Shown one piece after another: positions 1 to 64,000 of a stretch of 64,000 nt of DNA (position 1 is its first letter; the number at the start of each line of letters is the position of its first letter). The stretch comes from Chlorobium sp. (GTDB lineage Bacteria; Bacteroidota; Chlorobiia; Chlorobiales; Chlorobiaceae). The stretch is from assembly GCA_005862285.1 (NCBI GenBank), contig SZXW01000010.1, positions 310,001-374,000 on the forward strand, read 5' to 3'. A model generated the notes under the pieces. The model made no database searches and was not told the origin of the DNA. It saw nothing but the letters and a program-made list of their open reading frames with translations. The translations under genes were made by a program, and so were the position numbers.

Positions 1-570
1 AGGTTCCATCTCGGCGACATTCCTCCTGCACCGAGGGGAATACCGCAGATCGAGGTCATCTTTGATATCGATTCCAACGGCATCCTCAATGTATCGGCAA
101 AAGACAAGGCCACCGGAAAGGAACAAAGCATCAGAATCGAGGCAAGCAGCAAGCTCAGCGATGCTGAAGTCGAAAAAATGAAGCAGGATGCAAAGATGCA
201 TGCCGATGAAGACAAGAAGAAAAAGGATGAGATCGACACCCGGAACACTGCGGATTCTCTGATTTTCAGCACCGAAAAACAGCTGAAGGAGCTGGCCGAT
301 AAAATTCCTTCAGACAGAAAGGTATCTCTTGAAGGTGCTCTTGAAAAGCTCAAGGAAGCATACAAAAACGGCACCATCGAATCGATCAGGGATGCCATGG
401 ACCAGCTCAACAAGGAGTGGAACGACATTGCTTCGCAGCTCTATCAGTCGCAGGGAGCCGGAGAACCGCATACCAACCCGGGAGCCTCATCCGGCGGAAC
501 CACGAGCGGCAGCGGAGACGGTGAAGTCCAGAATGCCGAGTACGAAGTAATCGATGGCAACAATAAATAA
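1..570 (+). CDS. dnaK: Chaperone DnaK (Hsp70), C-terminal part
   Basis: The reading frame is open from base 1, so the start lies before the window and about 189 C-terminal residues are visible. They begin in the beta-sandwich substrate-binding domain ([15 protein letters not shown], then [15 protein letters not shown]), which is highly conserved in Hsp70. The alpha-helical lid follows, then a Gly/Ser-rich linker and the acidic tail ending [10 protein letters not shown]. DnaK binds exposed hydrophobic peptide segments in the cytoplasm and works with DnaJ and GrpE. A strong terminator follows at 596, so this is the last gene of its transcript. The ATPase domain and the promoter are outside the window. 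Confidence 0.97.
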
Positions 571-595
571 TCTCGATACAAAAGTTGAAATGTCT

Positions 596-630
596 CAAAG
601 GGATTCGCACGAATCCCTTTGTTATTTATA
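596..630 (+). terminator. Rho-independent terminator of dnaK
   Basis: A perfect 11-bp stem (596-606 with 611-621, CAAAGGGATTC paired with GAATCCCTTTG) closes a 4-base loop and is followed by a T-rich stretch. It sits 26 bases after the dnaK stop codon. Confidence 0.85.
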
Positions 631-707
631 CTTGTTTTGGTAACTTACAAATTATAAAAGGCAGAACACCCGTTCGTTTTTATTTGCAAATTTTAACCCT
701 GCAAACG

Positions 708-1142
708 ATGCGACCACAGCTCAGCCGTCCGGACACCGCAATGAATCAGGTCAGAGTAAGCACTTCAGGACCCTGGTCAGGCAACGCCGTACACAAAGCC
801 CAGAAATATTTTATCACTTCCGCAAAACGGGACAGAAGCGGAAAGCTTCAACTTGAAATCAGCCCCGCATCCGGTCGCCGCACACTCCTACCGACAAAGG
901 GAATGATCGACAAGGTTATTTCCGGGGAAATCGAACTTTATGTTCTGACGACTCAACCGGATATAGGAATTAATCTGCAACAGAAAGTGCTTGATAATGA
1001 AAACCGTTATGTTATCGATTTCGATAAACGCGGTGTCAAATGGACGATGAGAGATATCCCCATTTTCTACGATACCCTGCACCGTCAGCTTTCTGTTGAA
1101 ATAGACCGGAAAACGTATACACTTGACGAATTTTTCAAATAA
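708..1142 (+). CDS. Conserved-looking hypothetical protein, 144 aa
   Basis: I do not recognise this protein. It is a soluble, basic polypeptide of 144 residues (133 if translation starts at the in-frame ATG at 741) without signal peptide, membrane segment or metal-binding cluster. The C-terminal half is rich in Asp, Lys and Arg, with a predicted beta-strand pattern around [11 protein letters not shown]. The open frame extends up to 585, but that part runs through the dnaK terminator, so the later ATG codons are preferred. Neither has a clear Shine-Dalgarno sequence. The strong terminator starting 55 bases after the stop codon supports its being a real monocistronic gene. Confidence 0.6.
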
Positions 1143-1196
1143 TACCGGAGCCTTTCCATCCCGGAATTTTTGAAAAAAGATTTGAAAAACACAAAG

Positions 1197-1238
1197 AGGC
1201 TGTCTCATTATCTGATTATGAGGCAGCCTTCTTTTTTT
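1197..1238 (+). terminator. Rho-independent terminator
   Basis: A 12-bp stem with one G-U pair (1197-1208 with 1218-1229, AGGCTGTCTCAT and ATGAGGCAGCCT) is followed by TCTTTTTTT. It ends the transcript of the small gene at 708-1142. Confidence 0.85.
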
Positions 1239-1319
1239 CCCCTTTTCTGAAATATTCAGTAAGTATTCGGCTTTGTTCAACAAACGGTAACCTGCTCTCC
1301 ACTGCTGCAGTCTAAATAG

Positions 1320-1348
1320 AAAAGGGCACCTTTTCAGGGAGCCCTTTT
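1320..1348 (-). terminator. Probable terminator downstream of cpoB
   Basis: Perfect 8-bp inverted repeat AAAAGGGC / GCCCTTTT (1320-1327 and 1341-1348). On the minus strand the right arm ends in TTTT followed by CTATTT. It lies about 90 bases downstream of the cpoB stop codon and is a plausible end for the tol-pal transcript. Confidence 0.55.
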
Positions 1349-1435
1349 GCATTACCATCGTTCCTTTTGAAACAGCTTCGTTATGTTTCTGATTGATCTG
1401 CGATTCCTGTTTTGAATTCGCTGGATAATCCGGTT

Positions 1436-2236
1436 TTACTGTAATTTTTTGTGTGCCAGAATCGCTTCGGAGGATTTCGGATAGAGCTTCACAATATCTT
1501 TATACCTTGCCTGAGCGTTTGTTTTGTCACCAATCATTTCAAAAGAAAGTGCCTGTTTGTAGAGCGCAGCTGGACGCTTGTTGCTTTTCTGATATTTTGC
1601 TATGACGACCTGGTACTCAAGAATGGCTTTCTCATACCATTTCTCATTGAAAAAACATTCGGCAATATCGAACTGTGCATCGTCAGCAAGCTCTGATTTC
1701 GGAAATTTCTGGATCAAAGTGCTGAAGCTTTCCCTTGCCGCCGTATAGTTTTTCCTGTTAAGCTTGTCGAGACCATCCTTGAACAATCCAGTATCACTCT
1801 GAATTTCCACAGGCTTTTTCAGTGTTTCAGCAGGTTTGGGCGCCGTTGATTGTGAAGAAGAAGGAAGCGCAGCGGAAACCTGTGTTTGCGGCGGAACCGA
1901 AGGTTTTTCTCCTAACCCGAGATACTGCTCGATTTTCTGCAATCTTGTTTCCAGTTGATCGACCTTGTGCACCAGAAGAGAATCTTCCATCCCAAGGCGT
2001 CCGAAAGACTCGTAATTATTATGATTGATTTCCTCGATACGTCCTTTGAGGTATGCAATCTCGTCATGCATCTGCTGAATATCGGAATAGGAGCCGGCTG
2101 TCTGAGTTTTGACGGTTTCCGTATCCGTTTTCAGTTTCTGCATATCACTCTGGACAACGGTCAGATCCTGTTGAGAGGCACATGCTGATACGCCAAGCAG
2201 GGAAACAATGAAAAATGGTCTTATTTTATTGTTCAT
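1436..2236 (-). CDS. cpoB: Tol-Pal associated lipoprotein/TPR protein CpoB (YbgF)
   Basis: A 266-residue exported protein at the end of the tol-pal cluster. The N-terminus is a lipoprotein signal peptide with lipobox VSAC (Cys19). It is followed by a Gln/Asp-rich coiled coil (about 25-110), a Pro/Ser linker, and tetratricopeptide repeats in the last 120 residues (for example AQFDIAECFFNEKWYEKAI). This is the YbgF/CpoB arrangement; E. coli CpoB is periplasmic and coordinates peptidoglycan synthesis with Tol-driven outer membrane constriction. Here the lipobox suggests membrane anchoring. The ATG at 2236 is preferred to an in-frame TTG nine bases earlier. A hairpin terminator lies just upstream, so expression may be lower than, or independent of, pal. 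Confidence 0.85.
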   Translation of the reverse strand: MNNKIRPFFIVSLLGVSACASQQDLTVVQSDMQKLKTDTETVKTQTAGSYSDIQQMHDEIAYLKGRIEEINHNNYESFGRLGMEDSLLVHKVDQLETRLQKIEQYLGLGEKPSVPPQTQVSAALPSSSQSTAPKPAETLKKPVEIQSDTGLFKDGLDKLNRKNYTAARESFSTLIQKFPKSELADDAQFDIAECFFNEKWYEKAILEYQVVIAKYQKSNKRPAALYKQALSFEMIGDKTNAQARYKDIVKLYPKSSEAILAHKKLQ

Positions 2237-2296
2237 GATCAGCAAAGATAGTTCATTATAGGCAGGTTGGGCCTGACATTAATACGTACGTCTGGC

Positions 2297-2328
2297 AAAA
2301 ATAAGGCCTCACAAACCTGAGGCCTTAT
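2297..2328 (-). terminator. Intercistronic terminator between pal and cpoB
   Basis: A perfect 11-bp stem (2301-2311 with 2318-2328, ATAAGGCCTCA and TGAGGCCTTAT) with a 6-base loop, followed on the minus strand by TTTTTG. It stands between the second pal-type gene and cpoB and should stop or reduce read-through. Confidence 0.8.
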
Positions 2329-2341
2329 ATCCGATATTTCA

Positions 2342-2839
2342 CTATTTCACGACGAAATGGTCGCGGCGGTTTTTTGCCCACGCTTCTTCATTATGATCAA
2401 GTGCAAAAGGACGTTCTTCACCGTATGAAATGGTTTCAAGACGGGAAGCCCCTATACCTAATCGTGTCAGGAATTCCTTGGCACTTTTAGCGCGCCTGTC
2501 TCCAAGGGCAAGGTTGTATTCTGAAGTTCCTCTTTCATCGCAATGACCTTCGATCATAACCGATTTCGGGGAATTTCCCTTCAGCCAATCCGCATTGTCT
2601 TTTAGTTGCTGCTCGGCATCAGAACTGAGATCAGCACTGTCGAAATCAAAAAATACATCACCGAGGGGGCCCTGCTGCCACTGATCAAATCCATAACCTG
2701 TTTTTATGGAAGTTGACGGGGGGGGAGGAGTCGGCTCATTGGTAGCTGTTCCTCCGGAAGGAGCCACTGATTCATTTGATGAACATCCGGCGATCATCAT
2801 CATTGCAATCACAAGTACACCGTTGATCTGCTTTCTCAT
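2342..2839 (-). CDS. pal: Peptidoglycan-associated lipoprotein Pal (copy 2)
   Basis: A 165-residue outer membrane lipoprotein. The signal peptide ends in lipobox MIAGC (Cys19), followed by a Ser/Thr/Pro linker with a run of prolines and an OmpA C-terminal domain. That domain carries the peptidoglycan-binding signature ([20 protein letters not shown], then [12 protein letters not shown] and ISYGEERPF). Pal holds the outer membrane to peptidoglycan and is released by TolB. The ATG at 2839 is chosen because the longer frame starting at 2911 would run through the hairpin upstream. It is a close paralogue of the gene immediately before it on the same strand. Confidence 0.92.
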
Positions 2840-2860
2840 GGCTTCATCTCGTTTTATAAT

Positions 2861-2902
2861 TGAATAAATCAGGGGCAGACATGAAAGATGCCTGCCCCTG
2901 AT
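2861..2902 (-). terminator. Hairpin between the two pal-type genes
   Basis: A perfect 11-bp stem (2868-2878 with 2892-2902, ATCAGGGGCAG and CTGCCCCTGAT) with a 13-base loop, followed on the minus strand by TTATTCA. The short T-run suggests a partial terminator or an mRNA-stabilising hairpin. Confidence 0.6.
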
Positions 2903-2920
2903 GTTTCTCACTACAGCCTG

Positions 2921-3379
2921 TTATTCACCAACAAAGTGAGCCCTTCTGTTCTGAGCCCATGAAGCTTCATCATGACCTGTTGCAAACGGCCTTTCTTCAC
3001 CATAGCTGATAGTCTTCATCCTGGCAGGATTCTGACCGAGGTTGACCATGGAGTTTTTGGCAGCGTTGGCACGACGTTCGCCGAGAGCCATATTGTATTC
3101 ATTGGTACCCCTCTCGTCACAATGTCCTTCGATAATGAGATTTCTCGATGGATTTTCATTCATCCATTTGGCATTTACTCTCAGTTGCTCGGCAGCATCC
3201 ATTCTGATGTCGGATTTGTCGAAATCATAGAAAATATCGCCAAGAACAACTTGTGGCGGCGGTGGCGGCGGCGGTGGCGGCGGCGGCGGCGGCACGATAT
3301 CCTTCTCGCAGCAACATGCTCCAAGAAAGAACATCGCAGGAATAAAAATGCTCTTTAATAAAGGTTGAAAGTTTTTCAT
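2921..3379 (-). CDS. pal: Peptidoglycan-associated lipoprotein Pal (copy 1, polyproline)
   Basis: A 152-residue paralogue of the following gene. The signal peptide ends at a lipobox LGAC (Cys22) with two more cysteines directly after it. Then comes an uninterrupted run of 13 prolines (about residues 30-42) and an OmpA-type peptidoglycan-binding domain ([41 protein letters not shown]). Its position just after tolB is the usual place of pal. The polyproline run would stall ribosomes unless EF-P assists, and probably forms a rigid rod between lipid anchor and peptidoglycan. The two copies share the OmpA core but differ in linker. Confidence 0.9.
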
Positions 3380-3421
3380 GATACCCCCTTTTTAAGGTTA
3401 TTTCAAAAGAGAAAAAGAGTA

Positions 3422-4735
3422 CTACCGGAATAAAGACCATGATGGCTGCATCTGCTCACCATCCAGTTGTAAAAGATGTCTCTGGTTTTCACCATTTGCA
3501 TTCATGACAAATAACTTTTTCTTCCCTTCACGATTGGAACCGAAAACAATCATGCTCCCGTCGGGTGACCATGAAGGATATTCATTTTCACGGCATTTGC
3601 GTGTCAGTTGCACCAGTCCCGTCCCGTCGGGATTTATAACAAATATATTTATTTCACCGTTACTTTCCCATGTTGAATATGCTATTTTATCGCCATTGGG
3701 TGACCAGGATGGCTGGGTATTGTACCGACCGCTGAATGTCAGCCTTTTTACCTGACCGGATTGAAGGTCCTGGATAAAAATCTGGGGCAGACCGTTCCTC
3801 GAAGAAACAAACGCCATTTTGCTTCCATCCGGTGAAAATGTCGGCGAAACATCGATCCCTCTGTTGCGGGTAACTCTTTGTGCAATCGAACCATCTGGTT
3901 TTATAAGGTAGATTTCCTGATCTCCTTCGAAAGACAGTGTCGTTGCGACTTCATCATTGTTCCTCCACCCGGGATCTATACTTATTCCTTCCTTTGCCAC
4001 CCTGGCGATAATACCGGTGGCAAGATTCTTGATAAAAAGGGCCGGAGGACCGGAACTGAAGCTGGTATAGGCAAGATATTTGCCATCGGGAGAATATGCC
4101 GGTGTAAGAGATATCGACTTCAGCGCGGTCAGTTGCCTGATTCCCTCTCCGTCGAAATCACACTGATAGATCTCTTTCGAACCCGTTGAGTTCGAGACAA
4201 ACACAATCTTGCTTCCGAAAAACGATTTCTTTCCGGTCAGCAATTCAACAAGATCGGCACAAAAGGCATGGCCCATCGCTCGCAGCTGATCTTCATGTCC
4301 GGAATAGGTTTTCCTGAGAATCTGTTTTGCCGATGCAGTTTCATAAACCTCCATTTCGAGCACCACATCCCCGGCTTTTTTCGTAACCGTACCTCCCGCA
4401 TAAATTTCCGATCCTACTGAACTGAGAGCGCCGAAATTGATCTTTGTATTCTTCGGATCGCTGGTATCCTTGACATTGAGAGGAGGAGGAATGATCGAAA
4501 ACAAGCCGGTAAAACTCAGGCCATTGCTGACAACGGTATCCAGGTTCTGAGCCCAGTCAATCTCTTTCTTGCCCTGTGCTTCGGGTTTGTTGAGCACTAT
4601 AGCTATTTTGCTGGCCCCTTCCTTTCGAATTGCAATATACTCGCCTGTTTCTGCACCAATACAAGGCAGAGAAATAATGGCTGAACAGAACAGGCAAACA
4701 AGAAAATATGCAACTGTATTCCTGAAAATTCGCAT
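3422..4735 (-). CDS. tolB: Tol-Pal system beta-propeller protein TolB
   Basis: A periplasmic protein of 437 residues. It has a cleavable signal peptide (about residues 1-28), an N-terminal alpha/beta domain, and a C-terminal beta-propeller made of WD40-like repeats, each containing a version of SPDGKYLAYTS (for example SPDGSKMAFVS, SPNGDKIAYST, SPDGSMIVFGS). TolB binds Pal and links it to the inner membrane TolQRA motor. The ATG at 4735 gives a good signal peptide; an in-frame ATG at 4777 would add 14 residues before it. The first pal-type gene begins 42 bases downstream. Confidence 0.94.
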   Translation of the reverse strand: MRIFRNTVAYFLVCLFCSAIISLPCIGAETGEYIAIRKEGASKIAIVLNKPEAQGKKEIDWAQNLDTVVSNGLSFTGLFSIIPPPLNVKDTSDPKNTKINFGALSSVGSEIYAGGTVTKKAGDVVLEMEVYETASAKQILRKTYSGHEDQLRAMGHAFCADLVELLTGKKSFFGSKIVFVSNSTGSKEIYQCDFDGEGIRQLTALKSISLTPAYSPDGKYLAYTSFSSGPPALFIKNLATGIIARVAKEGISIDPGWRNNDEVATTLSFEGDQEIYLIKPDGSIAQRVTRNRGIDVSPTFSPDGSKMAFVSSRNGLPQIFIQDLQSGQVKRLTFSGRYNTQPSWSPNGDKIAYSTWESNGEINIFVINPDGTGLVQLTRKCRENEYPSWSPDGSMIVFGSNREGKKKLFVMNANGENQRHLLQLDGEQMQPSWSLFR

Positions 4736-4967
4736 AAACACACCGGATCGCTTTAATGTTTGAGGGGTCCCGAACAAGAATTGAACAGAAAAAATAAAGT
4801 TCTGTGATGCATGTCCGTTTACATTTTCATCATATACAACAGGGTATCTGCCTTAATAATCTCAACTTCCTTAAATATAAGCAATAAGAGTATACACAAA
4901 AACAAAACTCTTCTATTAAAGGGCAAAAGCAAACTGAATGAAGTACTATTTAAGCATAAAGTGCTTT

Positions 4968-6647
4968 TTAACCTTGTCTCAGGGAAGTCCCAAGTTGTCT
5001 GAGTCTTTCAGAGCAGTCCATTTTACCGATACATGCCTCGATGAGAATGAGTTTGTCAGGGTTCTGTTCAGCAATGGCAAGCGCATCATGAAATTCTCTT
5101 TCCGTCTCTGCACGCAAACCGATGCCCTGTCCGCCGCTATTGAAAACAGCCGGAATGTCAGCATATCGCCACATCTGTATATCGTTGTAAATTCCATCCT
5201 GATGCAGCATCCGTTCAGCAAGATATCCTTCATTGTTGACTATGACCAGAACTGCCGGGCAATGCCAACGCATCAGTGTTGAAACTTCCTGCATCGTCAT
5301 CTGGAAGGCTCCGTCACCTGTGAGTACAACCGGACGTTTTTCGGGTCGGGCAAGAGCGACACCAAGACTTGCAGGTGTACAGAAACCTATGGAAGAATAA
5401 TGGCTCTGAACGATGAAATTTTCCGGTTCCTGAAGATTGAAATCAAGTGCTGCGAGATAAGAATCCCCAGGTTCGGCCATCATTATTTTCCGGTCATCAA
5501 GAAAATCATCGAGAGCTTTGTACAAGCTTGCAGCTGTAAGTCTGGCAGTTGCATCAGGCACATAATTTCCGATGGAAAAAAATGGTACTGACGGATGAGT
5601 ATCAAGATAGGATCGGGTACGTAACAATGAGACGATACCCCTGATGATGTCTTTCAAAACAATATTTTCATAACAACGCGCGCCGATCTTCACAGTTTTG
5701 TCTGCAACGCGGATCATCCGGTCAACGTCAAGATTCATACTGAATGCTCCGGTGTTGATATCGGTCATCCATAAACCGAGGGAAAGCAGGCAATCGGATG
5801 ACTCGACCTGTTTCTGAACCTCGGGTCGGCTCCAGCTTCCCTGATAAATCCCGATAAACTGCGGATGCAGTTCCGGAAGCACACATTTGCTTCCCATCAT
5901 GGTAGCAAATGGGATTTCCGCCTGTTCAACCAAAGCCAGCAGATCATCTCCAAGTCCAAAGCGAAGCACTTCTATACCGGCCAGAATTACCGGATTCGAT
6001 GCTGCATTCAGCAATCCCGCCGCATCCCTGAGGCAAAGGCCAAGATTTTCCGGATCTGATACAGGTTTTTCAATCCTCAGCATGCCCGCTGGCGGAGAGC
6101 ATGATGCATGAGCCAAGTCCGCGGGCAATTCCAGATAAACCGGCAGCTTATACCGGATACAGCTGGATAAAGCCCTGTCTATCATATCAGGTGCCGTTTC
6201 GGGATCGAGAAGCTGAACCGCGTCGATGGTCACTTTTCTAAAAATGTCGAACTGCCGGTCATAATCGGCAACAATATGGTGCATCATCTCTCCTGCCGAC
6301 CTTCGTTTGGTATGAGGAGCTCCGCTTACAAGCACTAAAGGTACGCCTTCCGCATAGGCTCCTGCAACAGCATTCAAGGCACTGAAGCCACCGACACCGT
6401 AGGTTACTACAGCAACACCCATACCGTTCAGGCGGGCATAGCCATCAGCGGCATAACCTGCATTCAGCTCATTGCAGGTACCGATCCAGGCAAGACGACT
6501 GCTTATGACGTCATCAAGAAAATCAAGAATGTAGTCTCCGGGAACACCGAACAGATGCCGGACTCCGAGTTCCATGAACCTTCCGAGCAGGTAGGATGAA
6601 ACAGTGGAGTTGACTGCGGTCTGAGGACTCTGCATTATATTATTCAT
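4968..6647 (-). CDS. TPP-dependent 2-oxoacid decarboxylase (pyruvate/indolepyruvate decarboxylase family)
   Basis: A 559-residue thiamine diphosphate enzyme. Family residues are present: the cofactor-activating Glu60 in CNELNAGYAADGYAR, the active-site pair His123-His124 that marks PDC/IPDC enzymes rather than acetolactate synthases, and the C-terminal TPP/Mg motif GDGAFQMT...NNEGY near residues 440-470. Such enzymes decarboxylate pyruvate, indolepyruvate, phenylpyruvate or branched 2-oxoacids to aldehydes; substrate cannot be read from sequence. It lies on the same strand between tonB/tolA and tolB, with gaps of about 210 and 230 bases on either side, so it may be its own transcription unit inserted in the tol-pal cluster. 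The last residues after Cys-Ser-Glu are short compared with some relatives. Confidence 0.88.
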   Translation of the reverse strand: MNNIMQSPQTAVNSTVSSYLLGRFMELGVRHLFGVPGDYILDFLDDVISSRLAWIGTCNELNAGYAADGYARLNGMGVAVVTYGVGGFSALNAVAGAYAEGVPLVLVSGAPHTKRRSAGEMMHHIVADYDRQFDIFRKVTIDAVQLLDPETAPDMIDRALSSCIRYKLPVYLELPADLAHASCSPPAGMLRIEKPVSDPENLGLCLRDAAGLLNAASNPVILAGIEVLRFGLGDDLLALVEQAEIPFATMMGSKCVLPELHPQFIGIYQGSWSRPEVQKQVESSDCLLSLGLWMTDINTGAFSMNLDVDRMIRVADKTVKIGARCYENIVLKDIIRGIVSLLRTRSYLDTHPSVPFFSIGNYVPDATARLTAASLYKALDDFLDDRKIMMAEPGDSYLAALDFNLQEPENFIVQSHYSSIGFCTPASLGVALARPEKRPVVLTGDGAFQMTMQEVSTLMRWHCPAVLVIVNNEGYLAERMLHQDGIYNDIQMWRYADIPAVFNSGGQGIGLRAETEREFHDALAIAEQNPDKLILIEACIGKMDCSERLRQLGTSLRQG

Positions 6648-6857
6648 AATTTTACCAATTTATACATGCATTGTTCTTCTATAATACCAATAAGCAAAAA
6701 ATATCCTGCGGCAAAGAAGAAAAGAAAAATCGCAGAGACTGATAATCATCGCAAATACAGCAAAAGACTGGCACTTCAGGAAATGAGGCCAGGAGAGGAT
6801 CAGCCGGTAAACGTTACCTCAAAAAAACGGCTGAGTCGTGGTGAGAATGAATCGGCG

Positions 6858-7697
6858 TTACTTCTTCTTGATACCTTCAGGCGTGAAGACAAAACCTACC
6901 CAGAGATCGGGTTTTCCCTTTCCAGGGGGCAGAGGACGAAGTGGAGAAGATCTTTCAAGTGCTCTTTTGACCGAATTGTTCATGTACTCGATCGGAGCAC
7001 GCCGGTCGAACACAATTTCACGGATAGTGCCGTCAGGAAGAATATCGATGCGGACATAGACTTCAATGCCGGAACTGTTTCTCAGCATGAGATTGGAAAA
7101 CTCCCAGTTATTCTGAATGATCGAGGCGATCTGCGCCAGGTAAGGATCGGCATTTCCCCCGCTGCCGAAACCGTCTCCAACGCCGCCTCTGCCACCGGAT
7201 CCGGTACCCGTTCCTGAGTTACCGTCGGACTTGACTTTCTGCTGGAGTGCGGCAAGCGCGCTGTTGATCGATCCGCTCGCCGGTTGAGTCTGGGGTTTTT
7301 TGTCGACATTCTGTTTCAACCGCTCAAGAGTTTTGCTGATATCGGCAGGGTTTTCTTTTTCCCTGGGCTTTACCGGTTCCTCGGGAATTTTCTTCGGCGG
7401 AACCTGTGGTTCTTCAGGAACACTCTTTTCCTTTTTCCGGGCAAGGGGCTTTTCTGGAGATTGGTAGGAAGCAGCTTCCATACTTGCATTTTTGTCGGAT
7501 GACTGCCTGGAACCTTCGGAACCCGGAAGAGATACAAACGTGACATCTATCGTTCTCGTCCTGATATGCCGGTTTGCATCGAGCATCCAGAGAAAAAGCG
7601 AAAGGGCTATGACCGCAGCGTGCATCGCAGCAGCTGCTCCAAGCCAAAAAAGAAATTTTTTGTCTGTTGTATGAATCGGCTTCCGGCTGTTGTTCAT
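6858..7697 (-). CDS. TonB/TolA-like energy transducer
   Basis: A 279-residue inner membrane protein. It has a short cytoplasmic N-terminus, one membrane helix (about 14-37), a long periplasmic Pro/Lys/Glu-rich linker (about 75-165) and a Gly-rich hinge. The C-terminal domain is of TonB type (YLAQIASIIQNNWEF, VRIDILPDGTIREIVFD). It starts 9 bases after the tolR-like gene, so it should be the third partner of the proton-driven TolQR motor. By context it plays the role of TolA, reaching through the periplasm to TolB and Pal; by sequence alone it would be called TonB. No Ala-rich TolA helix is seen. Confidence 0.85.
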   Translation of the reverse strand: MNNSRKPIHTTDKKFLFWLGAAAAMHAAVIALSLFLWMLDANRHIRTRTIDVTFVSLPGSEGSRQSSDKNASMEAASYQSPEKPLARKKEKSVPEEPQVPPKKIPEEPVKPREKENPADISKTLERLKQNVDKKPQTQPASGSINSALAALQQKVKSDGNSGTGTGSGGRGGVGDGFGSGGNADPYLAQIASIIQNNWEFSNLMLRNSSGIEVYVRIDILPDGTIREIVFDRRAPIEYMNNSVKRALERSSPLRPLPPGKGKPDLWVGFVFTPEGIKKK

Positions 7698-7706
7698 ACT
7701 CCCCTG

Positions 7707-8129
7707 TTATTTCCTGCCATCCTTTTTAGCTGCTGCCGGCTGGGTCACCATTCCGATCGTTTCGATACCGGCATCCCTTATCTGAGCCATAACATCCATC
7801 ACTGCACCATAGGGAAGAGATTTGTCCGCCTTGAGATAAACCTCTCTTGTCCGCTTAACATCAAGGATAGTCGGCAGGCGGTCCCGAACTTCCGAAGAAT
7901 TGAGCTGATACTGGTTGATGAAAACCTTCCTTGAAGCGTCTATACTTATGACAACGGCTTTTTCATCGACATCCATCCGCTGATGCGAAGTTTGCGGGGT
8001 ATCCACTTTCACGCCATGGGTCATCATCGGCGCTGTCACCATGAAAATAATCAGCAGTACCAGCATGACGTCGACAAATGGAGTGACATTGATATCACTC
8101 ATCAGCCTGCCTTTTCCTGAAATCATCAT
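7707..8129 (-). CDS. tolR: Biopolymer transport protein TolR/ExbD
   Basis: A 140-residue inner membrane protein with one N-terminal membrane helix. The helix begins with DINVTPFVDVMLVLLIIFMV, including the conserved aspartate that carries protons in ExbD/TolR. The C-terminal periplasmic domain includes VYLKADKSLPYGAVMDVM. It forms the ion-driven motor with the TolQ/ExbB protein encoded 15 bases upstream and energises the TonB/TolA partner encoded 9 bases downstream. Confidence 0.92.
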   Translation of the reverse strand: MMISGKGRLMSDINVTPFVDVMLVLLIIFMVTAPMMTHGVKVDTPQTSHQRMDVDEKAVVISIDASRKVFINQYQLNSSEVRDRLPTILDVKRTREVYLKADKSLPYGAVMDVMAQIRDAGIETIGMVTQPAAAKKDGRK

Positions 8130-8144
8130 AGCCCTGTCCTGAAT

Positions 8145-8804
8145 CTATTGTTCTTTGATGCAGACCGAAACAAATTCCGAAGAAAACTCATCGAGATCCT
8201 GCTGGATAGTGCCGATCTCATGGGTAAAATAGTTGAAGCCGATAACAGCAGGTATGGCGGCGGCAAGACCTGCGGCTGTCGCGATCAGCGCTTCGGATAT
8301 ACCGGGGGCGACTGCTGCAAGGGATGCCGATTGTGTAAGACCGATATTCTGGAAAGAGCTCATTATCCCCCATACCGTACCGAAAAGTCCGATAAACGGT
8401 GCGGTATTGCCTACCGTTGCAAGAAAAGGAACAAGTGCAGCAAGTCTCTTTGCTTCCGCGTTCGACTCCCTTCTTATTGCGCGTGCAACCCTCGCCCTTG
8501 CCTGACGGACATCGCTAAGGTCGCTCATAGCCCGGTATTCTACATACCCGGCCCGGAAAACCCTCGGGAGAGAACCGTTTCTGTAATTTTCGCTTTCCGT
8601 GAAAATCTTTTCGACGTTGTATACCTCGAAAAAATAATCAAGGAACGCTGCGGACTCATAACGTGATTTCCTGACATAATTGAACTTGTAGGCGATTATG
8701 GCCCAGGAGACAACTGAAAAAAGCAGAAGTACGGCAAGGACAAACAGTACGACAGGACCGGCATCGGAAATGAGGCCGAAAACCCCGAGCTTGGAATCAT
8801 GCAT
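8145..8804 (-). CDS. tolQ: Motor protein TolQ/ExbB
   Basis: A 219-residue inner membrane protein of the MotA/TolQ/ExbB family. It has an N-terminal membrane helix (about 14-36) and a cytoplasmic stretch. Two further helices follow, with the family signature around LVPFLATVGNTAPFIGLFGTVWGIMSSF (about 128-155) and LIATAAGLAAAIPAVIGFNYF. It forms the proton channel with TolR. Position at the head of tolQ-tolR-tonB and the Pal/TolB genes beyond favours a Tol rather than a siderophore role. Confidence 0.92.
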   Translation of the reverse strand: MHDSKLGVFGLISDAGPVVLFVLAVLLLFSVVSWAIIAYKFNYVRKSRYESAAFLDYFFEVYNVEKIFTESENYRNGSLPRVFRAGYVEYRAMSDLSDVRQARARVARAIRRESNAEAKRLAALVPFLATVGNTAPFIGLFGTVWGIMSSFQNIGLTQSASLAAVAPGISEALIATAAGLAAAIPAVIGFNYFTHEIGTIQQDLDEFSSEFVSVCIKEQ

Positions 8805-8852
8805 AAGTATAACGGAAATTAAGGTTCATAGTTCATAATGCATCATAATACA

Positions 8853-10427
8853 CTATTTCAGGTTCTCGATAACGAAATAGGCAAGCGCCGAACCTGAAAT
8901 GGCACAAAACGTATTGACCAGATCGTTGTTGACAAAGGGGATTCCTTTAAGGAGCCTGTTTTCAACCAGTACACCATCAGGGGCGACGCTATGGGTCCGT
9001 TCCGTCACTTTTTCCCTGATAGGGTCAAAATACTGAGCCTGGACCGTAGCTCCAAAAAAACTGTCAACAAGACTTGCAAGAAGTCCTGAAAAACCGATCA
9101 GGAGAAGTGACTGAATGATGCCGAAAGATACAACCCACTGAACATTCATGAGCACCGAGCTTGCACAGATGAACAGAGAACCTATGAAAGCACCTGATGT
9201 CCCCGGAACGGACACTCCGCCGGAGGTCCCGACCGGAACTTCCTTGAACGTAGTGATAAGCCAGGCTTTGGGGTTCGGCCACATGGTGCCGATTTCCGTT
9301 GCCCACGTATCTGCCTGGACAGCCGCAAGCGTTCCGAGATAAGCGAAAAATATCGCCGGATCGTTCGTCAGTGAAAAGACGATCATCATTATCCATGCTA
9401 TCCCTCCGTTGGCATAGACCTGACCGGCATCACGCTGGGATCCTTTCTCGAAAACGAGATCGAATTTCGCCTTCCTTTTTTTGCCCAGCTTCGAGAGGAC
9501 CGAGGAAAGAAGGTAGAATGTGAGCAGAGGCACCGTCCAGGTCAACCCGCCGATACCGAAAATCGTGGTCCCGAGAAGGAAGGTGGCCGTAGCGCCACTG
9601 TTGTTGAGAAACTTGACCTTGATGGAAAAAACAGCGAGCAGAAATGCAAAAAGCCCTCCGATAAGGAAATTTCCAAGCTGAACGGTATGGTTCACTTCGA
9701 GAACATAGAGCACATACGATATCGAAGCGGGAATGAAAAAATTGTCGAGACCATGGGAGAGCATCGCTTCGACAGCCGTTGCCACAAGGGCGAGAAGCAG
9801 TGCGAGGGCCAGAAGCATCAGGACCGGCTGCCCGGAAAGTCCGCCGCTGAAATTCGTGTTGAAAACCATGAACCCGACAGAGAGCAGCAGGAACGAGCAT
9901 AAAAACATCGTGACAGAGCCTTCGATGGTTTTCGGGCTTTTCGTCAGATGCTCGATATGTTTCTTACCAACCGAGCTGCCGACCAGCGCGGCAAGCGAAT
10001 CGCCTATCCCCATGACAAGCATTGAAAGCTGGAGTATCCATTTATGTGATTCCCACAGGAAAAGGATCTGGATCAGCAATATGAGAGGGAAATAAATCGA
10101 GCCGTAGCTTTTTACCGCACCCGGCTGAGCTTCGCTGATGCCATGACCGGAAAGCAGGGATCTGAACCACCCGAATTTCAGGTTGAGGCTGCCGAGAACT
10201 ATGAGAAACAAGGCGGCAAGAGCTGGATAAAAGTTTGACTGGAAATAGTCCGGCAGGAAAAAAATGGCGACACCGAGGGAAAAATGAACAACTTTTCTGG
10301 CGACTAAGGTATTGACGCTGAATTTCCTCGTCAGCATTTCCGCAAGAAGCACAAAAAACAAAACGAGGCTGATGGTCAGAAAAAAGGCCGGGAGGTCATG
10401 CGGCAAAGGATCTTGAAGGTTCAGCAT
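8853..10427 (-). CDS. Fusion of a phytol/dolichol kinase-like domain with a DUF92 (VTE6/TMEM19) domain
   Basis: A 524-residue polytopic membrane protein with two recognisable halves. Residues about 1-235 resemble the phytol/dolichol kinase and CTP-transferase family (RKVVHFSLG near 44-52; GIGDSLAALVGSSVGKKH near 140-160; about seven membrane helices). Residues about 250-524 are a DUF92 domain (LGTLAAVQADTWATEIG, then GTSGGVSVPGTSGAFIGS). In plants the separate proteins VTE5 and VTE6 carry out phytol to phytyl-phosphate to phytyl-diphosphate, so the fusion suggests both steps in one membrane protein. The natural alcohol here could be phytol or farnesol, both of which esterify bacteriochlorophylls in green sulfur bacteria; this is inference. 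It ends 48 bases before tolQ on the same strand. Confidence 0.8.
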   Translation of the reverse strand: MLNLQDPLPHDLPAFFLTISLVLFFVLLAEMLTRKFSVNTLVARKVVHFSLGVAIFFLPDYFQSNFYPALAALFLIVLGSLNLKFGWFRSLLSGHGISEAQPGAVKSYGSIYFPLILLIQILFLWESHKWILQLSMLVMGIGDSLAALVGSSVGKKHIEHLTKSPKTIEGSVTMFLCSFLLLSVGFMVFNTNFSGGLSGQPVLMLLALALLLALVATAVEAMLSHGLDNFFIPASISYVLYVLEVNHTVQLGNFLIGGLFAFLLAVFSIKVKFLNNSGATATFLLGTTIFGIGGLTWTVPLLTFYLLSSVLSKLGKKRKAKFDLVFEKGSQRDAGQVYANGGIAWIMMIVFSLTNDPAIFFAYLGTLAAVQADTWATEIGTMWPNPKAWLITTFKEVPVGTSGGVSVPGTSGAFIGSLFICASSVLMNVQWVVSFGIIQSLLLIGFSGLLASLVDSFFGATVQAQYFDPIREKVTERTHSVAPDGVLVENRLLKGIPFVNNDLVNTFCAISGSALAYFVIENLK

Positions 10428-10547
10428 GGTTCTGATTTGTTATTTACTTGAAAAAAACACTGAACAGTACTCTGAATGCATAAAAAATATCATTTTAACT
10501 CTTCAGAATAAAAAGTAAACATCATGGACAGTGTAATTTTTTTGTTT

Positions 10548-10576
10548 TTGTTTTAATAAAACTTTCACATTAAATT
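10548..10576 (+). promoter_or_regulatory. Candidate sigma-70 promoter of the ilv-leu operon
   Basis: TTGTTT (10548-10553) and TAAATT (10571-10576) are separated by 17 bases in an AT-rich stretch, and fall about 45 bases before the leader peptide ATG. Matches to consensus are only partial, so this is a weak call supported mainly by spacing and position. Confidence 0.35.
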
Positions 10577-10622
10577 GCGGTGATTATTTAGTTTTCTTAT
10601 TGGAAGAAACCTGTTCGCGTCA

Positions 10623-10796
10623 ATGTCCGCATCTGATCAGCATAATGTTCATTCCTGCAGGAGTTCCTGTGCTTCTGCATCAATAACTCCTTCAGGCCGC
10701 ACTGCCCGGGCAGAGCAGCTGTCGAACGCCTTCTCTTCCAGGATCGGAATCGTCATCCCAGTGGTGCTCCCGGTAGTGAGCATTATTATACTCTGA
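10623..10796 (+). CDS. ilv operon leader peptide (attenuator), 57 aa
   Basis: A short open frame from the ATG at 10623 to TGA at 10794-10796, placed 117 bases before ilvD. Its last 17 residues read IGIVIPVVLPVVSIIIL: 14 of 17 are Ile, Val or Leu, precisely the three products of the operon downstream. This is the signature of a ribosome-stalling leader peptide as in enterobacterial ilv operons. The N-terminal 40 residues are Ser/Ala-rich without recognisable domains. No other in-frame ATG, GTG or TTG exists before the Ile/Val/Leu run, so the start is fairly firm, though the ribosome binding site is weak (GGAAGAAACC). Hairpins that could act as terminator and antiterminator follow. Homologues with covarying hairpins would settle it. 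Confidence 0.8.
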   Translation: MSASDQHNVHSCRSSCASASITPSGRTARAEQLSNAFSSRIGIVIPVVLPVVSIIIL

Positions 10797-10881
10797 TTTT
10801 CAGAGCCGGTCCCAAGTCCATTTACCTCTTTCAGACTATTCATTTCAGTGGCTTCGGGAACGGCGCTACCCAGGATTTTTT
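10791..10881 (+). promoter_or_regulatory. Candidate transcription attenuator of the ilv-leu operon
   Basis: Two overlapping hairpins follow the leader codons. The first, CTCTGA-TTT-TCAGAG (10791-10805), contains the leader stop codon. The second pairs 10802-10816 with 10852-10867 (AGAGCCGGTCCCAAG against CTTCGGGAACGGCGCT, a few mismatches) and is followed 8 bases later by six T residues (10876-10881). A ribosome reaching the stop codon would block the first hairpin and allow the second, which could terminate. A ribosome stalled on Ile/Val/Leu codons would leave the first free. The logic is inferred and the stem-to-T-run distance is longer than usual. Confidence 0.5.
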
Positions 10882-10913
10882 GTTGTTTAAAAAAATAAAA
10901 TACTGATAATGAA

Positions 10914-12611
10914 ATGAGATCTGATACCATAAAAAAAGGGTTTGAAAAAGCTCCACACCGCAGTCTGCTTAAAGCGACCGGTTCAATCGCTTCCGACAAT
11001 GATTTCAAAAAACCCTTTATCGGGATCTGCAACTCTTTCAACGAGCTGATCCCCGGCCATGCCCACCTGCAGGAATTTGGCAGGATAGCGAAGGAAGAGG
11101 TCCGCAAGGCCGGCGGCGTTCCTTTCGAGTTCAATACGATCGGGGTCTGTGACGGCATCGCCATGGGGCATATCGGCATGCGGTATTCACTCGCGAGCCG
11201 CGAGCTGATAGCCGACAGTGTTGAAACCGTCGCGGAGGCACACCGTCTCGACGGACTGGTCTGCATTCCCAACTGCGACAAGATCACACCGGGAATGATG
11301 ATGGCCGCGCTTCGCATCAACATACCCGTCATCTTCGTTTCCGGCGGTCCGATGAAGGCGGGCCATACCCCCTCAGGCAAAACCGTCGACCTGATCTCGG
11401 TTTTCGAAGCGGTGGGCCAGTACAGTACCGGAAACATCAGCGAAAGCGAACTTCAGTCTTATGAAGACAACGCCTGTCCCGGATGCGGCTCCTGCTCCGG
11501 CATGTTCACCGCCAACTCGATGAACTGCCTGTGCGAGGCGCTCGGGTTCGCATTGCCCGGCAACGGCACTATCCTCGCCCAGGATCCGAGACGGATCGAT
11601 CTTGTCAGGGAGGCTTCCCGCCGAATCGTCGGGCTCGTGAACGAAAACGTGAGGCCAAGGGACATCCTTACGAGAAAAGCGCTCCTGAACGCATTTGCTC
11701 TCGATTTCGCGATGGGTGGAAGCACCAACACCATCCTCCACTCGCTCGCTATCGCCACGGAAGCGGAACTTGATTTCGATTTTTCGGAACTGAACGGACT
11801 TTCGGCAAGGACGCCATACATCTGCAAAGTGAGCCCCGCCACTATGGATGTCCATATCGAGGACGTTGACCGTGCCGGCGGCGTTTCAGCAATTCTGAAA
11901 GAGCTCTCTAAAATCGACGGTCTGCTCGATCTCTCGGCAATGACCGTAACCGGAAGGACACTTGGCGAAAACATCGCCGATGCGGATGTCAATGACCGTA
12001 CGGTCATCAGGAGCATCGAGAACCCGTATTCAGCGACCGGAGGCCTTGCCGTGCTCTACGGCAACCTCGCTCCGCAGGGTGCCGTGGTGAAAACCGGAGC
12101 GGTCGCACCGGAAATGATGAAGCATACCGGTCCTGCAAAGGTATACGACTGTCAGGACGATGCGATCAAAGGCATCATGGACGGAGACGTGAAAGCCGGC
12201 GATGTCGTGGTTATCCGCTACGAAGGACCCAAAGGCGGGCCTGGAATGCCGGAGATGCTCTCCCCTACCAGCGTGATCATGGGACGCGGCCTCGGGTCAT
12301 CGGTAGCACTCATCACCGACGGACGTTTTTCGGGAGGATCGAGGGGCGCGTGTATCGGGCATGTATCACCGGAAGCTGCAGAAAAAGGCCCTATCGCCGC
12401 ACTGCAGACGGGAGACACGATAACCATCGATATTCCCGGGAGAAGCATTTCAGTGAACCTTTCGGCAGAAACAATAGCCGAGCGGCTCTCCGCTCTGAAG
12501 GAATTCGAACCGAAAATCAAGAAGGGCTATCTGGCAAGGTATTCCCAGCTGGTAACATCGGCAAATACCGGCGCAGTCCTTAAAAGCCCTGTTTCCTGTG
12601 AAATCAAATAA
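10914..12611 (+). CDS. ilvD: Dihydroxy-acid dehydratase
   Basis: A 565-residue iron-sulfur dehydratase that converts 2,3-dihydroxy-isovalerate and 2,3-dihydroxy-methylvalerate to the 2-oxo acids, the penultimate step of Val and Ile synthesis. The IlvD/Edd family cysteines are present in [26 protein letters not shown] and [19 protein letters not shown]. The Mg/substrate regions [12 protein letters not shown] and [10 protein letters not shown] are also seen. Length is normal. It is the first structural gene of a nine-gene operon and is preceded by an Ile/Val/Leu-rich leader peptide. ilvB starts 11 bases after it. Confidence 0.97.
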
Positions 12612-12622
12612 ATATAGAAGCT

Positions 12623-14344
12623 ATGCATACAACAGGCCAGATACTGAATGGATCGGAAATATTCTTCGAATGCCTGCGGCGTGAAAACGTCGAATATATC
12701 TTCGGGTACCCCGGAGGATCGCTGCTGAAAGTCTACGAGACGCTCCATGATGTCGAAGACATCAGACACATCCTTGTCCGTCACGAACAGGGCGCGACCC
12801 ACATGGCGGAAGGATATGCGCGTGCCACCGGCAAACCCGGCGTCGTCCTCGTCACGTCGGGGCCAGGCGCAACCAACACCGTCACCGGCATTGCCAATGC
12901 CTACATGGACTCATCTCCGATAGTTGTTTTCACGGGCCAGGTTCCGAGCTCGCTTATCGGCAATGACGCATTCCAGGAAGCCGATATCGTGGGCATAACC
13001 AGGCCGATCACCAAGCACAACTTCCTGGTCAAGGATGTCAAAGAGCTCGCGATCACCATCCGCAAGGCCTTCTACCTCGCCACGACAGGCAGGCCCGGAC
13101 CGGTTGTCGTCGACATGCCCAAGGACGTCCTGGCTGCCACCTGCGCGTTCGAGTGGCCGGAAACCGTTGAAATCCGCGGTTTCAAACCGACATTCAAGTG
13201 CCACAAGAACCAGATCGAAAAAGCCGCGCACAAAATTGCGAAGGCAAAACGTCCGCTGCTCTACGTCGGAGGCGGCGTCATTACGGCAGAAGCATCGGAA
13301 GAGCTCCGGACACTGGCCATAAAATACAATATCCCGGTGACCATGACCCTGCAGGGACTTGGTTCCTTCCCGGGCAACCATCCCCTGAGCATGGGCATGC
13401 TCGGCATGCACGGCACTTACTGGGCTAACCAGGCGGTCAACAACTGCGACCTGCTCATCGCCGTCGGCGCCCGTTTCGATGACAGGGTTACCGGAAAAAT
13501 CGACGCGTTCGCTACGCAGGCATACAAAATCCACAACGATATCGACCCGACCAACGTCGACAAGAATATCAAGGTTGACCTGCCTGTCGTAGGCGACTCG
13601 AAGGATTTCCTCGCTTCCCTGCTTGAGGAGATGCCGGAAAAGACGGAAGATCGTGAGCCATGGCTTGCCGATATACAGAAGTGGCGCAAAAAATGTCCTC
13701 TCAGCTATACGATCGAACCGGATTCGCTGAAAACCGAGTTCGTGATCGAGGAGGTTTCGAAACAGACTGCCGGTAATGCGGTTGTCGTTACCGATGTCGG
13801 CCAGCACCAGATGTGGACGACACAGTTTTATACGTTCCTGAACCCGCGCTCCATCATTTCGAGCGGAGGGCTCGGCACCATGGGCTACGGCCTTCCGGCA
13901 GCCATCGGCGCGGCGTTCGGCGTCACGGACCGCCCCATCATTCTTTTCTGCGGGGACGGCGGTTTCATGATGAACATCCAGGAACTTGTCACAGCGGTCT
14001 ACTCCAGGATACCGATCAAGATATTCCTGATCAACAACAGCTATCTCGGCATGGTACGCCAGTGGCAGGAGCTATTCCACAAGGAGAAGTACTCCTTCAC
14101 CGATCTCGGCGACAGCAATCCTGATTTTGTCAAGCTTGCCGAAGCGTTCGGATGCAAGGCCCTGATGGCCGACAACCCCGAAAATGCGAAGGAAGCGATC
14201 AAAATCGCCCTTGACTACAACGAGGGTCCGGTCCTTGTCGACTGCAGGGTTGTCAGAAAAGATATGGTATTCCCAATGGTGCCTGCGGGAGGAGCGATTT
14301 CGGATATGCTCCTTGCAAGGTTAAACCCTAAAACAATGGTTTGA
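12623..14344 (+). CDS. ilvB: Acetolactate synthase, large (catalytic) subunit
   Basis: A 573-residue TPP enzyme of the acetohydroxyacid synthase type, joining two pyruvates to acetolactate (Val/Leu) or pyruvate with 2-oxobutanoate (Ile). Seen are the activating glutamate in VRHEQGATHMAEGYAR, the FAD-binding middle region GMLGMHGTYWAN, and the TPP/Mg motif GDGGFMMNIQELVTAV followed by NNSYLGMVRQWQ. It lacks the His-His pair of decarboxylases. The regulatory subunit gene follows 8 bases after the stop codon. Confidence 0.97.
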   Translation: MHTTGQILNGSEIFFECLRRENVEYIFGYPGGSLLKVYETLHDVEDIRHILVRHEQGATHMAEGYARATGKPGVVLVTSGPGATNTVTGIANAYMDSSPIVVFTGQVPSSLIGNDAFQEADIVGITRPITKHNFLVKDVKELAITIRKAFYLATTGRPGPVVVDMPKDVLAATCAFEWPETVEIRGFKPTFKCHKNQIEKAAHKIAKAKRPLLYVGGGVITAEASEELRTLAIKYNIPVTMTLQGLGSFPGNHPLSMGMLGMHGTYWANQAVNNCDLLIAVGARFDDRVTGKIDAFATQAYKIHNDIDPTNVDKNIKVDLPVVGDSKDFLASLLEEMPEKTEDREPWLADIQKWRKKCPLSYTIEPDSLKTEFVIEEVSKQTAGNAVVVTDVGQHQMWTTQFYTFLNPRSIISSGGLGTMGYGLPAAIGAAFGVTDRPIILFCGDGGFMMNIQELVTAVYSRIPIKIFLINNSYLGMVRQWQELFHKEKYSFTDLGDSNPDFVKLAEAFGCKALMADNPENAKEAIKIALDYNEGPVLVDCRVVRKDMVFPMVPAGGAISDMLLARLNPKTMV

Positions 14345-14352
14345 ATCGGACT

Positions 14353-14829
14353 ATGAAGCACATCATTTCTGTTCTCGTCGAAAACAGGTTCGGCTCCCTT
14401 AACCGCGTCGCAGCCATGTTCAGCGCTCGCGGGTTCAATCTGGAAAGCATCTCCATCGGTGAAACCGAGGACCCGGAAATCTCGCGTATGACGATCGTGA
14501 CAAGGGGTGACGACCAGATCATCAACCAGGTGCTAAAGCAGCTCAACCGGCTGATCGACACCATCAAGGTCACCGACCTGACAAGGCAGCCCCATGTCGA
14601 AAGGGAGTTGCTGCTGATGACGCTGAAGCTCAGCAAAACCACGCAGCACGAGATTTTTGAGCTCATCAACGTTTTTAAAGGAAAAGTCGTGGATATAAAG
14701 CAAAAATCCATTACTATTGAGGTCATCGGTTCTCCGGACAAGATCAATACGTCCATTGATATCTTCAAGCCCTATGGTATAAAGGAGCTTGCCCGTTCCG
14801 GCGTTGTCGCGATACACCGGGGAGAATGA
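14353..14829 (+). CDS. ilvN: Acetolactate synthase, small (regulatory) subunit
   Basis: A 158-residue regulatory subunit with an N-terminal ACT domain (HIISVLVENRFGSLNRVAAM, residues about 3-75) that binds valine and gives feedback control, and a C-terminal domain (MTLKLSKTTQHEIFELI). The ATG at 14353 is chosen; an in-frame TTG at 14341 would overlap the ilvB stop codon. It pairs with IlvB, encoded immediately upstream. Confidence 0.95.
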   Translation: MKHIISVLVENRFGSLNRVAAMFSARGFNLESISIGETEDPEISRMTIVTRGDDQIINQVLKQLNRLIDTIKVTDLTRQPHVERELLLMTLKLSKTTQHEIFELINVFKGKVVDIKQKSITIEVIGSPDKINTSIDIFKPYGIKELARSGVVAIHRGE

Positions 14830-14862
14830 ACTATTTTATCAATCAATCTAAACTATTCGAAG

Positions 14863-15855
14863 ATGAACGTTTACTATGAGCAGGATGCCGATCTCGGTTA
14901 TCTCCAGGGGAAAAATATAGCGATACTCGGTTACGGCAGTCAGGGCCATGCTCATGCCCTGAACCTCAAGGACAGCGGCCTGAACGTCTGTGTGGGCCTC
15001 CGCCCCGACAGTTCCTCCTGTGCAAAGGCAAGGGAAGCCGGTCTCCAGGTCAACACGGTTGCCGATGCAGCGAAATGGGCCGATATCATCATGGTGCTCC
15101 TGCCCGACCAGTACCAGAAAACCATCTATGAAAACGAGATCCTGCCGAACCTGGTTCCGGGCAACACACTCGCTTTCGCTCATGGTTTCAATATCCATTA
15201 CAAGCAGATCGTACCGCCTGAAACGATAAACGTCATCATGATCGCGCCGAAAAGCCCCGGCCATCTCGTCCGCCGCACCTTCACCGAAGGCAACGGCGTA
15301 CCGTGCCTTATCGCCGTTCACCAGGATTATACCGGTGAGGCGAAACAGCAGGCTCTCGCTTGGGCGAAAGGCCTCGGCGGCACAAAAGCCGGCGTTATAG
15401 AAACAAACATCAAGGACGAAACCGAAACCGACCTGTTCGGCGAACAGGCCGTGCTCTGCGGCGGATCTGCCGAACTGATCAAGGCCGGGTTCGAAACCCT
15501 TGTCGAAGCCGGATATCCGGAAGAGCTTGCCTATTTCGAGTGCATGCACGAGTTGAAGCTTATCGTCGACCTCTATTATGAAGGCGGCCTTTCAAGAATG
15601 AACTTTTCCGTCAGCGATACGGCAGAGTACGGCGGCATGACCCGCGGACCCCGCGTCATCACCCCGGCGGTGAAGGCTGAAATGAAGAAAATCCTCACCG
15701 AAGTTCAGGACGGTCGTTTCGCGAAAGAGTTCATCGACGAGTGCAACGGAGGCTACAAAAACCTTTCCCAGCTGAGAAAGGACAACAGCGGCCATCCGAT
15801 CGAAAAAGTCGGCGCCAAGCTTCGCGACATGATGAGCTGGCTTGTCAGGAAATAA
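14863..15855 (+). CDS. ilvC: Ketol-acid reductoisomerase (class I)
   Basis: A 330-residue NADPH-dependent enzyme. It rearranges and reduces acetolactate or acetohydroxybutyrate to the dihydroxy acids used by IlvD. The Rossmann nucleotide-binding motif is [16 protein letters not shown] (about 22-37). Metal-binding acidic residues lie in [14 protein letters not shown] and the C-terminal knotted domain includes [14 protein letters not shown]. Length is typical for the short class I form. It begins 33 bases after ilvN. Confidence 0.97.
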
Positions 15856-15871
15856 GAAGGACGGGAGAATC

Positions 15872-16930
15872 ATGTACAGAATAGTTTCGATCCCGGGCGA
15901 CGGAATCGGCCCGGAAGTTGTCGCGGGGGCCCTCGAGGTACTCGGCACAGTTGCAAAAACACATGGACTTGAATATTCGGTCGAAGAGCACCCCTTCGGA
16001 GGTGCATCATATGACCTTCATGGTGAAATGCTCACCGAGGACACGCTCGAAGCATGCAGAAACTGCGATGCTGTCCTGCTTGGTGCGGTTGGAGGACCCA
16101 AATGGGAAAACCTGCCTCACGAAAAGAAACCGGAAGCAGCACTCCTGAGGATACGCAAGGAGCTTGGACTTTTCGCGAACCTCAGGCCGGCGAAGGTTTA
16201 CGACGCACTTGTCGATGCTTCGTCGCTGAAGGACGAGGTGGTCAGGGGCACCGACTTCCTCGTGTTCAGGGAGCTCACTGGCGGCATCTATTTCGGACAG
16301 CCCCGCGGATATGACGAGAACCGCGGCTGGAATACCATGGTATACGAACGCTACGAAGTCGAACGCATTGCCAGGCTCGCTTTCGAGGCGGCCCGCAAGC
16401 GGACGGGCAGGGTCATGTCCATCGACAAGGCAAACGTGCTCGAAGTCTCCCAGTTCTGGAGGAACGTCGTGCACGAGGTACACAAGGAGTATCAGGATGT
16501 TGAACTGAGCGATATGTATGTCGACAATGCAGCGATGCAGATCGTCCGCAACCCGAAGCAGTTCGATGTCATCGTAACCGGCAACCTCTTCGGCGACATA
16601 CTCAGCGACATCGCCGGTATGATCACCGGCAGCCTCGGTATGCTGCCTTCGGCCAGCATCGGCACAAAACATGCACTGTACGAGCCTATCCACGGCAGCG
16701 CGCCGGACATCGCGGGCAGGAACATCGCCAATCCGATCGCGACCATCGCTTCGCTTGCCATGATGTTCGAGCACAGTTTCCGCAGAACGGACATTGCTTC
16801 GGAAATCTATGAAGCGATCGAGAACGCGCTCGCTTCCGGCATCAGGACCGCAGATATCGCGAAACCGGGTGAAAAGAGTGTTTCGACAACCGATATGACA
16901 AATACAATCGTCAGGCACCTCGGCGCCTGA
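15872..16930 (+). CDS. leuB: 3-isopropylmalate dehydrogenase
   Basis: A 352-residue NAD-dependent decarboxylating dehydrogenase of leucine synthesis. It also handles the methylmalate intermediate of the citramalate isoleucine route. Motifs are IPGDGIGPEVV at the N-terminus, RKELGLFANLRPAK, FRELTGGIYFGQPRG, and the metal/substrate site NLFGDILSDIAGMITGSLG. The ATG at 15872 has a good ribosome binding site (AAGAAGGACGGGAG); an upstream TTG at 15842 would overlap ilvC. Confidence 0.97.
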   Translation: MYRIVSIPGDGIGPEVVAGALEVLGTVAKTHGLEYSVEEHPFGGASYDLHGEMLTEDTLEACRNCDAVLLGAVGGPKWENLPHEKKPEAALLRIRKELGLFANLRPAKVYDALVDASSLKDEVVRGTDFLVFRELTGGIYFGQPRGYDENRGWNTMVYERYEVERIARLAFEAARKRTGRVMSIDKANVLEVSQFWRNVVHEVHKEYQDVELSDMYVDNAAMQIVRNPKQFDVIVTGNLFGDILSDIAGMITGSLGMLPSASIGTKHALYEPIHGSAPDIAGRNIANPIATIASLAMMFEHSFRRTDIASEIYEAIENALASGIRTADIAKPGEKSVSTTDMTNTIVRHLGA

Positions 16931-16952
16931 CAAAACAGAGGCTGAAGGTAAC

Positions 16953-18524
16953 GTGAGAGAAAAAATCCTGGTTTTCGATACAACGCTGCGCGACGGAGAG
17001 CAGTCCCCAGGGGCCTCCCTGAATGTTCAGGAAAAGGTTGAGATTGCCCGTCAGCTCGAAAAGCTCGGTGTGGATGTGATAGAAGCCGGTTTTCCGGCTT
17101 CTTCCCCTCTGCAGCTCGAGGCGGTGCAGCGTATCTGCTCGGAATCGCAAACGGTCATCGCGGCGCTTGCCAGAGCGGTGGAAAATGATATCACCGCTGC
17201 ATGGAAGGCGCTGAAAGATGCCGGCAAACCGAGGATCCATACCTTCATCAGCACATCCGAAATCCACATTCTCGGCAAGTTCGGAAGCGACCGCTACGGA
17301 ACAAGCCTTCAGGAAAAACAGCGGACCGTGCTTCAGATGGCGGTCGATGCCGTGAAGTTCGCGAAAACCTTCACACCCGATGTGGAGTTTTCAGCCGAAG
17401 ACGCCGGAAGGACCGATCCTTGTTACCTTGCCGAAATAATCGGTGCGGTTATCGAAGCCGGAGCCACAACGGTCAATATACCCGATACTACCGGCTACAC
17501 GTGGCCATCCGAATTCGGTGAAAAAATAGCCCGACTTTTCGCAAATGTGCCGAATATCGGCAATGCCGTGGTGAGCGTGCACTGCCATAACGACCTCGGC
17601 CTTGCCGTTGCCAATTCGCTCAGCGCCGTCGAGCATGGCGCCCGCCAGATCGAATGCGCTATGAACGGTATCGGCGAACGCGCAGGAAACGCTTCCCTCG
17701 AGGAAATCGTCATGGCACTGAAAGTCCGGAGCGACCTGCACAATTTCCGGACAGACATCGTGACCGAAGAAATTTACAACACCAGCCGCATGGTCTCCGC
17801 TTTCACCGGCATGATCATACAGCCCAACAAGGCAATTGTAGGTGACAACGCTTTCGCGCATGAATCCGGCATCCATCAGGACGGGATGCTGAAAAGCCGC
17901 GAGACTTATGAGGTCATGACACCCGAATCGGTCGGTGTGCCGCAGACAAGCATCGTGCTCGGACGCCATTCCGGCAAGCATGGCCTTCAGTCAAGGCTTC
18001 TTGCACTTGGCTATAAACTCGGCGACCAGGAACTTGAAGCTGTTTACCGCCGTTTCCTTGATATAGCCGACAAGAAAAAGGAAGTGTATGACGATGACCT
18101 GAGGGTGCTGATGGGAGATGAAATGAACAGGGCGGGAGAAACCTACGAGCTCGATTATATGCATATCAACAGCGGAACCGCATCGATCCCGACGGCAACC
18201 GTGAGGATCATACATGAAAACCAAGTGTATGAGGAATCCGCTACCGGCGACGGTCCGGTCGATGCCTGTTTCAGGGCTATCGAAAGGGCTCTCGGCATCG
18301 AATCGATGGTGAGCACCTACACCGTACGTTCCGCCACAGCCGGCAGGCAGGCCCTCGGTGAAGCCCTGGTTCGGATCAGGGACGGAAATATCTCATTCAA
18401 CGGAAGAGGTGTATCGACCGACATTATCGAAGCCAGCGCGAAAGCGTACCTTCAGGCACTCGGCCTGCGCAGGCTTCATGACGTGAACAATACAACCGAA
18501 ACAATAACAGACAACGGGGTTTAA
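16953..18524 (+). CDS. leuA: 2-isopropylmalate synthase
   Basis: A 523-residue enzyme that condenses acetyl-CoA with 2-oxoisovalerate, the first committed step to leucine. The HMGL-like TIM barrel has FDTTLRDGEQSPGASL at the start, VEFSAEDAGRTDPCYL, and metal ligands in HCHNDLGLAVANSL. The C-terminal third is the LeuA regulatory domain that binds leucine (VSTDIIEASAKAYLQAL). The start codon is GTG with GAAGGTAAC just upstream. It is a paralogue of the cimA product four genes downstream. Confidence 0.96.
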   Translation: MREKILVFDTTLRDGEQSPGASLNVQEKVEIARQLEKLGVDVIEAGFPASSPLQLEAVQRICSESQTVIAALARAVENDITAAWKALKDAGKPRIHTFISTSEIHILGKFGSDRYGTSLQEKQRTVLQMAVDAVKFAKTFTPDVEFSAEDAGRTDPCYLAEIIGAVIEAGATTVNIPDTTGYTWPSEFGEKIARLFANVPNIGNAVVSVHCHNDLGLAVANSLSAVEHGARQIECAMNGIGERAGNASLEEIVMALKVRSDLHNFRTDIVTEEIYNTSRMVSAFTGMIIQPNKAIVGDNAFAHESGIHQDGMLKSRETYEVMTPESVGVPQTSIVLGRHSGKHGLQSRLLALGYKLGDQELEAVYRRFLDIADKKKEVYDDDLRVLMGDEMNRAGETYELDYMHINSGTASIPTATVRIIHENQVYEESATGDGPVDACFRAIERALGIESMVSTYTVRSATAGRQALGEALVRIRDGNISFNGRGVSTDIIEASAKAYLQALGLRRLHDVNNTTETITDNGV

Positions 18525-18530
18525 CAAACC

Positions 18531-19826
18531 ATGGAACAGACAATAACCCAGAAAATCCTTGCCAGGGCAGCAAACCGGAAGTTCGTAGATGCCGGGGAGA
18601 ACGTCTGGCTCAACGTCGATATACTGCTGACACACGATGTCTGCGGCCCGCCGACATTCGATATCTTCAAGGAGGAGTTCGGTCCTGACGCGAAAGTCTG
18701 GGACACTGAAAAGATCGTGGTCCTTCCCGACCATTACATTTTCACGGCCAACGAACATGCTCACCGCAACATCGACCTGCTCAGGCAGTTCGCCAAAGAA
18801 CAGAACCTGCCGAACTACTATGATGTCGGAACAAACCGTTACAAGGGCGTCTGCCACGTCGCGCTTGCCGAGGAAGGGTTCAACCTGCCCGGCACGGTAC
18901 TGTTCGGCACCGACTCACACACCTGCACCTCAGGCGCGTTCGGCATGTTCGGCACCGGTATCGGCAACACCGATGCCGCCTTCATTCTCGGCACCGGCAA
19001 GCTTTGGGAAAAAGTGCCTGAATCGATGAAGTTCACTTTCGACGGCGAAATGCCGGAATATCTGACGGCCAAGGACCTGATCCTGCAGATCCTCGGCGAT
19101 ATCGGTACCGACGGAGCCACATACCGCGCCATGGAATTCGACGGTGAGGCGGTCTTCTCCCTGCCTATGGAAGAAAGGATGACGCTCACGAACATGGCCA
19201 TCGAGGCCGGCGGCATGAACGGCATCATCGCAGCCGACAGCATCACCGAAGCCTATGTGAAGTCGAAGACATCGAAACCGTACGAGATTTTCCAGAGCGA
19301 TCCGGGTGCTCGCTACCACAGTAAATACCGCTACAACGTTCGTGAGCTCGAGCCTGTCGTCGCACAGCCGCACAGCCCGGAAAACAGGGCAACGGTAAGA
19401 AGCGTGCAGGGCACGAAAATCACGAAGTCCTATATCGGCTCGTGCACCGGCGGAAAGCTCGAAGATTTCCGGATGGCGGCCAAAATCCTGAAGGGAAAGA
19501 AAGTATCGGTCCTGACCAATATCGTTCCTGCAACGGTCAAGGTCATGCAGGACCTGGAATGCGAACAGTACCAGGGAGAAACGCTTAAATCGATATTCGA
19601 AAATGCGGGCTGCAGCATCGCACTTCCTTCCTGCGCAGCGTGCCTTGGCGGTCCGGCAGACACGGTGGGACGTTCGGTCGACAACGACGTCGTGGTATCT
19701 ACAACGAACCGCAACTTCCCCGGACGCATGGGCAGCAAACATGCGGGCGTATACCTCGCATCTCCGCTCACGGCAGCCGCTTCGGCTGTAACCGGAAAAC
19801 TCACCGATCCAAGGGATTTCCTCTGA
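18531..19826 (+). CDS. leuC: 3-isopropylmalate dehydratase, large subunit
   Basis: A 431-residue aconitase-superfamily subunit carrying the 4Fe-4S cluster, with cysteines in GSCTGGKLEDF and SCAACLGGPADT. The substrate region GTDSHTCTSGAFGMFGTGIG is clear. Its length of about 430 fits the shorter, archaeal-like LeuC/HacA type rather than the roughly 466-residue enterobacterial form. It works with LeuD and, by established pathway logic, also isomerises citramalate. The gene starts 6 bases after leuA. Confidence 0.95.
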   Translation: MEQTITQKILARAANRKFVDAGENVWLNVDILLTHDVCGPPTFDIFKEEFGPDAKVWDTEKIVVLPDHYIFTANEHAHRNIDLLRQFAKEQNLPNYYDVGTNRYKGVCHVALAEEGFNLPGTVLFGTDSHTCTSGAFGMFGTGIGNTDAAFILGTGKLWEKVPESMKFTFDGEMPEYLTAKDLILQILGDIGTDGATYRAMEFDGEAVFSLPMEERMTLTNMAIEAGGMNGIIAADSITEAYVKSKTSKPYEIFQSDPGARYHSKYRYNVRELEPVVAQPHSPENRATVRSVQGTKITKSYIGSCTGGKLEDFRMAAKILKGKKVSVLTNIVPATVKVMQDLECEQYQGETLKSIFENAGCSIALPSCAACLGGPADTVGRSVDNDVVVSTTNRNFPGRMGSKHAGVYLASPLTAAASAVTGKLTDPRDFL

Positions 19827-19877
19827 TCGATGAAAGGATAAGTCAATGATTTGAATGAACTTGTAAGAAACACAGCA

Positions 19878-20444
19878 ATGGAAAACATCATTCAGGGAAA
19901 AGCCTACGTGTTAGGCAAGAATATCGACACCGACCAGATCATTCCGGCCGAACATCTCGTTTACAGCCTTTCCAAACCGGATGAGGTGAAGATGTACGGC
20001 AAGTATGCCCTTTCTGGCGTACCGCTTCCGGAAGGCGGACTTCCTGAAGGCAACATCCCGTTCGTGAAGGACGGAGAGTTCGAATCCGAGTTTGCCATCA
20101 TCGTGGCCGGCCCGAACTTCGGATGCGGATCGTCGAGGGAACACGCCCCGTTTTCACTCAAGGTTGCGGGTGCGAAAGCGATCATAGCGGAATCATACGC
20201 GAGGATCTTCTACCGCAACTGCGTTGACGGCGGCTTCGTCATTCCATATGAAACCGCTGAGCACCTTAACGAGATCGTGAAAACAGGCGACGAACTGAAA
20301 ATCGACATCGAGGCTAACACGGTAGAGAACATCAGTACGAATACCGTTTACAAGCTCAACCCTCTCGGAGATGTTTTCAGCATCGTTCATGCAGGAGGAA
20401 TATTTGCCTACGCAAGGCAGGAAAATTTAATGGCCCAGGGCTGA
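19878..20444 (+). CDS. leuD: 3-isopropylmalate dehydratase, small subunit
   Basis: A 188-residue swivel-domain subunit of isopropylmalate isomerase. It shows GKNIDTDQIIPAEHL near the N-terminus and the hallmark loop GPNFGCGSSREHAPFSL. The ATG at 19878 fits the family start; an in-frame TTG at 19851 would add nine residues. It ends 3 bases before cimA. It should form the active heterodimer with LeuC. Confidence 0.95.
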   Translation: MENIIQGKAYVLGKNIDTDQIIPAEHLVYSLSKPDEVKMYGKYALSGVPLPEGGLPEGNIPFVKDGEFESEFAIIVAGPNFGCGSSREHAPFSLKVAGAKAIIAESYARIFYRNCVDGGFVIPYETAEHLNEIVKTGDELKIDIEANTVENISTNTVYKLNPLGDVFSIVHAGGIFAYARQENLMAQG

Positions 20445-20447
20445 TTT

Positions 20448-22040
20448 ATGACCATAGGTGCAAAGCTGATAGAACTATACGACACGACACTTCGCGACGG
20501 CACGCAGGGTGAGCACATTACCCTGTCGGTGCAGGACAAGCTGCTCATCGCCGAAAGGCTCGACGAGTTCGGAATGGACTTCATCGAAGGCGGATGGCCG
20601 AGCAGCAACCCGAAAGACGAGGAGTTTTTCATCAAGGCCCGCAACCTGAACTTCAGGCATGCGAAGCTCTGCTCTTTCGGCTCGACCTCCCGGCTGGCAT
20701 CGGAAGTGGAGATCGATCCCAACCTGCTCGGGCTGGTGCGGTCCGAAACGCCTGTCGTCACCATTTTCGGCAAGACATGGAATGCACACTCCAAGAAAGG
20801 ACTTGGTATCTCCGACGAGGAAAATGCCGAGCTGATCTTCAAATCGGTGGCATTTCTCAGAAAGGAAGGACGTGAAGTCATTTTTGATGCGGAACATTTT
20901 TTCGACGGGTACAAAAGCGACCGGGAGTTCGCTTTGAAAATGATACGTTCAGCGGCAGAGGGTGGAGCATCGAGAATTGTACTCTGTGACACTAACGGCG
21001 GTACACTGCCCCATGAAGTAACCGAGATCGTAAAATCCGTACGCTCAGCAGCGAACGTTCCTGTCGGAATCCACTGCCACAATGACAGCGACCTTGCCGT
21101 TGCTAACTCCATCGCTGCCGTGATGGCAGGAGCGACGCACATCCAGGGCACGATCAACGGAATCGGCGAACGATGCGGAAACGCGAATCTCATCAGCATC
21201 ATTCCGAACGTCATGCTAAAGCTGCAGGGCCGATTCACCTTTGTCGAGCATCTGAGCCATCTGACACCCCTCTCGAACTATGTTTACGAGATACTGAACC
21301 TCCCGCCGGAATCGAAAGCTCCATTTGTAGGCAAATCAGCTTTCGCGCACAAGGGGGGAATCCATGTCAGCGCGGTCATGAAGGAAAGCTCGCTCTACGA
21401 GCACATCGATCCGTCTCTTGTCGGGAACCGTCAGCGGGTACTCGTGTCCGAACTGTCCGGACAGAGCAACATCCGTTACAAGGCCCAGGAACTCGGCATC
21501 ACGATCCCTGAAAAAAGCGAGGTGTTCAAGAAAATCGTGCACAACATCAAGGAACTCGAGCACAAGGGTTACCAGTTTGACGGCGCTGAAGCATCATTCG
21601 AACTTATCCTGCAGAAAGAACTCGGCAATTTTCAGCCCTTTTTCGAAGTGCTGGAAACAAAAGTGCACATCGAGTCAGGGAAAGATGCAAAAAACGTCGA
21701 TCAGGCAATCCTCAAGGTCCGGGTCGCCGACGAAGTGGAACTGACTGCAGCTGACGGTGACGGACCGGTCAATGCGCTCGACAAGGCATTGCGCAAGGCC
21801 CTGAGCCGTTTCTATCCTGAGATAAAGGCAATGCGTCTCGTGGATTACAAAGTGCGTGTGCTCGAGGAAAAACGCGGGACCAGCGCGAAAGTACGGGTGC
21901 TGATCGAAACAGGCAACGGCCGCACAACCTGGGGAACAGTCGGTGTTTCGACAAATATTATAGAAGCCAGCCTCCAGGCGCTCCAGGACAGCATCAATTA
22001 TCATCTCTTCATGAACAAATCAGCTGTCCCTGCCTGCTGA
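20448..22040 (+). CDS. cimA: (R)-citramalate synthase
   Basis: A 530-residue homologue of isopropylmalate synthase that joins acetyl-CoA and pyruvate to citramalate, giving isoleucine without threonine. It has YDTTLRDGTQGEHITLS at the N-terminus, the metal-binding HCHNDSDLAVANSI, FAHKGGIHVSAVM, and a C-terminal LeuA-type allosteric domain. The GTQGEH signature and length of about 530 fit the CimA subgroup (TIGR00977 type), not LeuA. It is the last gene of the operon and shares LeuCD and LeuB with leucine synthesis. A long hairpin follows. Confidence 0.93.
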   Translation: MTIGAKLIELYDTTLRDGTQGEHITLSVQDKLLIAERLDEFGMDFIEGGWPSSNPKDEEFFIKARNLNFRHAKLCSFGSTSRLASEVEIDPNLLGLVRSETPVVTIFGKTWNAHSKKGLGISDEENAELIFKSVAFLRKEGREVIFDAEHFFDGYKSDREFALKMIRSAAEGGASRIVLCDTNGGTLPHEVTEIVKSVRSAANVPVGIHCHNDSDLAVANSIAAVMAGATHIQGTINGIGERCGNANLISIIPNVMLKLQGRFTFVEHLSHLTPLSNYVYEILNLPPESKAPFVGKSAFAHKGGIHVSAVMKESSLYEHIDPSLVGNRQRVLVSELSGQSNIRYKAQELGITIPEKSEVFKKIVHNIKELEHKGYQFDGAEASFELILQKELGNFQPFFEVLETKVHIESGKDAKNVDQAILKVRVADEVELTAADGDGPVNALDKALRKALSRFYPEIKAMRLVDYKVRVLEEKRGTSAKVRVLIETGNGRTTWGTVGVSTNIIEASLQALQDSINYHLFMNKSAVPAC

Positions 22041-22062
22041 TCGAATTCAGATTCTTGTTATT

Positions 22063-22100
22063 CAGGTTACGGCGGCACCGTATGTTGCCGTCGTAACCTG
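22063..22100 (+). terminator. Hairpin at the end of the ilv-leu operon
   Basis: A 15-bp stem with one G-U pair (22063-22077 with 22086-22100, CAGGTTACGGCGGCA against TGCCGTCGTAACCTG) starts 22 bases after the cimA stop codon. No T-run follows, so it may act as a 3' mRNA-protecting hairpin or need a factor to terminate. Confidence 0.6.
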
Positions 22101-22259
22101 AACATCACTTTCCGAGTTACAGCATTAATCTTCCTGCCTTTAGTCACTCATCGGATTTTCAATCACTTTTTTATTGGTTTCAGGATAAAAGGAAGAATTT
22201 TCTTTTCACAAGTTCGTATATTAGCTTTGTTATCCCCTTCATCCCCCAGAGAAGACTTT

Positions 22260-22424
22260 ATGGAAGTATTTGAAAGAAGCGATATACATTTGCTTCTTGG
22301 TTGGGTTTTACTTGTCGGATCTTCTTACATGTTTTTCAGATTTCGCCGTTGCGTAATGCATAAGAAAAACAGATGTGACAAGAACAATAACAAGAAAAGG
22401 CGTTCCCTTTTCGATTATCTCTGA
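22260..22424 (+). CDS. Small single-pass membrane protein, 54 aa
   Basis: A 54-residue protein I do not recognise. It has a short acidic N-terminus (MEVFERSD), one hydrophobic helix (about 9-28, LLLGWVLLVGSSYMFF) and a strongly basic Asn/Lys/Arg tail. The ATG at 22260 is preceded by AGAGAAG at good distance. The positive-inside rule predicts the tail in the cytoplasm. A second small protein of the same plan is encoded 290 bases downstream. It is real only if conserved; the good ribosome site and typical topology support it. Confidence 0.5.
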   Translation: MEVFERSDIHLLLGWVLLVGSSYMFFRFRRCVMHKKNRCDKNNNKKRRSLFDYL

Positions 22425-22716
22425 TACTGCGATGCATCCCTTTTCATAATCTCTACCCGTCGCGCTGCAAGTAAATCATCCGAATATTCCCCATTTACCC
22501 TGCAGGATCACATTTTCCGGAACGCAGTTACCTTCAATAAAACAATCCGCTATCCAGCATGCAAAATGCCGGATAATCAGATAACCGGCAAGGTCTTACC
22601 GTTGATACGACAATCACGAAACCATTTATCAAGAGGAAAAATAAATCTGAAGACTCGATCCGTTATTCATATATTTGTGATTGATTGTCAACCGGCAATA
22701 CCTGGAACTGGATAAC

Positions 22717-22869
22717 ATGCTTGAGAATGTAAATGAAACGACAAAGCTGCTGATACTTTTTGCCTGGATTGTTTCTGTCAGTGCCATATTCGGTATTCTC
22801 AGCCTGCGCCGTTATCTACAGCAGAAAAAAAGAAATAATGACCATGGCGATAAACAGAACGATAATTGA
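22717..22869 (+). CDS. Small single-pass membrane protein, 50 aa
   Basis: A 50-residue protein of unknown function with acidic N-terminus (MLENVNETTK), one membrane helix (about 12-30, LILFAWIVSVSAIFGILSL) and a basic tail ending in an Asp/Asn-rich stretch. It copies the layout of the neighbour at 22260-22424 although the sequences are not obviously alike. The open frame extends 12 codons upstream from a TTG, but the ATG at 22717 suits the topology better. Confidence 0.45.
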   Translation: MLENVNETTKLLILFAWIVSVSAIFGILSLRRYLQQKKRNNDHGDKQNDN

Positions 22870-23107
22870 TATTTCCTTAAAATAGATTTTTTCATCTTTT
22901 TATCTGGACCCTGGCTGAATAAAAAATGCGCTCCGGAAAGCACCAATCTCACCCGAATACGCTTCCTGATCTCCAAACAAAAATACAGCTGCCCCCGGTC
23001 TTTTCATTCATCAATGATAACCGGCATTATTTTCATTTACGGTTTTTGTAATCCAAAATTTACACTTATTTTACTCCTTTCATCGGATATCGAAAAATAC
23101 CATAATC

Positions 23108-23779
23108 ATGAGGATCCACGACCTCGATCCTGACAACCGTCCACGAGAACGTTTCATGAGGTGCGGTTCGGCGTCACTCAGTCCGGCAGAACTTCTTGCA
23201 ATCATTCTCGGCTCAGGCACCAGGCATCTCAATATCTTGGATACCTGCAATGAAATCATTGCCCGGTTCGGGCTTGAAAAGCTCCCTGACTGCACTATCG
23301 TCGAGCTTCAGAAAGTGAAAGGGATCGGTAAAGCGAAGGCCATGCAGATCGTTTCGATATTCGAACTCAACCGCCGACTTGTTTATACCCGGAATCTCTG
23401 CAGAAAAATCAATGCAGCTCGCGATGTTTTCGAATACATGGAGGGAAGGATACATGACGATACAAAAGAGCATCTCTATGTTCTGCACCTGAACACCAAA
23501 AACCAGATCATGAAAAACGAGCTTGTCTCGGTCGGCACATTGAATGCTTCACTCATTCATCCGAGAGAGGTCTTCAAGTCAGCAATCAGGGAAAGTTCGC
23601 ACGCCATCATCCTTGTGCACAACCATCCGTCGGGTGATGTGGAGCCAAGCAATGCAGACCGGCAGGTAACAAGCCTTCTCAAACAGGCAAGCTCGATTAT
23701 ACAAATAGAGCTGCTTGACCATATCATCATAGGGAAAACAGGATGGTTCAGCTTCAGGGAAAACGCCCTGCTTGCCTGA
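23108..23779 (+). CDS. radC: RadC family protein (JAB/MPN domain)
   Basis: A 223-residue protein with an N-terminal helix-hairpin-helix region ([12 protein letters not shown], about 68-80) and a C-terminal JAMM metalloprotease-like domain. The domain has the zinc-binding signature [14 protein letters not shown] (about 174-187). The family was named for DNA repair, but its biochemical role is not established. It stands alone, with intergenic DNA on both sides. Length matches family members. Confidence 0.93.
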
Positions 23780-23935
23780 GAGGTACTTGACTGTTCCGGA
23801 TAGAATTATATCAAAATAAAAGGCAAAAAGAAGGAGATGTACAGAGCTCCGCAATGATGTTATGAAATAACACCCCTGGCATTTTCATGCCTGTACAATA
23901 TTTCCGCCTTTTTTAGCTTTGGGGTTAAGCCATCT

Positions 23936-24196
23936 TCAACCGAATGACTCGGCTTTAACAGGAAGAGTTTCAATAAGGCTTTCGACGACCGGTATTTCAC
24001 GGACGTTTTTCGCCTGCAGACCTTTCTGTGTTTTGTCCAGCTCGAAATCCACTTCAGCATCCTGGTTCAGCACCTTGAAACTCTGCTCTGAAACAATTGC
24101 TGAAAAATGAACAAAAATGTCCTCACCACCCTCAGGATTCAAAATAAATCCGTAGCCTTTTTTACCGTCGAACCATTTGACTTTACTTCTTGCCAT
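23936..24196 (-). CDS. Cold-shock domain protein
   Basis: An 86-residue protein whose first 66 residues form a cold-shock domain with both RNA-binding motifs (KKGYGFI, about 12-18; DIFVHFS, about 26-32). A 20-residue C-terminal extension follows, which is longer than in classic CspA (about 70). It should bind single-stranded RNA or DNA in the cytoplasm and act as RNA chaperone. The 200-base AT-rich region upstream is shared with the divergent sepiapterin reductase gene and could hold a cold-responsive leader, though no structure is obvious. Confidence 0.93.
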
Positions 24197-24396
24197 GATA
24201 ACTTCGGGGATAATTCATTAAAATAAATCAGAGCAAAACAAAACTTAACAGGATAGCTGCAACAGGCTAAACCGCAATTAAACATATGATTTTCTCTGTT
24301 ATTTCACACCGCACGATAAAAATAACAATTGTTAATAAAAAACCATAAATTTTCAACAAGAAAAATAAAATTTTTCACTTCCAAAATACATCAAAA

Positions 24397-25128
24397 ATGA
24401 AAAACATCATAATCATAACCGGAGCCGGCAAGGGAATCGGCAGGTCCATCGCTATAGATTTTGCGAAAGAAGCCGGGAAACACAATAATTTCAATCCCGT
24501 CCTGATTCTCATATCAAGAACACTTTCAGACCTCGAGGCCCTTTCGTCGGAGTGCGGAAGGCTGGGAGCTGAAACCGAAATCTTCCATGCCGATATTGCA
24601 GACACCTCGCAAATCGGTCATATCGTCGACACAACCATCAGGCGTTACGGACGAATCGATTGCCTCGTTAACAACGCCGGGGTCGGCCGCTTCGGCCCAC
24701 TTGCAGAGCTGACGGAGGACGATTTTGAATATACCATGTCAGTCAACCTCAAAGGCACTTTTTTTCTGACACAGAAAGTCTTTCCGGTAATGGAAAAACA
24801 GCGATCCGGCCATATCTTCTTCATCACATCCATTGCTGCCCAAACCGCTTTCAAAAGCTCGGCACTTTACTGCATGTCGAAGTTCGGCCAGAAAGGTCTT
24901 GTCGAGGTCATGCGTCTGCACGCAAGAATATGTAATGTCAGGATAACGGAGGTCATGCCTGGAGCTGTCCATACTCCCATGTGGGGCAATGTCCCGGAAG
25001 AAATGAAAAAAGTCATGATGATGCCTGAGGATATTTCCGGACCGCTTGTCGGAGCCTATCTTCTGCCGGGAAGAACAACGGTTGAAGAGCTTGTTTTCAG
25101 ACCTGTCGGAGGAGACATCAATGATTGA
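24397..25128 (+). CDS. Sepiapterin reductase (short-chain dehydrogenase)
   Basis: A 243-residue NADPH-dependent short-chain dehydrogenase. It has TGAGKGIGRSIA at the nucleotide site, NNAGVGRFGPL, and the catalytic Ser-Tyr-Lys set in ITSIAAQ and YCMSKFGQKG. From memory, the sequence closely follows the structurally studied Chlorobium tepidum sepiapterin reductase, including NLKGTFFLTQ, SGHIFFITS and MMMPEDI. That enzyme makes L-threo-tetrahydrobiopterin, the side-chain form found in the glycosylated pteridines of green sulfur bacteria. The assignment is therefore more specific than a generic SDR. It is a single-gene unit. Confidence 0.88.
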   Translation: MKNIIIITGAGKGIGRSIAIDFAKEAGKHNNFNPVLILISRTLSDLEALSSECGRLGAETEIFHADIADTSQIGHIVDTTIRRYGRIDCLVNNAGVGRFGPLAELTEDDFEYTMSVNLKGTFFLTQKVFPVMEKQRSGHIFFITSIAAQTAFKSSALYCMSKFGQKGLVEVMRLHARICNVRITEVMPGAVHTPMWGNVPEEMKKVMMMPEDISGPLVGAYLLPGRTTVEELVFRPVGGDIND

Positions 25129-25210
25129 GCAAAACTGAAGCTGTTGTGGGAAAGCTCTTTTTTTTCCTGTATTTTCCCTTTTCCGTTTACGAAATATTGA
25201 TCAAAACACC

Positions 25211-25669
25211 ATGAGCCTGAAAGAAAAAATAGACCAGGACCTGAAAGACACCATGAAAAGCGGCAACAAGGACCGCCTTAACGCAATCCGTTCAATACGC
25301 GCAGCACTGCTTGAAAAAGAAGTTTCGATCAGAGTGGGAGGAAAAGCCGTACTTACCCCGGAACAGGAAATCGAAGTGCTTTCGAGCCTTGCAAAAAAAC
25401 GGCGCGACGCCATCGAGCAGTTCACTGCAGGAAACCGTCCCGATCTTGCCGTGATCGAACAGGCGGAACTGAAAGTCATCGAGGAATACCTTCCGGCACC
25501 GATGTCCGACGACGAAGTCCGGTCGGTTATCGCAGAGATTGTCGTAAAAACCGGTGCATCATCGATGAAAGACATCGGCAGAGTCATGGGTGAAGCCATG
25601 AAGACGCTAAAAGGCAAAACCGACGGCAACAAAGTGCAGGAAATCGTCAAATCGCTGCTTTCAGCATAA
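25211..25669 (+). CDS. GatB/YqeY domain protein
   Basis: A 152-residue helical protein of the YqeY family, related to the tail domain of the GatB amidotransferase subunit ([64 protein letters not shown]). In GatB this domain contacts tRNA; the free-standing form has no firmly assigned role. It is encoded 17 bases before serS, which suggests co-transcription and a link to tRNA charging. Confidence 0.9.
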
Positions 25670-25686
25670 CACTCTTCCCCATAACC

Positions 25687-26979
25687 ATGCTCGATATCAA
25701 TTACATCCGTCAGAACCCGGATGAGGTCGCCTTTATGCTCCGAAACCGGCAGCTCTCAATTGAAGAACCGAAAGTATCGCAATTGCTCGACCTCGATAAA
25801 AAACGCAAGGAACTTGTACAGCTGTCTGACGACCTGAAAGCCCTTCGCAACAAGGTTTCAAAGGAAATTGCAGACATCAGGAAAAGCGGTACCGGTTCGT
25901 CCGAAGAGCTGATCGGCAGAATGAAAGCCGTATCTGATGAAATCTCCGGTATGGATACCATGCTCGCACAGCTTGAAGAAGAGATGGAAAATATCCTCCT
26001 TGCTCTTCCGAACAAATTGCACCAATCCGTTCCGGCAGGACGCTCAGCCGAAGACAACCAGCTCTTCAAAGGACCTGTCGATTTCAGCTACAATCTCGAC
26101 TTTCCTCTCAAAAATCATCTCGAGCTTGGGAAATCCCTGAAAATTCTGGATTTCGAGCGGGGGGCAAAAATAAGCGGCGCTGGGTTTCCCGTTTATATCG
26201 GAAAAGGGGCCAGGCTCGAAAGGGCATTGATCAACTTCATGCTCGACCACCATACCGCCAACGGATACACCGAAATCTTTCCGCCGTTTTTCGTGAACCG
26301 GGAATCGCTGAGAGGAACAGGCCAGTGGCCGAAATTTGCCGACCAGGTGTATTACATGCAGGAAGACGACCTCTACGCCATTCCCACCGCCGAAGTACCG
26401 GTTACAAATCTGCACCGAGGCGAAATGATCGACCCGAAAGCACTGCCGATCTCTTACGCAGCATATTCGGCCTGTTTCCGCAGGGAAGCCGGAAGCTACG
26501 GCAAGGATACCAGAGGGTTCCTGAGGGTACACCAGTTCAACAAGGTGGAAATGGTGAAATTCACAAGACCGGAAGAGTCTTATGCAGCGCTTGAAGAGAT
26601 TCTCGAAAGCGCCGAAGCAATCCTTGCAGCTCTGAAAATCCCTTACCGTGTCCTGCTGCTCTGCAGCGGCGATATCAGTGCCAATGCCGCGAAATGCTAT
26701 GATATCGAGGTCTGGTCACCGGCGGAAGGAAAGTTCCTGGAAGCATCGAGCTGCTCGAACTTCGAGGACTATCAGGCAAGACGGTCGAATATCCGCTTCA
26801 AGGCAGACGGCAAGTCGAAACCCGAGTTCGTGCATACCCTTAACGGATCGGGACTTGCAACATCACGCCTGATGGTCTCCCTTCTAGAACATTATCAGAC
26901 GCCCGAAGGCACGATCCGGGTTCCCGAAGTGCTCCAGCCCTACACCGGATTTGCGGAAATCACTCAGACCGCAGGCTGA
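25687..26979 (+). CDS. serS: Seryl-tRNA synthetase
   Basis: A 430-residue class II synthetase that attaches serine to tRNA-Ser (and tRNA-Sec if present). The N-terminal long coiled coil that grips the tRNA variable arm spans about residues 30-105. The catalytic domain shows the TAEVPVTNL loop, motif 2 in [20 protein letters not shown], and motif 3 in [20 protein letters not shown]. Length is normal. It ends 11 bases before the convergent metX stop codon, with no obvious terminator. Confidence 0.97.
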
Positions 26980-26990
26980 GCATCGAGGGG

Positions 26991-28040
26991 TTACCTGTCA
27001 AGAAACTCCCTGACCATACGGCTTACCGTTTCCACGTCGATAAGGAAAGCGTCGTGGCCGTATGGTTCATGCAGGTAGAGAAGCCTTGAATTCGGCATAT
27101 ACCGCGCAAGTTCTTCCTGCTCCTCCCTGGGATAGAGAACGTCAGAATATATCGACAGTATCTCCACCGGCAGCTTCATGGAGGCAAGCACCTCTTCGTA
27201 CACTCCCCTGCCCCGGGCAAGGTCGTGATTGTCCATGGCTTTCGTGAGGATCACATATGTATTGGCATCGAACCGTTCGACAAGTTTCCGCCCCTGATGG
27301 TGAAGGTAACTTTCCGCCTTGAACGTGCTGCCTTTCTGGATTTCCCGGCCGAACCTTGTCTGGAAATTTTCAAAGCTGCGGTAAGTGCACATCGCCATCA
27401 TCCTCGCAGCTGCAAGACCTTTTGCCGGAGGCAGGTCCTCACTGTACCATCCGAAGTTCCAGTCCCGGTCAGCATAAATCGCCTGACGCTGAGCTTCGCT
27501 CTGGGCGATGCACCATGCGGAATGGCGTCCCGAAGCTCCCATAGGCATCAGTGCATCAACGACTTCGGGGTAGAGAAATCCCCACTCGAGCACCTGCATG
27601 CCTCCGAGGGATGCACCGACAGCGAGCTTTACCTTGTCAATTCCCAGCGATGCGAGAAGCCTTCGCTGTGCATGAACCATATCCCGTATGGTTATAGGGG
27701 GAAAGTCGGGACCGTAATGGCGTCCGGTCAGAGGGTTCGCAGAAAGTGGTCCGGTCGTGCCGTAGCAGCTCCCAAGCACATTGCTGCAGATAATGAAATC
27801 CGATGTTTCATCGAAAGCTCCGCCCTTTGAAAACATACCGTCCCACCATCCATCCGCGTCGGCAGAGCCCGTAAGTGCATGACAGATCAGCACGACGTTA
27901 TCCCTGCGTTCATTCAGATTTCCCCATGTCCTGTATGCAATACACAGCGAAGGCAGAGTTCCTCCCAGTTCGCAAATGAATGGTTCGTCCGTTTCGAAAA
28001 ATTTCGTCTTGTCAGATATATGCCCTTTATATGCGTTCAT
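26991..28040 (-). CDS. metX: Homoserine O-acetyltransferase
   Basis: A 349-residue alpha/beta hydrolase-fold enzyme that acetylates homoserine for methionine synthesis. The nucleophile elbow is in AVGASLGGMQVLEW. The acid and histidine of the triad lie near SDVLYPREEQEE and EPYGHDAFLID. It lies 4 bases downstream of metY on the same strand, so it should be controlled by the SAM-I riboswitch before metY. Serine-acetyltransferase and succinyltransferase variants exist in this family; metY next door favours acetyl-homoserine. Confidence 0.94.
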   Translation of the reverse strand: MNAYKGHISDKTKFFETDEPFICELGGTLPSLCIAYRTWGNLNERRDNVVLICHALTGSADADGWWDGMFSKGGAFDETSDFIICSNVLGSCYGTTGPLSANPLTGRHYGPDFPPITIRDMVHAQRRLLASLGIDKVKLAVGASLGGMQVLEWGFLYPEVVDALMPMGASGRHSAWCIAQSEAQRQAIYADRDWNFGWYSEDLPPAKGLAAARMMAMCTYRSFENFQTRFGREIQKGSTFKAESYLHHQGRKLVERFDANTYVILTKAMDNHDLARGRGVYEEVLASMKLPVEILSIYSDVLYPREEQEELARYMPNSRLLYLHEPYGHDAFLIDVETVSRMVREFLDR

Positions 28041-28044
28041 GCTC

Positions 28045-29558
<1,514 letters not shown>

Positions 29559-29663
29559 AAAACAAATAAAAGAACATTATGATTGGACAGTATACAACAG
29601 GGAATAGTATTTTACAAGTCACAGGAAAGAAGCACGTTATAAAATCAGTCTCTCTTTATCATC

Positions 29664-30995
29664 ATGAAAACGGCACGGGAACTGGCCCTCAATGTTCTAC
29701 AGGCACTTGAAACCGGACCATCGAAATCGGATACGCTCCTGCATCAGGCACTCGACAACTCTTCATGCAACCGTCCCGACCGGGCACTTGCCACCACTCT
29801 TGTCAACGGTGTACTGCGTTACAGGGACCTGCTCGATTTCATCATCTCGCATTTTTATCATCACAAGCTTGCAAAAGCAGCCCCCGTGCTGCTGAACATT
29901 CTGAGACTGGGAACGTACCAGCTTCTTTACCTTGACAAGGTTCCTGACTGGGCGGCAGTAAATGAATGCGTCAAACTTGCCCGGAAATACAAGGGGGATC
30001 GACTGGCAAAACTCACCAACGGAGTTCTGCGCAAAATTACCCCCGAAAATGTGCAGCTTGACCAATGGCTGAACGATAAAGAACCTCTGGAGCAGCTCTC
30101 GCTGAAATACTCTCACCCTGCATGGCTTGTCGTCCGCTGGATCGAAACATACGGCAGAAGCAGGACTGAAGCGCTCCTTGCCTGCGACAACCAGTCTCCG
30201 GTTTTCGGCTTCAGGATCAACCGGCTGAAAACATCGATTGAGAATTTCTTTGCAAATCCTGCACTGTCGGACATCGAAAGAGAAGAGTGCGGAATCGGGT
30301 TTTTCTTTTTTTCAAAGGAGTTTCTGAATTTCGAAGCACCCATCCGTGATGGGCTGCTTTCCGTCCAGAACCCCACTCAGGCTCTCGCGTGTCTTCTGCT
30401 GAACCCGTCTTCAGGAAGCACGGTGATCGATATGTGTGCCGCACCCGGCGGAAAGTCAATGTTCATGGCTGAACTCATGCAGAACAAGGGTAAAATCATC
30501 TGCGTCGACCGTTACGAACAGAAACTGCTGAAGCTCGAAAAACATGCCCGGGCACTCGGAATTTCCATCATTGAGACAATAGCCGCTGATGCGAGGAGCT
30601 TTCAACCGGAAAAGAAACCCGGTTTCATCCTGCTCGATGCGCCGTGTACCGGAACGGGAGTGCTCGGAAGGCGTGCGGAACTTCGCTGGAAACTGAACAT
30701 CGAAACCCTGACGGAACTTGTCGGGCTTCAGGCTGATCTGCTCGACCATGCCGCCGAACTGCTCGACACCGGAGGAATTCTTGTCTATGCAACCTGCTCG
30801 ATCGAACCCGAAGAAAATGAACTCCAGATAGCGTCCTTCCTTGAAAGACACCCCGAATTTAAAAAAGATACCGATTGTTCCTTGCTTCCTGAACGCTTCA
30901 GAAATGAAGCTGAAGAAAACGGCTCACTCCTTACCCTACCGGGAGATCTGCCTAGCTTCGACGGAGGCTTCTGCCAGAGGATGAAGAAAATCTGA
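29664..30995 (+). CDS. rsmB: 16S rRNA (cytosine-967-C5)-methyltransferase RsmB
   Basis: A 443-residue RNA methyltransferase. Residues about 1-140 form a NusB-like RNA-binding domain. The C-terminal SAM-dependent domain has VIDMCAAPGGKSMFMAE (motif I), DAPCTGTGVLGRR (motif IV, with one active cysteine) and VYATCSIEPEENE (motif VI, catalytic cysteine). The family methylates cytosine 967 in 16S rRNA. Its stop codon (30993-30995) lies at the first bases of a copy of the 9-bp-period GATCGG repeat. Confidence 0.94.
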   Translation: MKTARELALNVLQALETGPSKSDTLLHQALDNSSCNRPDRALATTLVNGVLRYRDLLDFIISHFYHHKLAKAAPVLLNILRLGTYQLLYLDKVPDWAAVNECVKLARKYKGDRLAKLTNGVLRKITPENVQLDQWLNDKEPLEQLSLKYSHPAWLVVRWIETYGRSRTEALLACDNQSPVFGFRINRLKTSIENFFANPALSDIEREECGIGFFFFSKEFLNFEAPIRDGLLSVQNPTQALACLLLNPSSGSTVIDMCAAPGGKSMFMAELMQNKGKIICVDRYEQKLLKLEKHARALGISIIETIAADARSFQPEKKPGFILLDAPCTGTGVLGRRAELRWKLNIETLTELVGLQADLLDHAAELLDTGGILVYATCSIEPEENELQIASFLERHPEFKKDTDCSLLPERFRNEAEENGSLLTLPGDLPSFDGGFCQRMKKI

Positions 30996-31038
30996 CCGAT
31001 CGGACTGATTGGACTGATTGGACATATCGGTCTGATAA
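30991..31038 (+). repeat. 9-bp-period GATCGG repeat, copy 1
   Basis: Imperfect tandem units of about 9 bases related to GATCGGACT / GATTGGACT / ATCGGTCTG, starting at the rsmB stop codon and filling the gap to the next gene. Same family as the copies near 31.2, 31.45, 31.95 and 49.75 kb. Confidence 0.75.
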
Positions 31039-31054
31039 TAATACCATGAAAACC

Positions 31055-31825
31055 TCAGACTTCCACAATTCCCTTGCATTCCGGATAGCCGGTACAGCCC
31101 CAGAACTGCCTCCCGGCACTCTTGCCATTTCGTACTGTACGCAGTACCATAGGCTTGCCGCATTTCGGACACTCTGGAACTGGATCGGTCCGATCCGACT
31201 GATCGGTCATATCTTGTTTCTTTCTGTTCCGCTCTGCAAGACGGGCTGCAGCAAGCTGCTCACTATACCCCCCTTCATCGATAAACTCACGCTCAAGGGC
31301 CTCAATCTGACGATCAAGCAGATAGTTTGCCTGATGGATCAGGCATATCGTGGCATTGGCCCGAATCGAGGGTTCCGCGTGATCCAGCCAGCGATTATAA
31401 ACAGAATAACGGAGATCGTCGGATTGCCTGGTTGCCGACTGATCTGTCCGATTGGACCGATCGGTCATATCGGTCCGATCAAAAACACCACTCCTTCTCA
31501 CCTCCATGGCTTCCGGGGAATCAGGTGCCCATTGAGGAAGATGACGATGCCGCAGGAAATCCTCGTAATCGAGCAGCAGTTCCTCAAGACTTGAACGGGC
31601 AACATTTACCAGCCGGAGCTCGGTCTGCGATGAGGCCGAGGATGCCCTGCTTCCCTCGGCAATATTCTGTCGACCGCTTCGGGCAGCCTGGATCATCTGA
31701 TCACTCATTCGCGATCGAGCATCAAGGTATTGTTCACAAAACCGCCAGGTCGCATCATAAATGATCGTCGCAATCTGAAAGCTTCGCAATTCACGATATC
31801 CTCCCCCTGGTTTGATCCTGCCCAT
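31055..31825 (-). CDS. Four-helix-bundle protein with C-terminal topoisomerase-type zinc ribbon
   Basis: A 256-residue protein. Residues about 1-110 match the four-helix-bundle family often linked to 23S rRNA intervening sequences (IKPGGGYRELRSFQIATII; RSGRQNIAEGSRASSASSQT; LEELLLDYEDFLR). The last 40 residues are a C4 zinc ribbon like the tail of topoisomerase I (CPKCGKPMVLRTV...FWGCTGYPECKG), suggesting nucleic acid binding. Function is unknown. Two Asp/Arg/Thr-rich linkers (DRTDMTDRSNRTDQS, about residue 115; DMTDQSDRTDP, about 210) are encoded by in-frame copies of the 9-bp repeat that surrounds the gene. The stop codon lies about 60 bases from the convergent rsmB. Confidence 0.8.
   Translation of the reverse strand: MGRIKPGGGYRELRSFQIATIIYDATWRFCEQYLDARSRMSDQMIQAARSGRQNIAEGSRASSASSQTELRLVNVARSSLEELLLDYEDFLRHRHLPQWAPDSPEAMEVRRSGVFDRTDMTDRSNRTDQSATRQSDDLRYSVYNRWLDHAEPSIRANATICLIHQANYLLDRQIEALEREFIDEGGYSEQLAAARLAERNRKKQDMTDQSDRTDPVPECPKCGKPMVLRTVRNGKSAGRQFWGCTGYPECKGIVEV
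31182..31214 (+). repeat. 9-bp-period GATCGG repeat, copy 2 (inside coding sequence)
   Basis: GATCGGTCC GATCCGACT GATCGGTCAT units within the gene at 31055-31825. Read on the minus strand they encode Asp-Met-Thr, Asp-Gln-Ser, Asp-Arg-Thr. The 9-base unit keeps the frame. Confidence 0.75.
31431..31490 (+). repeat. 9-bp-period GATCGG repeat, copy 3 (inside coding sequence)
   Basis: A longer set of units (GACTGATCTGTCC, GATTGGACC, GATCGGTCAT, ATCGGTCCGATC) inside the same gene. On the minus strand it encodes Asp-Arg-Thr, Asp-Met-Thr, Asp-Arg-Ser, Asn-Arg-Thr, Asp-Gln-Ser, a clean three-residue period. Confidence 0.75.
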
Positions 31826-31909
31826 AATCTCTCCGTTGTTTTGAGAATTTGCCGGTTATGTCTTCTTCTGATAATTACGCAAATTTTTCGTTTTATAAAA
31901 ATTATTCGA

Positions 31910-31987
31910 CAGATCAGACAGATCCGACCGATCGGACTGATTTACAAAATCGGACTGATCCGACCGATCGGTCAGATCAGACTGATT
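31910..31987 (+). repeat. 9-bp-period GATCGG repeat, copy 4 (upstream of xerD)
   Basis: The longest copy, about 78 bases, ending some 50 bases before the preferred xerD start codon. It consists of alternating GATCAGACA, GATCCGACC, GATCGGACT, GATCGGTCA-like units with a short break TTTACAAAAT in the middle. It would add a (Asp-X-Thr/Ser)n stretch to XerD if translation began upstream. Confidence 0.75.
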
Positions 31988-32037
31988 TTTGTTGTATCTT
32001 TTGGTATTTCTTCACACATCCGCCACCATGCAGGTTC

Positions 32038-32946
32038 ATGCTTGATGTCCAATACAGGAGTGTTCTCGATGGATTCCTGAACTACCTGCTTATCGAACGC
32101 AACTTTTCGGAAAACACGAGATTATCCTATAAACATGATCTCGAACGCTATCTGCTTTTCATGCAGGACCATATCGGTACACTTTCCGACATCAGACCTC
32201 CCCTTGTCCAGGAATTCATTACATCCCTTTATCATACCGGCCTCGAAGCCAGCTCCCTGGCCAGGAATGTTTCTGCCATACGGTCATTCCACAAATTCCT
32301 TGCATCCGATCGTATTCTCGTTACAAACCCTGCGGAAAACCTGCATCAGCCCAGGCAGTCTCGATACCTCCCTTCAGTGCTCACGGTCGATGAAACCATG
32401 CGTATGCTCGATGCACCGCTCGCACAGATTCCCCCGGGCAAATTCCATCTCCGGGATAAAGCAATCCTCGAGGTCCTGTATGCCACGGGTATAAGAGTAA
32501 GCGAACTTGTGAACCTGCAGCAGCAGAACCTGTATTTCGATGCCGGTTTTGCAAGGGTTTTCGGTAAAGGTTCGAAAGAAAGGCTTGTGCCGGTCGGACG
32601 ATCGGCTATCGAATGGACAACCCGTTACATCAATGAAATGCGGATATCACTTGTCAGGCGGGATTCGGAAGACTATCTTTTTCTCAATGCAAGAGGCAGA
32701 AAGCTCTCACGTATGGCTATTTTCAATATAGTACGGCAGTATGCATCCCTGGCCGGAATAGAAAAGGAGATCAGCCCACACACCTTCCGTCATACGTTTG
32801 CAACCCATCTGCTCGAAGGGGGTGCCGATTTGCGTTCTGTTCAGGAAATGCTGGGACACAGCTCGATTGTCACTACCCAGATCTACACGCATCTTGACAG
32901 GTCCTTCATCAAGGAAGTGCATAAAACATTTCACCCCAGAGGATAA
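32038..32946 (+). CDS. xerD: Site-specific tyrosine recombinase XerD
   Basis: A 302-residue tyrosine recombinase that with XerC resolves chromosome dimers at dif during division. The N-terminal SAM-like core-binding domain spans about 1-95. The catalytic residues are Arg in ATGIRVSELVNL, His-x-x-Arg in HTFRHTFATHLLEGGADLR, His in LGHSSIVTTQ and the nucleophile Tyr in QIYTHLD. The pattern LRDKAILEVLYATG and the C-terminal VHKTFHPRG favour XerD over XerC. The ATG at 32038 is chosen because the frame upstream reads only through the GATCGG repeat. Confidence 0.92.
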   Translation: MLDVQYRSVLDGFLNYLLIERNFSENTRLSYKHDLERYLLFMQDHIGTLSDIRPPLVQEFITSLYHTGLEASSLARNVSAIRSFHKFLASDRILVTNPAENLHQPRQSRYLPSVLTVDETMRMLDAPLAQIPPGKFHLRDKAILEVLYATGIRVSELVNLQQQNLYFDAGFARVFGKGSKERLVPVGRSAIEWTTRYINEMRISLVRRDSEDYLFLNARGRKLSRMAIFNIVRQYASLAGIEKEISPHTFRHTFATHLLEGGADLRSVQEMLGHSSIVTTQIYTHLDRSFIKEVHKTFHPRG

Positions 32947-32989
32947 GGAAAAAACTGCAGGCCTCTGAACAGCTGAAGGGAGGTTTCGA

Positions 32990-33469
32990 TCAATACCCTT
33001 TCATTTCGAGTATGACCCGCTTCTTGTCATGGCTCTCCATCTCTATTTTCAAAGCCGAAAGAGCCAGGTTCACATCGATGAAAAAAAAGATAAGTGAACC
33101 GCTCAGGCAGAGCATGCTGAAAATAAAAACCGATGAGAGAAGCATCGGCAGATCGATATTCGTAAGTGAGCTCAAAAAAAGCATAATGATCAAAATTGAA
33201 GCGCCGAAACAGGTCATGCAGGCTAAAAGGATAGCGGTCCTTATATACCTGGCTCTTTTCCAGAGAACGGCAACCTCTCTGTTGATCCTCAGGACATACG
33301 ATTCCGGGTTGGATTCAAGATCATCAAGCAGAGACCTTGACCGGTCGATGATCCGGCCGAGCCTGTTGGTCATGGTGAGAATAAGCAGACCGAGGCCGGA
33401 TATAAGGATCACAGGACCGATTGCGGTCTGGAGAATAGGGACTAACTCCCTGAATGAAGTAACTGACAT
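32990..33469 (-). CDS. DUF2721 family membrane protein
   Basis: A 159-residue inner membrane protein with three predicted membrane helices: about 9-30 (LQTAIGPVILISGLGLLILTM), 75-100 and 108-130. The conserved cytoplasmic stretch NRLGRIIDRSRSLLDDLE follows the first helix. This is the layout of the DUF2721 family, whose function is unknown. The ATG at 33469 fits the family start; the frame is open to 33583. It is convergent with xerD. Confidence 0.82.
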   Translation of the reverse strand: MSVTSFRELVPILQTAIGPVILISGLGLLILTMTNRLGRIIDRSRSLLDDLESNPESYVLRINREVAVLWKRARYIRTAILLACMTCFGASILIIMLFLSSLTNIDLPMLLSSVFIFSMLCLSGSLIFFFIDVNLALSALKIEMESHDKKRVILEMKGY

Positions 33470-33638
33470 GGTATCACATTTATCAACATAAAAAAACATA
33501 CCTGCACATTCTGACCAGCTATGGAACAGAACATTCAACTTTTCGAGTCCCCAACAAAATAGGAATAGATCCGTCAGATACAACAGAAAGATGGGTTTAT
33601 AATAAGACGGCAGGACCGGTAATTCTCCGGGATTCCGG

Positions 33639-35042
33639 TCAACGTGTCAATGCGGCAAGATCGACGACATCCCCTGTTTGCGGAACAGAAGCCTTCATAT
33701 GCAGTTTCTCTTCGATGGCATCCCTGAAAATCTTTTTCACTCCCTGGTCACCATGCACCACGTATACTTCAGGGTTGTTTTTGAAACCCCCGAGCCAGCG
33801 GAGCAGATCATCCTGGTCGCCATGGGCCGAGAGACCACCGATTGTATGGAGTGAGGACCTGACATGATAACTTGTACCATGAATCATAACCTTCTTCGCA
33901 CCATCGACAAGTTCCCGGCCAAGGGTACCTTCAGCCTGGTAACCGGTAATGATCAGGGAACATTCCGGCCGTTCGATATTGTGCTTGAGATGATGCAGAA
34001 TCCTGCCGCCATTGCACATACCGCTCCCGGCAATGATGATGGCTCCTTGTCTGATTTTGTTGATTGCCTGTGACTCCTCAACCCTGGCGGTAAGATGAAG
34101 GTTCTTCATGTACGGCATCCCTTTCCGGCCGTTCCGGAACTCGAGCGCTTCCTCATCGAACAGTTCAGGATAATCCCAGTAGATTCTGTTTGCTTCTATA
34201 GCCATGGGGCTGTCGAGATAGACCTGCCAGCGATCGAGAGCCCAGTTTTCAAAATGCTGAGCGAAAAGATAAAGCAGCTCCTGACTGCGGCCAATGGCAA
34301 ATGCCGGAATGAGAATGTTTCCGCAACTGTCGCATGCAGTACGCAAGATCCCGCCGATTTCAGCAAGGGTCAGATTGAGTGCCCGGTGAAGTCTGTCTCC
34401 ATAAGTGCTTTCAATGATCACAGCATCAGCTGCATCGATGGTTTCCGGATCTTTCAGGATAGGACTGCCGTATTGCCCGACATCCCCGCTGAAAACCAGT
34501 TTCCGGGAAACCTCTCCTTCCACTATCCATACTTCGATAAACGCCGATCCGAGAATATGTCCGGCATCCTGGAACCGGATGGTTATTCCTGGAAGTATCT
34601 GCTGTTTGACATTGTAAGGCAAACCCGACAGGGTTTCGAGGGCACGCAGGGCATCCTCACGGGTATAAAGCGGTTCGGCATGAAGATCGCGCCTGACCTC
34701 GGGATTCTTTCTCCGGTAAGCGGCATCATGCTCGGCAAGCGAAGCGGAGTCGAGAAGCAGGATCCTGCAGAGGTCTATCGTTGCCTGCTGGGTATAAACC
34801 GGGCCTCTGAAACCATGTTTCACAAGGAGTGGAAGACGCCCCGAGTGATCGATATGCCCGTGGCTCAGAACGACAGCATCAATGGACGATGGATCGAAGG
34901 GAAAAGGGGCCCGGTTGAGGGCTTCTTCCTCTTTTTTCCCCTGAATGAGGCCGCAATCCAGCAGAATGGTGAATCCGGCGGCCCTGAGAATATGGCAGGA
35001 TCCGGTAACCCGCCCTGTAGCACCGTAAAACTGAAGTTCCAT
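33639..35042 (-). CDS. Metallo-beta-lactamase / beta-CASP RNA-processing exonuclease-like protein
   Basis: A 467-residue hydrolase of the Ysh1/CPSF73-like family. The zinc site HGHIDHSG (the HxHxDH motif) is near residue 58. Further ligands lie in DAGHILGSAF and SGDVGQYG, and the beta-CASP motifs in ILIPAFAIGRSQELLYLF and IIAGSGMCNGGRILHHL. The C-terminal RMMBL region has GGLSAHGDQDDLLRWL. Relatives degrade or process RNA in the cytoplasm. The ATG at 35042 has GGAG eight bases before it. It follows the DEAD-box helicase gene by about 110 bases on the same strand, a suggestive RNA-turnover pair. Confidence 0.9.
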   Translation of the reverse strand: MELQFYGATGRVTGSCHILRAAGFTILLDCGLIQGKKEEEALNRAPFPFDPSSIDAVVLSHGHIDHSGRLPLLVKHGFRGPVYTQQATIDLCRILLLDSASLAEHDAAYRRKNPEVRRDLHAEPLYTREDALRALETLSGLPYNVKQQILPGITIRFQDAGHILGSAFIEVWIVEGEVSRKLVFSGDVGQYGSPILKDPETIDAADAVIIESTYGDRLHRALNLTLAEIGGILRTACDSCGNILIPAFAIGRSQELLYLFAQHFENWALDRWQVYLDSPMAIEANRIYWDYPELFDEEALEFRNGRKGMPYMKNLHLTARVEESQAINKIRQGAIIIAGSGMCNGGRILHHLKHNIERPECSLIITGYQAEGTLGRELVDGAKKVMIHGTSYHVRSSLHTIGGLSAHGDQDDLLRWLGGFKNNPEVYVVHGDQGVKKIFRDAIEEKLHMKASVPQTGDVVDLAALTR

Positions 35043-35150
35043 GGTTTGCTCCATTTAATCGTTCCGACATCACCGGTCATGACGACCGGTTCTGTCTTCC
35101 GACTTTACTTCAATATACGACAATCAGGGCTTTGTAACACTGAAGGCGCA

Positions 35151-36941
35151 TTATCCCTTCCGCTTCTTTTTATTGCCGGTGAAAAATTCAGTTTCCTTTC
35201 CGGCTTTTCTGGGGGCTTTCTTGAACGCTTTTTTCGGGCCGTAGGGTGAATGCCGTTCATCCTCATTTACCTTCGACAGTCTGAGCTGACGGCCGCAGAC
35301 CCTGACTTTGCGAAGCTCGTGAAACACTTCGTCCGGCATCCCTTCCGGAAGTTCAACCGTGCTGTAGTCGTCCTGGATGGAAATCTGACCGACCGATTCG
35401 GGATCGAGACCAACTTCGTTGAGAATAGCTCCGAGAATGTTTCCAGCCTTTACGCCGTGGGTGCTTCCGACCTCGAGACGGTAACGCTCCCTGCGTTCTT
35501 CGCCGTAAGCCTCGCCCCTGCTTTTCTTTTTCAATGGTCCCCGATCTTTCTGCGCTCCACGATCCCGCCGTTCAGTACCTGGACGATCTTCATTATACCT
35601 TACCTTTTCCGGCTTGTTCGAGAGCAGCAGCGGCGTGTCGCCCTGAAGCAGAGAGGCAAGGGCCGCTGCTGCTTCAATTACAGGAACGTCGTGCTCGTGG
35701 CAGTACTGCTCGATAAGGTTGCTGTAAAAGCCGAGATCTTCAGCTGCTATACGGTCGGTGATCTTCTGGTTGAATTTCGCTACCCTCTTGTTGTTGATCA
35801 CTTCAGTCGAGGGAAGTTCCATCAGTTCGATCCTGCTGCGCGTCGCCTTCTCGATTGCATAAAGCATGTTTTTTTCCCTCGGTGATACGAAAAGGATCGC
35901 CTCACCGCTTCGCCCGGCCCTTCCTGTACGACCGATGCGGTGCACGTAGGATTCGGTATCGGATGGAATATCGTAATTGATCACATGGCTGATCCGTTCG
36001 ACATCGAGCCCCCTCGCCGCAACATCGGTTGCAATAAGAATGCTGAGTGACCCGTCCTTCAGCTGATCGATGGTCCTTTCACGCTGTGCCTGGGCCATGT
36101 CACCGTTCAGGGCTGCAGCGGCATAACCTCTCGCTTGAAGTTTCTCGGCCAGTTCGAGCGTCATGGTTTTCGTGCGCACAAATATGATGATCCCTTCGAA
36201 CGGCTCGAATTCGAGAATCCTTGTAAGAATATCGATTTTGTGGCTTCCGCCGACAATCCAGTAACGCTGTCGGATCGTCTCGACGGTTGCGGTTTTTTTC
36301 TGAATGGTGATTTCTGCAGGATTTTTCAGGTACTTCTGAGCTATCCTGCGTATCTGGGCAGGCATGGTCGCCGAGAAAAGAGCGACCTGCCTCTCTTTCG
36401 GCGTCTGTTCGAGGATCCATTCGACATCGTCGATGAAGCCCATGCGCAGCATCTCGTCGGCTTCGTCAAGCACGAGGCACTGTATCGCATCAAGGTTCAG
36501 CGAACCCCGCCTCATATGGTCCATCACCCTTCCCGGCGTACCGACAACGACATGCACGCCGCGCTTCAGCATGCGAAGCTGCACTCCGTAATCCTGGCCG
36601 CCATAAATCGGCAATACATGAAATCCAGTGAGGTACTCGGCATAACGCTGGAAAGCTTCGGCAACCTGAATGGCAAGCTCCCTCGTAGGTGCAAGCACGA
36701 GCGCCTGCGGTTCGGCACGGGCTAGGCGGATATTGGAAAGTACGGGAAGAGCGAATGCCGCGGTTTTGCCGGTACCGGTCTGAGCCTGTCCGACAACATC
36801 ACGGCCTTCGAGAAGCAGTGGAATTGTCTGGGCCTGAATCGGGGTCGGGTTTTCATAGCCGACATCTTCAAGCACTTTCATAAGTGGTTCCGGAAGCTCG
36901 AGGCTGCGGAAATCGGTCACAAGCAATTGCTGTTCGTTCAT
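35151..36941 (-). CDS. deaD: DEAD-box ATP-dependent RNA helicase DeaD/CsdA
   Basis: A 596-residue helicase that unwinds RNA duplexes in ribosome assembly and mRNA decay, often cold-induced. Motifs in order: Q motif ENPTPIQAQTIPLLL, AQTGTGKT, PTRELA, DEAD in VLDEADEML, SAT in FSATMP, and HRIGRTGRAGR. After the core comes a DbpA-type RNA-binding domain (VGSTHGVKAGNILGAILNEVG; VRVCGRQLRLSKV) and a short Lys-rich tail. The ATG at 36941 is the conserved start. A 305-base AT-rich leader region precedes it, with a further RNA nuclease gene downstream. Confidence 0.95.
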   Translation of the reverse strand: MNEQQLLVTDFRSLELPEPLMKVLEDVGYENPTPIQAQTIPLLLEGRDVVGQAQTGTGKTAAFALPVLSNIRLARAEPQALVLAPTRELAIQVAEAFQRYAEYLTGFHVLPIYGGQDYGVQLRMLKRGVHVVVGTPGRVMDHMRRGSLNLDAIQCLVLDEADEMLRMGFIDDVEWILEQTPKERQVALFSATMPAQIRRIAQKYLKNPAEITIQKKTATVETIRQRYWIVGGSHKIDILTRILEFEPFEGIIIFVRTKTMTLELAEKLQARGYAAAALNGDMAQAQRERTIDQLKDGSLSILIATDVAARGLDVERISHVINYDIPSDTESYVHRIGRTGRAGRSGEAILFVSPREKNMLYAIEKATRSRIELMELPSTEVINNKRVAKFNQKITDRIAAEDLGFYSNLIEQYCHEHDVPVIEAAAALASLLQGDTPLLLSNKPEKVRYNEDRPGTERRDRGAQKDRGPLKKKSRGEAYGEERRERYRLEVGSTHGVKAGNILGAILNEVGLDPESVGQISIQDDYSTVELPEGMPDEVFHELRKVRVCGRQLRLSKVNEDERHSPYGPKKAFKKAPRKAGKETEFFTGNKKKRKG

Positions 36942-37246
36942 TTTGTTTTCTTTTCCTGTCATTGATGAAAAAAGCCTCGAATGAGGCGGAAGTGGCCGCA
37001 ATGCAGGAAAGAAAAAAATGAAAAAGAGTTCTCGTTAACCGAAAACATACGATCAAAGCAGGGGCAAAAACCGCCTGTCATCGTTTCGCAACAAACACAG
37101 GGACCATGGAATCAGCAAACGCCCTGGCAAATCCGTGCATCCTTTCTTAGCATATTCACCACATAATAAAACCGTCAGCATAGTACGATTTTATTTTTTA
37201 TAAAACGACAACTATTTAACCACGTTACCGGAATCGAAAACGGGAG
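36942..37246. other. Intergenic region upstream of deaD
   Basis: 305 bases between the stop codon of the TPR protein gene and the deaD start. It is AT-rich near 37150-37215 (a possible promoter area). I see no conserved RNA motif, gene or strong hairpin. A long 5' leader would fit a cold-shock helicase. Confidence 0.4.
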
Positions 37247-40200
37247 TTACCTGCTGTCGACTTCATCCCGAATACTCCGGGCTTTGTTTGCAAGCGATTC
37301 AGCCTGTTTCTGCCGTCCCATTTTCAAGTACATCTGGGCCATGTTATCAAGAATCTGGGCATAATCGTAGTGACCTTTGCCCCTGTTGCTTTCACATATG
37401 ACAAGAGCCCTGCGGTAATAAGCCTCTGCTGCAGCATACTGTCCGCGTGAGTCATAGATCAGAGCCATCGAGTTCAGTGATTTCGCGACATTCAGATGAT
37501 TTGGCGGAAATATTTTCATCGTCATGTCTATGGATCGCTTCATATATTGCTGGGCTGCATCGTATTTCTGCTGAAGCCTGCAGACCGAAGCGATGTTCTG
37601 CAGCGTTTTGGCCACTTCAGAATGGAATGACCCGTAAGCCTGCTCCTGAATGGTGAGGGCCTTCTGGAAAAGCAGCTCGGCACCGGTATATTGACCCTGG
37701 CGAAGATAAATCGACGCAATACCGCTTATTGAGGATGCGACATCAGGATGCATCGGCCCTTCTGTTTTTTCAAATATGGCGAGAGCTTTCTGATACAGTT
37801 GAAGTGCCGCATCGAATTGCTTCGATTCACTGTAGAGCTCGGCAACATTGTTAAGGATCGAAGCCATACCAGGGTCAGGCGGCGCCCCCGTCTTTTCACG
37901 CAAAGCAACTGCCTGGTTATAAAACAACGTGGCAAGATTCATATTCCGCTGCTTAAGGTACATGCGCCCCATGTTGCTGAGTGTCGTGGCCATGCCGAAT
38001 GAATTGAGACCGCCGGCATTTTCCGGAACGTCCAGCGCCTGTTTGTAGTAACGTTCCGCAACAGCATAGTTTTCCTGCTCAGCCGCAACCACTCCAAGGG
38101 AAGTCAGCAGTAGTCCGAAACCTGAACGATCTTTTCCGGAATGAGACTCCCTGATATCCAGAGCCTGTTTATAAAGCGGTTCGGCCATTGCAAATTGTTT
38201 TCGGGACAGATACACATCGGCAAGCATTTTGAGGGCAGCAGCTTCTGATGAAGATCTCATACCATAGACTTTTCTCGATAGAACAAGGACCTGCTTCGCA
38301 GAAGTAAGGGTATTGTTGTCGTACATTCCCCGCATATAGGAGGTATTGGCAGCCGCAACAAGACTGTCAAGCATTACCTTGTCCCTGTTTATTACTACAG
38401 GTTTTTCAGCTGGAATAACTTCTTTCACAACTGCCCGAGTGCTGTCCGACACATTCGCGGTGCGTTTAGGAAGTTGTTTCATCCTGTCCTGCTTTTCTTC
38501 TCTCTTCTGCGAAATAATGAGACTGTCAGGCCTGGCACCCTGTTTCTGTCTTTCTTCAACCGGCACCTTCACTGCTTTCACAACGCTTTCAGGTTCCTGT
38601 TTTTTTATTTCAGGTTTTTGCACGGCAGCTTTCAGGCTGTCCCGAATGGCGGCTTTTTTCAGGGTTACTCTGAGGCTGTCGGGTTGCTTCATAGCCGGTT
38701 TTATCGGCTGAGCCTTCTCTTCCGCAGGAGCCTTGACGACACTCTCTTTGCCTTCGATTACCGGCGGTTTCTTTTTTACTTTCGTCTGCACCGGCTTCAG
38801 CGTATCCTGTGCCGCATATATTCCCAGCATCATCTTAAACCCTGAGGGTTGTCTGGAACGGAACTTTTCTTCATGCACGATTTTTGCTTCCGCTTTACTT
38901 CTCGCGATCTGCAGTCGGCGCTGCCGTTCCAGCGCTTTTCTTTCCGACAGCGAAAGTACAGGTTTCAACGAGTCCTGTACGACATCTTTTTTTATGGTAA
39001 TTCTGAGACTGTCAGGCCATCCTCCCTGTTTTTGTCTTTCTTCAACCGGCACCTTCACTACTTTCACAACGCTTTCAGGTTCCTGTTTTTTTATTTCAGG
39101 TTTATGAACGGCAGCTTTCAGGCTGTCCCGAATGGCGGCTTTTTTCAGGGTTACTCTGAGGCTGTCGGGTTGCTTCATGGCCGGTTTTACCGGCTGAGCC
39201 TTCTCTTCCGCAGGAGCCTTGACGACACTCACTGAAATTTCGGCGTCCGGTTTTTTCTTTTTCATTTTTGGAGGCACCGGCTTCAGTGTATCCTGTGCCG
39301 CATATATTCCCAGCATCATCTTCAACCCTGAGGGCTGTCTGGAACGGAACTTTTCTTCATGCACGATTTTTGCTTCCGCTTTACTTCTCGCGATCTGCAG
39401 TCGGCGCTGCCGTTCCAGCGCTTTTCTTTGTGTCATCGATAGTACAGGTTTCAACGAATCCTGTACGACATCTCTTTTTATGGTAATTCTGAGACTGTCA
39501 GGCCCGGCACCCTGTTTTTGTCTTTCTTCAACCGGCACCTTCACTGCTTTCACAACGCGTTCAGGTTCCTGTTTTTTTATTTCAGTTTTCTGCATGGCAA
39601 CTCTGAGGCTATCGGGTTGCTTCAAGGCCGGTTTTACCGGCTGAGCCTTCTCTTCCGCAGGAGCCTTGACGACACTCTCTTTGCCTTCGATTACCGGTGG
39701 TTTCTTTTTTACTTTCGTCTGCACCGGCTTCAGAGTATCCAGCATATCATACTTTCCCAGCGTTATTTTCAATTCTGCCGACTGGCCTGACCGGATCTTT
39801 TCCTCATGCCGAAGCCTCGCTTCCGCTCTGGCTTTTGCGATCTCCTGACGTTTTTCCTGCTCAAGTTTTTTTCTTTTAAGCATTTCCTGCTTCAATCGTT
39901 CCAGCCGCTGCTGTTTCAATGCCGCCGTTTTCAAACTGTCATCCATCCGGTTCTTTCTCACCATATCCTGCAATTCTGAACTCGACGGAATATCTTCAAG
40001 CCTGTTCCTCCTGGGATTTACCCTGATCGAATCCGGCCCCTCTTTTTTCCGGTCTGGTTGTTCAATCGCTGTTTTGTGCTTTTCATTAATAGCTGCATGG
40101 CGTAAACTATCTGAAGCACTCTCCTTTTCTAACTCTCTGGCAGGTTTGACTGAATTTGTAGCTCTTGTTTTTACTTTTGCTTTTTTTGCTTCCAGTAATT

Positions 40201-40549
40201 CGTTTTCATTGTTCAATGGTTTTTTTTCTCCGGGTATGACCTTTCGAACGAATGTTTTTTCTTTGGATTTTTGTCTCACATTACCAGGGTTACCTTTTTT
40301 AGAGGCCTTGTTCAGGGTATCTTTCGCTTTTTCACCTCCAAAATCCCATAAGCCCAATTGTGAATTTTTGTTTTCATTTGAAAGAAAAGAGCGGAATGGT
40401 TCGGGTCCGGCATCCTGACGATCGAGTACATTTGCCGGTTCGGCACCGAGATTAAGGAAGCGGGTCAGACAGAGGGTAAAAGAAAGTATAAGTACGCGGC
40501 AGGCTGTGCGAACTGTTTTTTTCTGATATTCCATTGCACTTGTAATCAT
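37247..40549 (-). CDS. Large exported TPR protein with tandem 162-residue repeats
   Basis: A 1100-residue protein with a likely N-terminal signal or anchor helix (about 13-35). A highly charged Lys/Glu/Pro region (about 50-735) follows, then about eight kinesin-light-chain-type tetratricopeptide repeats of 42 residues (about 750-1095, for example AEPLYKQALDIRE, AERYYKQALDV, ALQLYQKALAIFEK). The charged region holds two near-identical 162-residue units (350-511, 512-673) and a more diverged copy (172-349), each with PDSLRIT..., KALERQRRLQIARSKAEAK and VVKAPAEEKAQPVKPA. It is probably periplasmic or surface-linked; the helical, basic repeat region may be a filament or spacer and the TPRs a protein-binding platform. 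Function unknown. The start at 40549 has AGG seven bases before it; an ATG five codons later is possible. Confidence 0.8.
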   Translation of the reverse strand: MITSAMEYQKKTVRTACRVLILSFTLCLTRFLNLGAEPANVLDRQDAGPEPFRSFLSNENKNSQLGLWDFGGEKAKDTLNKASKKGNPGNVRQKSKEKTFVRKVIPGEKKPLNNENELLEAKKAKVKTRATNSVKPARELEKESASDSLRHAAINEKHKTAIEQPDRKKEGPDSIRVNPRRNRLEDIPSSSELQDMVRKNRMDDSLKTAALKQQRLERLKQEMLKRKKLEQEKRQEIAKARAEARLRHEEKIRSGQSAELKITLGKYDMLDTLKPVQTKVKKKPPVIEGKESVVKAPAEEKAQPVKPALKQPDSLRVAMQKTEIKKQEPERVVKAVKVPVEERQKQGAGPDSLRITIKRDVVQDSLKPVLSMTQRKALERQRRLQIARSKAEAKIVHEEKFRSRQPSGLKMMLGIYAAQDTLKPVPPKMKKKKPDAEISVSVVKAPAEEKAQPVKPAMKQPDSLRVTLKKAAIRDSLKAAVHKPEIKKQEPESVVKVVKVPVEERQKQGGWPDSLRITIKKDVVQDSLKPVLSLSERKALERQRRLQIARSKAEAKIVHEEKFRSRQPSGFKMMLGIYAAQDTLKPVQTKVKKKPPVIEGKESVVKAPAEEKAQPIKPAMKQPDSLRVTLKKAAIRDSLKAAVQKPEIKKQEPESVVKAVKVPVEERQKQGARPDSLIISQKREEKQDRMKQLPKRTANVSDSTRAVVKEVIPAEKPVVINRDKVMLDSLVAAANTSYMRGMYDNNTLTSAKQVLVLSRKVYGMRSSSEAAALKMLADVYLSRKQFAMAEPLYKQALDIRESHSGKDRSGFGLLLTSLGVVAAEQENYAVAERYYKQALDVPENAGGLNSFGMATTLSNMGRMYLKQRNMNLATLFYNQAVALREKTGAPPDPGMASILNNVAELYSESKQFDAALQLYQKALAIFEKTEGPMHPDVASSISGIASIYLRQGQYTGAELLFQKALTIQEQAYGSFHSEVAKTLQNIASVCRLQQKYDAAQQYMKRSIDMTMKIFPPNHLNVAKSLNSMALIYDSRGQYAAAEAYYRRALVICESNRGKGHYDYAQILDNMAQMYLKMGRQKQAESLANKARSIRDEVDSR
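38531..39016 (-). repeat. 486-bp coding tandem repeat, unit B
   Basis: Second of two near-identical 486-bp units inside the TPR protein gene (residues 512-673). The spacing of matched landmarks (38554, 39040, 39526) is exactly 486 bases twice, so the frame is kept. High nucleotide identity suggests recent duplication or gene conversion. Confidence 0.85.
39017..39502 (-). repeat. 486-bp coding tandem repeat, unit A
   Basis: First of the two near-identical units (residues 350-511). It differs from unit B mainly in the PPKMKKKKPDAEISV segment, where unit B has QTKVKKKPPVIEGKE. A diverged third copy lies upstream in the gene (39503-40036). Confidence 0.85.
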
Positions 40550-40609
40550 AAACCTGAAATGACTGAATAGGACTTTTTTCCTGTCAGTTAATAATAAGGT
40601 AAATATCGC

Positions 40610-41071
40610 TTATTTCGTTAGATATAAACCCCCGTTTTTCCGGAGCAACGCATAAAAATCTTCGTACCGCTGCTTCCCGACCCTTGATTCAGTCGATGTA
40701 TGAACCCATCCCCATCCTCTGCTGATTGTTATCTGCCCGACTCTGAAAACCACATCGATACGATGCAGTTCCAAGACTTTTTTACGGACTGCATCGAGAA
40801 TTTCCCTGCGTTCCGGACTTCCCTGCCGGGGCATATAGGAAAATGTATCATTGGAAGGTACCGCGAAGCAACTATGTCGAGCAGCAAAGAAAAGAATCAT
40901 TCCAAAAACACTTATCAACAACAGCTTTTGCCATCGAGCAGAGAACTGAAATCCCTTTATTCCTTTACTTTTTTCAAGCCGAAAGGCGCTTCGCACAAAA
41001 CATTGTATTCGGCTCCGGATGGTTTCAGAAGAGACTCGTAAAGACATATTTTCCGGAGTTTTGCTGACCAT
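40610..41071 (-). CDS. Small exported or membrane-anchored hypothetical protein
   Basis: An open frame of up to 153 residues; I do not recognise the family. A hydrophobic segment (KLLLISVFGMILFFAARHSCFA, residues about 49-70 from the first ATG) looks like a signal peptide, followed by an 83-residue mature domain with RREILDAVRKKVLEL and a Gly-Trp-Gly-Trp motif (SRGWGWVHTSTES). If the first ATG (41071) is used it overlaps thpR by 115 bases. A later TTG near 40918-40921, after an AAAGGAATAAAGGGA Shine-Dalgarno-like stretch, would remove the overlap and leave a neat signal peptide. The start is therefore unsettled. The TPR gene follows 60 bases downstream. Confidence 0.6.
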   Translation of the reverse strand: MVSKTPENMSLRVSSETIRSRIQCFVRSAFRLEKSKGIKGFQFSARWQKLLLISVFGMILFFAARHSCFAVPSNDTFSYMPRQGSPERREILDAVRKKVLELHRIDVVFRVGQITISRGWGWVHTSTESRVGKQRYEDFYALLRKNGGLYLTK

Positions 41072-41529
41072 TCTACCTGCAAGGCTGGCATTTTGGAAGC
41101 TATTATGCCCTGGTTTTCAAATCGGATTCGTGCGATGGTAAGATGAAGAAGATAAGATCTTTTTTCCTGTTGATCGGTTGACAGGAGAGCAGAAAGATCC
41201 TGCTGAAGGGTCGATAAAACGGAAGGAGCGCTTCCCGTAGCCCATAAAAGGCGTGGTTTCCGTGCATTCGGTCCCGGAGAAACGGACGTGAAGGTTACAT
41301 CGATATCCTGAAGAACTGATGCAATTTCTTCGAGCAATGTACAAACCGGCTCCACCGATGAACATAGCCAGGGAGGAACAATGGTAAGATGCAGGTTGTC
41401 TTGATTTATCCATCGAACAGGCAGGGTGTCATGATCTTTCCTGAATACCCTCACCGCCTCTTTAAGCTCTTTTTCTGCCGGGATGCCGATGAAGACTCTC
41501 TTTGCCGCTGTATCGGTTTTCTTTGACAT
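40957..41529 (-). CDS. thpR: RNA 2',3'-cyclic phosphodiesterase ThpR (2H phosphoesterase)
   Basis: A 190-residue member of the LigT/ThpR two-histidine family. The paired catalytic motifs are HLTIVPP (about 47-53) and HLTIARI (about 129-135). The N-terminus KRVFIGIPAEKELKEAV is typical. Family enzymes open 2',3'-cyclic phosphates to 2'-phosphates in RNA. The second gene of its strand overlaps or abuts its 3' end. Confidence 0.85.
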   Translation of the reverse strand: MSKKTDTAAKRVFIGIPAEKELKEAVRVFRKDHDTLPVRWINQDNLHLTIVPPWLCSSVEPVCTLLEEIASVLQDIDVTFTSVSPGPNARKPRLLWATGSAPSVLSTLQQDLSALLSTDQQEKRSYLLHLTIARIRFENQGIIASKMPALQVEWSAKLRKICLYESLLKPSGAEYNVLCEAPFGLKKVKE

Positions 41530-41610
41530 AACGACGGTATTGCAGATAAAACGTAAATTATCAGGTTTGATCAGGATATGATCTTCAACCTGATATAAAA
41601 GCTGTACAAT

Positions 41611-41640
41611 AAAAAAAGCCGCTGTGACAAATCAGCGGCT
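41611..41640 (-). terminator. Strong terminator of the exported-protein cassette
   Basis: Perfect 8-bp stem AGCCGCTG / CAGCGGCT (41617-41624 with 41633-41640), flanked by an A-run on the left and a T-run on the right, so it can work in both directions. On the minus strand it ends the 43329-41666 unit 25 bases after the stop codon. Confidence 0.9.
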
Positions 41641-41665
41641 TTTTTTTTAGCTGTCAATTACCTGC

Positions 41666-42595
41666 TCACCTCATTGCCTGAGCGGCTTCATACTTCTTTT
41701 TCTTTAACGAACCGTGGCTATTACCGTTCATTCCGTTACCAGTATTCTCTACCTTGGGAGCAACCACCGGTGCCGGTTCTGCAGGCCTGGAGTAAGCTGA
41801 TGCGATATTGACTATGCCGGAATTATCGGTCTCGGCAACGATAAGAAATGTACAGCCAACGATTGCTGTCGGGACCGTAACACCGCCGTTCCTTGAATAG
41901 CCGGCAGCCACACCACCCATCATATGTGCCATCTCGAAGAGCCCGGAAAGCAAGGGAGATATAGAAAAGCCACTGCCTCTCGCATCCACACCGGAAGCGT
42001 AAGTAATGGTGTTGGGAATTGAAAGCAGGGTTAAATTATACCCTTTCAGCTCGTGGACACAATTGACGAAGTGGACAGCATCATAAAGCAGAGTTGGAAC
42101 ATCCACTTCATCAGCTCTGTCCTTGCGGCTCTGAATGGTGATCGAACCGACTACCTCTCCTTTCGCTATACCGTTGAAATTGCAAGCAACGATCCTTTTA
42201 TCGTTTCCGCCGCGTTTCGGCAGTTTCGCACCGTTATAAATAATTTTGGTACCTTTGCTGCACCCTATCGACACTTCGTGGTATACCGTAGAGAAAAAGT
42301 TTCTGGAAAGCAACGGAATACCCGTCACCTGTGCAGGCAGACCCTGAAATGCGAAGAGTGTTGGAGGTACCGCCTGAGCATTTAGTGTACCAGGTAACTG
42401 GATACTTGACTCGAAGTTCTGCGTGATGCTACCGCCGCCATAATTGGTATATTGACCATTCGAGATAGCCTTGTTGCTGTCGTCAATCGAAATATTGTTA
42501 TTATTGTTATTGACATTGGCACTACCCGAGTCGGTACCAAAAGCGACATTGGCAAACATCACAACAGAAAAACACAAGCATAAAAAAAACCTCAT
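41666..42595 (-). CDS. Exported hypothetical protein, 309 aa
   Basis: I do not recognise this protein. It has a signal peptide (MRFFLCLCFSVVMFANVAFG, about 1-20), an Asn-rich segment with six consecutive Asn (about 29-34), and a globular middle. Four mature cysteines (SIGCSKG, VACNFNG, VNCVHEL, VGCTFLI) could form two disulfides. It ends in a Pro/Ala stretch and a basic tail LKKKKYEAAQAMR. It should be periplasmic or on the surface. It is the second gene of a unit with the low-complexity protein at 42700-43329, with a hairpin between them and a strong terminator after it. Subunit plus accessory factor is one reading, but this is speculation. Confidence 0.75.
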   Translation of the reverse strand: MRFFLCLCFSVVMFANVAFGTDSGSANVNNNNNNISIDDSNKAISNGQYTNYGGGSITQNFESSIQLPGTLNAQAVPPTLFAFQGLPAQVTGIPLLSRNFFSTVYHEVSIGCSKGTKIIYNGAKLPKRGGNDKRIVACNFNGIAKGEVVGSITIQSRKDRADEVDVPTLLYDAVHFVNCVHELKGYNLTLLSIPNTITYASGVDARGSGFSISPLLSGLFEMAHMMGGVAAGYSRNGGVTVPTAIVGCTFLIVAETDNSGIVNIASAYSRPAEPAPVVAPKVENTGNGMNGNSHGSLKKKKYEAAQAMR

Positions 42596-42624
42596 TGAGC
42601 ACCTTCCTTTTTAGTAAACCCGAA

Positions 42625-42650
42625 GGTTGGCCGGAAAACTCCGGCCAACC
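42625..42650 (-). terminator. Intercistronic hairpin in the exported-protein cassette
   Basis: A perfect 11-bp stem with 4-base loop (GGTTGGCCGGA, 42625-42635, with TCCGGCCAACC, 42640-42650) 50 bases after the stop of the first gene. No clear T-run follows on the minus strand, so partial termination or protection of the upstream message is likely. This is a common way to express a major subunit more than its partner. Confidence 0.65.
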
Positions 42651-42699
42651 ACCAGATCTGGTTTTTCAAGAACTCGCGTTCAATTGCTGCATACAGCGA

Positions 42700-43329
42700 T
42701 TATGGAGCAGTTGGAGCAGAGACCGATACAGACTTGTAGTCACCGCCGACTGCGAATGCCACGTTGCTCAGGTTGAAGTCGAAGGTCATGGTGTTAGTTA
42801 CTGTTCCACCATTGGTCTTCGCAATCTGATCGGTATTGATGACATGTGCAGCAGCAGCAGCAGCATCAGCCCGGGCAGAAGCCTCAGCAGCAGCAGCAGC
42901 ATCACCGCCAACACCACCAGGACCACCTAAAGCAAGGTTACCACCATTACCACCATTTCCGCCATTTCCACCAGGAGCAGCAACACCAGCAGAAGCAGCA
43001 TCAGCAGCAGCAGCAGCAGCAGCGCCATCGACGAAGAGCCTGTTGGAAGCATTGGCTTCGTTTCCGATGGTCAGCACTTTCAGATCAGGGAATACCGAAG
43101 AGATATGGCCATTCTGGATAGCGATAGCTTTCGTGATGTCGATATTGGTGATCTTGGTGATATCGGTTTTTTTGGTGATATCGACATTAATATCGGTTTT
43201 TGTTGTGATATCCGTTGTTTTTGTGATATCGGTGGTGATGTTACCAGCGGAATTGCTGCTTGCAAACGATACACCAGTGATACCGATAACGGCAACTGCG
43301 GTCAGACCTGCGATCAATGATTTTTTCAT
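42700..43329 (-). CDS. Exported low-complexity protein (DIT repeats, Ala and Gly tracts)
   Basis: A 209-residue exported protein of unknown function. A signal peptide (MKKSLIAGLTAVAVIGITGVSFA, about 1-23) is followed by a strand-like repeat of Asp-Ile-Thr-Lys units (TTDITKTTDITTKTDI and on, about 30-65). Next come an ordinary stretch, an Ala tract (GAAAAAAADAASAG), a Gly/Asn tract (GGNGGNGGN, GGPGGVGGD), a second Ala tract and a Thr/Val/Asn-rich C-terminus (TVTNTMTFDFNLSNVAF). It has no cysteine. The composition suits a fibre, matrix or amyloid-like surface protein, but no known family (curlin, Fap, collagen) is matched by eye. The ATG at 43329 gives the proper signal peptide. A perfect inverted repeat lies 60 bases upstream. 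Confidence 0.75.
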   Translation of the reverse strand: MKKSLIAGLTAVAVIGITGVSFASSNSAGNITTDITKTTDITTKTDINVDITKKTDITKITNIDITKAIAIQNGHISSVFPDLKVLTIGNEANASNRLFVDGAAAAAAADAASAGVAAPGGNGGNGGNGGNLALGGPGGVGGDAAAAAEASARADAAAAAAHVINTDQIAKTNGGTVTNTMTFDFNLSNVAFAVGGDYKSVSVSAPTAP

Positions 43330-43725
43330 GATGACCTCTGTTTTGATTTGATTATTCAAAATACAAGAGAACAAGAACTAAAGCTACTTAGTTGTTAGGG
43401 GAAGTAATACCTAACAACTACAATTAAGAGTTTTTAAATAAAAATTCCAAATATTTGAACTCACAAAATCAACACAAGCCATTTAAACTTTAAAAAACAA
43501 ACAGAAGGCGTAATTAATTAGTACATTTATCATAACCGGCGGTGTATAGGCAAACAACTCTAACACAAAACAATAAAACAGTCATATTAAAAAACGTTAA
43601 AACTTCAACATGAAAAAGTATTATTGCAATATTAATTGCCTTATATTTGAGTATTTAAATCAATTCTCCCGTTATTTATTACATTATAGTTGTATACAAT
43701 ACTCCTGTCATAAAATCATAAGCCA
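43330..43725. other. Divergent AT-rich intergenic region
   Basis: 396 bases between the low-complexity exported protein (minus) and the universal stress protein (plus). Very AT-rich and likely to hold both promoters. Apart from the inverted repeat at 43389-43420 I see no gene or known motif. Confidence 0.5.
43389..43420 (-). promoter_or_regulatory. Perfect inverted repeat in the leader of the exported-protein cassette
   Basis: TAGTTGTTAGG (43389-43399) and CCTAACAACTA (43410-43420): 11 bp perfect, 10-base spacer, 60-90 bases before the start codon. It may be a 5' stabilising hairpin or a regulator binding site. Confidence 0.5.
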
Positions 43726-44184
43726 ATGTTCAAAATCAACACAATTCTTTGCCCTGTCGATTTCTCGGATGCCGCACATAAAGCTGTCGGTTATGCGAAA
43801 GAATTCGCCGCCACAACGGGCGCAGCGATTTACCTGCTGCACGTCGTAGAGCCCATTCCCATTCCACCGGTTGACGCTTCGCTGAATTATATACAGATCG
43901 AAGAAGAACTTGAAAAAGCAGCGGAAACCGACCTCAACACTCTCAAGGATTCGCTTGCCTCCTCGGGTCTGAAAGTAGACGGCAGTCTCGAGACAGGAAA
44001 TCCGGCCGATATCATTCTCGAAAAAGCGGAAGAGCTGCAGGTGAATTTCATCATTATGGGTTCCCATGGCCGGAAAGGCCTTAACCGCCTGATTATGGGA
44101 AGCGTTGCCGATGCCGTTATCCGTAAATCCGATTGTCCGGTGCTTATCGTTAAAAGCGATGAAAAAGAGTTCATCGGTGAATAA
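43726..44184 (+). CDS. Universal stress protein (UspA family)
   Basis: A 152-residue cytoplasmic protein with the Usp alpha/beta fold. The start MFKINTILCPVDFSDAAHKAV and the ATP-binding pattern Gly-2x-Gly-9x-Gly-Ser in MGSHGRKGLNRLIMGSVADA (about 121-140) put it in the ATP-binding group. Usp proteins are induced by starvation and stress, but the role of this one cannot be told. It is monocistronic, with long AT-rich DNA on both sides. Confidence 0.93.
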   Translation: MFKINTILCPVDFSDAAHKAVGYAKEFAATTGAAIYLLHVVEPIPIPPVDASLNYIQIEEELEKAAETDLNTLKDSLASSGLKVDGSLETGNPADIILEKAEELQVNFIIMGSHGRKGLNRLIMGSVADAVIRKSDCPVLIVKSDEKEFIGE

Positions 44185-44604
44185 CTCGAACTAAATTCTA
44201 TAAGCACAATCATTTTTTTAACATTCCCTGTATGAAAGCATGGAGTGGAAGAAACTTGCCCACCCTTGCCTTTCCTCTCCGTCAGTAATACAATAGAATC
44301 ACGTCTGTTCGCATTGTCACCTGAGGCAATGTATATATGAATATTTCAAAGCGATCAATATGGCATCCTGAAATCCATTGATCGTGCCGGTTCTGTTTTT
44401 GATTTGAATTGCAGGATAAGAAAAAAGCTATTGTTCGCAGAAAAACTGAAGGTATTTACATTTTATTTACGCCAATCATTATTATTTCCTTGTTAGGCAA
44501 TAACAGCTTTCCGCTTCTTTTATCGATGCATCAGAAAAGTCGAGCACGAAAACATGATATATTATATATACATTGACGCTATTTTATTTGAAATCATAAC
44601 CGAC
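44185..44604. other. Intergenic region, no gene seen
   Basis: 420 bases between the usp stop codon and the preferred waaA start. AT-rich, with only short chance frames (for example 18 codons from 44232) and a weak CATTG/CAATG hairpin near 44315. I see no RNA gene or recognisable motif. The waaA promoter probably lies in its second half. Confidence 0.4.
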
Positions 44605-45891
44605 ATGAACTCTTTTACCCTTCATTTTTATTCTAATCTGATACCACTGTTTTCCGGTATAGCGAAAATGGCCACGCCCTTCCACCCGAAAATCAGGAAT
44701 TTTTTCAAGGCGAGAGAAGGACTGTTCGAAGATCTCGAAAAAAAAATCTCATCAGCCAAACTTTCGGATTTCAAATTGTGGGTACACGCATCATCGGTTG
44801 GAGAATTCGAACAGGCCCGTCCTGTCATTTCAACCCTGAAAAAGAAGTACCCGGATATGACCGTTTTCGTCTCATTCCTGTCCGATTCCGGTTTCAATGC
44901 CTGCAGGAATTACGCTGACGCCACGGCTATTTTCTATTTACCTGCCGATACCCGTTCAAATGCCAGGCATCTGCTCTCGATGATAAAACCGGATGCTCTT
45001 TTACTGATGCGTTACGACTTCTGGCCTAACCATCTCCTCGAATTGAAAAAACAGGGAGCGAAACTGATCCTTGCCGCAGCGGTGCTCCAGGAACATTCAC
45101 AATATTTCCATCCTTTTCTCAAAAGCTTCTACAGAAGTATTTTCGCATTGTTCGACCGCATCTATACCGTATCGGAAAAGGATGCCGTTGCCTTCAGGCA
45201 ATATTTCAATTGCTCACAGGCAGAAGCCGCAGGTGATCCGAGATTTGACCAAGTGGTGCTTCGCAGCCGGAGCACCGGTAAAATCGGCCGTCTCAAAGAG
45301 CTTTTTGCCAACCGGATGGTGATTGTCGCCGGAAGCGTCTGGGAAAAAGATGAAGAGGTGATGATCAACGCATGGAAAAAAATGGCGGAGAAGCCATCCC
45401 TTATCCTTGTTCCGCATGAAGTGCATCAGCAGAATATGCAACGGATATACCGCAACCTCGAGAATCGCTCTCTGCCGTTTATGTCATTCTCGAATCTCGA
45501 TAACAGCTTTGATCCTGATCGTCATATCCTTGTCATAGACCGTATCGGTTTTCTGGCCGAGCTTTACTCCATTGCATCAATCGCATATGTCGGAGGGGGA
45601 TTCATCGATAATGTGCATAACACAATTGAACCCGCAGTCTACGGAATACCGGTCATCAGCGGACCGAATATCCAGAATTCCCCGGAAGCCGAAGAGCTCG
45701 TAGAAACAGGCGGAGCGTTTGTCATTGATAATGCCGAACAACTTTACACGATATTGACAAACCTTGTCCTTGACCCCTCACGAAGAATAAATGCAGGTAA
45801 ACTGGCTGGAAAATTTGTCGAGGAAAGAACAGGGGGAACTGCAAAAATTGTCTCCGGTATCGAAAGCCTCATGCCTGCATTTCCCGTCTGA
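44605..45891 (+). CDS. waaA: 3-deoxy-D-manno-octulosonic-acid (Kdo) transferase
   Basis: A 428-residue GT-B glycosyltransferase that adds Kdo to lipid A precursor on the inner membrane, needed for lipopolysaccharide. It has the N-terminal anchor region and WVHASSVGEFEQARPVI, which contains the proposed catalytic glutamate (Glu in GEFEQ). The C-terminal nucleotide-sugar site shows YVGGGFIDNVHNTIEPAVYGIPVISGP. The ATG at 44605 is preferred; the frame continues 17 codons upstream to 44554 without a good family match. It has no LPS neighbours here. Confidence 0.93.
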   Translation: MNSFTLHFYSNLIPLFSGIAKMATPFHPKIRNFFKAREGLFEDLEKKISSAKLSDFKLWVHASSVGEFEQARPVISTLKKKYPDMTVFVSFLSDSGFNACRNYADATAIFYLPADTRSNARHLLSMIKPDALLLMRYDFWPNHLLELKKQGAKLILAAAVLQEHSQYFHPFLKSFYRSIFALFDRIYTVSEKDAVAFRQYFNCSQAEAAGDPRFDQVVLRSRSTGKIGRLKELFANRMVIVAGSVWEKDEEVMINAWKKMAEKPSLILVPHEVHQQNMQRIYRNLENRSLPFMSFSNLDNSFDPDRHILVIDRIGFLAELYSIASIAYVGGGFIDNVHNTIEPAVYGIPVISGPNIQNSPEAEELVETGGAFVIDNAEQLYTILTNLVLDPSRRINAGKLAGKFVEERTGGTAKIVSGIESLMPAFPV

Positions 45892-46157
45892 ATAAAATAA
45901 AAAAACATAATTCAATTTCAGCGTAAAATAACCTTGTTTTTTTCTGCATTAATAACGTTATTATTGCTATAATACACAAAACCACTACTTCTATTTATCA
46001 ATTTTTTATCGCACGGATTTATCAGAAAACACACGAGTAGTCTTGCACAGTTCTTTTTCACCCGATTTTTTATCCTCCATCTGCCATGTTGAAATTTACT
46101 GACAGAACACCCTGATATTTAGCGATTTACTGACTAGATTACTTATAAACCGATTAT

Positions 46158-47372
46158 ATGCTTATGCCATACAACAAGCTGAACCTGCAGATAACCGAAA
46201 AAAAACACTGGTATAAAGATCATCCGGAAGAGGGATATATAAAACGCCTTAACGTTATAAACGGCTGCATCGTCAATACCTGGATAGAAACGGACCATGA
46301 AATCATACTCAACTCGGTTGACGACGACCTGCTGCTGAAAGTCCTCCAGGAAACAGGACTGGAAATGAAGCCGTTTCATGTTGTCATGGACCTGATGCAT
46401 GTGCGCGAAGTCACCAGCAACTACAAACATTCCATTGCAAACCTGCTTTATAACTGGAAACCTGACCTTCGCACGGTCGGACTCTACAATGTTTACCAGC
46501 CGATAAGAATAGTTGTCGAATCCCTTGCAGCCGTTGTTCCCCAGAGCCTTCTCTTCATTATTGCCGATACCTATGAACAAATTGTCGAAAAGGTGACGTC
46601 GGGACGAAGAGATTTCAATCTGCTTGATAACGGCAGCGAAGAAAACCTTATGAGACAGCGGTTTCTCGAATCCGTTGCCAAACTGACATGGCTTGGTATG
46701 CTCGAAGAACCTGTCCCGGTACCACCCATAGACAATAAATATTATCCGTATTTCAGAGCCGTCGATGAAATCAGGTGTGATCTTATGTCAAAGGAAACTG
46801 ACAAGAAAAAAGAGATCCGGGCTTTAAAAAAAGAGTTCAAAGACCGGATAGGCCATATGAACCTCAAGATGAACGCACAGATGGAACTGAATAAAAAAAC
46901 AACTCAAAACCAGGAAAAAGAAATATGGGAGTTGAAAACCATCATTGCTTCACTTGAATCGGAACTTTCCAGAATTTCCGGAGTGTTCAGGGAAAAAACG
47001 GCCACGCTGCAGAAACTGTCCGATCATATAGTAAATCTCGAAGTTGAAGCCCGCACGAAAAAAAAGATGCTGAACCTCTGTCAAAACCTTATAGAAACTG
47101 AGATCATTGAAAAAAATCTGCAACATGATCTGACAGAACCCGAATCGGCTTTTCTGAACGCACTTCACAGCAATCACCCGAACCTGACACAACGGGAACT
47201 GAAGATCTGCATACTTGTCCGACAGAATCATGACACAGAAGAGATAGGGCGGTCATTCGGAATAACAAAAAGAGGAATGGAAAGCATCAGGTACAGGCTC
47301 CACAAAAAGCTCGGGCTCGAAAAACACCAGTCAATAAAGGCATACCTCTCGAGGTTATCTCTTCCGGTTTGA
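46158..47372 (+). CDS. LuxR-type HTH regulator with coiled coil and unrecognised N-terminal domain
   Basis: A 404-residue protein. Residues about 1-170 form an alpha/beta domain I cannot place with certainty (WIETDHEIILNSVDDDLL; FHVVMDLMHVREVTSNYKHSIANLL; LFIIADTYEQIVEKV), which recalls STAS/SpoIIAA-like folds. A long charged coiled coil spans about 205-325. The C-terminus is a LuxR/GerE DNA-binding domain (LTQRELKICILVRQ...TEEIGRSFGITKRGMESIRYRLHKKLGL, about 340-392). This is a transcription factor plan with a dimerising coil and a sensor or protein-interaction head. It stands alone between long intergenic stretches. An ATG two codons later is equally possible. Confidence 0.8.
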   Translation: MLMPYNKLNLQITEKKHWYKDHPEEGYIKRLNVINGCIVNTWIETDHEIILNSVDDDLLLKVLQETGLEMKPFHVVMDLMHVREVTSNYKHSIANLLYNWKPDLRTVGLYNVYQPIRIVVESLAAVVPQSLLFIIADTYEQIVEKVTSGRRDFNLLDNGSEENLMRQRFLESVAKLTWLGMLEEPVPVPPIDNKYYPYFRAVDEIRCDLMSKETDKKKEIRALKKEFKDRIGHMNLKMNAQMELNKKTTQNQEKEIWELKTIIASLESELSRISGVFREKTATLQKLSDHIVNLEVEARTKKKMLNLCQNLIETEIIEKNLQHDLTEPESAFLNALHSNHPNLTQRELKICILVRQNHDTEEIGRSFGITKRGMESIRYRLHKKLGLEKHQSIKAYLSRLSLPV

Positions 47373-47538
47373 AAATCAGCCTGCTCTCCAGAGTGTTATC
47401 CCTCTCTCCAGCCAGCATCCATCAAAACCTCTGCCGCTTTTCCAGACAAAGATCAGCGGCATCTCGCCCATTTCCTCAACATATCATGATTATGTTATAT
47501 TCCTGTGAGGTATTACCAAGATTTAAACAACAGAAGCC

Positions 47539-48003
47539 ATGCTAGCCAGAATTCAGAGCCTTTATCTTTTTCTCGCCGCACTGTTTGCCATTGCGAGTAT
47601 GTTTTTTCCATTCTGGAGCTTCAGCTCCGGTCAGGTTTTCATCATTTCAGACCTTGCCGCCTCAAAACTTTCGGATGTAACCTATTCAATAGCCTGCTTT
47701 GCAGGAAGCGCTTTTTCACCCCTGACTGCAATTGTTTCCGTCGTTGCGATTTTTCTCTATAAAAACCGGAACCTCCAGAACCAGCTGATCATCGTCGCGA
47801 TTTTTCTTTTCATAGGAGACCTCTTTTCAGGCCTTGCCGCAGCACATTTCATGAACCAGCATTTTCAAAGCACCGGAACAGCCATAACCCATAAACCTGA
47901 AGCCGGGCTTTTCCTGATGCTTCCGGAACCTGTGCTCTTTATTCTGTCAATGAAAGGCGTGAAAAAGGACGAGAAAATCGCCAATGCATACAAGAGGCTG
48001 TAA
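47539..48003 (+). CDS. DUF4293 family membrane protein
   Basis: A 154-residue inner membrane protein with four predicted helices (about 5-25, 52-72, 80-100, 122-140). The start MLARIQSLYLFLAALF is typical of DUF4293, a family of unknown function found mainly in Bacteroidota and Chlorobiota. It ends 2 bases before pdxA, so it probably belongs to the pdxA-ftsE transcript. Confidence 0.85.
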   Translation: MLARIQSLYLFLAALFAIASMFFPFWSFSSGQVFIISDLAASKLSDVTYSIACFAGSAFSPLTAIVSVVAIFLYKNRNLQNQLIIVAIFLFIGDLFSGLAAAHFMNQHFQSTGTAITHKPEAGLFLMLPEPVLFILSMKGVKKDEKIANAYKRL

Positions 48004-48005
48004 CC

Positions 48006-49019
48006 ATGCGTATCGTCTGGTCAATCGGTGATCCTCACGGAATCGGTCCGGAAATCATACTGAAAAGCTTCCTGAAGCTTCGCGATTCAGGCCATACATT
48101 CCTTGTATCGGGTTCGTTTTCGGTTATGGAATACTACCGGAACAAGCTCGGCCTGCCGATAACCCTGACCAGCCTTTCCGATCGTTCATCCATTGACAGT
48201 ACGATCGATACCGATATAGCCGCATTGACGGTACTGAGCATCTGCGAGCCGGAAACGACAGAACCCGGGATCGTATCGCCCGGAGCAGGACATATCGCTA
48301 TGGAATCGGTGAGAGCCGGGGCCGAGCTCTGCGCAACCGGCATATGCCAGGCACTTGTAACCGCGCCGATTCACAAAGAGGCCGTCTCCCTTGCAGGGTA
48401 TGCTGATACAGGCCATACCGGCTTTCTCGGAAAAATGTTCGATGTCGATTCACCCTGCATGATGTTCGCGGACCGCGTTTCGGGGCTCAAGGTCGCTCTC
48501 GCGACAATCCATGAACCTCTGGAAAAAGTACCCGGGCTTCTGAGGGAGATGGACCTTGACGGATTTCTCATGGCTCTCGAGGCTTCGCTGAAGCAGGATT
48601 TCGCACTCGCCCAGCCGCGGATCGCCTTGCTCGGTCTCAATCCCCATGCGTCGGACGGAGGTGTAATGGGACGAGAAGAGCTTGAAATCATAATACCAAG
48701 CATCAACCGTCTGTCTGCAAATTTGCGGGTTGAAGGGCCTTTCGCGTCGGACGGCTTTTTCGGTTCGGGAAAATACCGTAACTACGATATTATTGTAGCG
48801 ATGTACCACGACCAGGGGCTGCTGCCGTTCAAGCTCCTCGCTTTCGATACAGGCGTGAACGTGACGCTGGGGCTGCCCATCGTGCGAACCTCGCCCGATC
48901 ACGGTACAAGCTTCGATATCGCCGGCAAAGGCATCGCTTCGGAAAACAGTTTCATCGAGTCGACGCTGCTCGCCGTTACCATAGCAAAGAACAGACAACA
49001 ATCAAGCCTCCGGACATGA
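48006..49019 (+). CDS. pdxA: 4-hydroxythreonine-4-phosphate dehydrogenase
   Basis: A 337-residue NAD-dependent dehydrogenase of pyridoxal phosphate synthesis (DXP-dependent route). It begins with WSIGDPHGIGPEIILKSF. Metal- and substrate-binding residues are in TAPIHKEAVSLAGYADTGHTGFLG, LLGLNPHASDGG and AMYHDQGLLPFKL. The family end ASENSFIESTLLA is present. Its stop codon overlaps the ftsE start by four bases (ATGA), implying coupled translation. Confidence 0.95.
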   Translation: MRIVWSIGDPHGIGPEIILKSFLKLRDSGHTFLVSGSFSVMEYYRNKLGLPITLTSLSDRSSIDSTIDTDIAALTVLSICEPETTEPGIVSPGAGHIAMESVRAGAELCATGICQALVTAPIHKEAVSLAGYADTGHTGFLGKMFDVDSPCMMFADRVSGLKVALATIHEPLEKVPGLLREMDLDGFLMALEASLKQDFALAQPRIALLGLNPHASDGGVMGREELEIIIPSINRLSANLRVEGPFASDGFFGSGKYRNYDIIVAMYHDQGLLPFKLLAFDTGVNVTLGLPIVRTSPDHGTSFDIAGKGIASENSFIESTLLAVTIAKNRQQSSLRT

Positions 49020-49726
49020 TCTCATTTATCGACGTCGATATAGAACGTGACAAAAAACCGCTTTTCAGCGGTCTGAACCTCACCGTACAGCCCGGTGAAC
49101 TGGTTTATATAGTCGGAAAAAGCGGCAGCGGGAAGACGACCCTTTTCAAGTCGCTCTATATGGATGTCAGGCCGAAAAAAGGGGAGATTCAGATCGCAGG
49201 CTTCAACTCGCGCACCATCAAAAAAAGACAGATTCCGCACCTTCGCAGGAAACTCGGCATCGTCTTCCAGGATTTCCGTCTGCTCGAAGACCGAACGGTG
49301 TACGAAAACCTCGCTTTCGTGCTCATGGTGACCGGCACACCGGAGAAACAGATCAACGCAAAAGTAATGCACGCGCTTGCGAGCGTAGGCCTCGAACAGG
49401 CCGCCCGGCAGATGCCGCACTGCCTTTCAGGAGGCGAACAGCAGCGGGTTACCATCGCGCGGGCCATTGTCCGGGAACCCCTTGTTGTGATCGCCGACGA
49501 ACCGACCGGCAACCTCGATCCCGATACCTCGATCGAGATCCTCGAATACCTGAAGAGGATCAACCAGGAAGGCATTACCGTCATCATCGGAACCCACGAT
49601 TACGAACTGGTGCGGCACTCCCCTTCCAGAACCCTGCAGATCGCGAACCTGAAACTTGTCGAGACAACAATCGAGCCTTCAGCCACCGGCTTCAGACCTG
49701 CGGCAAGCAATCAGCCCGAAGGCTGA
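49016..49726 (+). CDS. ftsE: Cell-division ABC transporter ATP-binding protein FtsE-like
   Basis: A 236-residue ATPase with Walker A GKSGSGKTT (about 39-47), Q-loop FQDFRLLEDRTVYENLAF, signature LSGGEQQRVTIARAIV, Walker B VVIADEPTGNLD and switch histidine in GTHDYELV. The DFRLL text and size are those of FtsE, which with FtsX controls peptidoglycan hydrolases at the septum. No ftsX follows; the next gene is convergent. The C-terminal 20 residues are a Pro/Ala-rich extension. LolD is the main alternative. Confidence 0.82.
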   Translation: MISFIDVDIERDKKPLFSGLNLTVQPGELVYIVGKSGSGKTTLFKSLYMDVRPKKGEIQIAGFNSRTIKKRQIPHLRRKLGIVFQDFRLLEDRTVYENLAFVLMVTGTPEKQINAKVMHALASVGLEQAARQMPHCLSGGEQQRVTIARAIVREPLVVIADEPTGNLDPDTSIEILEYLKRINQEGITVIIGTHDYELVRHSPSRTLQIANLKLVETTIEPSATGFRPAASNQPEG

Positions 49727-49735
49727 TTGGCCTCA

Positions 49736-49776
49736 GGATCAGACCGATCGGACTGATCGGTCTGATCGGTCCGATT
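49736..49776. repeat. 9-bp-period GATCGG repeat, copy 5, forming a hairpin between ftsE and nrdJ
   Basis: Units GATCAGACC, GATCGGACT, GATCGGTCT, GATCGGTCC fill the short gap between two convergent genes. Here the repeat is also a perfect 12-bp inverted repeat (49738-49749 with 49755-49766) with a 5-base loop. It could slow polymerase from both sides, though there is no T-run. Confidence 0.75.
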
Positions 49777-49778
49777 CT

Positions 49779-52700
49779 TCATGAGCACCCGGTGGTCATA
49801 CCGCAATCCTCGCAAACCTTGCAGGTACCGTTCTGTTTGACACGCATCGAGCCGCAGTTTTCGCACTGTTCGCCGGTATAGCCCTGGACCTTTGCCTGGA
49901 AAACCTGGCTTTTGCGGACCCCCGACACTCCCGGCTCGGCATGCTCCACGATTTCAGGTTCAAGTACATCCGCATGGGCGGAAGATCCGTTGGCTTTCAG
50001 CTTCGCTTCGGCATCGGTTTCCGGTACTTCGTCAACTGCTTTCACATGCACGAAATCCTTTCGGCCAAGGTAATCGTAGCCGATCGAACGGAACACGTAA
50101 TCGAGGATAGAGGTAGAATTCTTGATGGCATTGTGGCCCTGTACGGCACCTGCAGGCTCGAACCGCGTAAAGGTGAAGCTGTCCACAAGCTCCTCGAGCG
50201 GCATGCCGTACTGCAGGGCTTTCGAAGCAAGCACGGCGAAGCAGTTCAGAAGGCCCTTGAATGAAGCCCCTTCCTTGTACATATCGATAAAAACCTCGCC
50301 CAGTGTTCCGTCTTCATATTCCCCGGTTCTGAGAAAGACCTTGTGGCCGCCGACATAGGCTTCGCGGATATACCCTTTCCTCCGTTTCGGCAGGTACCTG
50401 CGCTCGGAACGGTGGTAAACGCGTTCGATGATACGCTCCTGCACCTCCTTCGGGCCTTTGGTTTCATCGAGGGTATCCTCGGTGCCGAGCATGATGACCT
50501 CGTCGAGGTCCTGATAGCTCGATATGTTGAGCGGCTGGGAAAGCTTCGAACCGTCGCGGTAGATCGTAATCGCTTTCACCATGTGCTGCCAGGCGGACTG
50601 GTAGACTTCGCCGATCTCTACGGTCGTGGCTGAACCGGGCATGTTGACCGTCTTGGATATAGCTCCTGAAATGAATGGCTGAACCGCGGACATCATGCGG
50701 ACATGGGCCATATGGGTGATGAAACGGACGCCCTTCTTGCCGCATTTGCTGGCACAGTCAAACACGGAGAGGTCACCGAGCCTCAGGTGTGGGGCACCTT
50801 CAATGGTCATGGTACCGCAAACGTAATCGTTAGTCGCTTCGACATCTTCCGCAGATGCGCCGAGCGCCTGCAGCATATCGAAATCCGGATCGTTAAGCTG
50901 CTTGTCGGTTAATCCGAGCGAAGCGCAGAACTCCTCGCCGAGAATCCATTTATTGAATGCAAAACGGATATCGAAGACCGTTTCGAGCTGCCCTTCGATA
51001 AGCTCGATCTTGTCGTCGGTGAATTTTCTCGCCTTCAGCCACTGGCGGTTGATCGTGGGGGAACCGGCAAGCGTGCCGTGGCCTTTGCAGTAATGTTCGA
51101 TGTCGTCGATCTGTGATGCCGTGTAACCGAGCCTTTCAAGCGCCTTGTGCACCGACTGGTTCACGATTTTGAAATAACCGCCGCCTGCGAGCTTCTTGAA
51201 CTTCACGATGGCAAACTCGGGTTCGATGCCGGTGGTATCGCAATCCATGACAAGACCGATCGTGCCGGTCGGAGCGATAACGCTGACCTGTGCATTGCGG
51301 TACCCATGCTGCTCTCCCAGTTGTAGCGCTTCGTCCCATACTTTTCCGGCCGCATCGAAAAGTTCCTTCGGGCAATATTCCGAGTCGATGCCGCGCGGTC
51401 TGACGGTAAGCCCTTCATACTCCTCTTCGGACATGTTATGCGCCGCCCTGCGGTGGTTGCGGATCACTCGCAGCATATCGCCGGAGTTGGCCCTGAAACC
51501 GGAAAAAGTCCCGAGATCGCGGGCCATCTCGGCCGAGGTCACATAAGCCTGACCGGTCATGATGGCCGATATCGCGCCGGCAATCGAAAGGGCTTTCGGA
51601 GAATCGTAAGGGATGCCGAGCACCATGAGGACCGTGCCGAGATTGGCGAAACCAAGGCCAAGGGTCCTGAACTCGTAGCTCAGCCGGGCAATCTCGCTCG
51701 ACGGGAAATGAGCCATGAGCACCGAGATCTCGAGCACAACCGTCCAGAGGCTCGAAGCGTGACGCAATTCGCTGACCTTCAACCGGCCTGTCTCCTCGTC
51801 GATGAAATGGATCAGGTTGAGGCTTGCAAGGTTGCAGGCGGTATCGTCGAGGAACATGTATTCCGAACAGGGATTGCTCGCGTTGATGCGCCCGCTTTTC
51901 GGACAGGTATGCCATTCATTGATGGTGCTGTCGAACTGCAGGCCCGGATCGGCGCACTTCCATGCGCTCATGACGATTTTCTCCCAGAGATCGCGGGCAC
52001 GGACAGCCTTTGCAGGCTTGCCGGTAATACGCTCCCTGAGCTGCCATATATCGTCGTTTTCAACGGCCTTCATGAACTCGTTCGTGACCCTGACGGTATT
52101 GTTGGAGTTCTGTCCGCCGACAGTCTGATAGGCATCCGATTCATAATTCGAGCTGTGCTCTTCAAAATCGAGGCTGGTATACCCCTGTTCGACCAGGGCA
52201 AGCACACGGACGATATAGCTCATCGGAACAGCCCTGCTGAGCGCATTCTGTATCAGCTGCTGCAGTTTCGGGTTCTGCTTGTAGTCGGTACCGTTCGTCA
52301 CCGCTTCCTCCATGATGGCCTGCAGGAATCGAGAACAGATCCTCGATCCGGCAACCAGTGAAGCTACCTTGTCCTCCTCCCTCGCTTTCCACTCGATGAA
52401 CTTTTCAACATCGGGATGGTCGATATCGACAATAACCATCTTTGCCGCACGGCGGGTTGTGCCCCCCGATTTGATTGCCCCGGCCGCCGAGTCGAATATT
52501 TTCAGGAAACTCATCAGTCCTGATGAACTGCCGCCGCCGCTGAGTTTCTCCCCCGACGAACGGAGATTGGAATAGTTGGTGCCCGAACCGCTGCCGAACT
52601 TGAAAACCCTCGCTTCGCGTATCGCAAGGTCGAAGATACCGCCTTCGTTGACAAGATCGTCCTTGATGGACTGGATGAAGCAGGCATGCGCCTGCGGCCT

Positions 52701-53228
52701 GCTGTATGCGTCTTCCGATTCCCTCACCTCTTCGGTTGCCGGATCGACATGGTAATGGCCCTGTGCCGGACCGGTAATACCGTATGCGTAATTGAGGCCG
52801 GTATTGAACCATTGCGGCGAGTTCGGAGCGCCCATCTGCCTGAGAATCATGAATGCAACTTCGTCATAAAAAGCCTGGGCATCATCGGGTGTGTCGAAAT
52901 AGTTGTGCTTTTCACCCCATGCCTTCCAGCATCCTGCAAGACGGTGAACCACTTCTTTTATCGAATGTTCACTTCCGGTTACCGGACGCCCGTCGCTGTC
53001 GAGAATAATTTTTCCCTTCCTGTTTCGCTGCGGCACACCGGTCTTGCGGAAATATTTCTGGGCGAGTATGTCGGCAGCAACCTGAGACCACTGTTTCGGC
53101 ACTTCAATATCGGTCATTTCAAAGACCTTCGAGCCATCAGGATTGCGAAGCACCGAACTCCTTGTGGTGTATTCAAACCGGTCGTAGACATTCTCACCGG
53201 GAGAGGTGAACAAGCGGGAAATTTTCAT
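49779..53228 (-). CDS. nrdJ: Adenosylcobalamin-dependent ribonucleotide reductase (class II)
   Basis: A 1149-residue single-chain reductase making deoxyribonucleotides with vitamin B12 coenzyme. It has the radical-enzyme core with NPCSEYMFLDDTACNLASLNLI-type active-site text (split here as NPCSEY and ACNLASLN), the substrate loop SVIAPTGTIGLVMDCDTTG, and the N-terminal FNTGLNYAYG region. The C-terminus is a zinc-ribbon with redox cysteines (CENCGSMRVKQNGTCKVCEDCG, shortened: CENCG...CEDCG, ending GCS). No ATP-cone is evident. The long form with zinc tail is the TIGR02504 type. It lies on its own behind a 630-base intergenic region. Confidence 0.95.
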   Translation of the reverse strand: MKISRLFTSPGENVYDRFEYTTRSSVLRNPDGSKVFEMTDIEVPKQWSQVAADILAQKYFRKTGVPQRNRKGKIILDSDGRPVTGSEHSIKEVVHRLAGCWKAWGEKHNYFDTPDDAQAFYDEVAFMILRQMGAPNSPQWFNTGLNYAYGITGPAQGHYHVDPATEEVRESEDAYSRPQAHACFIQSIKDDLVNEGGIFDLAIREARVFKFGSGSGTNYSNLRSSGEKLSGGGSSSGLMSFLKIFDSAAGAIKSGGTTRRAAKMVIVDIDHPDVEKFIEWKAREEDKVASLVAGSRICSRFLQAIMEEAVTNGTDYKQNPKLQQLIQNALSRAVPMSYIVRVLALVEQGYTSLDFEEHSSNYESDAYQTVGGQNSNNTVRVTNEFMKAVENDDIWQLRERITGKPAKAVRARDLWEKIVMSAWKCADPGLQFDSTINEWHTCPKSGRINASNPCSEYMFLDDTACNLASLNLIHFIDEETGRLKVSELRHASSLWTVVLEISVLMAHFPSSEIARLSYEFRTLGLGFANLGTVLMVLGIPYDSPKALSIAGAISAIMTGQAYVTSAEMARDLGTFSGFRANSGDMLRVIRNHRRAAHNMSEEEYEGLTVRPRGIDSEYCPKELFDAAGKVWDEALQLGEQHGYRNAQVSVIAPTGTIGLVMDCDTTGIEPEFAIVKFKKLAGGGYFKIVNQSVHKALERLGYTASQIDDIEHYCKGHGTLAGSPTINRQWLKARKFTDDKIELIEGQLETVFDIRFAFNKWILGEEFCASLGLTDKQLNDPDFDMLQALGASAEDVEATNDYVCGTMTIEGAPHLRLGDLSVFDCASKCGKKGVRFITHMAHVRMMSAVQPFISGAISKTVNMPGSATTVEIGEVYQSAWQHMVKAITIYRDGSKLSQPLNISSYQDLDEVIMLGTEDTLDETKGPKEVQERIIERVYHRSERRYLPKRRKGYIREAYVGGHKVFLRTGEYEDGTLGEVFIDMYKEGASFKGLLNCFAVLASKALQYGMPLEELVDSFTFTRFEPAGAVQGHNAIKNSTSILDYVFRSIGYDYLGRKDFVHVKAVDEVPETDAEAKLKANGSSAHADVLEPEIVEHAEPGVSGVRKSQVFQAKVQGYTGEQCENCGSMRVKQNGTCKVCEDCGMTTGCS

Positions 53229-53860
53229 AAAGATTTTTATGGATCAGATTAGGAGTGGGACAAGTAATCTATTGTAAAATAATCACTTGCCTTTACAGGC
53301 AAAACAAAGCCCACTTTGATTCCGGGCTTTTTGGAAGATAAATTTATTTATCGAAATTTACAGCGACGACAAGATTTCATGCGAACTCTTCAAGTGAAGA
53401 TAACATTAAACAAATTCATCGACAGCTGTCCGGACAGTCTGGTGCAAAAGCTATGAGACCAAAAAACAAGCCGTTAAGAAATATCGGTTATCCGGTGTTG
53501 TTCATGCATGAAAAAACACATACACAAACGGAATCAGGCAGCGGCGCCTGACCCGCAATTTCCATCAACAGCAACCGGTGTCAGATTGAAAAAAGAAAAA
53601 AACGCTTTCTGCGATGTTCATCATTTTTTGCGGCGGTGACCGATAACCCTCCTATGAGTAAAGAAAGCAAGCGAAAACGGCATCATGGTTTAATTATTTC
53701 GGCCTGCATGTATTTTATAAGGCTGGCTGTTTTGGTTTTAAAAAACCGGGATGATATTTTTATTTTTCTTGCCCGCTTCTACACGGCAAGTGTTTTTTTT
53801 CCTGCCTTATTATCTTGAAGAATTTTCGTTTCAATCATATACAATCCCGGGAGATTTTTT
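53229..53860. other. Divergent intergenic region between nrdJ and acnB
   Basis: 632 bases. Near nrdJ there are two small hairpins (TTGCC...GGCAA at 53288-53303 and AAAGCCC...GGGCTTT at 53306-53330). TCAGGC...GCCTGA forms another near 53536. A 54-codon frame from 53654 with a hydrophobic stretch is too weak to call. I see no B12-box, so no standard cobalamin riboswitch, and no clear NrdR boxes. Near acnB, CCCGGGAGA precedes the ATG as a strong ribosome site. Confidence 0.4.
53306..53332. terminator. Terminator-like hairpin in the nrdJ leader
   Basis: AAAGCCC (53306-53312) and GGGCTTT (53324-53330), 11-base loop, followed by TT on the plus strand and TGTTTTG on the minus strand. It lies about 80 bases before the nrdJ start codon and could be a leader attenuator or end an antisense transcript. 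Confidence 0.35.
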
Positions 53861-56431
53861 ATGAGTCTTGTTGACCAATATCGTGCGCATACCGAAGAAC
53901 GGGCAAAACTCGGCATTCCGCCGTTACCTTTGAGCGCCGAACAGGCCCGCATGCTTAACAACCTTCTGCAGCAGGAACCGGTGCAGGACAAGGAGTACCT
54001 GCTCGAGTTATTCTGCCAGCATATCAGTCCCGGTGTCGATGATGCCGCTTTTGAAAAAGCCGCATTTCTCGATGGTATTGTCAAAGGGGACATGACCTGC
54101 AGTGTGATCGGTAAAGTTGAAGCCGTAAGGATTCTCGGCACGATGCTCGGCGGCTACAATGTCAAACCGCTTGTCGACGCTCTGGACAGCAATGACCCGG
54201 AAGTTGCGGCAGAAGCGGCATCGATGCTGAAAAAGACGATGCTTGTCTATGATCTGTTCGATGTGGTCGTGGAACTTGCAAAATCGAACCCTTATGCTGA
54301 AGAGGTGCTGAAATCATGGGCCGAGGCCGAATGGTTCCTGTCAAAACCCGTGCTTCCGGAGAAAATGACACTGACGGTTTTCAAGATACCGGGAGAAACC
54401 AATACCGATGATCTTTCACCTGCAAGCGAAGCTTTTACCCGGAGCGACATTCCTCTTCATGCCCGCTGCATGCTTGGCGCCAAAATGAACGATCCTATAG
54501 GCACGATCGCTTCATTGAAGGAAAAAGGAAATCCGCTCGTTTACGTCGGAGACGTTGTCGGCACCGGTTCCAGCAGGAAATCCGGTATCAATTCCGTTCA
54601 GTGGCACCTCGGCAGAGATATTCCTGCAGTGCCCAACAAGCGCACCGGAGGGGTGGTGATCGGCGGTATTGTCGCTCCCATTTTTTTCAATACAGCTGAG
54701 GATTCGGGTGCATTACCGATTCAGGCCGACGTCAATGCAATGGAAACAGGCGATGTAATCGATCTTTATCCGTATGAAGGGAAGATAGAAAAGAATGGAG
54801 AGGTCATTTCCCGTTTTGAGCTCTCTCCCAACACGATTTCAGACGAGGTCAGGGCCGGAGGACGTATCGCGCTGATCATAGGCAGAAACCTCACCAGAAA
54901 AGCGAGAAAAGCGCTCGGACTTGGCGAAGATACGATTTTCCAGCGTCCGGACCAGCCCGCAGACAGCGGAAAAGGCTATACGCTTGCACAGAAAATGATC
55001 GGCAGGGCCTGCGGTCTCCCGGGAGTTCGTCCCGGCATGTATGTCGAACCGGAAACGCTGACTGTCGGTTCCCAGGATACAACAGGTCCGATGACCCGGG
55101 ATGAAGTGAAGGAACTTGCCGCACTGAGCTTCAGTGCCGACCTTTTCATGCAGAGCTACTGCCATACTTCAGCTTATCCGAAGCCGTCCGACGTAAAAAT
55201 GCACAGGAGCCTGCCCTACTTCATCATGAGCAGGGGAGGTGTTTCGCTGAAACCGGGTGACGGCGTCATTCATACCTGGCTCAACCGGATGGTGCTGCCC
55301 GATACGCTCGGAACAGGCGGAGACTCTCATACACGTTTCCCGATCGGCGTATCTTTCCCCGGCGGCTCAGGCCTTGTTGCTTTTGCCGGCGTTACGGGCA
55401 CCATGCCGCTCAATGTACCGGAGTCGGTGCTTGTGCGCTTCACCGGTACAATCCAGCCGGGTATTACGCTTCGTGATCTTGTCAATGCAATTCCGTATGT
55501 CGCAATTAAAAAGGGATTGCTGACCGTCGAGAAAAAAGGGAAGAAAAATATTTTTGCAGGCCGTATTCTCGAAATCGAGGGGCTTCCGGATATCAAGGTC
55601 GAGCAGGCATACGAGCTCAGCGACGCCTCCGCGGAAAGAAGCGCTGCAGCATGTACGGTAAGGCTCAATAAAGAACCGGTGATAGAATACCTCAGTTCGA
55701 ACATTTCCCTGCTTGAACAGCTGATCGAGGAAGGCTACGGTGACGCCGATACACTGCGCCGCAGAATCGGCAAGATGAAAGAGTGGCTCGAAAAGCCTGT
55801 GCTTCTTGAACCGGATTCCGATGCGGAGTATGCTTCGGTCATCGAGATCGACATGAACCGGATTACCGAACCGATCCTTGCCTGTCCGAATGACCCGGAC
55901 GATGTCATGACACTTGGAGAAGTACTTCATGACTCGAAAAGGCCGAAGGTCATCAATGAGGTCTTTGTCGGCAGCTGCATGACCAATATCGGCCATTTCA
56001 GGGCGCTCGGCGAAATTCTCAGGGACAAGGGAGTCGCCGCTGCAAGGCTCTGGATCGTGCCTCCCACAAAGATGGATTCCAACAAGCTCATGGAAGAGGG
56101 GTACTATTCGGTATTCGGTGCAGCCGGTGCACGTATAGAGAGCCCGGGATGTTCATTGTGCATGGGCAACCAGGCAAGGGTTGCCGACAATGCCGTTGTG
56201 TTCTCAACCAGCACAAGGAACTTCGACAACCGAATGGGTAACGGAGCCCAGGTTTACCTTGGTTCGGCCGAACTTGCTTCTGTTTGCGCCCTGCTTGGCC
56301 ATCTTCCTGACAAGGACGAATATCTGCAGATTATCTCAAAAACACTTTCAGGAGGCAAAGAAGGCGAGATTTACCGTTACCTGAACTTCCATAAGCTTGC
56401 AAAAAAGGAGCTTGAAGTGTTAATGGATTAA
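53861..56431 (+). CDS. acnB: Aconitate hydratase B
   Basis: An 856-residue aconitase of the AcnB type: an N-terminal HEAT-like helical domain (about 1-160), then the swivel domain before the core (about 165-380; [13 protein letters not shown]). The three iron-sulfur core domains follow, with cysteines in [11 protein letters not shown] and GCSLCMGNQ and the substrate loop [13 protein letters not shown]. It interconverts citrate and isocitrate and probably serves the reductive TCA cycle by which green sulfur bacteria fix CO2. The start has GGGAGA nine bases before the ATG. Confidence 0.95.
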
Positions 56432-56575
56432 AAAAATATTTTTTATGGCGAGGTACGGAAATATTTTGCATATTCTCTCCATACAGTGATGTTTTTGAAA
56501 ACTCGCTGTTTTTTTATAATATTGGAAAGCTGAAGAAGCTGTCAATTATCAAACAACAAAAACAATACTCCAGCA

Positions 56576-56803
56576 ATGAAAAAACTTTTCGTTTTTCTGT
56601 TCCTTTTGAGCTCTGTTTCTTTCGTAGGTTGCGCAAAGAAAACTGAAGCTCCTGCTCCAGAAGCACCAGCACCTGCCGCAGCTCCTGCAGCTCCTGCAGC
56701 TCCTGCCGCTGAAGCACCGAAAGCCGAAGCTCCTGCAGCTCCTGCAGCTCCTGCCGCTGAAGCTCCTGCAGCTCCTGCAGCTCCTGCCGCTGAGAAAAAA
56801 TAA
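56576..56803 (+). CDS. Small Ala/Pro-repeat lipoprotein, 75 aa
   Basis: A 75-residue protein with a lipoprotein signal peptide (MKKLFVFLFLLSSVSFVGC, Cys19 in lipobox FVGC). It is followed almost entirely by Ala-Pro-Ala and Glu-Ala-Pro units (APAAPAAPAAEAP repeated) and ends AAEKK. The DNA repeats GCTCCTGCA in a 9-base period, so the gene can change length without frameshift. The mature part would be an extended, flexible spacer on the periplasmic or outer membrane face. Function unknown. A strong terminator follows, so it is monocistronic and probably well expressed. Confidence 0.8.
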   Translation: MKKLFVFLFLLSSVSFVGCAKKTEAPAPEAPAPAAAPAAPAAPAAEAPKAEAPAAPAAPAAEAPAAPAAPAAEKK

Positions 56804-56831
56804 GTTTCCGGCTTTACCGGTTTCTTATATC

Positions 56832-56868
56832 AAAGAGACAGAATTTTCGTTCTGTCTCTTTTTTTTTC
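56832..56868 (+). terminator. Strong terminator of the Ala/Pro lipoprotein gene
   Basis: Perfect 12-bp stem AAAGAGACAGAA / TTCTGTCTCTTT (56832-56843 with 56850-56861) followed by a run of T residues. Confidence 0.93.
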
Positions 56869-56887
56869 TTCTTTTTTGGTTCCGGAC

Positions 56888-56921
56888 AAAAAAAAAGACA
56901 CAGGCTGCTCACCTGTGTCTT
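56888..56921 (-). terminator. Terminator of the tRNA cluster
   Basis: Perfect 10-bp stem (56895-56904 with 56912-56921, AAGACACAGG and CCTGTGTCTT). On the minus strand it is followed by a run of T residues. It sits 22 bases downstream of tRNA-Gln. Confidence 0.92.
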
Positions 56922-56942
56922 CATTCCATTTCTTGCTGATTG

Positions 56943-57015
56943 CTGAGGAGCCAGGACTCGAACCTGGAATTGCCTGATCCAGAATCAGGAGCCTTACCAA
57001 TTTGGCCACTCCTCA
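56943..57015 (-). tRNA. tRNA-Gln (anticodon CTG)
   Basis: On the minus strand the acceptor arms TGAGGAG / CTCCTCA pair, the D-arm reads GTGGCCAAATTGGTAAGGC as in glutamine tRNAs, the anticodon loop is TTCTGGA (anticodon CTG) in a CCTGA/TCAGG stem, and the T-arm has GGTTCGAGTCC. CCA is not encoded. Confidence 0.95.
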
Positions 57016-57316
57016 GTAGCGGAGAGAATTTAGCAAAGAAAATCTTATTCCAAATCTTTTTTTTAAATTTTTTCAAAAATTTATAGCGTGGCAGAATGCA
57101 AAAACATGCCTTTTTATGACAGAAAGTATCGCAAGGGAATAATTATTTCTTGTATCAAATACTGGAAAAACGAAACGGAATATGTTTTGATCAGGGCCTG
57201 AAAACGCAGAATGATACAATTGAAATGAGTTGAACGGCAGTGTGGAATGAAAAACTTCATTCCTTCAGTATTGATTGCCGGGAGTTTTTCCTTCAGAAGA
57301 AAGAGGGGGAATTCAG
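57016..57316. other. Intergenic region between tRNA genes
   Basis: About 300 AT-rich bases between tRNA-Arg and tRNA-Gln on the minus strand. A perfect 8-bp hairpin (GGAATGAA/TTCATTCC) lies near 57244. The gap suggests tRNA-Gln has its own promoter. No gene was seen. Confidence 0.4.
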
Positions 57317-57393
57317 TGGTGCACCCGAGAGGAGTCGAACCTCTAACCGTCTGATCCGTAGTCAGATACTCTATCCAGTTGAGCTACGGGTGC
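57317..57393 (-). tRNA. tRNA-Arg (anticodon ACG)
   Basis: Acceptor arms GCACCCG / CGGGTGC, anticodon loop CTACGGA (anticodon ACG, expected to be read as ICG after deamination) in a TCTGA/TCAGA stem, and T-arm GGTTCGACTCC. The 3' CCA is encoded (57317-57319), unlike in the three neighbours. Confidence 0.95.
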
Positions 57394-57404
57394 TTTGATG
57401 TGTG

Positions 57405-57478
57405 TAGCGTGTACGGGATTCGAACCCGTGATCTTCGCCTTGAGAGGGCGATGTCCTGGGCCACTAGACGAACACGCC
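57405..57478 (-). tRNA. tRNA-Glu (anticodon CTC)
   Basis: Acceptor arms GGCGTGT / ACACGCT (first pair G-U), anticodon loop CTCTCAA (anticodon CTC) in a TCGCC/GGCGA stem, and T-arm GGTTCGAATCC. It lies 11 bases before tRNA-Arg; CCA is not encoded. Confidence 0.94.
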
Positions 57479-57514
57479 AGGTTATATTTCTCAAAGCCGT
57501 TACTTTTAAACCAG

Positions 57515-57588
57515 TGGGCCCTGTAGGACTTGAACCTACGACCCAGCGATTATGAGTCGCTTGCTCTGACCAACTGAGCTAAGGGCCC
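57515..57588 (-). tRNA. tRNA with CAT anticodon, probably tRNA-Ile2 (lysidine-modified)
   Basis: Acceptor arms GGGCCCT / AGGGCCC, D-arm TAGCTCAGTTGGTCAGAGC, and anticodon stem-loop AGCGACTCATAATCGCT (anticodon CAT). A simple reading gives tRNA-Met, but the anticodon arm and the C4-G69, C5-G68 acceptor pairs are those of the minor isoleucine tRNA whose first anticodon base is changed to lysidine by TilS, as in E. coli ileX. CCA is not encoded. First of the four tRNAs in transcription order, 87 bases after murA. Confidence 0.9.
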
Positions 57589-57675
57589 TCGCTGCTTGGC
57601 TTTAGAGGCTGTCAATATAACGTTTTGAGCATAATATGCAAAACGAATTAACCGTTTTTCAGTTTTTTTTGGCAG

Positions 57676-58950
57676 TTACTCAAATTCTTTATATTGTTCA
57701 CGTTTTATATCGGCCCCGAGGCTGTGGAGTTTCACTTCTATCTTTTCGTAACCCCTGTCAAGGTGATAGACACGGAGCACTTCCGTTGTACCTTCAGCAA
57801 CAAGCCCGGCAATCACAAGGCTTGCCGATGCTCTCAGATCGGTCGACATGACCTTTGTACCCGATAGCGACACTGGTCCGTGAACAACCGCCTGGTTTTT
57901 GCGGATCTCGATTTGGGCGCCAAGCCGGTTCAGCTCGGGAATATGATTGAACCGTTCATGGTAGATCTTGTCAGTGATATGGCTTGTTCCGCTGGCCCTT
58001 GTCATGAGAGCAATCCACTGTGCCTGCATATCGGTCGGAAAAGATGGGTACGGCTTTGCAATCACATCGGTCGGGACCAGTAATTCAGGGCTTTTCAGGG
58101 TAACGCTGTTTTCGGTTGTTTCAATGATACATCCGGCATGAACGAATTTTTTCAGCACGGCTTTCATCTGTTCGGGTATCACTCCGTTTACGGTAATTTC
58201 GCCTCCGGTTATCGCCGCTGCGGCCAGAAGGGTACCCGCCTCTATCCGGTCGAAAATATTATGGAACTCTACCGTCTTGAGAGACCCGGTTCCCGTTATT
58301 TTCAGTTCTGTGGTTCCAATTCCCCTGATATCGGCACCCATTGCCTTGAGAAACCTGCAGAGGGTTTCAATTTCAGGTTCGGCAGCGGCGTTGCCGATTG
58401 TCGTCGTCCCTTCTGCAAGAACGGCCGCCATTACCGCATTGCCTGTTGCTCCGACTGAGGTGACGGGAAATTCGATATGAGCACCCCGGAGTTTCCCTCC
58501 ATCAAGTGATGCATCGATAAAACCGGTTTCGATATTGACTCGGGCTCCCAGCTTTTCCATGGCCATCAGATGCAGGTCGATCGGCCTCGGCCCGAAAGCG
58601 CAGCCCCCGGGAAGTGACACCCGTGCAGTTCCGAACCTGGCAAGCATTGGTCCGAGCACATAGATCGATGCTCGCATTTTTTTTACAAGCTCATAGGGGG
58701 CCTGAACACTTTTCACCTTTTCCGTCGATATTGTCATCGTGTTATCGGAAAACGTTGTTTCGGCACCGAGATGCTGCAGCAGCTGGGTAAAGGTTTTTAT
58801 ATCCTGAAGATCAGGAATGTTATGGAGTACGAAAGTGCCATTTCCGCAGAGCAGTGTTGCCGCTATGATCGGAAGGGATGAATTTTTCGAGCCGGAAGCC
58901 GTTACCGTACCGGAAAGGCGGCACCCGCCCCTGATGACAAGCTTGTCCAT
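57676..58950 (-). CDS. murA: UDP-N-acetylglucosamine 1-carboxyvinyltransferase MurA
   Basis: A 424-residue enzyme for the first committed step of peptidoglycan synthesis, moving enolpyruvate from PEP to UDP-GlcNAc in the cytoplasm. It has the N-terminal [15 protein letters not shown] (the family GxKNxxLP), the catalytic cysteine in [15 protein letters not shown], and [13 protein letters not shown]. Because the loop cysteine is Cys rather than Asp, the enzyme should be fosfomycin-sensitive. Four tRNA genes follow on the same strand. Confidence 0.96.
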
Positions 58951-59119
58951 GTATAGAAATAGCTGATGAAAAAAGCGATATTTACTATTATTTCCGGTTA
59001 AGAAAAACTAATTATTTTTCCTTTTCTGTTTTGGATGGAAGGTTGTGTATCCTTTACCTTGCGTTATGCGATGCTAATCCTTTTTTATTGATGATTTACC
59101 GCTTATCCGGTTCAGCCTG

Positions 59120-60595
59120 ATGCCTATGCTCCGAAAAATATCAATACATATCAGCGCTTTTTTCCGGAACAGCCGTATCGCATTGATGATTGGATTTTTC
59201 CCTTTCATGCTTGCTTTTCTGCTTTCCTCTACACCCGCGCCCGCTATTGCAGCAACCGCTTCACAGAAAAGCGCTGAAATATCGAAAATCATGAAGGAAC
59301 GGGCCGAGATCGAACAGAATCTGAGGAACCTCAAGGAACAGCTCCAGGAATACCAGACGAAACTTTCGGTCACGAAGCGCCAGGAATCCCATTCTCTCAA
59401 GGCTCTTGAAACGATAAGGACACGGATCGTCGTGCTCGAGAAAATGATCAGTGAAAATCAGAAATACCTTGTGAAGCTCGATAACGAAATTGAATGGCTG
59501 CAGCAGGAATATCAGGGCAACCGGGCCGTTTACGGCAGGGTTTCCGATAATTTCAGGAGAATGGCTGTCTCGGTGTACAAGTACGGCGGCAACCGTGACC
59601 TCGAGCATCTCTTCGCTTCGGCTTCGTTTCATGACGCCCTGGTGAGAGCGCAATACATGGGGTACTTTTCAGGTGCTGTGCACCGGAATGTCGATCAGCT
59701 GCAGAAGACAGCCGTCAGACTTCAATACAACCGCACCGCCCTTGAACAGACTTTCCGGGAAAAAGCTGCAACGGTAAAGGAGCAGGAAAAGCAGCTTAAA
59801 ACATGGGCTGCCAGCAAAAAGGAAAAAGAGGAGGTATTGCAGCAGCTGAAAAAAAACAAGGAGGAATATGCCGCACAGATCAGCGCTGCCCAGAAGAAAC
59901 GGCGTATCCTGCAATCGAGGATCGAATCACTGATCATGGCTGAGCAGCGCGCCATAGAAGCGGAAAAAGCCAGGAGAAAAAAGATGCTCGAAACACAGCG
60001 TCTCGCCGCCCGGAAAGAAGCGCTCCGAAGAGAAATGCTTCAGAAAGAAAAATTCAAGCCGCAACCGCCCGTTGTTGTCGAAAAAGGCACCAAACCCTCC
60101 AGGCCTCCGGAGAGTGTCACCACTGAAAAGCAAAGTGTCGCGATGGTACCAGCAGACAAAGCTACGATGGATATCGAAAAGGTCTCAGCCGATTTCGATC
60201 AGGCAGTGGCTTCCCTACCCTGGCCTGTAAACAGGGGCGTTGTTTCGCGGAAATTCGGTTCGGTGGAGGACAAGGACCTTGCAATCGTGACGACCAATAA
60301 CGGGATCGATATTTCTGTTCCGGCAAATACCGAGGTTAAAGCTGTTTCAGGGGGAAAAGTAGTACAGATCGCTTTTCTTCCCACGTTCGGCAATATTGTC
60401 ATCATCCGCCACCCGAACTCTTATCTTACCGTTTATGCGAATCTCGGGCAGTTGAGCGTAGTCAAGGACGAACTTATCAGATCACAGCAACTTGTCGGTT
60501 ATTCAGGCAAGAATCCTGAAGGTGGATCGGTTGTACATTTCGAGATATGGAAAGGCCGGACCAAGCAGAATCCTGAAAAATGGCTTAGAAGATAA
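59120..60595 (+). CDS. EnvC-like murein hydrolase activator (degenerate LytM/M23 domain)
   Basis: A 491-residue exported protein: signal or anchor helix (about 16-38), long coiled coils (about 45-110 and 195-310), a Pro-rich linker, and a C-terminal LytM domain (about 365-491). The domain keeps the fold text NGIDISVPANTEVKAVSGGKV and YSGKNPEGG. Metal ligands of active LytM enzymes are changed, however: NNGID in place of HxGID, YANLG in place of YAHL, and VVHFEIW in place of HLHFEIR. This is the pattern of EnvC/NlpD, which activate amidases rather than cut peptidoglycan. Next to a Yip1-like gene, 6 bases downstream. Divergent from murA. Confidence 0.88.
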   Translation: MPMLRKISIHISAFFRNSRIALMIGFFPFMLAFLLSSTPAPAIAATASQKSAEISKIMKERAEIEQNLRNLKEQLQEYQTKLSVTKRQESHSLKALETIRTRIVVLEKMISENQKYLVKLDNEIEWLQQEYQGNRAVYGRVSDNFRRMAVSVYKYGGNRDLEHLFASASFHDALVRAQYMGYFSGAVHRNVDQLQKTAVRLQYNRTALEQTFREKAATVKEQEKQLKTWAASKKEKEEVLQQLKKNKEEYAAQISAAQKKRRILQSRIESLIMAEQRAIEAEKARRKKMLETQRLAARKEALRREMLQKEKFKPQPPVVVEKGTKPSRPPESVTTEKQSVAMVPADKATMDIEKVSADFDQAVASLPWPVNRGVVSRKFGSVEDKDLAIVTTNNGIDISVPANTEVKAVSGGKVVQIAFLPTFGNIVIIRHPNSYLTVYANLGQLSVVKDELIRSQQLVGYSGKNPEGGSVVHFEIWKGRTKQNPEKWLRR

Positions 60596-60601
60596 CAACT
60601 T

Positions 60602-61159
60602 ATGAGACCGAAAGAACTTTTTATCTCTATTTTCGCAGTACTGTTCCGTTACAGGAGTTTCTGGCAGAAGCTCAAAGACAGTATGCCTTCTGATACATCC
60701 GGACTCCTCAGGGATTATGCCGTACCGGTCATAGCCCTGGCGCAGCTTAGCAAATTTCCTCTGATCGGAGTTCCCCGGCCTGCCATGTTTTTTTCAATTG
60801 CCACTTTCCTGATCGATGTCGGTGTGCTCTATCTGCTGATAGGAGGAGCTGTCTATCTTGTCGATCCGGAACGGCCCGAAAAAATACAGTCAGACATGCT
60901 GACGGTTTTCAGTTACTCGATGACGCCCGTCTGGATTTCCGAACTTTTTTATTTTACCGGTGCATGGAGCTGGCTTTTCGCTGTTTCCGCCATTCTTTAT
61001 ACCGTAGTGATCAGCCGGTACGGCTTCAACCTTCTTTTTGAACCCCATACAGCCGATAGCCGAAATGCACTGAGAAATATCACATTCTTTCAGGTTGCCG
61101 TCAATTGCGCGGTATTTTTCCTGGAGAAAGCTCTCATGCGGTTATTCAACTTTATATAA
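60602..61159 (+). CDS. Yip1-like membrane protein
   Basis: A 185-residue membrane protein with about five hydrophobic segments (around 45-65, 72-92, 105-125, 130-148, 165-182) and the pattern [20 protein letters not shown] typical of bacterial Yip1-family proteins. Their function is unknown. It starts 6 bases after the EnvC-like gene and ends 7 bases before nadE, so it is in the middle of an operon. Confidence 0.7.
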
Positions 61160-61166
61160 CCTTTTC

Positions 61167-62000
61167 ATGAATGAACAGGACCTGCATTACAATTATCTGA
61201 TTGTCGAGGACATTCTCAAGGCATTTATCCGCAACGAAATCCGCAAATTCGGATTCACCCAGGTTTTGCTTGGTCTTTCAGGAGGTATCGATTCCGCTGT
61301 CGTTTGTGAACTTGCGGTAAGGGCGCTCGGAAAGGAAAACGTGCTGGCCGTCATGATGCCCTATGCTACAAGCAGCCCTGAAAGCCTCGAACATGCGGAA
61401 CTCATGATCAATAGGCTTGGGATCCAGGCAGAGGAAGTTTCAATCACACCGGCTGTCGATGCCTTCTTTGTATCGGTACCGAAAGAGGAGCTGCTGCGCA
61501 GAGGAAACATCATGGCTCGAACCAGGATGGTATACCTCTACGATGTTTCTGCAAGGGACGGAAGGCTTGTGCTCGGGACCAGCAACAAGACAGAACTTCT
61601 GCTTGGTTACGGGACTATTTTCGGAGACATGGCTTCAGCGATCAATCCGATCGGAGATCTCTATAAAACTCAGGTCCGGGGGCTTGCCCGCCATCTCGGA
61701 ATTCCTTTGAGTATCATCGAAAAAGCACCCTCCGCTGATCTCTGGCAGGGTCAAAGCGATGAAGCCGATCTTGGTTTCAGTTACGAAGAGGTGGACCTGC
61801 TGCTCTATATGATGCTCGAAAAAAGGATGGAAAAGAAAGATATTCTTGCCAAAGGGGTACTCGAACCTTTTTACGACAGGGTCAGGAAAATGGTCATCCG
61901 TAACCAGTACAAGAGAATGACGCCGGTTATCGCCAAAATTTCAGGACGTACGACCGGTATCGATTTCAGATATGCACGCGACTGGCAGGAGATGAAATGA
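61167..62000 (+). CDS. nadE: NH3-dependent NAD+ synthetase
   Basis: A 277-residue enzyme that amidates nicotinic acid adenine dinucleotide to NAD. The PP-loop ATP motif is [15 protein letters not shown] (about 35-49). [33 protein letters not shown] is the conserved substrate region (quoted in parts: [23 protein letters not shown]). There is no N-terminal glutaminase domain, so free ammonia is the nitrogen donor. The ATG at 61167 is chosen; the frame upstream overlaps the Yip1-like gene. Convergent with nadB, 25 bases apart: two NAD genes meet here. Confidence 0.95.
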
Positions 62001-62025
62001 CCCCATTCCCCTGGAATATTTTGTG

Positions 62026-63621
62026 TCAGAACGACCTCAGGATGGTATCATTAAGGAAATGCTTGTCGTCAGTGCTCGGATAATCGGTCGTATAATGCAG
62101 TCCTCTCGATTCCCGGCGTTTGATGGCGCTTTCGATGATGATGCTCGAAACCTTGATGATGTTGCGCAGTTCAAGAATCTGTGTGGTGATCTTGGTTTTC
62201 TTGTAATACGCTTCAGTCTCCTCCTTTAAAAAATCCATTCGTCTTTTCGCCCTCTGGAGCCGGAGATCGCTCCGTACAATACCCACATAGTCGTTCATGA
62301 CCTGCTGGGCTTCACGTTTGTTGTGCGATACAAGGATCCATTCTTCCGGATTGACGGTGCCGCTGTCATCCCAGTCAGGAAAATCGACAATGTTGTCAAC
62401 ATGCACGATCTGCCCCCGGATATCGTTACATGAACGCCAGGCAAAGACAAGCGCTTCGAGCAGGGAGTTGCTTGCAAGCCGGTTCGCTCCGTGAACCCCG
62501 GTGCAGCTTGTCTCCCCGCAGGCATAGAGGCGGTTGATCGTTGTCCTGCCTTGTTCATCCACCTTTATGCCGCCGCAGGAATAATGTGCGGCAGGGACGA
62601 CCGGGATCATCTCCCTGGTCATATCGATGCCGAATTCAAGGCAGGTTTCATAAATATTCGGGAAATGCTCCCTCGTCTTGTCGGGATCGATATGCGTCAC
62701 ATCAAGAAAAACACACTCTTCGCCGCTTTTCTTTATCTCAGAGTCAATAGCCCTGGCGACGATATCCCGCGAGGCAAGGTTCTGCCTTTTATCATATTTA
62801 TGCATGAACTCCTGTCCGTTTTTCAGTCGCAGGATGCCCCCGAACCCTCGCACTGCTTCGGAAATGAGAAACGATTTCGCTTTCGGATGATAGAGCGAAG
62901 TTGGGTGAAACTGGATAAACTCCATATTCGCGATTTCCGCCCCTGCCCGGTAACCCATAGCTACACCGTCCCCTGTGGCGATTTCGGGGTTAGTCGTGTA
63001 GGGGTATACATGACCGAGCCCGCCGGATGCGACCATCGTGATTTTTGCAAGGATTTTTTTCGGCTTCCTCTGCATGGAATCGAGCACATAAGCACCATAA
63101 CAGGTGATATCATTGGTTTTTATTCCGAGATGATGTTCGGTCAGCAGTTCGATGGCAATATGATGTTCGAGCAGTGTGATGTTCGGGTGGCTGTTGATCC
63201 GTTCGAGAAGCACGGTTTCCACTTCACGTCCGGTGAGATCTTTTGCATGTACGATCCTGCTTCTGGAGTGGCCGCCTTCCTTTCCGAGATGGAGATGGTG
63301 ATCGTCGGCTTTGGTGAACTGAACGCCGAGTTCCATGAGGCGTGTGATATGCCGGGGTCCTTCCCTGACCATGAGTTCGACCATTTCCGTGTTGCAGAGG
63401 CCGGCTCCGGCAATGAGGGTGTCGGAAACATGCAGTTCAGCACTGTCTGAGTGATCTATCGTAGCGGCTATACCTCCCTGCGCCCAGTTGGAATTGGATG
63501 TCGAGCTTTCTTTTTTCGTGATGATCGTAACCTCTGCGTGATCAGCCATGTGAATGGCAAAGTAAAGCCCGCCTATACCGCTGCCAATTACAAGCACATC
63601 GGTTTTTATCGCTTCAGTCAT
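62026..63621 (-). CDS. nadB: L-aspartate oxidase
   Basis: A 531-residue flavoprotein of the succinate dehydrogenase/fumarate reductase flavin family that oxidises aspartate to iminoaspartate, first step of NAD synthesis. FAD motif [18 protein letters not shown] (about 10-27), [27 protein letters not shown] and [21 protein letters not shown] are conserved. The [15 protein letters not shown] text and lack of iron-sulfur partners favour NadB over FrdA. Iminoaspartate would pass to NadA, which is not in the window. Confidence 0.95.
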
Positions 63622-63713
63622 AACAGTGATGCAGGTTTAAAAAAGTTGATGTCAGGAAAATACCATTGCCAAGAGAAATATCCGTGATGCATGCCGTTAA
63701 AAAGCAGGCCCCT

Positions 63714-64000
63714 TCAACTTTTCTTTTTTTTCCATTTCAGGTTTTTCACGGAACTGGCAATGATGATGATGATTCCGGCAAAGATAACGTAATGGATATA
63801 GCTGACAATTCCAGGGAAAGCATTTGCAATGAAATATCCGGCCATGGTAAAGCAGAGCACCCAGATAACGGCCCCTGAAACGCTGTAGAACAGGAAGGAA
63901 CGGTAGGGCATATTGGCGACACCGGCAAGTGATGCGGCAAAACTGCGCACAACAGGCACAAAACGTGCAAGGAAAACCGTTTTCGATCCGTGTTTCCGGT
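63714..64000 (-). CDS. DedA family membrane protein, C-terminal part
   Basis: The frame runs off the window end, so only about 95 C-terminal residues are seen. They include [23 protein letters not shown], the DedA/SNARE-associated core with its essential arginine region, and [19 protein letters not shown]. One more membrane helix and a Lys-rich tail follow. DedA proteins are inner membrane transporters or scramblases involved in lipid carrier recycling and membrane homeostasis. The start is outside the window. Confidence 0.88.

Follow-up and report, generated by a model that had tools for sequence, protein, structure and literature searches.

A probable ribosome-mediated attenuator built on mutually exclusive helices precedes the ilvD-first operon of green sulfur bacteria

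We found that the DNA upstream of ilvD in this Chlorobium sp. very probably encodes a ribosome-mediated transcription attenuator of an ilv-leu operon that responds to branched-chain amino acids, a reading that draws on comparison with related genomes. The window, by which we mean the whole stretch of 64,000 nucleotides that was analyzed, carries a putative leader-peptide gene whose last codons are rich in Ile, Val and Leu, followed by RNA segments that can form competing helices. The most conserved feature of the region is the pairing of positions 10805 to 10818 with positions 10850 to 10864, which was absent from an earlier, sequence-only reading of this DNA.

RESULTS

Leader gene and operon

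A minus-strand gene (8853 to 10427) diverges from the plus-strand ilvD gene (10914 to 12611), and the 486 bases between them (10428 to 10913) contain, just as the sequence-only reading had stated, an open frame of 57 codons. This putative leader-peptide gene runs on the plus strand from an ATG at 10623 to a TGA stop at 10794 to 10796, so that the whole gene (57 codons plus TGA) occupies 10623 to 10796, and its predicted product is MSASDQHNVHSCRSSCASASITPSGRTARAEQLSNAFSSRIGIVIPVVLPVVSIIIL (57 amino acids). This frame is conserved in 48 genomes of the order plus 32 others. The candidate control region (10743 to 10793, plus strand) lies directly 5' of the stop and specifies the C-terminal 17 residues, IGIVIPVVLPVVSIIIL, of which 13 are Ile, Val or Leu on our recount and not 14 as first given; this composition is kept over the 48 genomes. 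When the region was shuffled with its dinucleotide content preserved, a run with 13 such residues in 17 arose anywhere in 1 of 5,000 shuffles and directly before a stop in 0 of 5,000.

The first structural gene, ilvD, encodes a dihydroxy-acid dehydratase (TIGR00110, above cut-off), and the remaining operon genes follow on the plus strand between 12623 and 19826: ilvB (12623 to 14344), ilvN (14341 to 14829), ilvC (14863 to 15855), leuB (15842 to 16930), leuA (16953 to 18524), and a leuC-type gene for the large subunit of 3-isopropylmalate dehydratase (18531 to 19826). With this set of genes, arranged as ilvD-ilvB-ilvN-ilvC-leuB-leuA plus the leuC-type gene, the operon therefore makes Ile, Val and Leu, which agrees with the earlier suggestion that all three operon products serve as signal amino acids.

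RNA segments and the proposed switch

Four RNA segments, all on the plus strand, can be distinguished at this locus. Segment 1 (GGATCGG, 10741 to 10747) lies within the leader gene, 53 bases before its stop, and is the predicted partner of segment 2 in an anti-antiterminator helix (1:2), a pairing that we assessed by comparing own with species-swapped partners. Segment 2 (GCCGGTCCCAAGTCCA, 10805 to 10820) is a conserved box 8 bases past the stop codon. Segment 3 (GGCTTCGGGAACGGC, 10850 to 10864) can pair either with segment 2, forming the antiterminator helix (2:3), or with segment 4 (GCTACCCAGGA, 10865 to 10875), the 3' side of a terminator hairpin (3:4). This hairpin (GTGGCTTCGGGAACGGCGCTAC, 10848 to 10869, -8.5 kcal/mol) and the run of six T residues behind it (10876 to 10881) correspond to the larger hairpin and T-run of the earlier reading, both of which we confirm; a simple terminator scan overlooked this hairpin because the T-run starts 6 bases past the stem. 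In this genome the 2:3 duplex (-20.3 kcal/mol) is far stronger than the terminator hairpin.

A small hairpin that holds the stop codon (CTCTGA-TTT-TCAGAG, 10791 to 10805, plus strand) had also been described, and it is indeed present here but not generally conserved. A stop-containing stem of at least 5 bp occurs in just 22 of the 48 genomes, where shuffling expects 11, and we rejected it as a general switch arm. The earlier reading had set this hairpin against the terminator hairpin; we propose instead that helix 2:3, formed by the boxes at 10805 and 10850, alternates with helices 1:2 and 3:4.

In the mechanism that we envisage, RNA polymerase would transcribe the leader gene with a ribosome close behind. 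When charged Ile-, Val- or Leu-tRNA is scarce, the ribosome would stall in the end of the leader that is rich in these residues, over or just behind segment 1, and segment 2 would be free to pair with segment 3 once the latter has been made, so that no terminator would form and the operon would be transcribed. With an ample supply of these amino acids, the ribosome would reach the stop, 8 bases 5' of segment 2, and cover the start of segment 2; upon its release, segment 1 would pair with segment 2, segment 3 would then pair with segment 4, and the resulting hairpin with its U-run would end transcription before ilvD. Helices 1:2 and 3:4 would also form if the leader is not translated. In this attenuation scheme transcription would start before 10623 and the leader would be translated. 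That attenuation is coupled to translation had been suggested before, and the conserved frame and the covarying helix described below support this reading, while the switching itself, including its direction and size, is what we infer.

Covariation and folding of the competing helices

IlvD was detected in 51 of the 61 Chlorobiales genomes of the order-wide set, and the 800 bases upstream of each were compared. The element is present in 48 of the 51 ilvD-bearing genomes. In the alignment of these 48 sequences, 90.5% of the cells of helix 2:3 are paired, compared with 25 to 50% in controls with a slid partner, and double-sided changes occur at 7 of the 13 pairs. The antiterminator helix covaries strongly and shares segment 3 with helix 3:4. 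Covariation of helix 3:4 in the 48-genome set was not above that of shuffles, in part because helix 2:3 constrains its 5' side. In 40 of the 48 genomes there is a hairpin of -6 kcal/mol or lower with a T-rich tail, with 6.2 expected from shuffles. For helix 1:2, species-swapped pairing was as strong as own pairing in 12 of 5,000 permutations across the Chlorobiales, a test to which the Chlorobaculum clade, where the pairing signal is weak, contributes little. RNAalifold gave a weak consensus only on the whole alignment, as expected because the helices exclude each other, and helix-by-helix pairing counts were used instead.

Even when the stop codon was occupied by a ribosome, equilibrium folding favored 2:3 over 3:4 in 33 of the 48 genomes, and termination must therefore rely on co-transcriptional kinetics and on helix 1:2. 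For RNA ending after segment 2, the mean upstream pairing of segment 2 was 0.46 in ribosome-free RNA and 0.11 when a ribosome sat at the stop; in this model the ribosome partly covers segment 2 in place of such pairing.

A covariance model built from the region and searched against 394 genomes of the phylum matched 78 Chlorobiaceae, one Chloroherpeton-like genome (G002), and G296; the last match (E=0.0046) has neither leader nor boxes and was discarded as chance. According to this model, the Chlorobiales carry one copy of the element per genome, before ilvD. In the 32 model-found Chlorobiaceae outside the model-building set, the leader frame ends beside segment 2 without exception (32/32), and 5 to 13 of its last 17 residues are Ile, Val or Leu. 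Alignment of the DNA before ilvD from other Chlorobiota had been suggested with the sequence-only reading, and in such alignments the frame rich in these residues is kept in 48 of 51 and in 32 of 32 genomes and the antiterminator helix covaries.

The three genomes in which the element is absent (G011, G033 and G052) have ilvD and the same upstream neighbor, but the sequence between the two genes differs. In these small genomes (loci L043, L045 and L057) a conserved stretch of another kind, about ATTTGTATTAANGCATGGGGTGATGTAACTTA, lies before ilvD.

A different departure is seen in G024, G028 and G030 (L062, L064 and L074), where segments 2 and 3 are retained behind a leader end poor in Ile, Val and Leu (for example, ITPVSGVTLKGSVR). 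These three of the Chlorobiales examined have no T-tract, and their version of the element is possibly decaying or Rho-dependent.

Relatives outside the Chlorobiaceae

A leader of about 50 amino acids ending in an Ile/Leu run also precedes ilvD in family f10 (another Bacteroidota family, of the same GTDB phylum, with IlvD 70 to 73% identical), in G084, and in MAGs labelled Bacteroidetes, Caldithrix and CSSED10-310; boxes such as GGTCAATCCC and GGGATTGACC come next. Judged from these sequences, the element extends beyond Chlorobiota. When 17 more diverse sequences were aligned with those of the Chlorobiales, 91.8% of the cells of helix 2:3 were paired, 7 of 10 pairs had double changes, and double-change cells numbered 17, compared with 5.6 after shuffling. 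In 28 relatives, segment 2 pairs better with its own segment 1 than with swapped ones, with 0 of 5,000 permutations as strong. A second covariance model matched 45 of 79 f10 genomes at E<=0.01, the weakest of these matches being doubtful. Among 30 f10 loci examined, 29 have a leader rich in Ile, Val and Leu, and the gene that follows is ilvD in 29 and, at one locus (L275, in G354), leuB. A terminator is not evident in this family (5 of 30 loci, with 1 expected). At f10 loci such as L280 and L286, a conserved TATATCTGAAG-like motif without a U-run lies about 10 to 20 bases past segment 3.

These findings incline us, by a modest degree, toward one attenuator family of old origin, in which helices 1:2 and 2:3 are conserved and which would control branched-chain operons headed by ilvD in Chlorobiota, in other Bacteroidota, and perhaps in Calditrichota. 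Its output would be replaceable, with an intrinsic terminator in Chlorobiaceae and a Rho-dependent or translational output elsewhere.

The same observations bear on the possibility that the leader works by way of Rho-dependent termination or by controlling ilvD translation, and not through an intrinsic terminator, with helices 1:2 and 2:3 still serving as the sensor. The T-tract is missing in the three Chlorobiales named above and mostly in f10, where leader and both helices are conserved, and this speaks for such an output. The excess of hairpins with T-rich tails in Chlorobiaceae (40 of 48) argues against it, and so, for the translational variant, does the position of segment 3, which in Chlorobiaceae ends about 45 to 65 bases before the ilvD start; helix 2:3 therefore does not cover that start. 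We consider this alternative to intrinsic termination unlikely.

Other arrangements were seen before ilvD in more distant genomes. Family f18 (L146, L149, L151, L154, L160 and L161) and family f15 (L164) have a second attenuator design, with a leader of about 22 amino acids (for example, MITPIIITVIIQVIGVQYRPGK) and, behind it, a strong terminator, AGCCTTCCC...GGAAGGCTTTTTTTTT. A switch of two segments is suggested by several f18 members, whose leader end, CCGGGGAAG, complements the terminator's 5' arm. Leader frames rich in branched-chain residues, without the boxes of the element described here, precede ilvD in Marinimicrobia MAGs (L192, L193 and L202), Gemmatimonadetes (L247 and L252) and Desulfobacteraceae (L260 and L263), and perfect inverted repeats of 11 to 14 bp follow the leader in L247, L260 and L263.

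Conservation of the leader codons

In all 48 box-carrying genomes the open frame ends 6 to 11 bases 5' of the segment 2 box, and under one choice of start codon the leader has 57 amino acids in 26 of the 48. Ile, Val and Leu make up 55.8% of the last 17 residues over these genomes and 12.1% of the remaining leader. In close pairs, the last 17 codons show 26 changes at the second position versus 49 at the first and 50 at the third, and the second position is expected to change least if the Ile/Val/Leu class is kept. Synonymous changes are enriched in these pairs, which are not independent of each other (0.41 versus 0.25 expected).

The high conservation of the RNA boxes might also be taken to favor a metabolite- or protein-binding RNA, that is, a riboswitch or protein site, overlying an accidental reading frame. 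However, the frame, its Ile/Val/Leu-rich end, the stop position and the second-position conservation persist while the sequence diverges, no Rfam family matches, and there is no complex conserved fold beyond the competing helices, so that we regard such an RNA as highly improbable. Least credible of all is a functional small protein as the product of the frame, with the hairpin as an ordinary stretch of untranslated RNA. In favor of it, the leader is long (about 57 amino acids) and begins with residues (MSA.N or MPS.T) that are conserved inside clades. Against it, the peptide body diverges strongly between clades, nothing persists but the RNA boxes and the Ile/Val/Leu composition close to the stop, and the leaders that are shortened (ending IIVVALVI in G046 and IVTVTPV in G032, and also those of G021, G019 and G049) keep Ile and Val codons at their end.

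DISCUSSION

Enterobacteria are known to control ilv operons by leader peptides, and leader-peptide attenuation in general is textbook biology in Proteobacteria and is known in Actinobacteria. The enterobacterial ilvGMEDA and ilvBN attenuators, as well as that of trp, resemble the element described here in that they have a leader rich in the product amino acids, mutually exclusive helices 1:2, 2:3 and 3:4, a terminator with a U-run, and a stop codon just before segment 2. In contrast to these, the present leader is about 57 amino acids long with all control codons in its last third, helix 2:3 is much stronger than helix 3:4, and the operon begins with ilvD and includes leu genes; we found no sequence relation to the enterobacterial attenuators, which belong to another phylum.

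Leader-peptide ilv attenuation has been described in Actinobacteria (PMC1262725, PMC10272879, PMC11857589), and one survey knew of no leader-peptide attenuation outside Proteobacteria and Actinobacteria before its own Firmicutes case (PMC2965389). The ilvB leaders of Corynebacterium and other Actinobacteria (ilvB-II motif; PMC10272879, PMC11857589, PMC1262725) likewise consist of a branched-chain-rich uORF before an ilv operon, with a terminator and an antiterminator proposed, whereas the first gene, the leader and the RNA sequence all differ from those reported here, where Rfam finds no match. In Streptomyces coelicolor, a similar-looking ilvB leader gave no response to codon changes (PMC1262725), and this counts against the attenuation reading.

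Several other motifs share parts of this arrangement. The ilvB-OMG motif (Weinberg 2017; re-read as a uORF in PMC10272879) has a uORF rich in branched-chain amino acids before ilvB in various phyla, whereas the gene here is ilvD, the boxes differ, and the window and 13 related loci gave no Rfam match. The ilvD (WRC-18-2) motif of Veillonella also lies before ilvD and sometimes has a terminator, but it is reported only in that genus and is a weak riboswitch candidate with little covariation (PMC8632094). T-box leaders control amino-acid genes by antitermination as well and sense uncharged tRNA, whereas here we propose sensing by a translated frame, and Rfam finds no T-box.

At the covariance-model threshold of Rfam, the element matches no family in any of the loci searched, among them the window and the 13 related loci, the families including the His, Trp, Thr and Leu leaders, ilvB-OMG and T-box. 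The same window contains a SAM riboswitch on the minus strand (29448 to 29554), with an Rfam score far above threshold. Our literature search found no ilv leader described for Chlorobiota or Bacteroidota, although an earlier prediction in Lopatovskaya et al. 2010 (doi 10.1134/S0026893310010164) is possible.

A covarying attenuator that an RNA model can detect upstream of ilvD in some 80 green sulfur bacteria and in dozens of relatives would extend this mechanism to another bacterial branch, and it offers a cis-regulatory model, open to testing, of how autotrophic phototrophs control amino-acid synthesis. Since the sensor is conserved, the apparent shift of output from one lineage to another would amount to a natural experiment in attenuator evolution.
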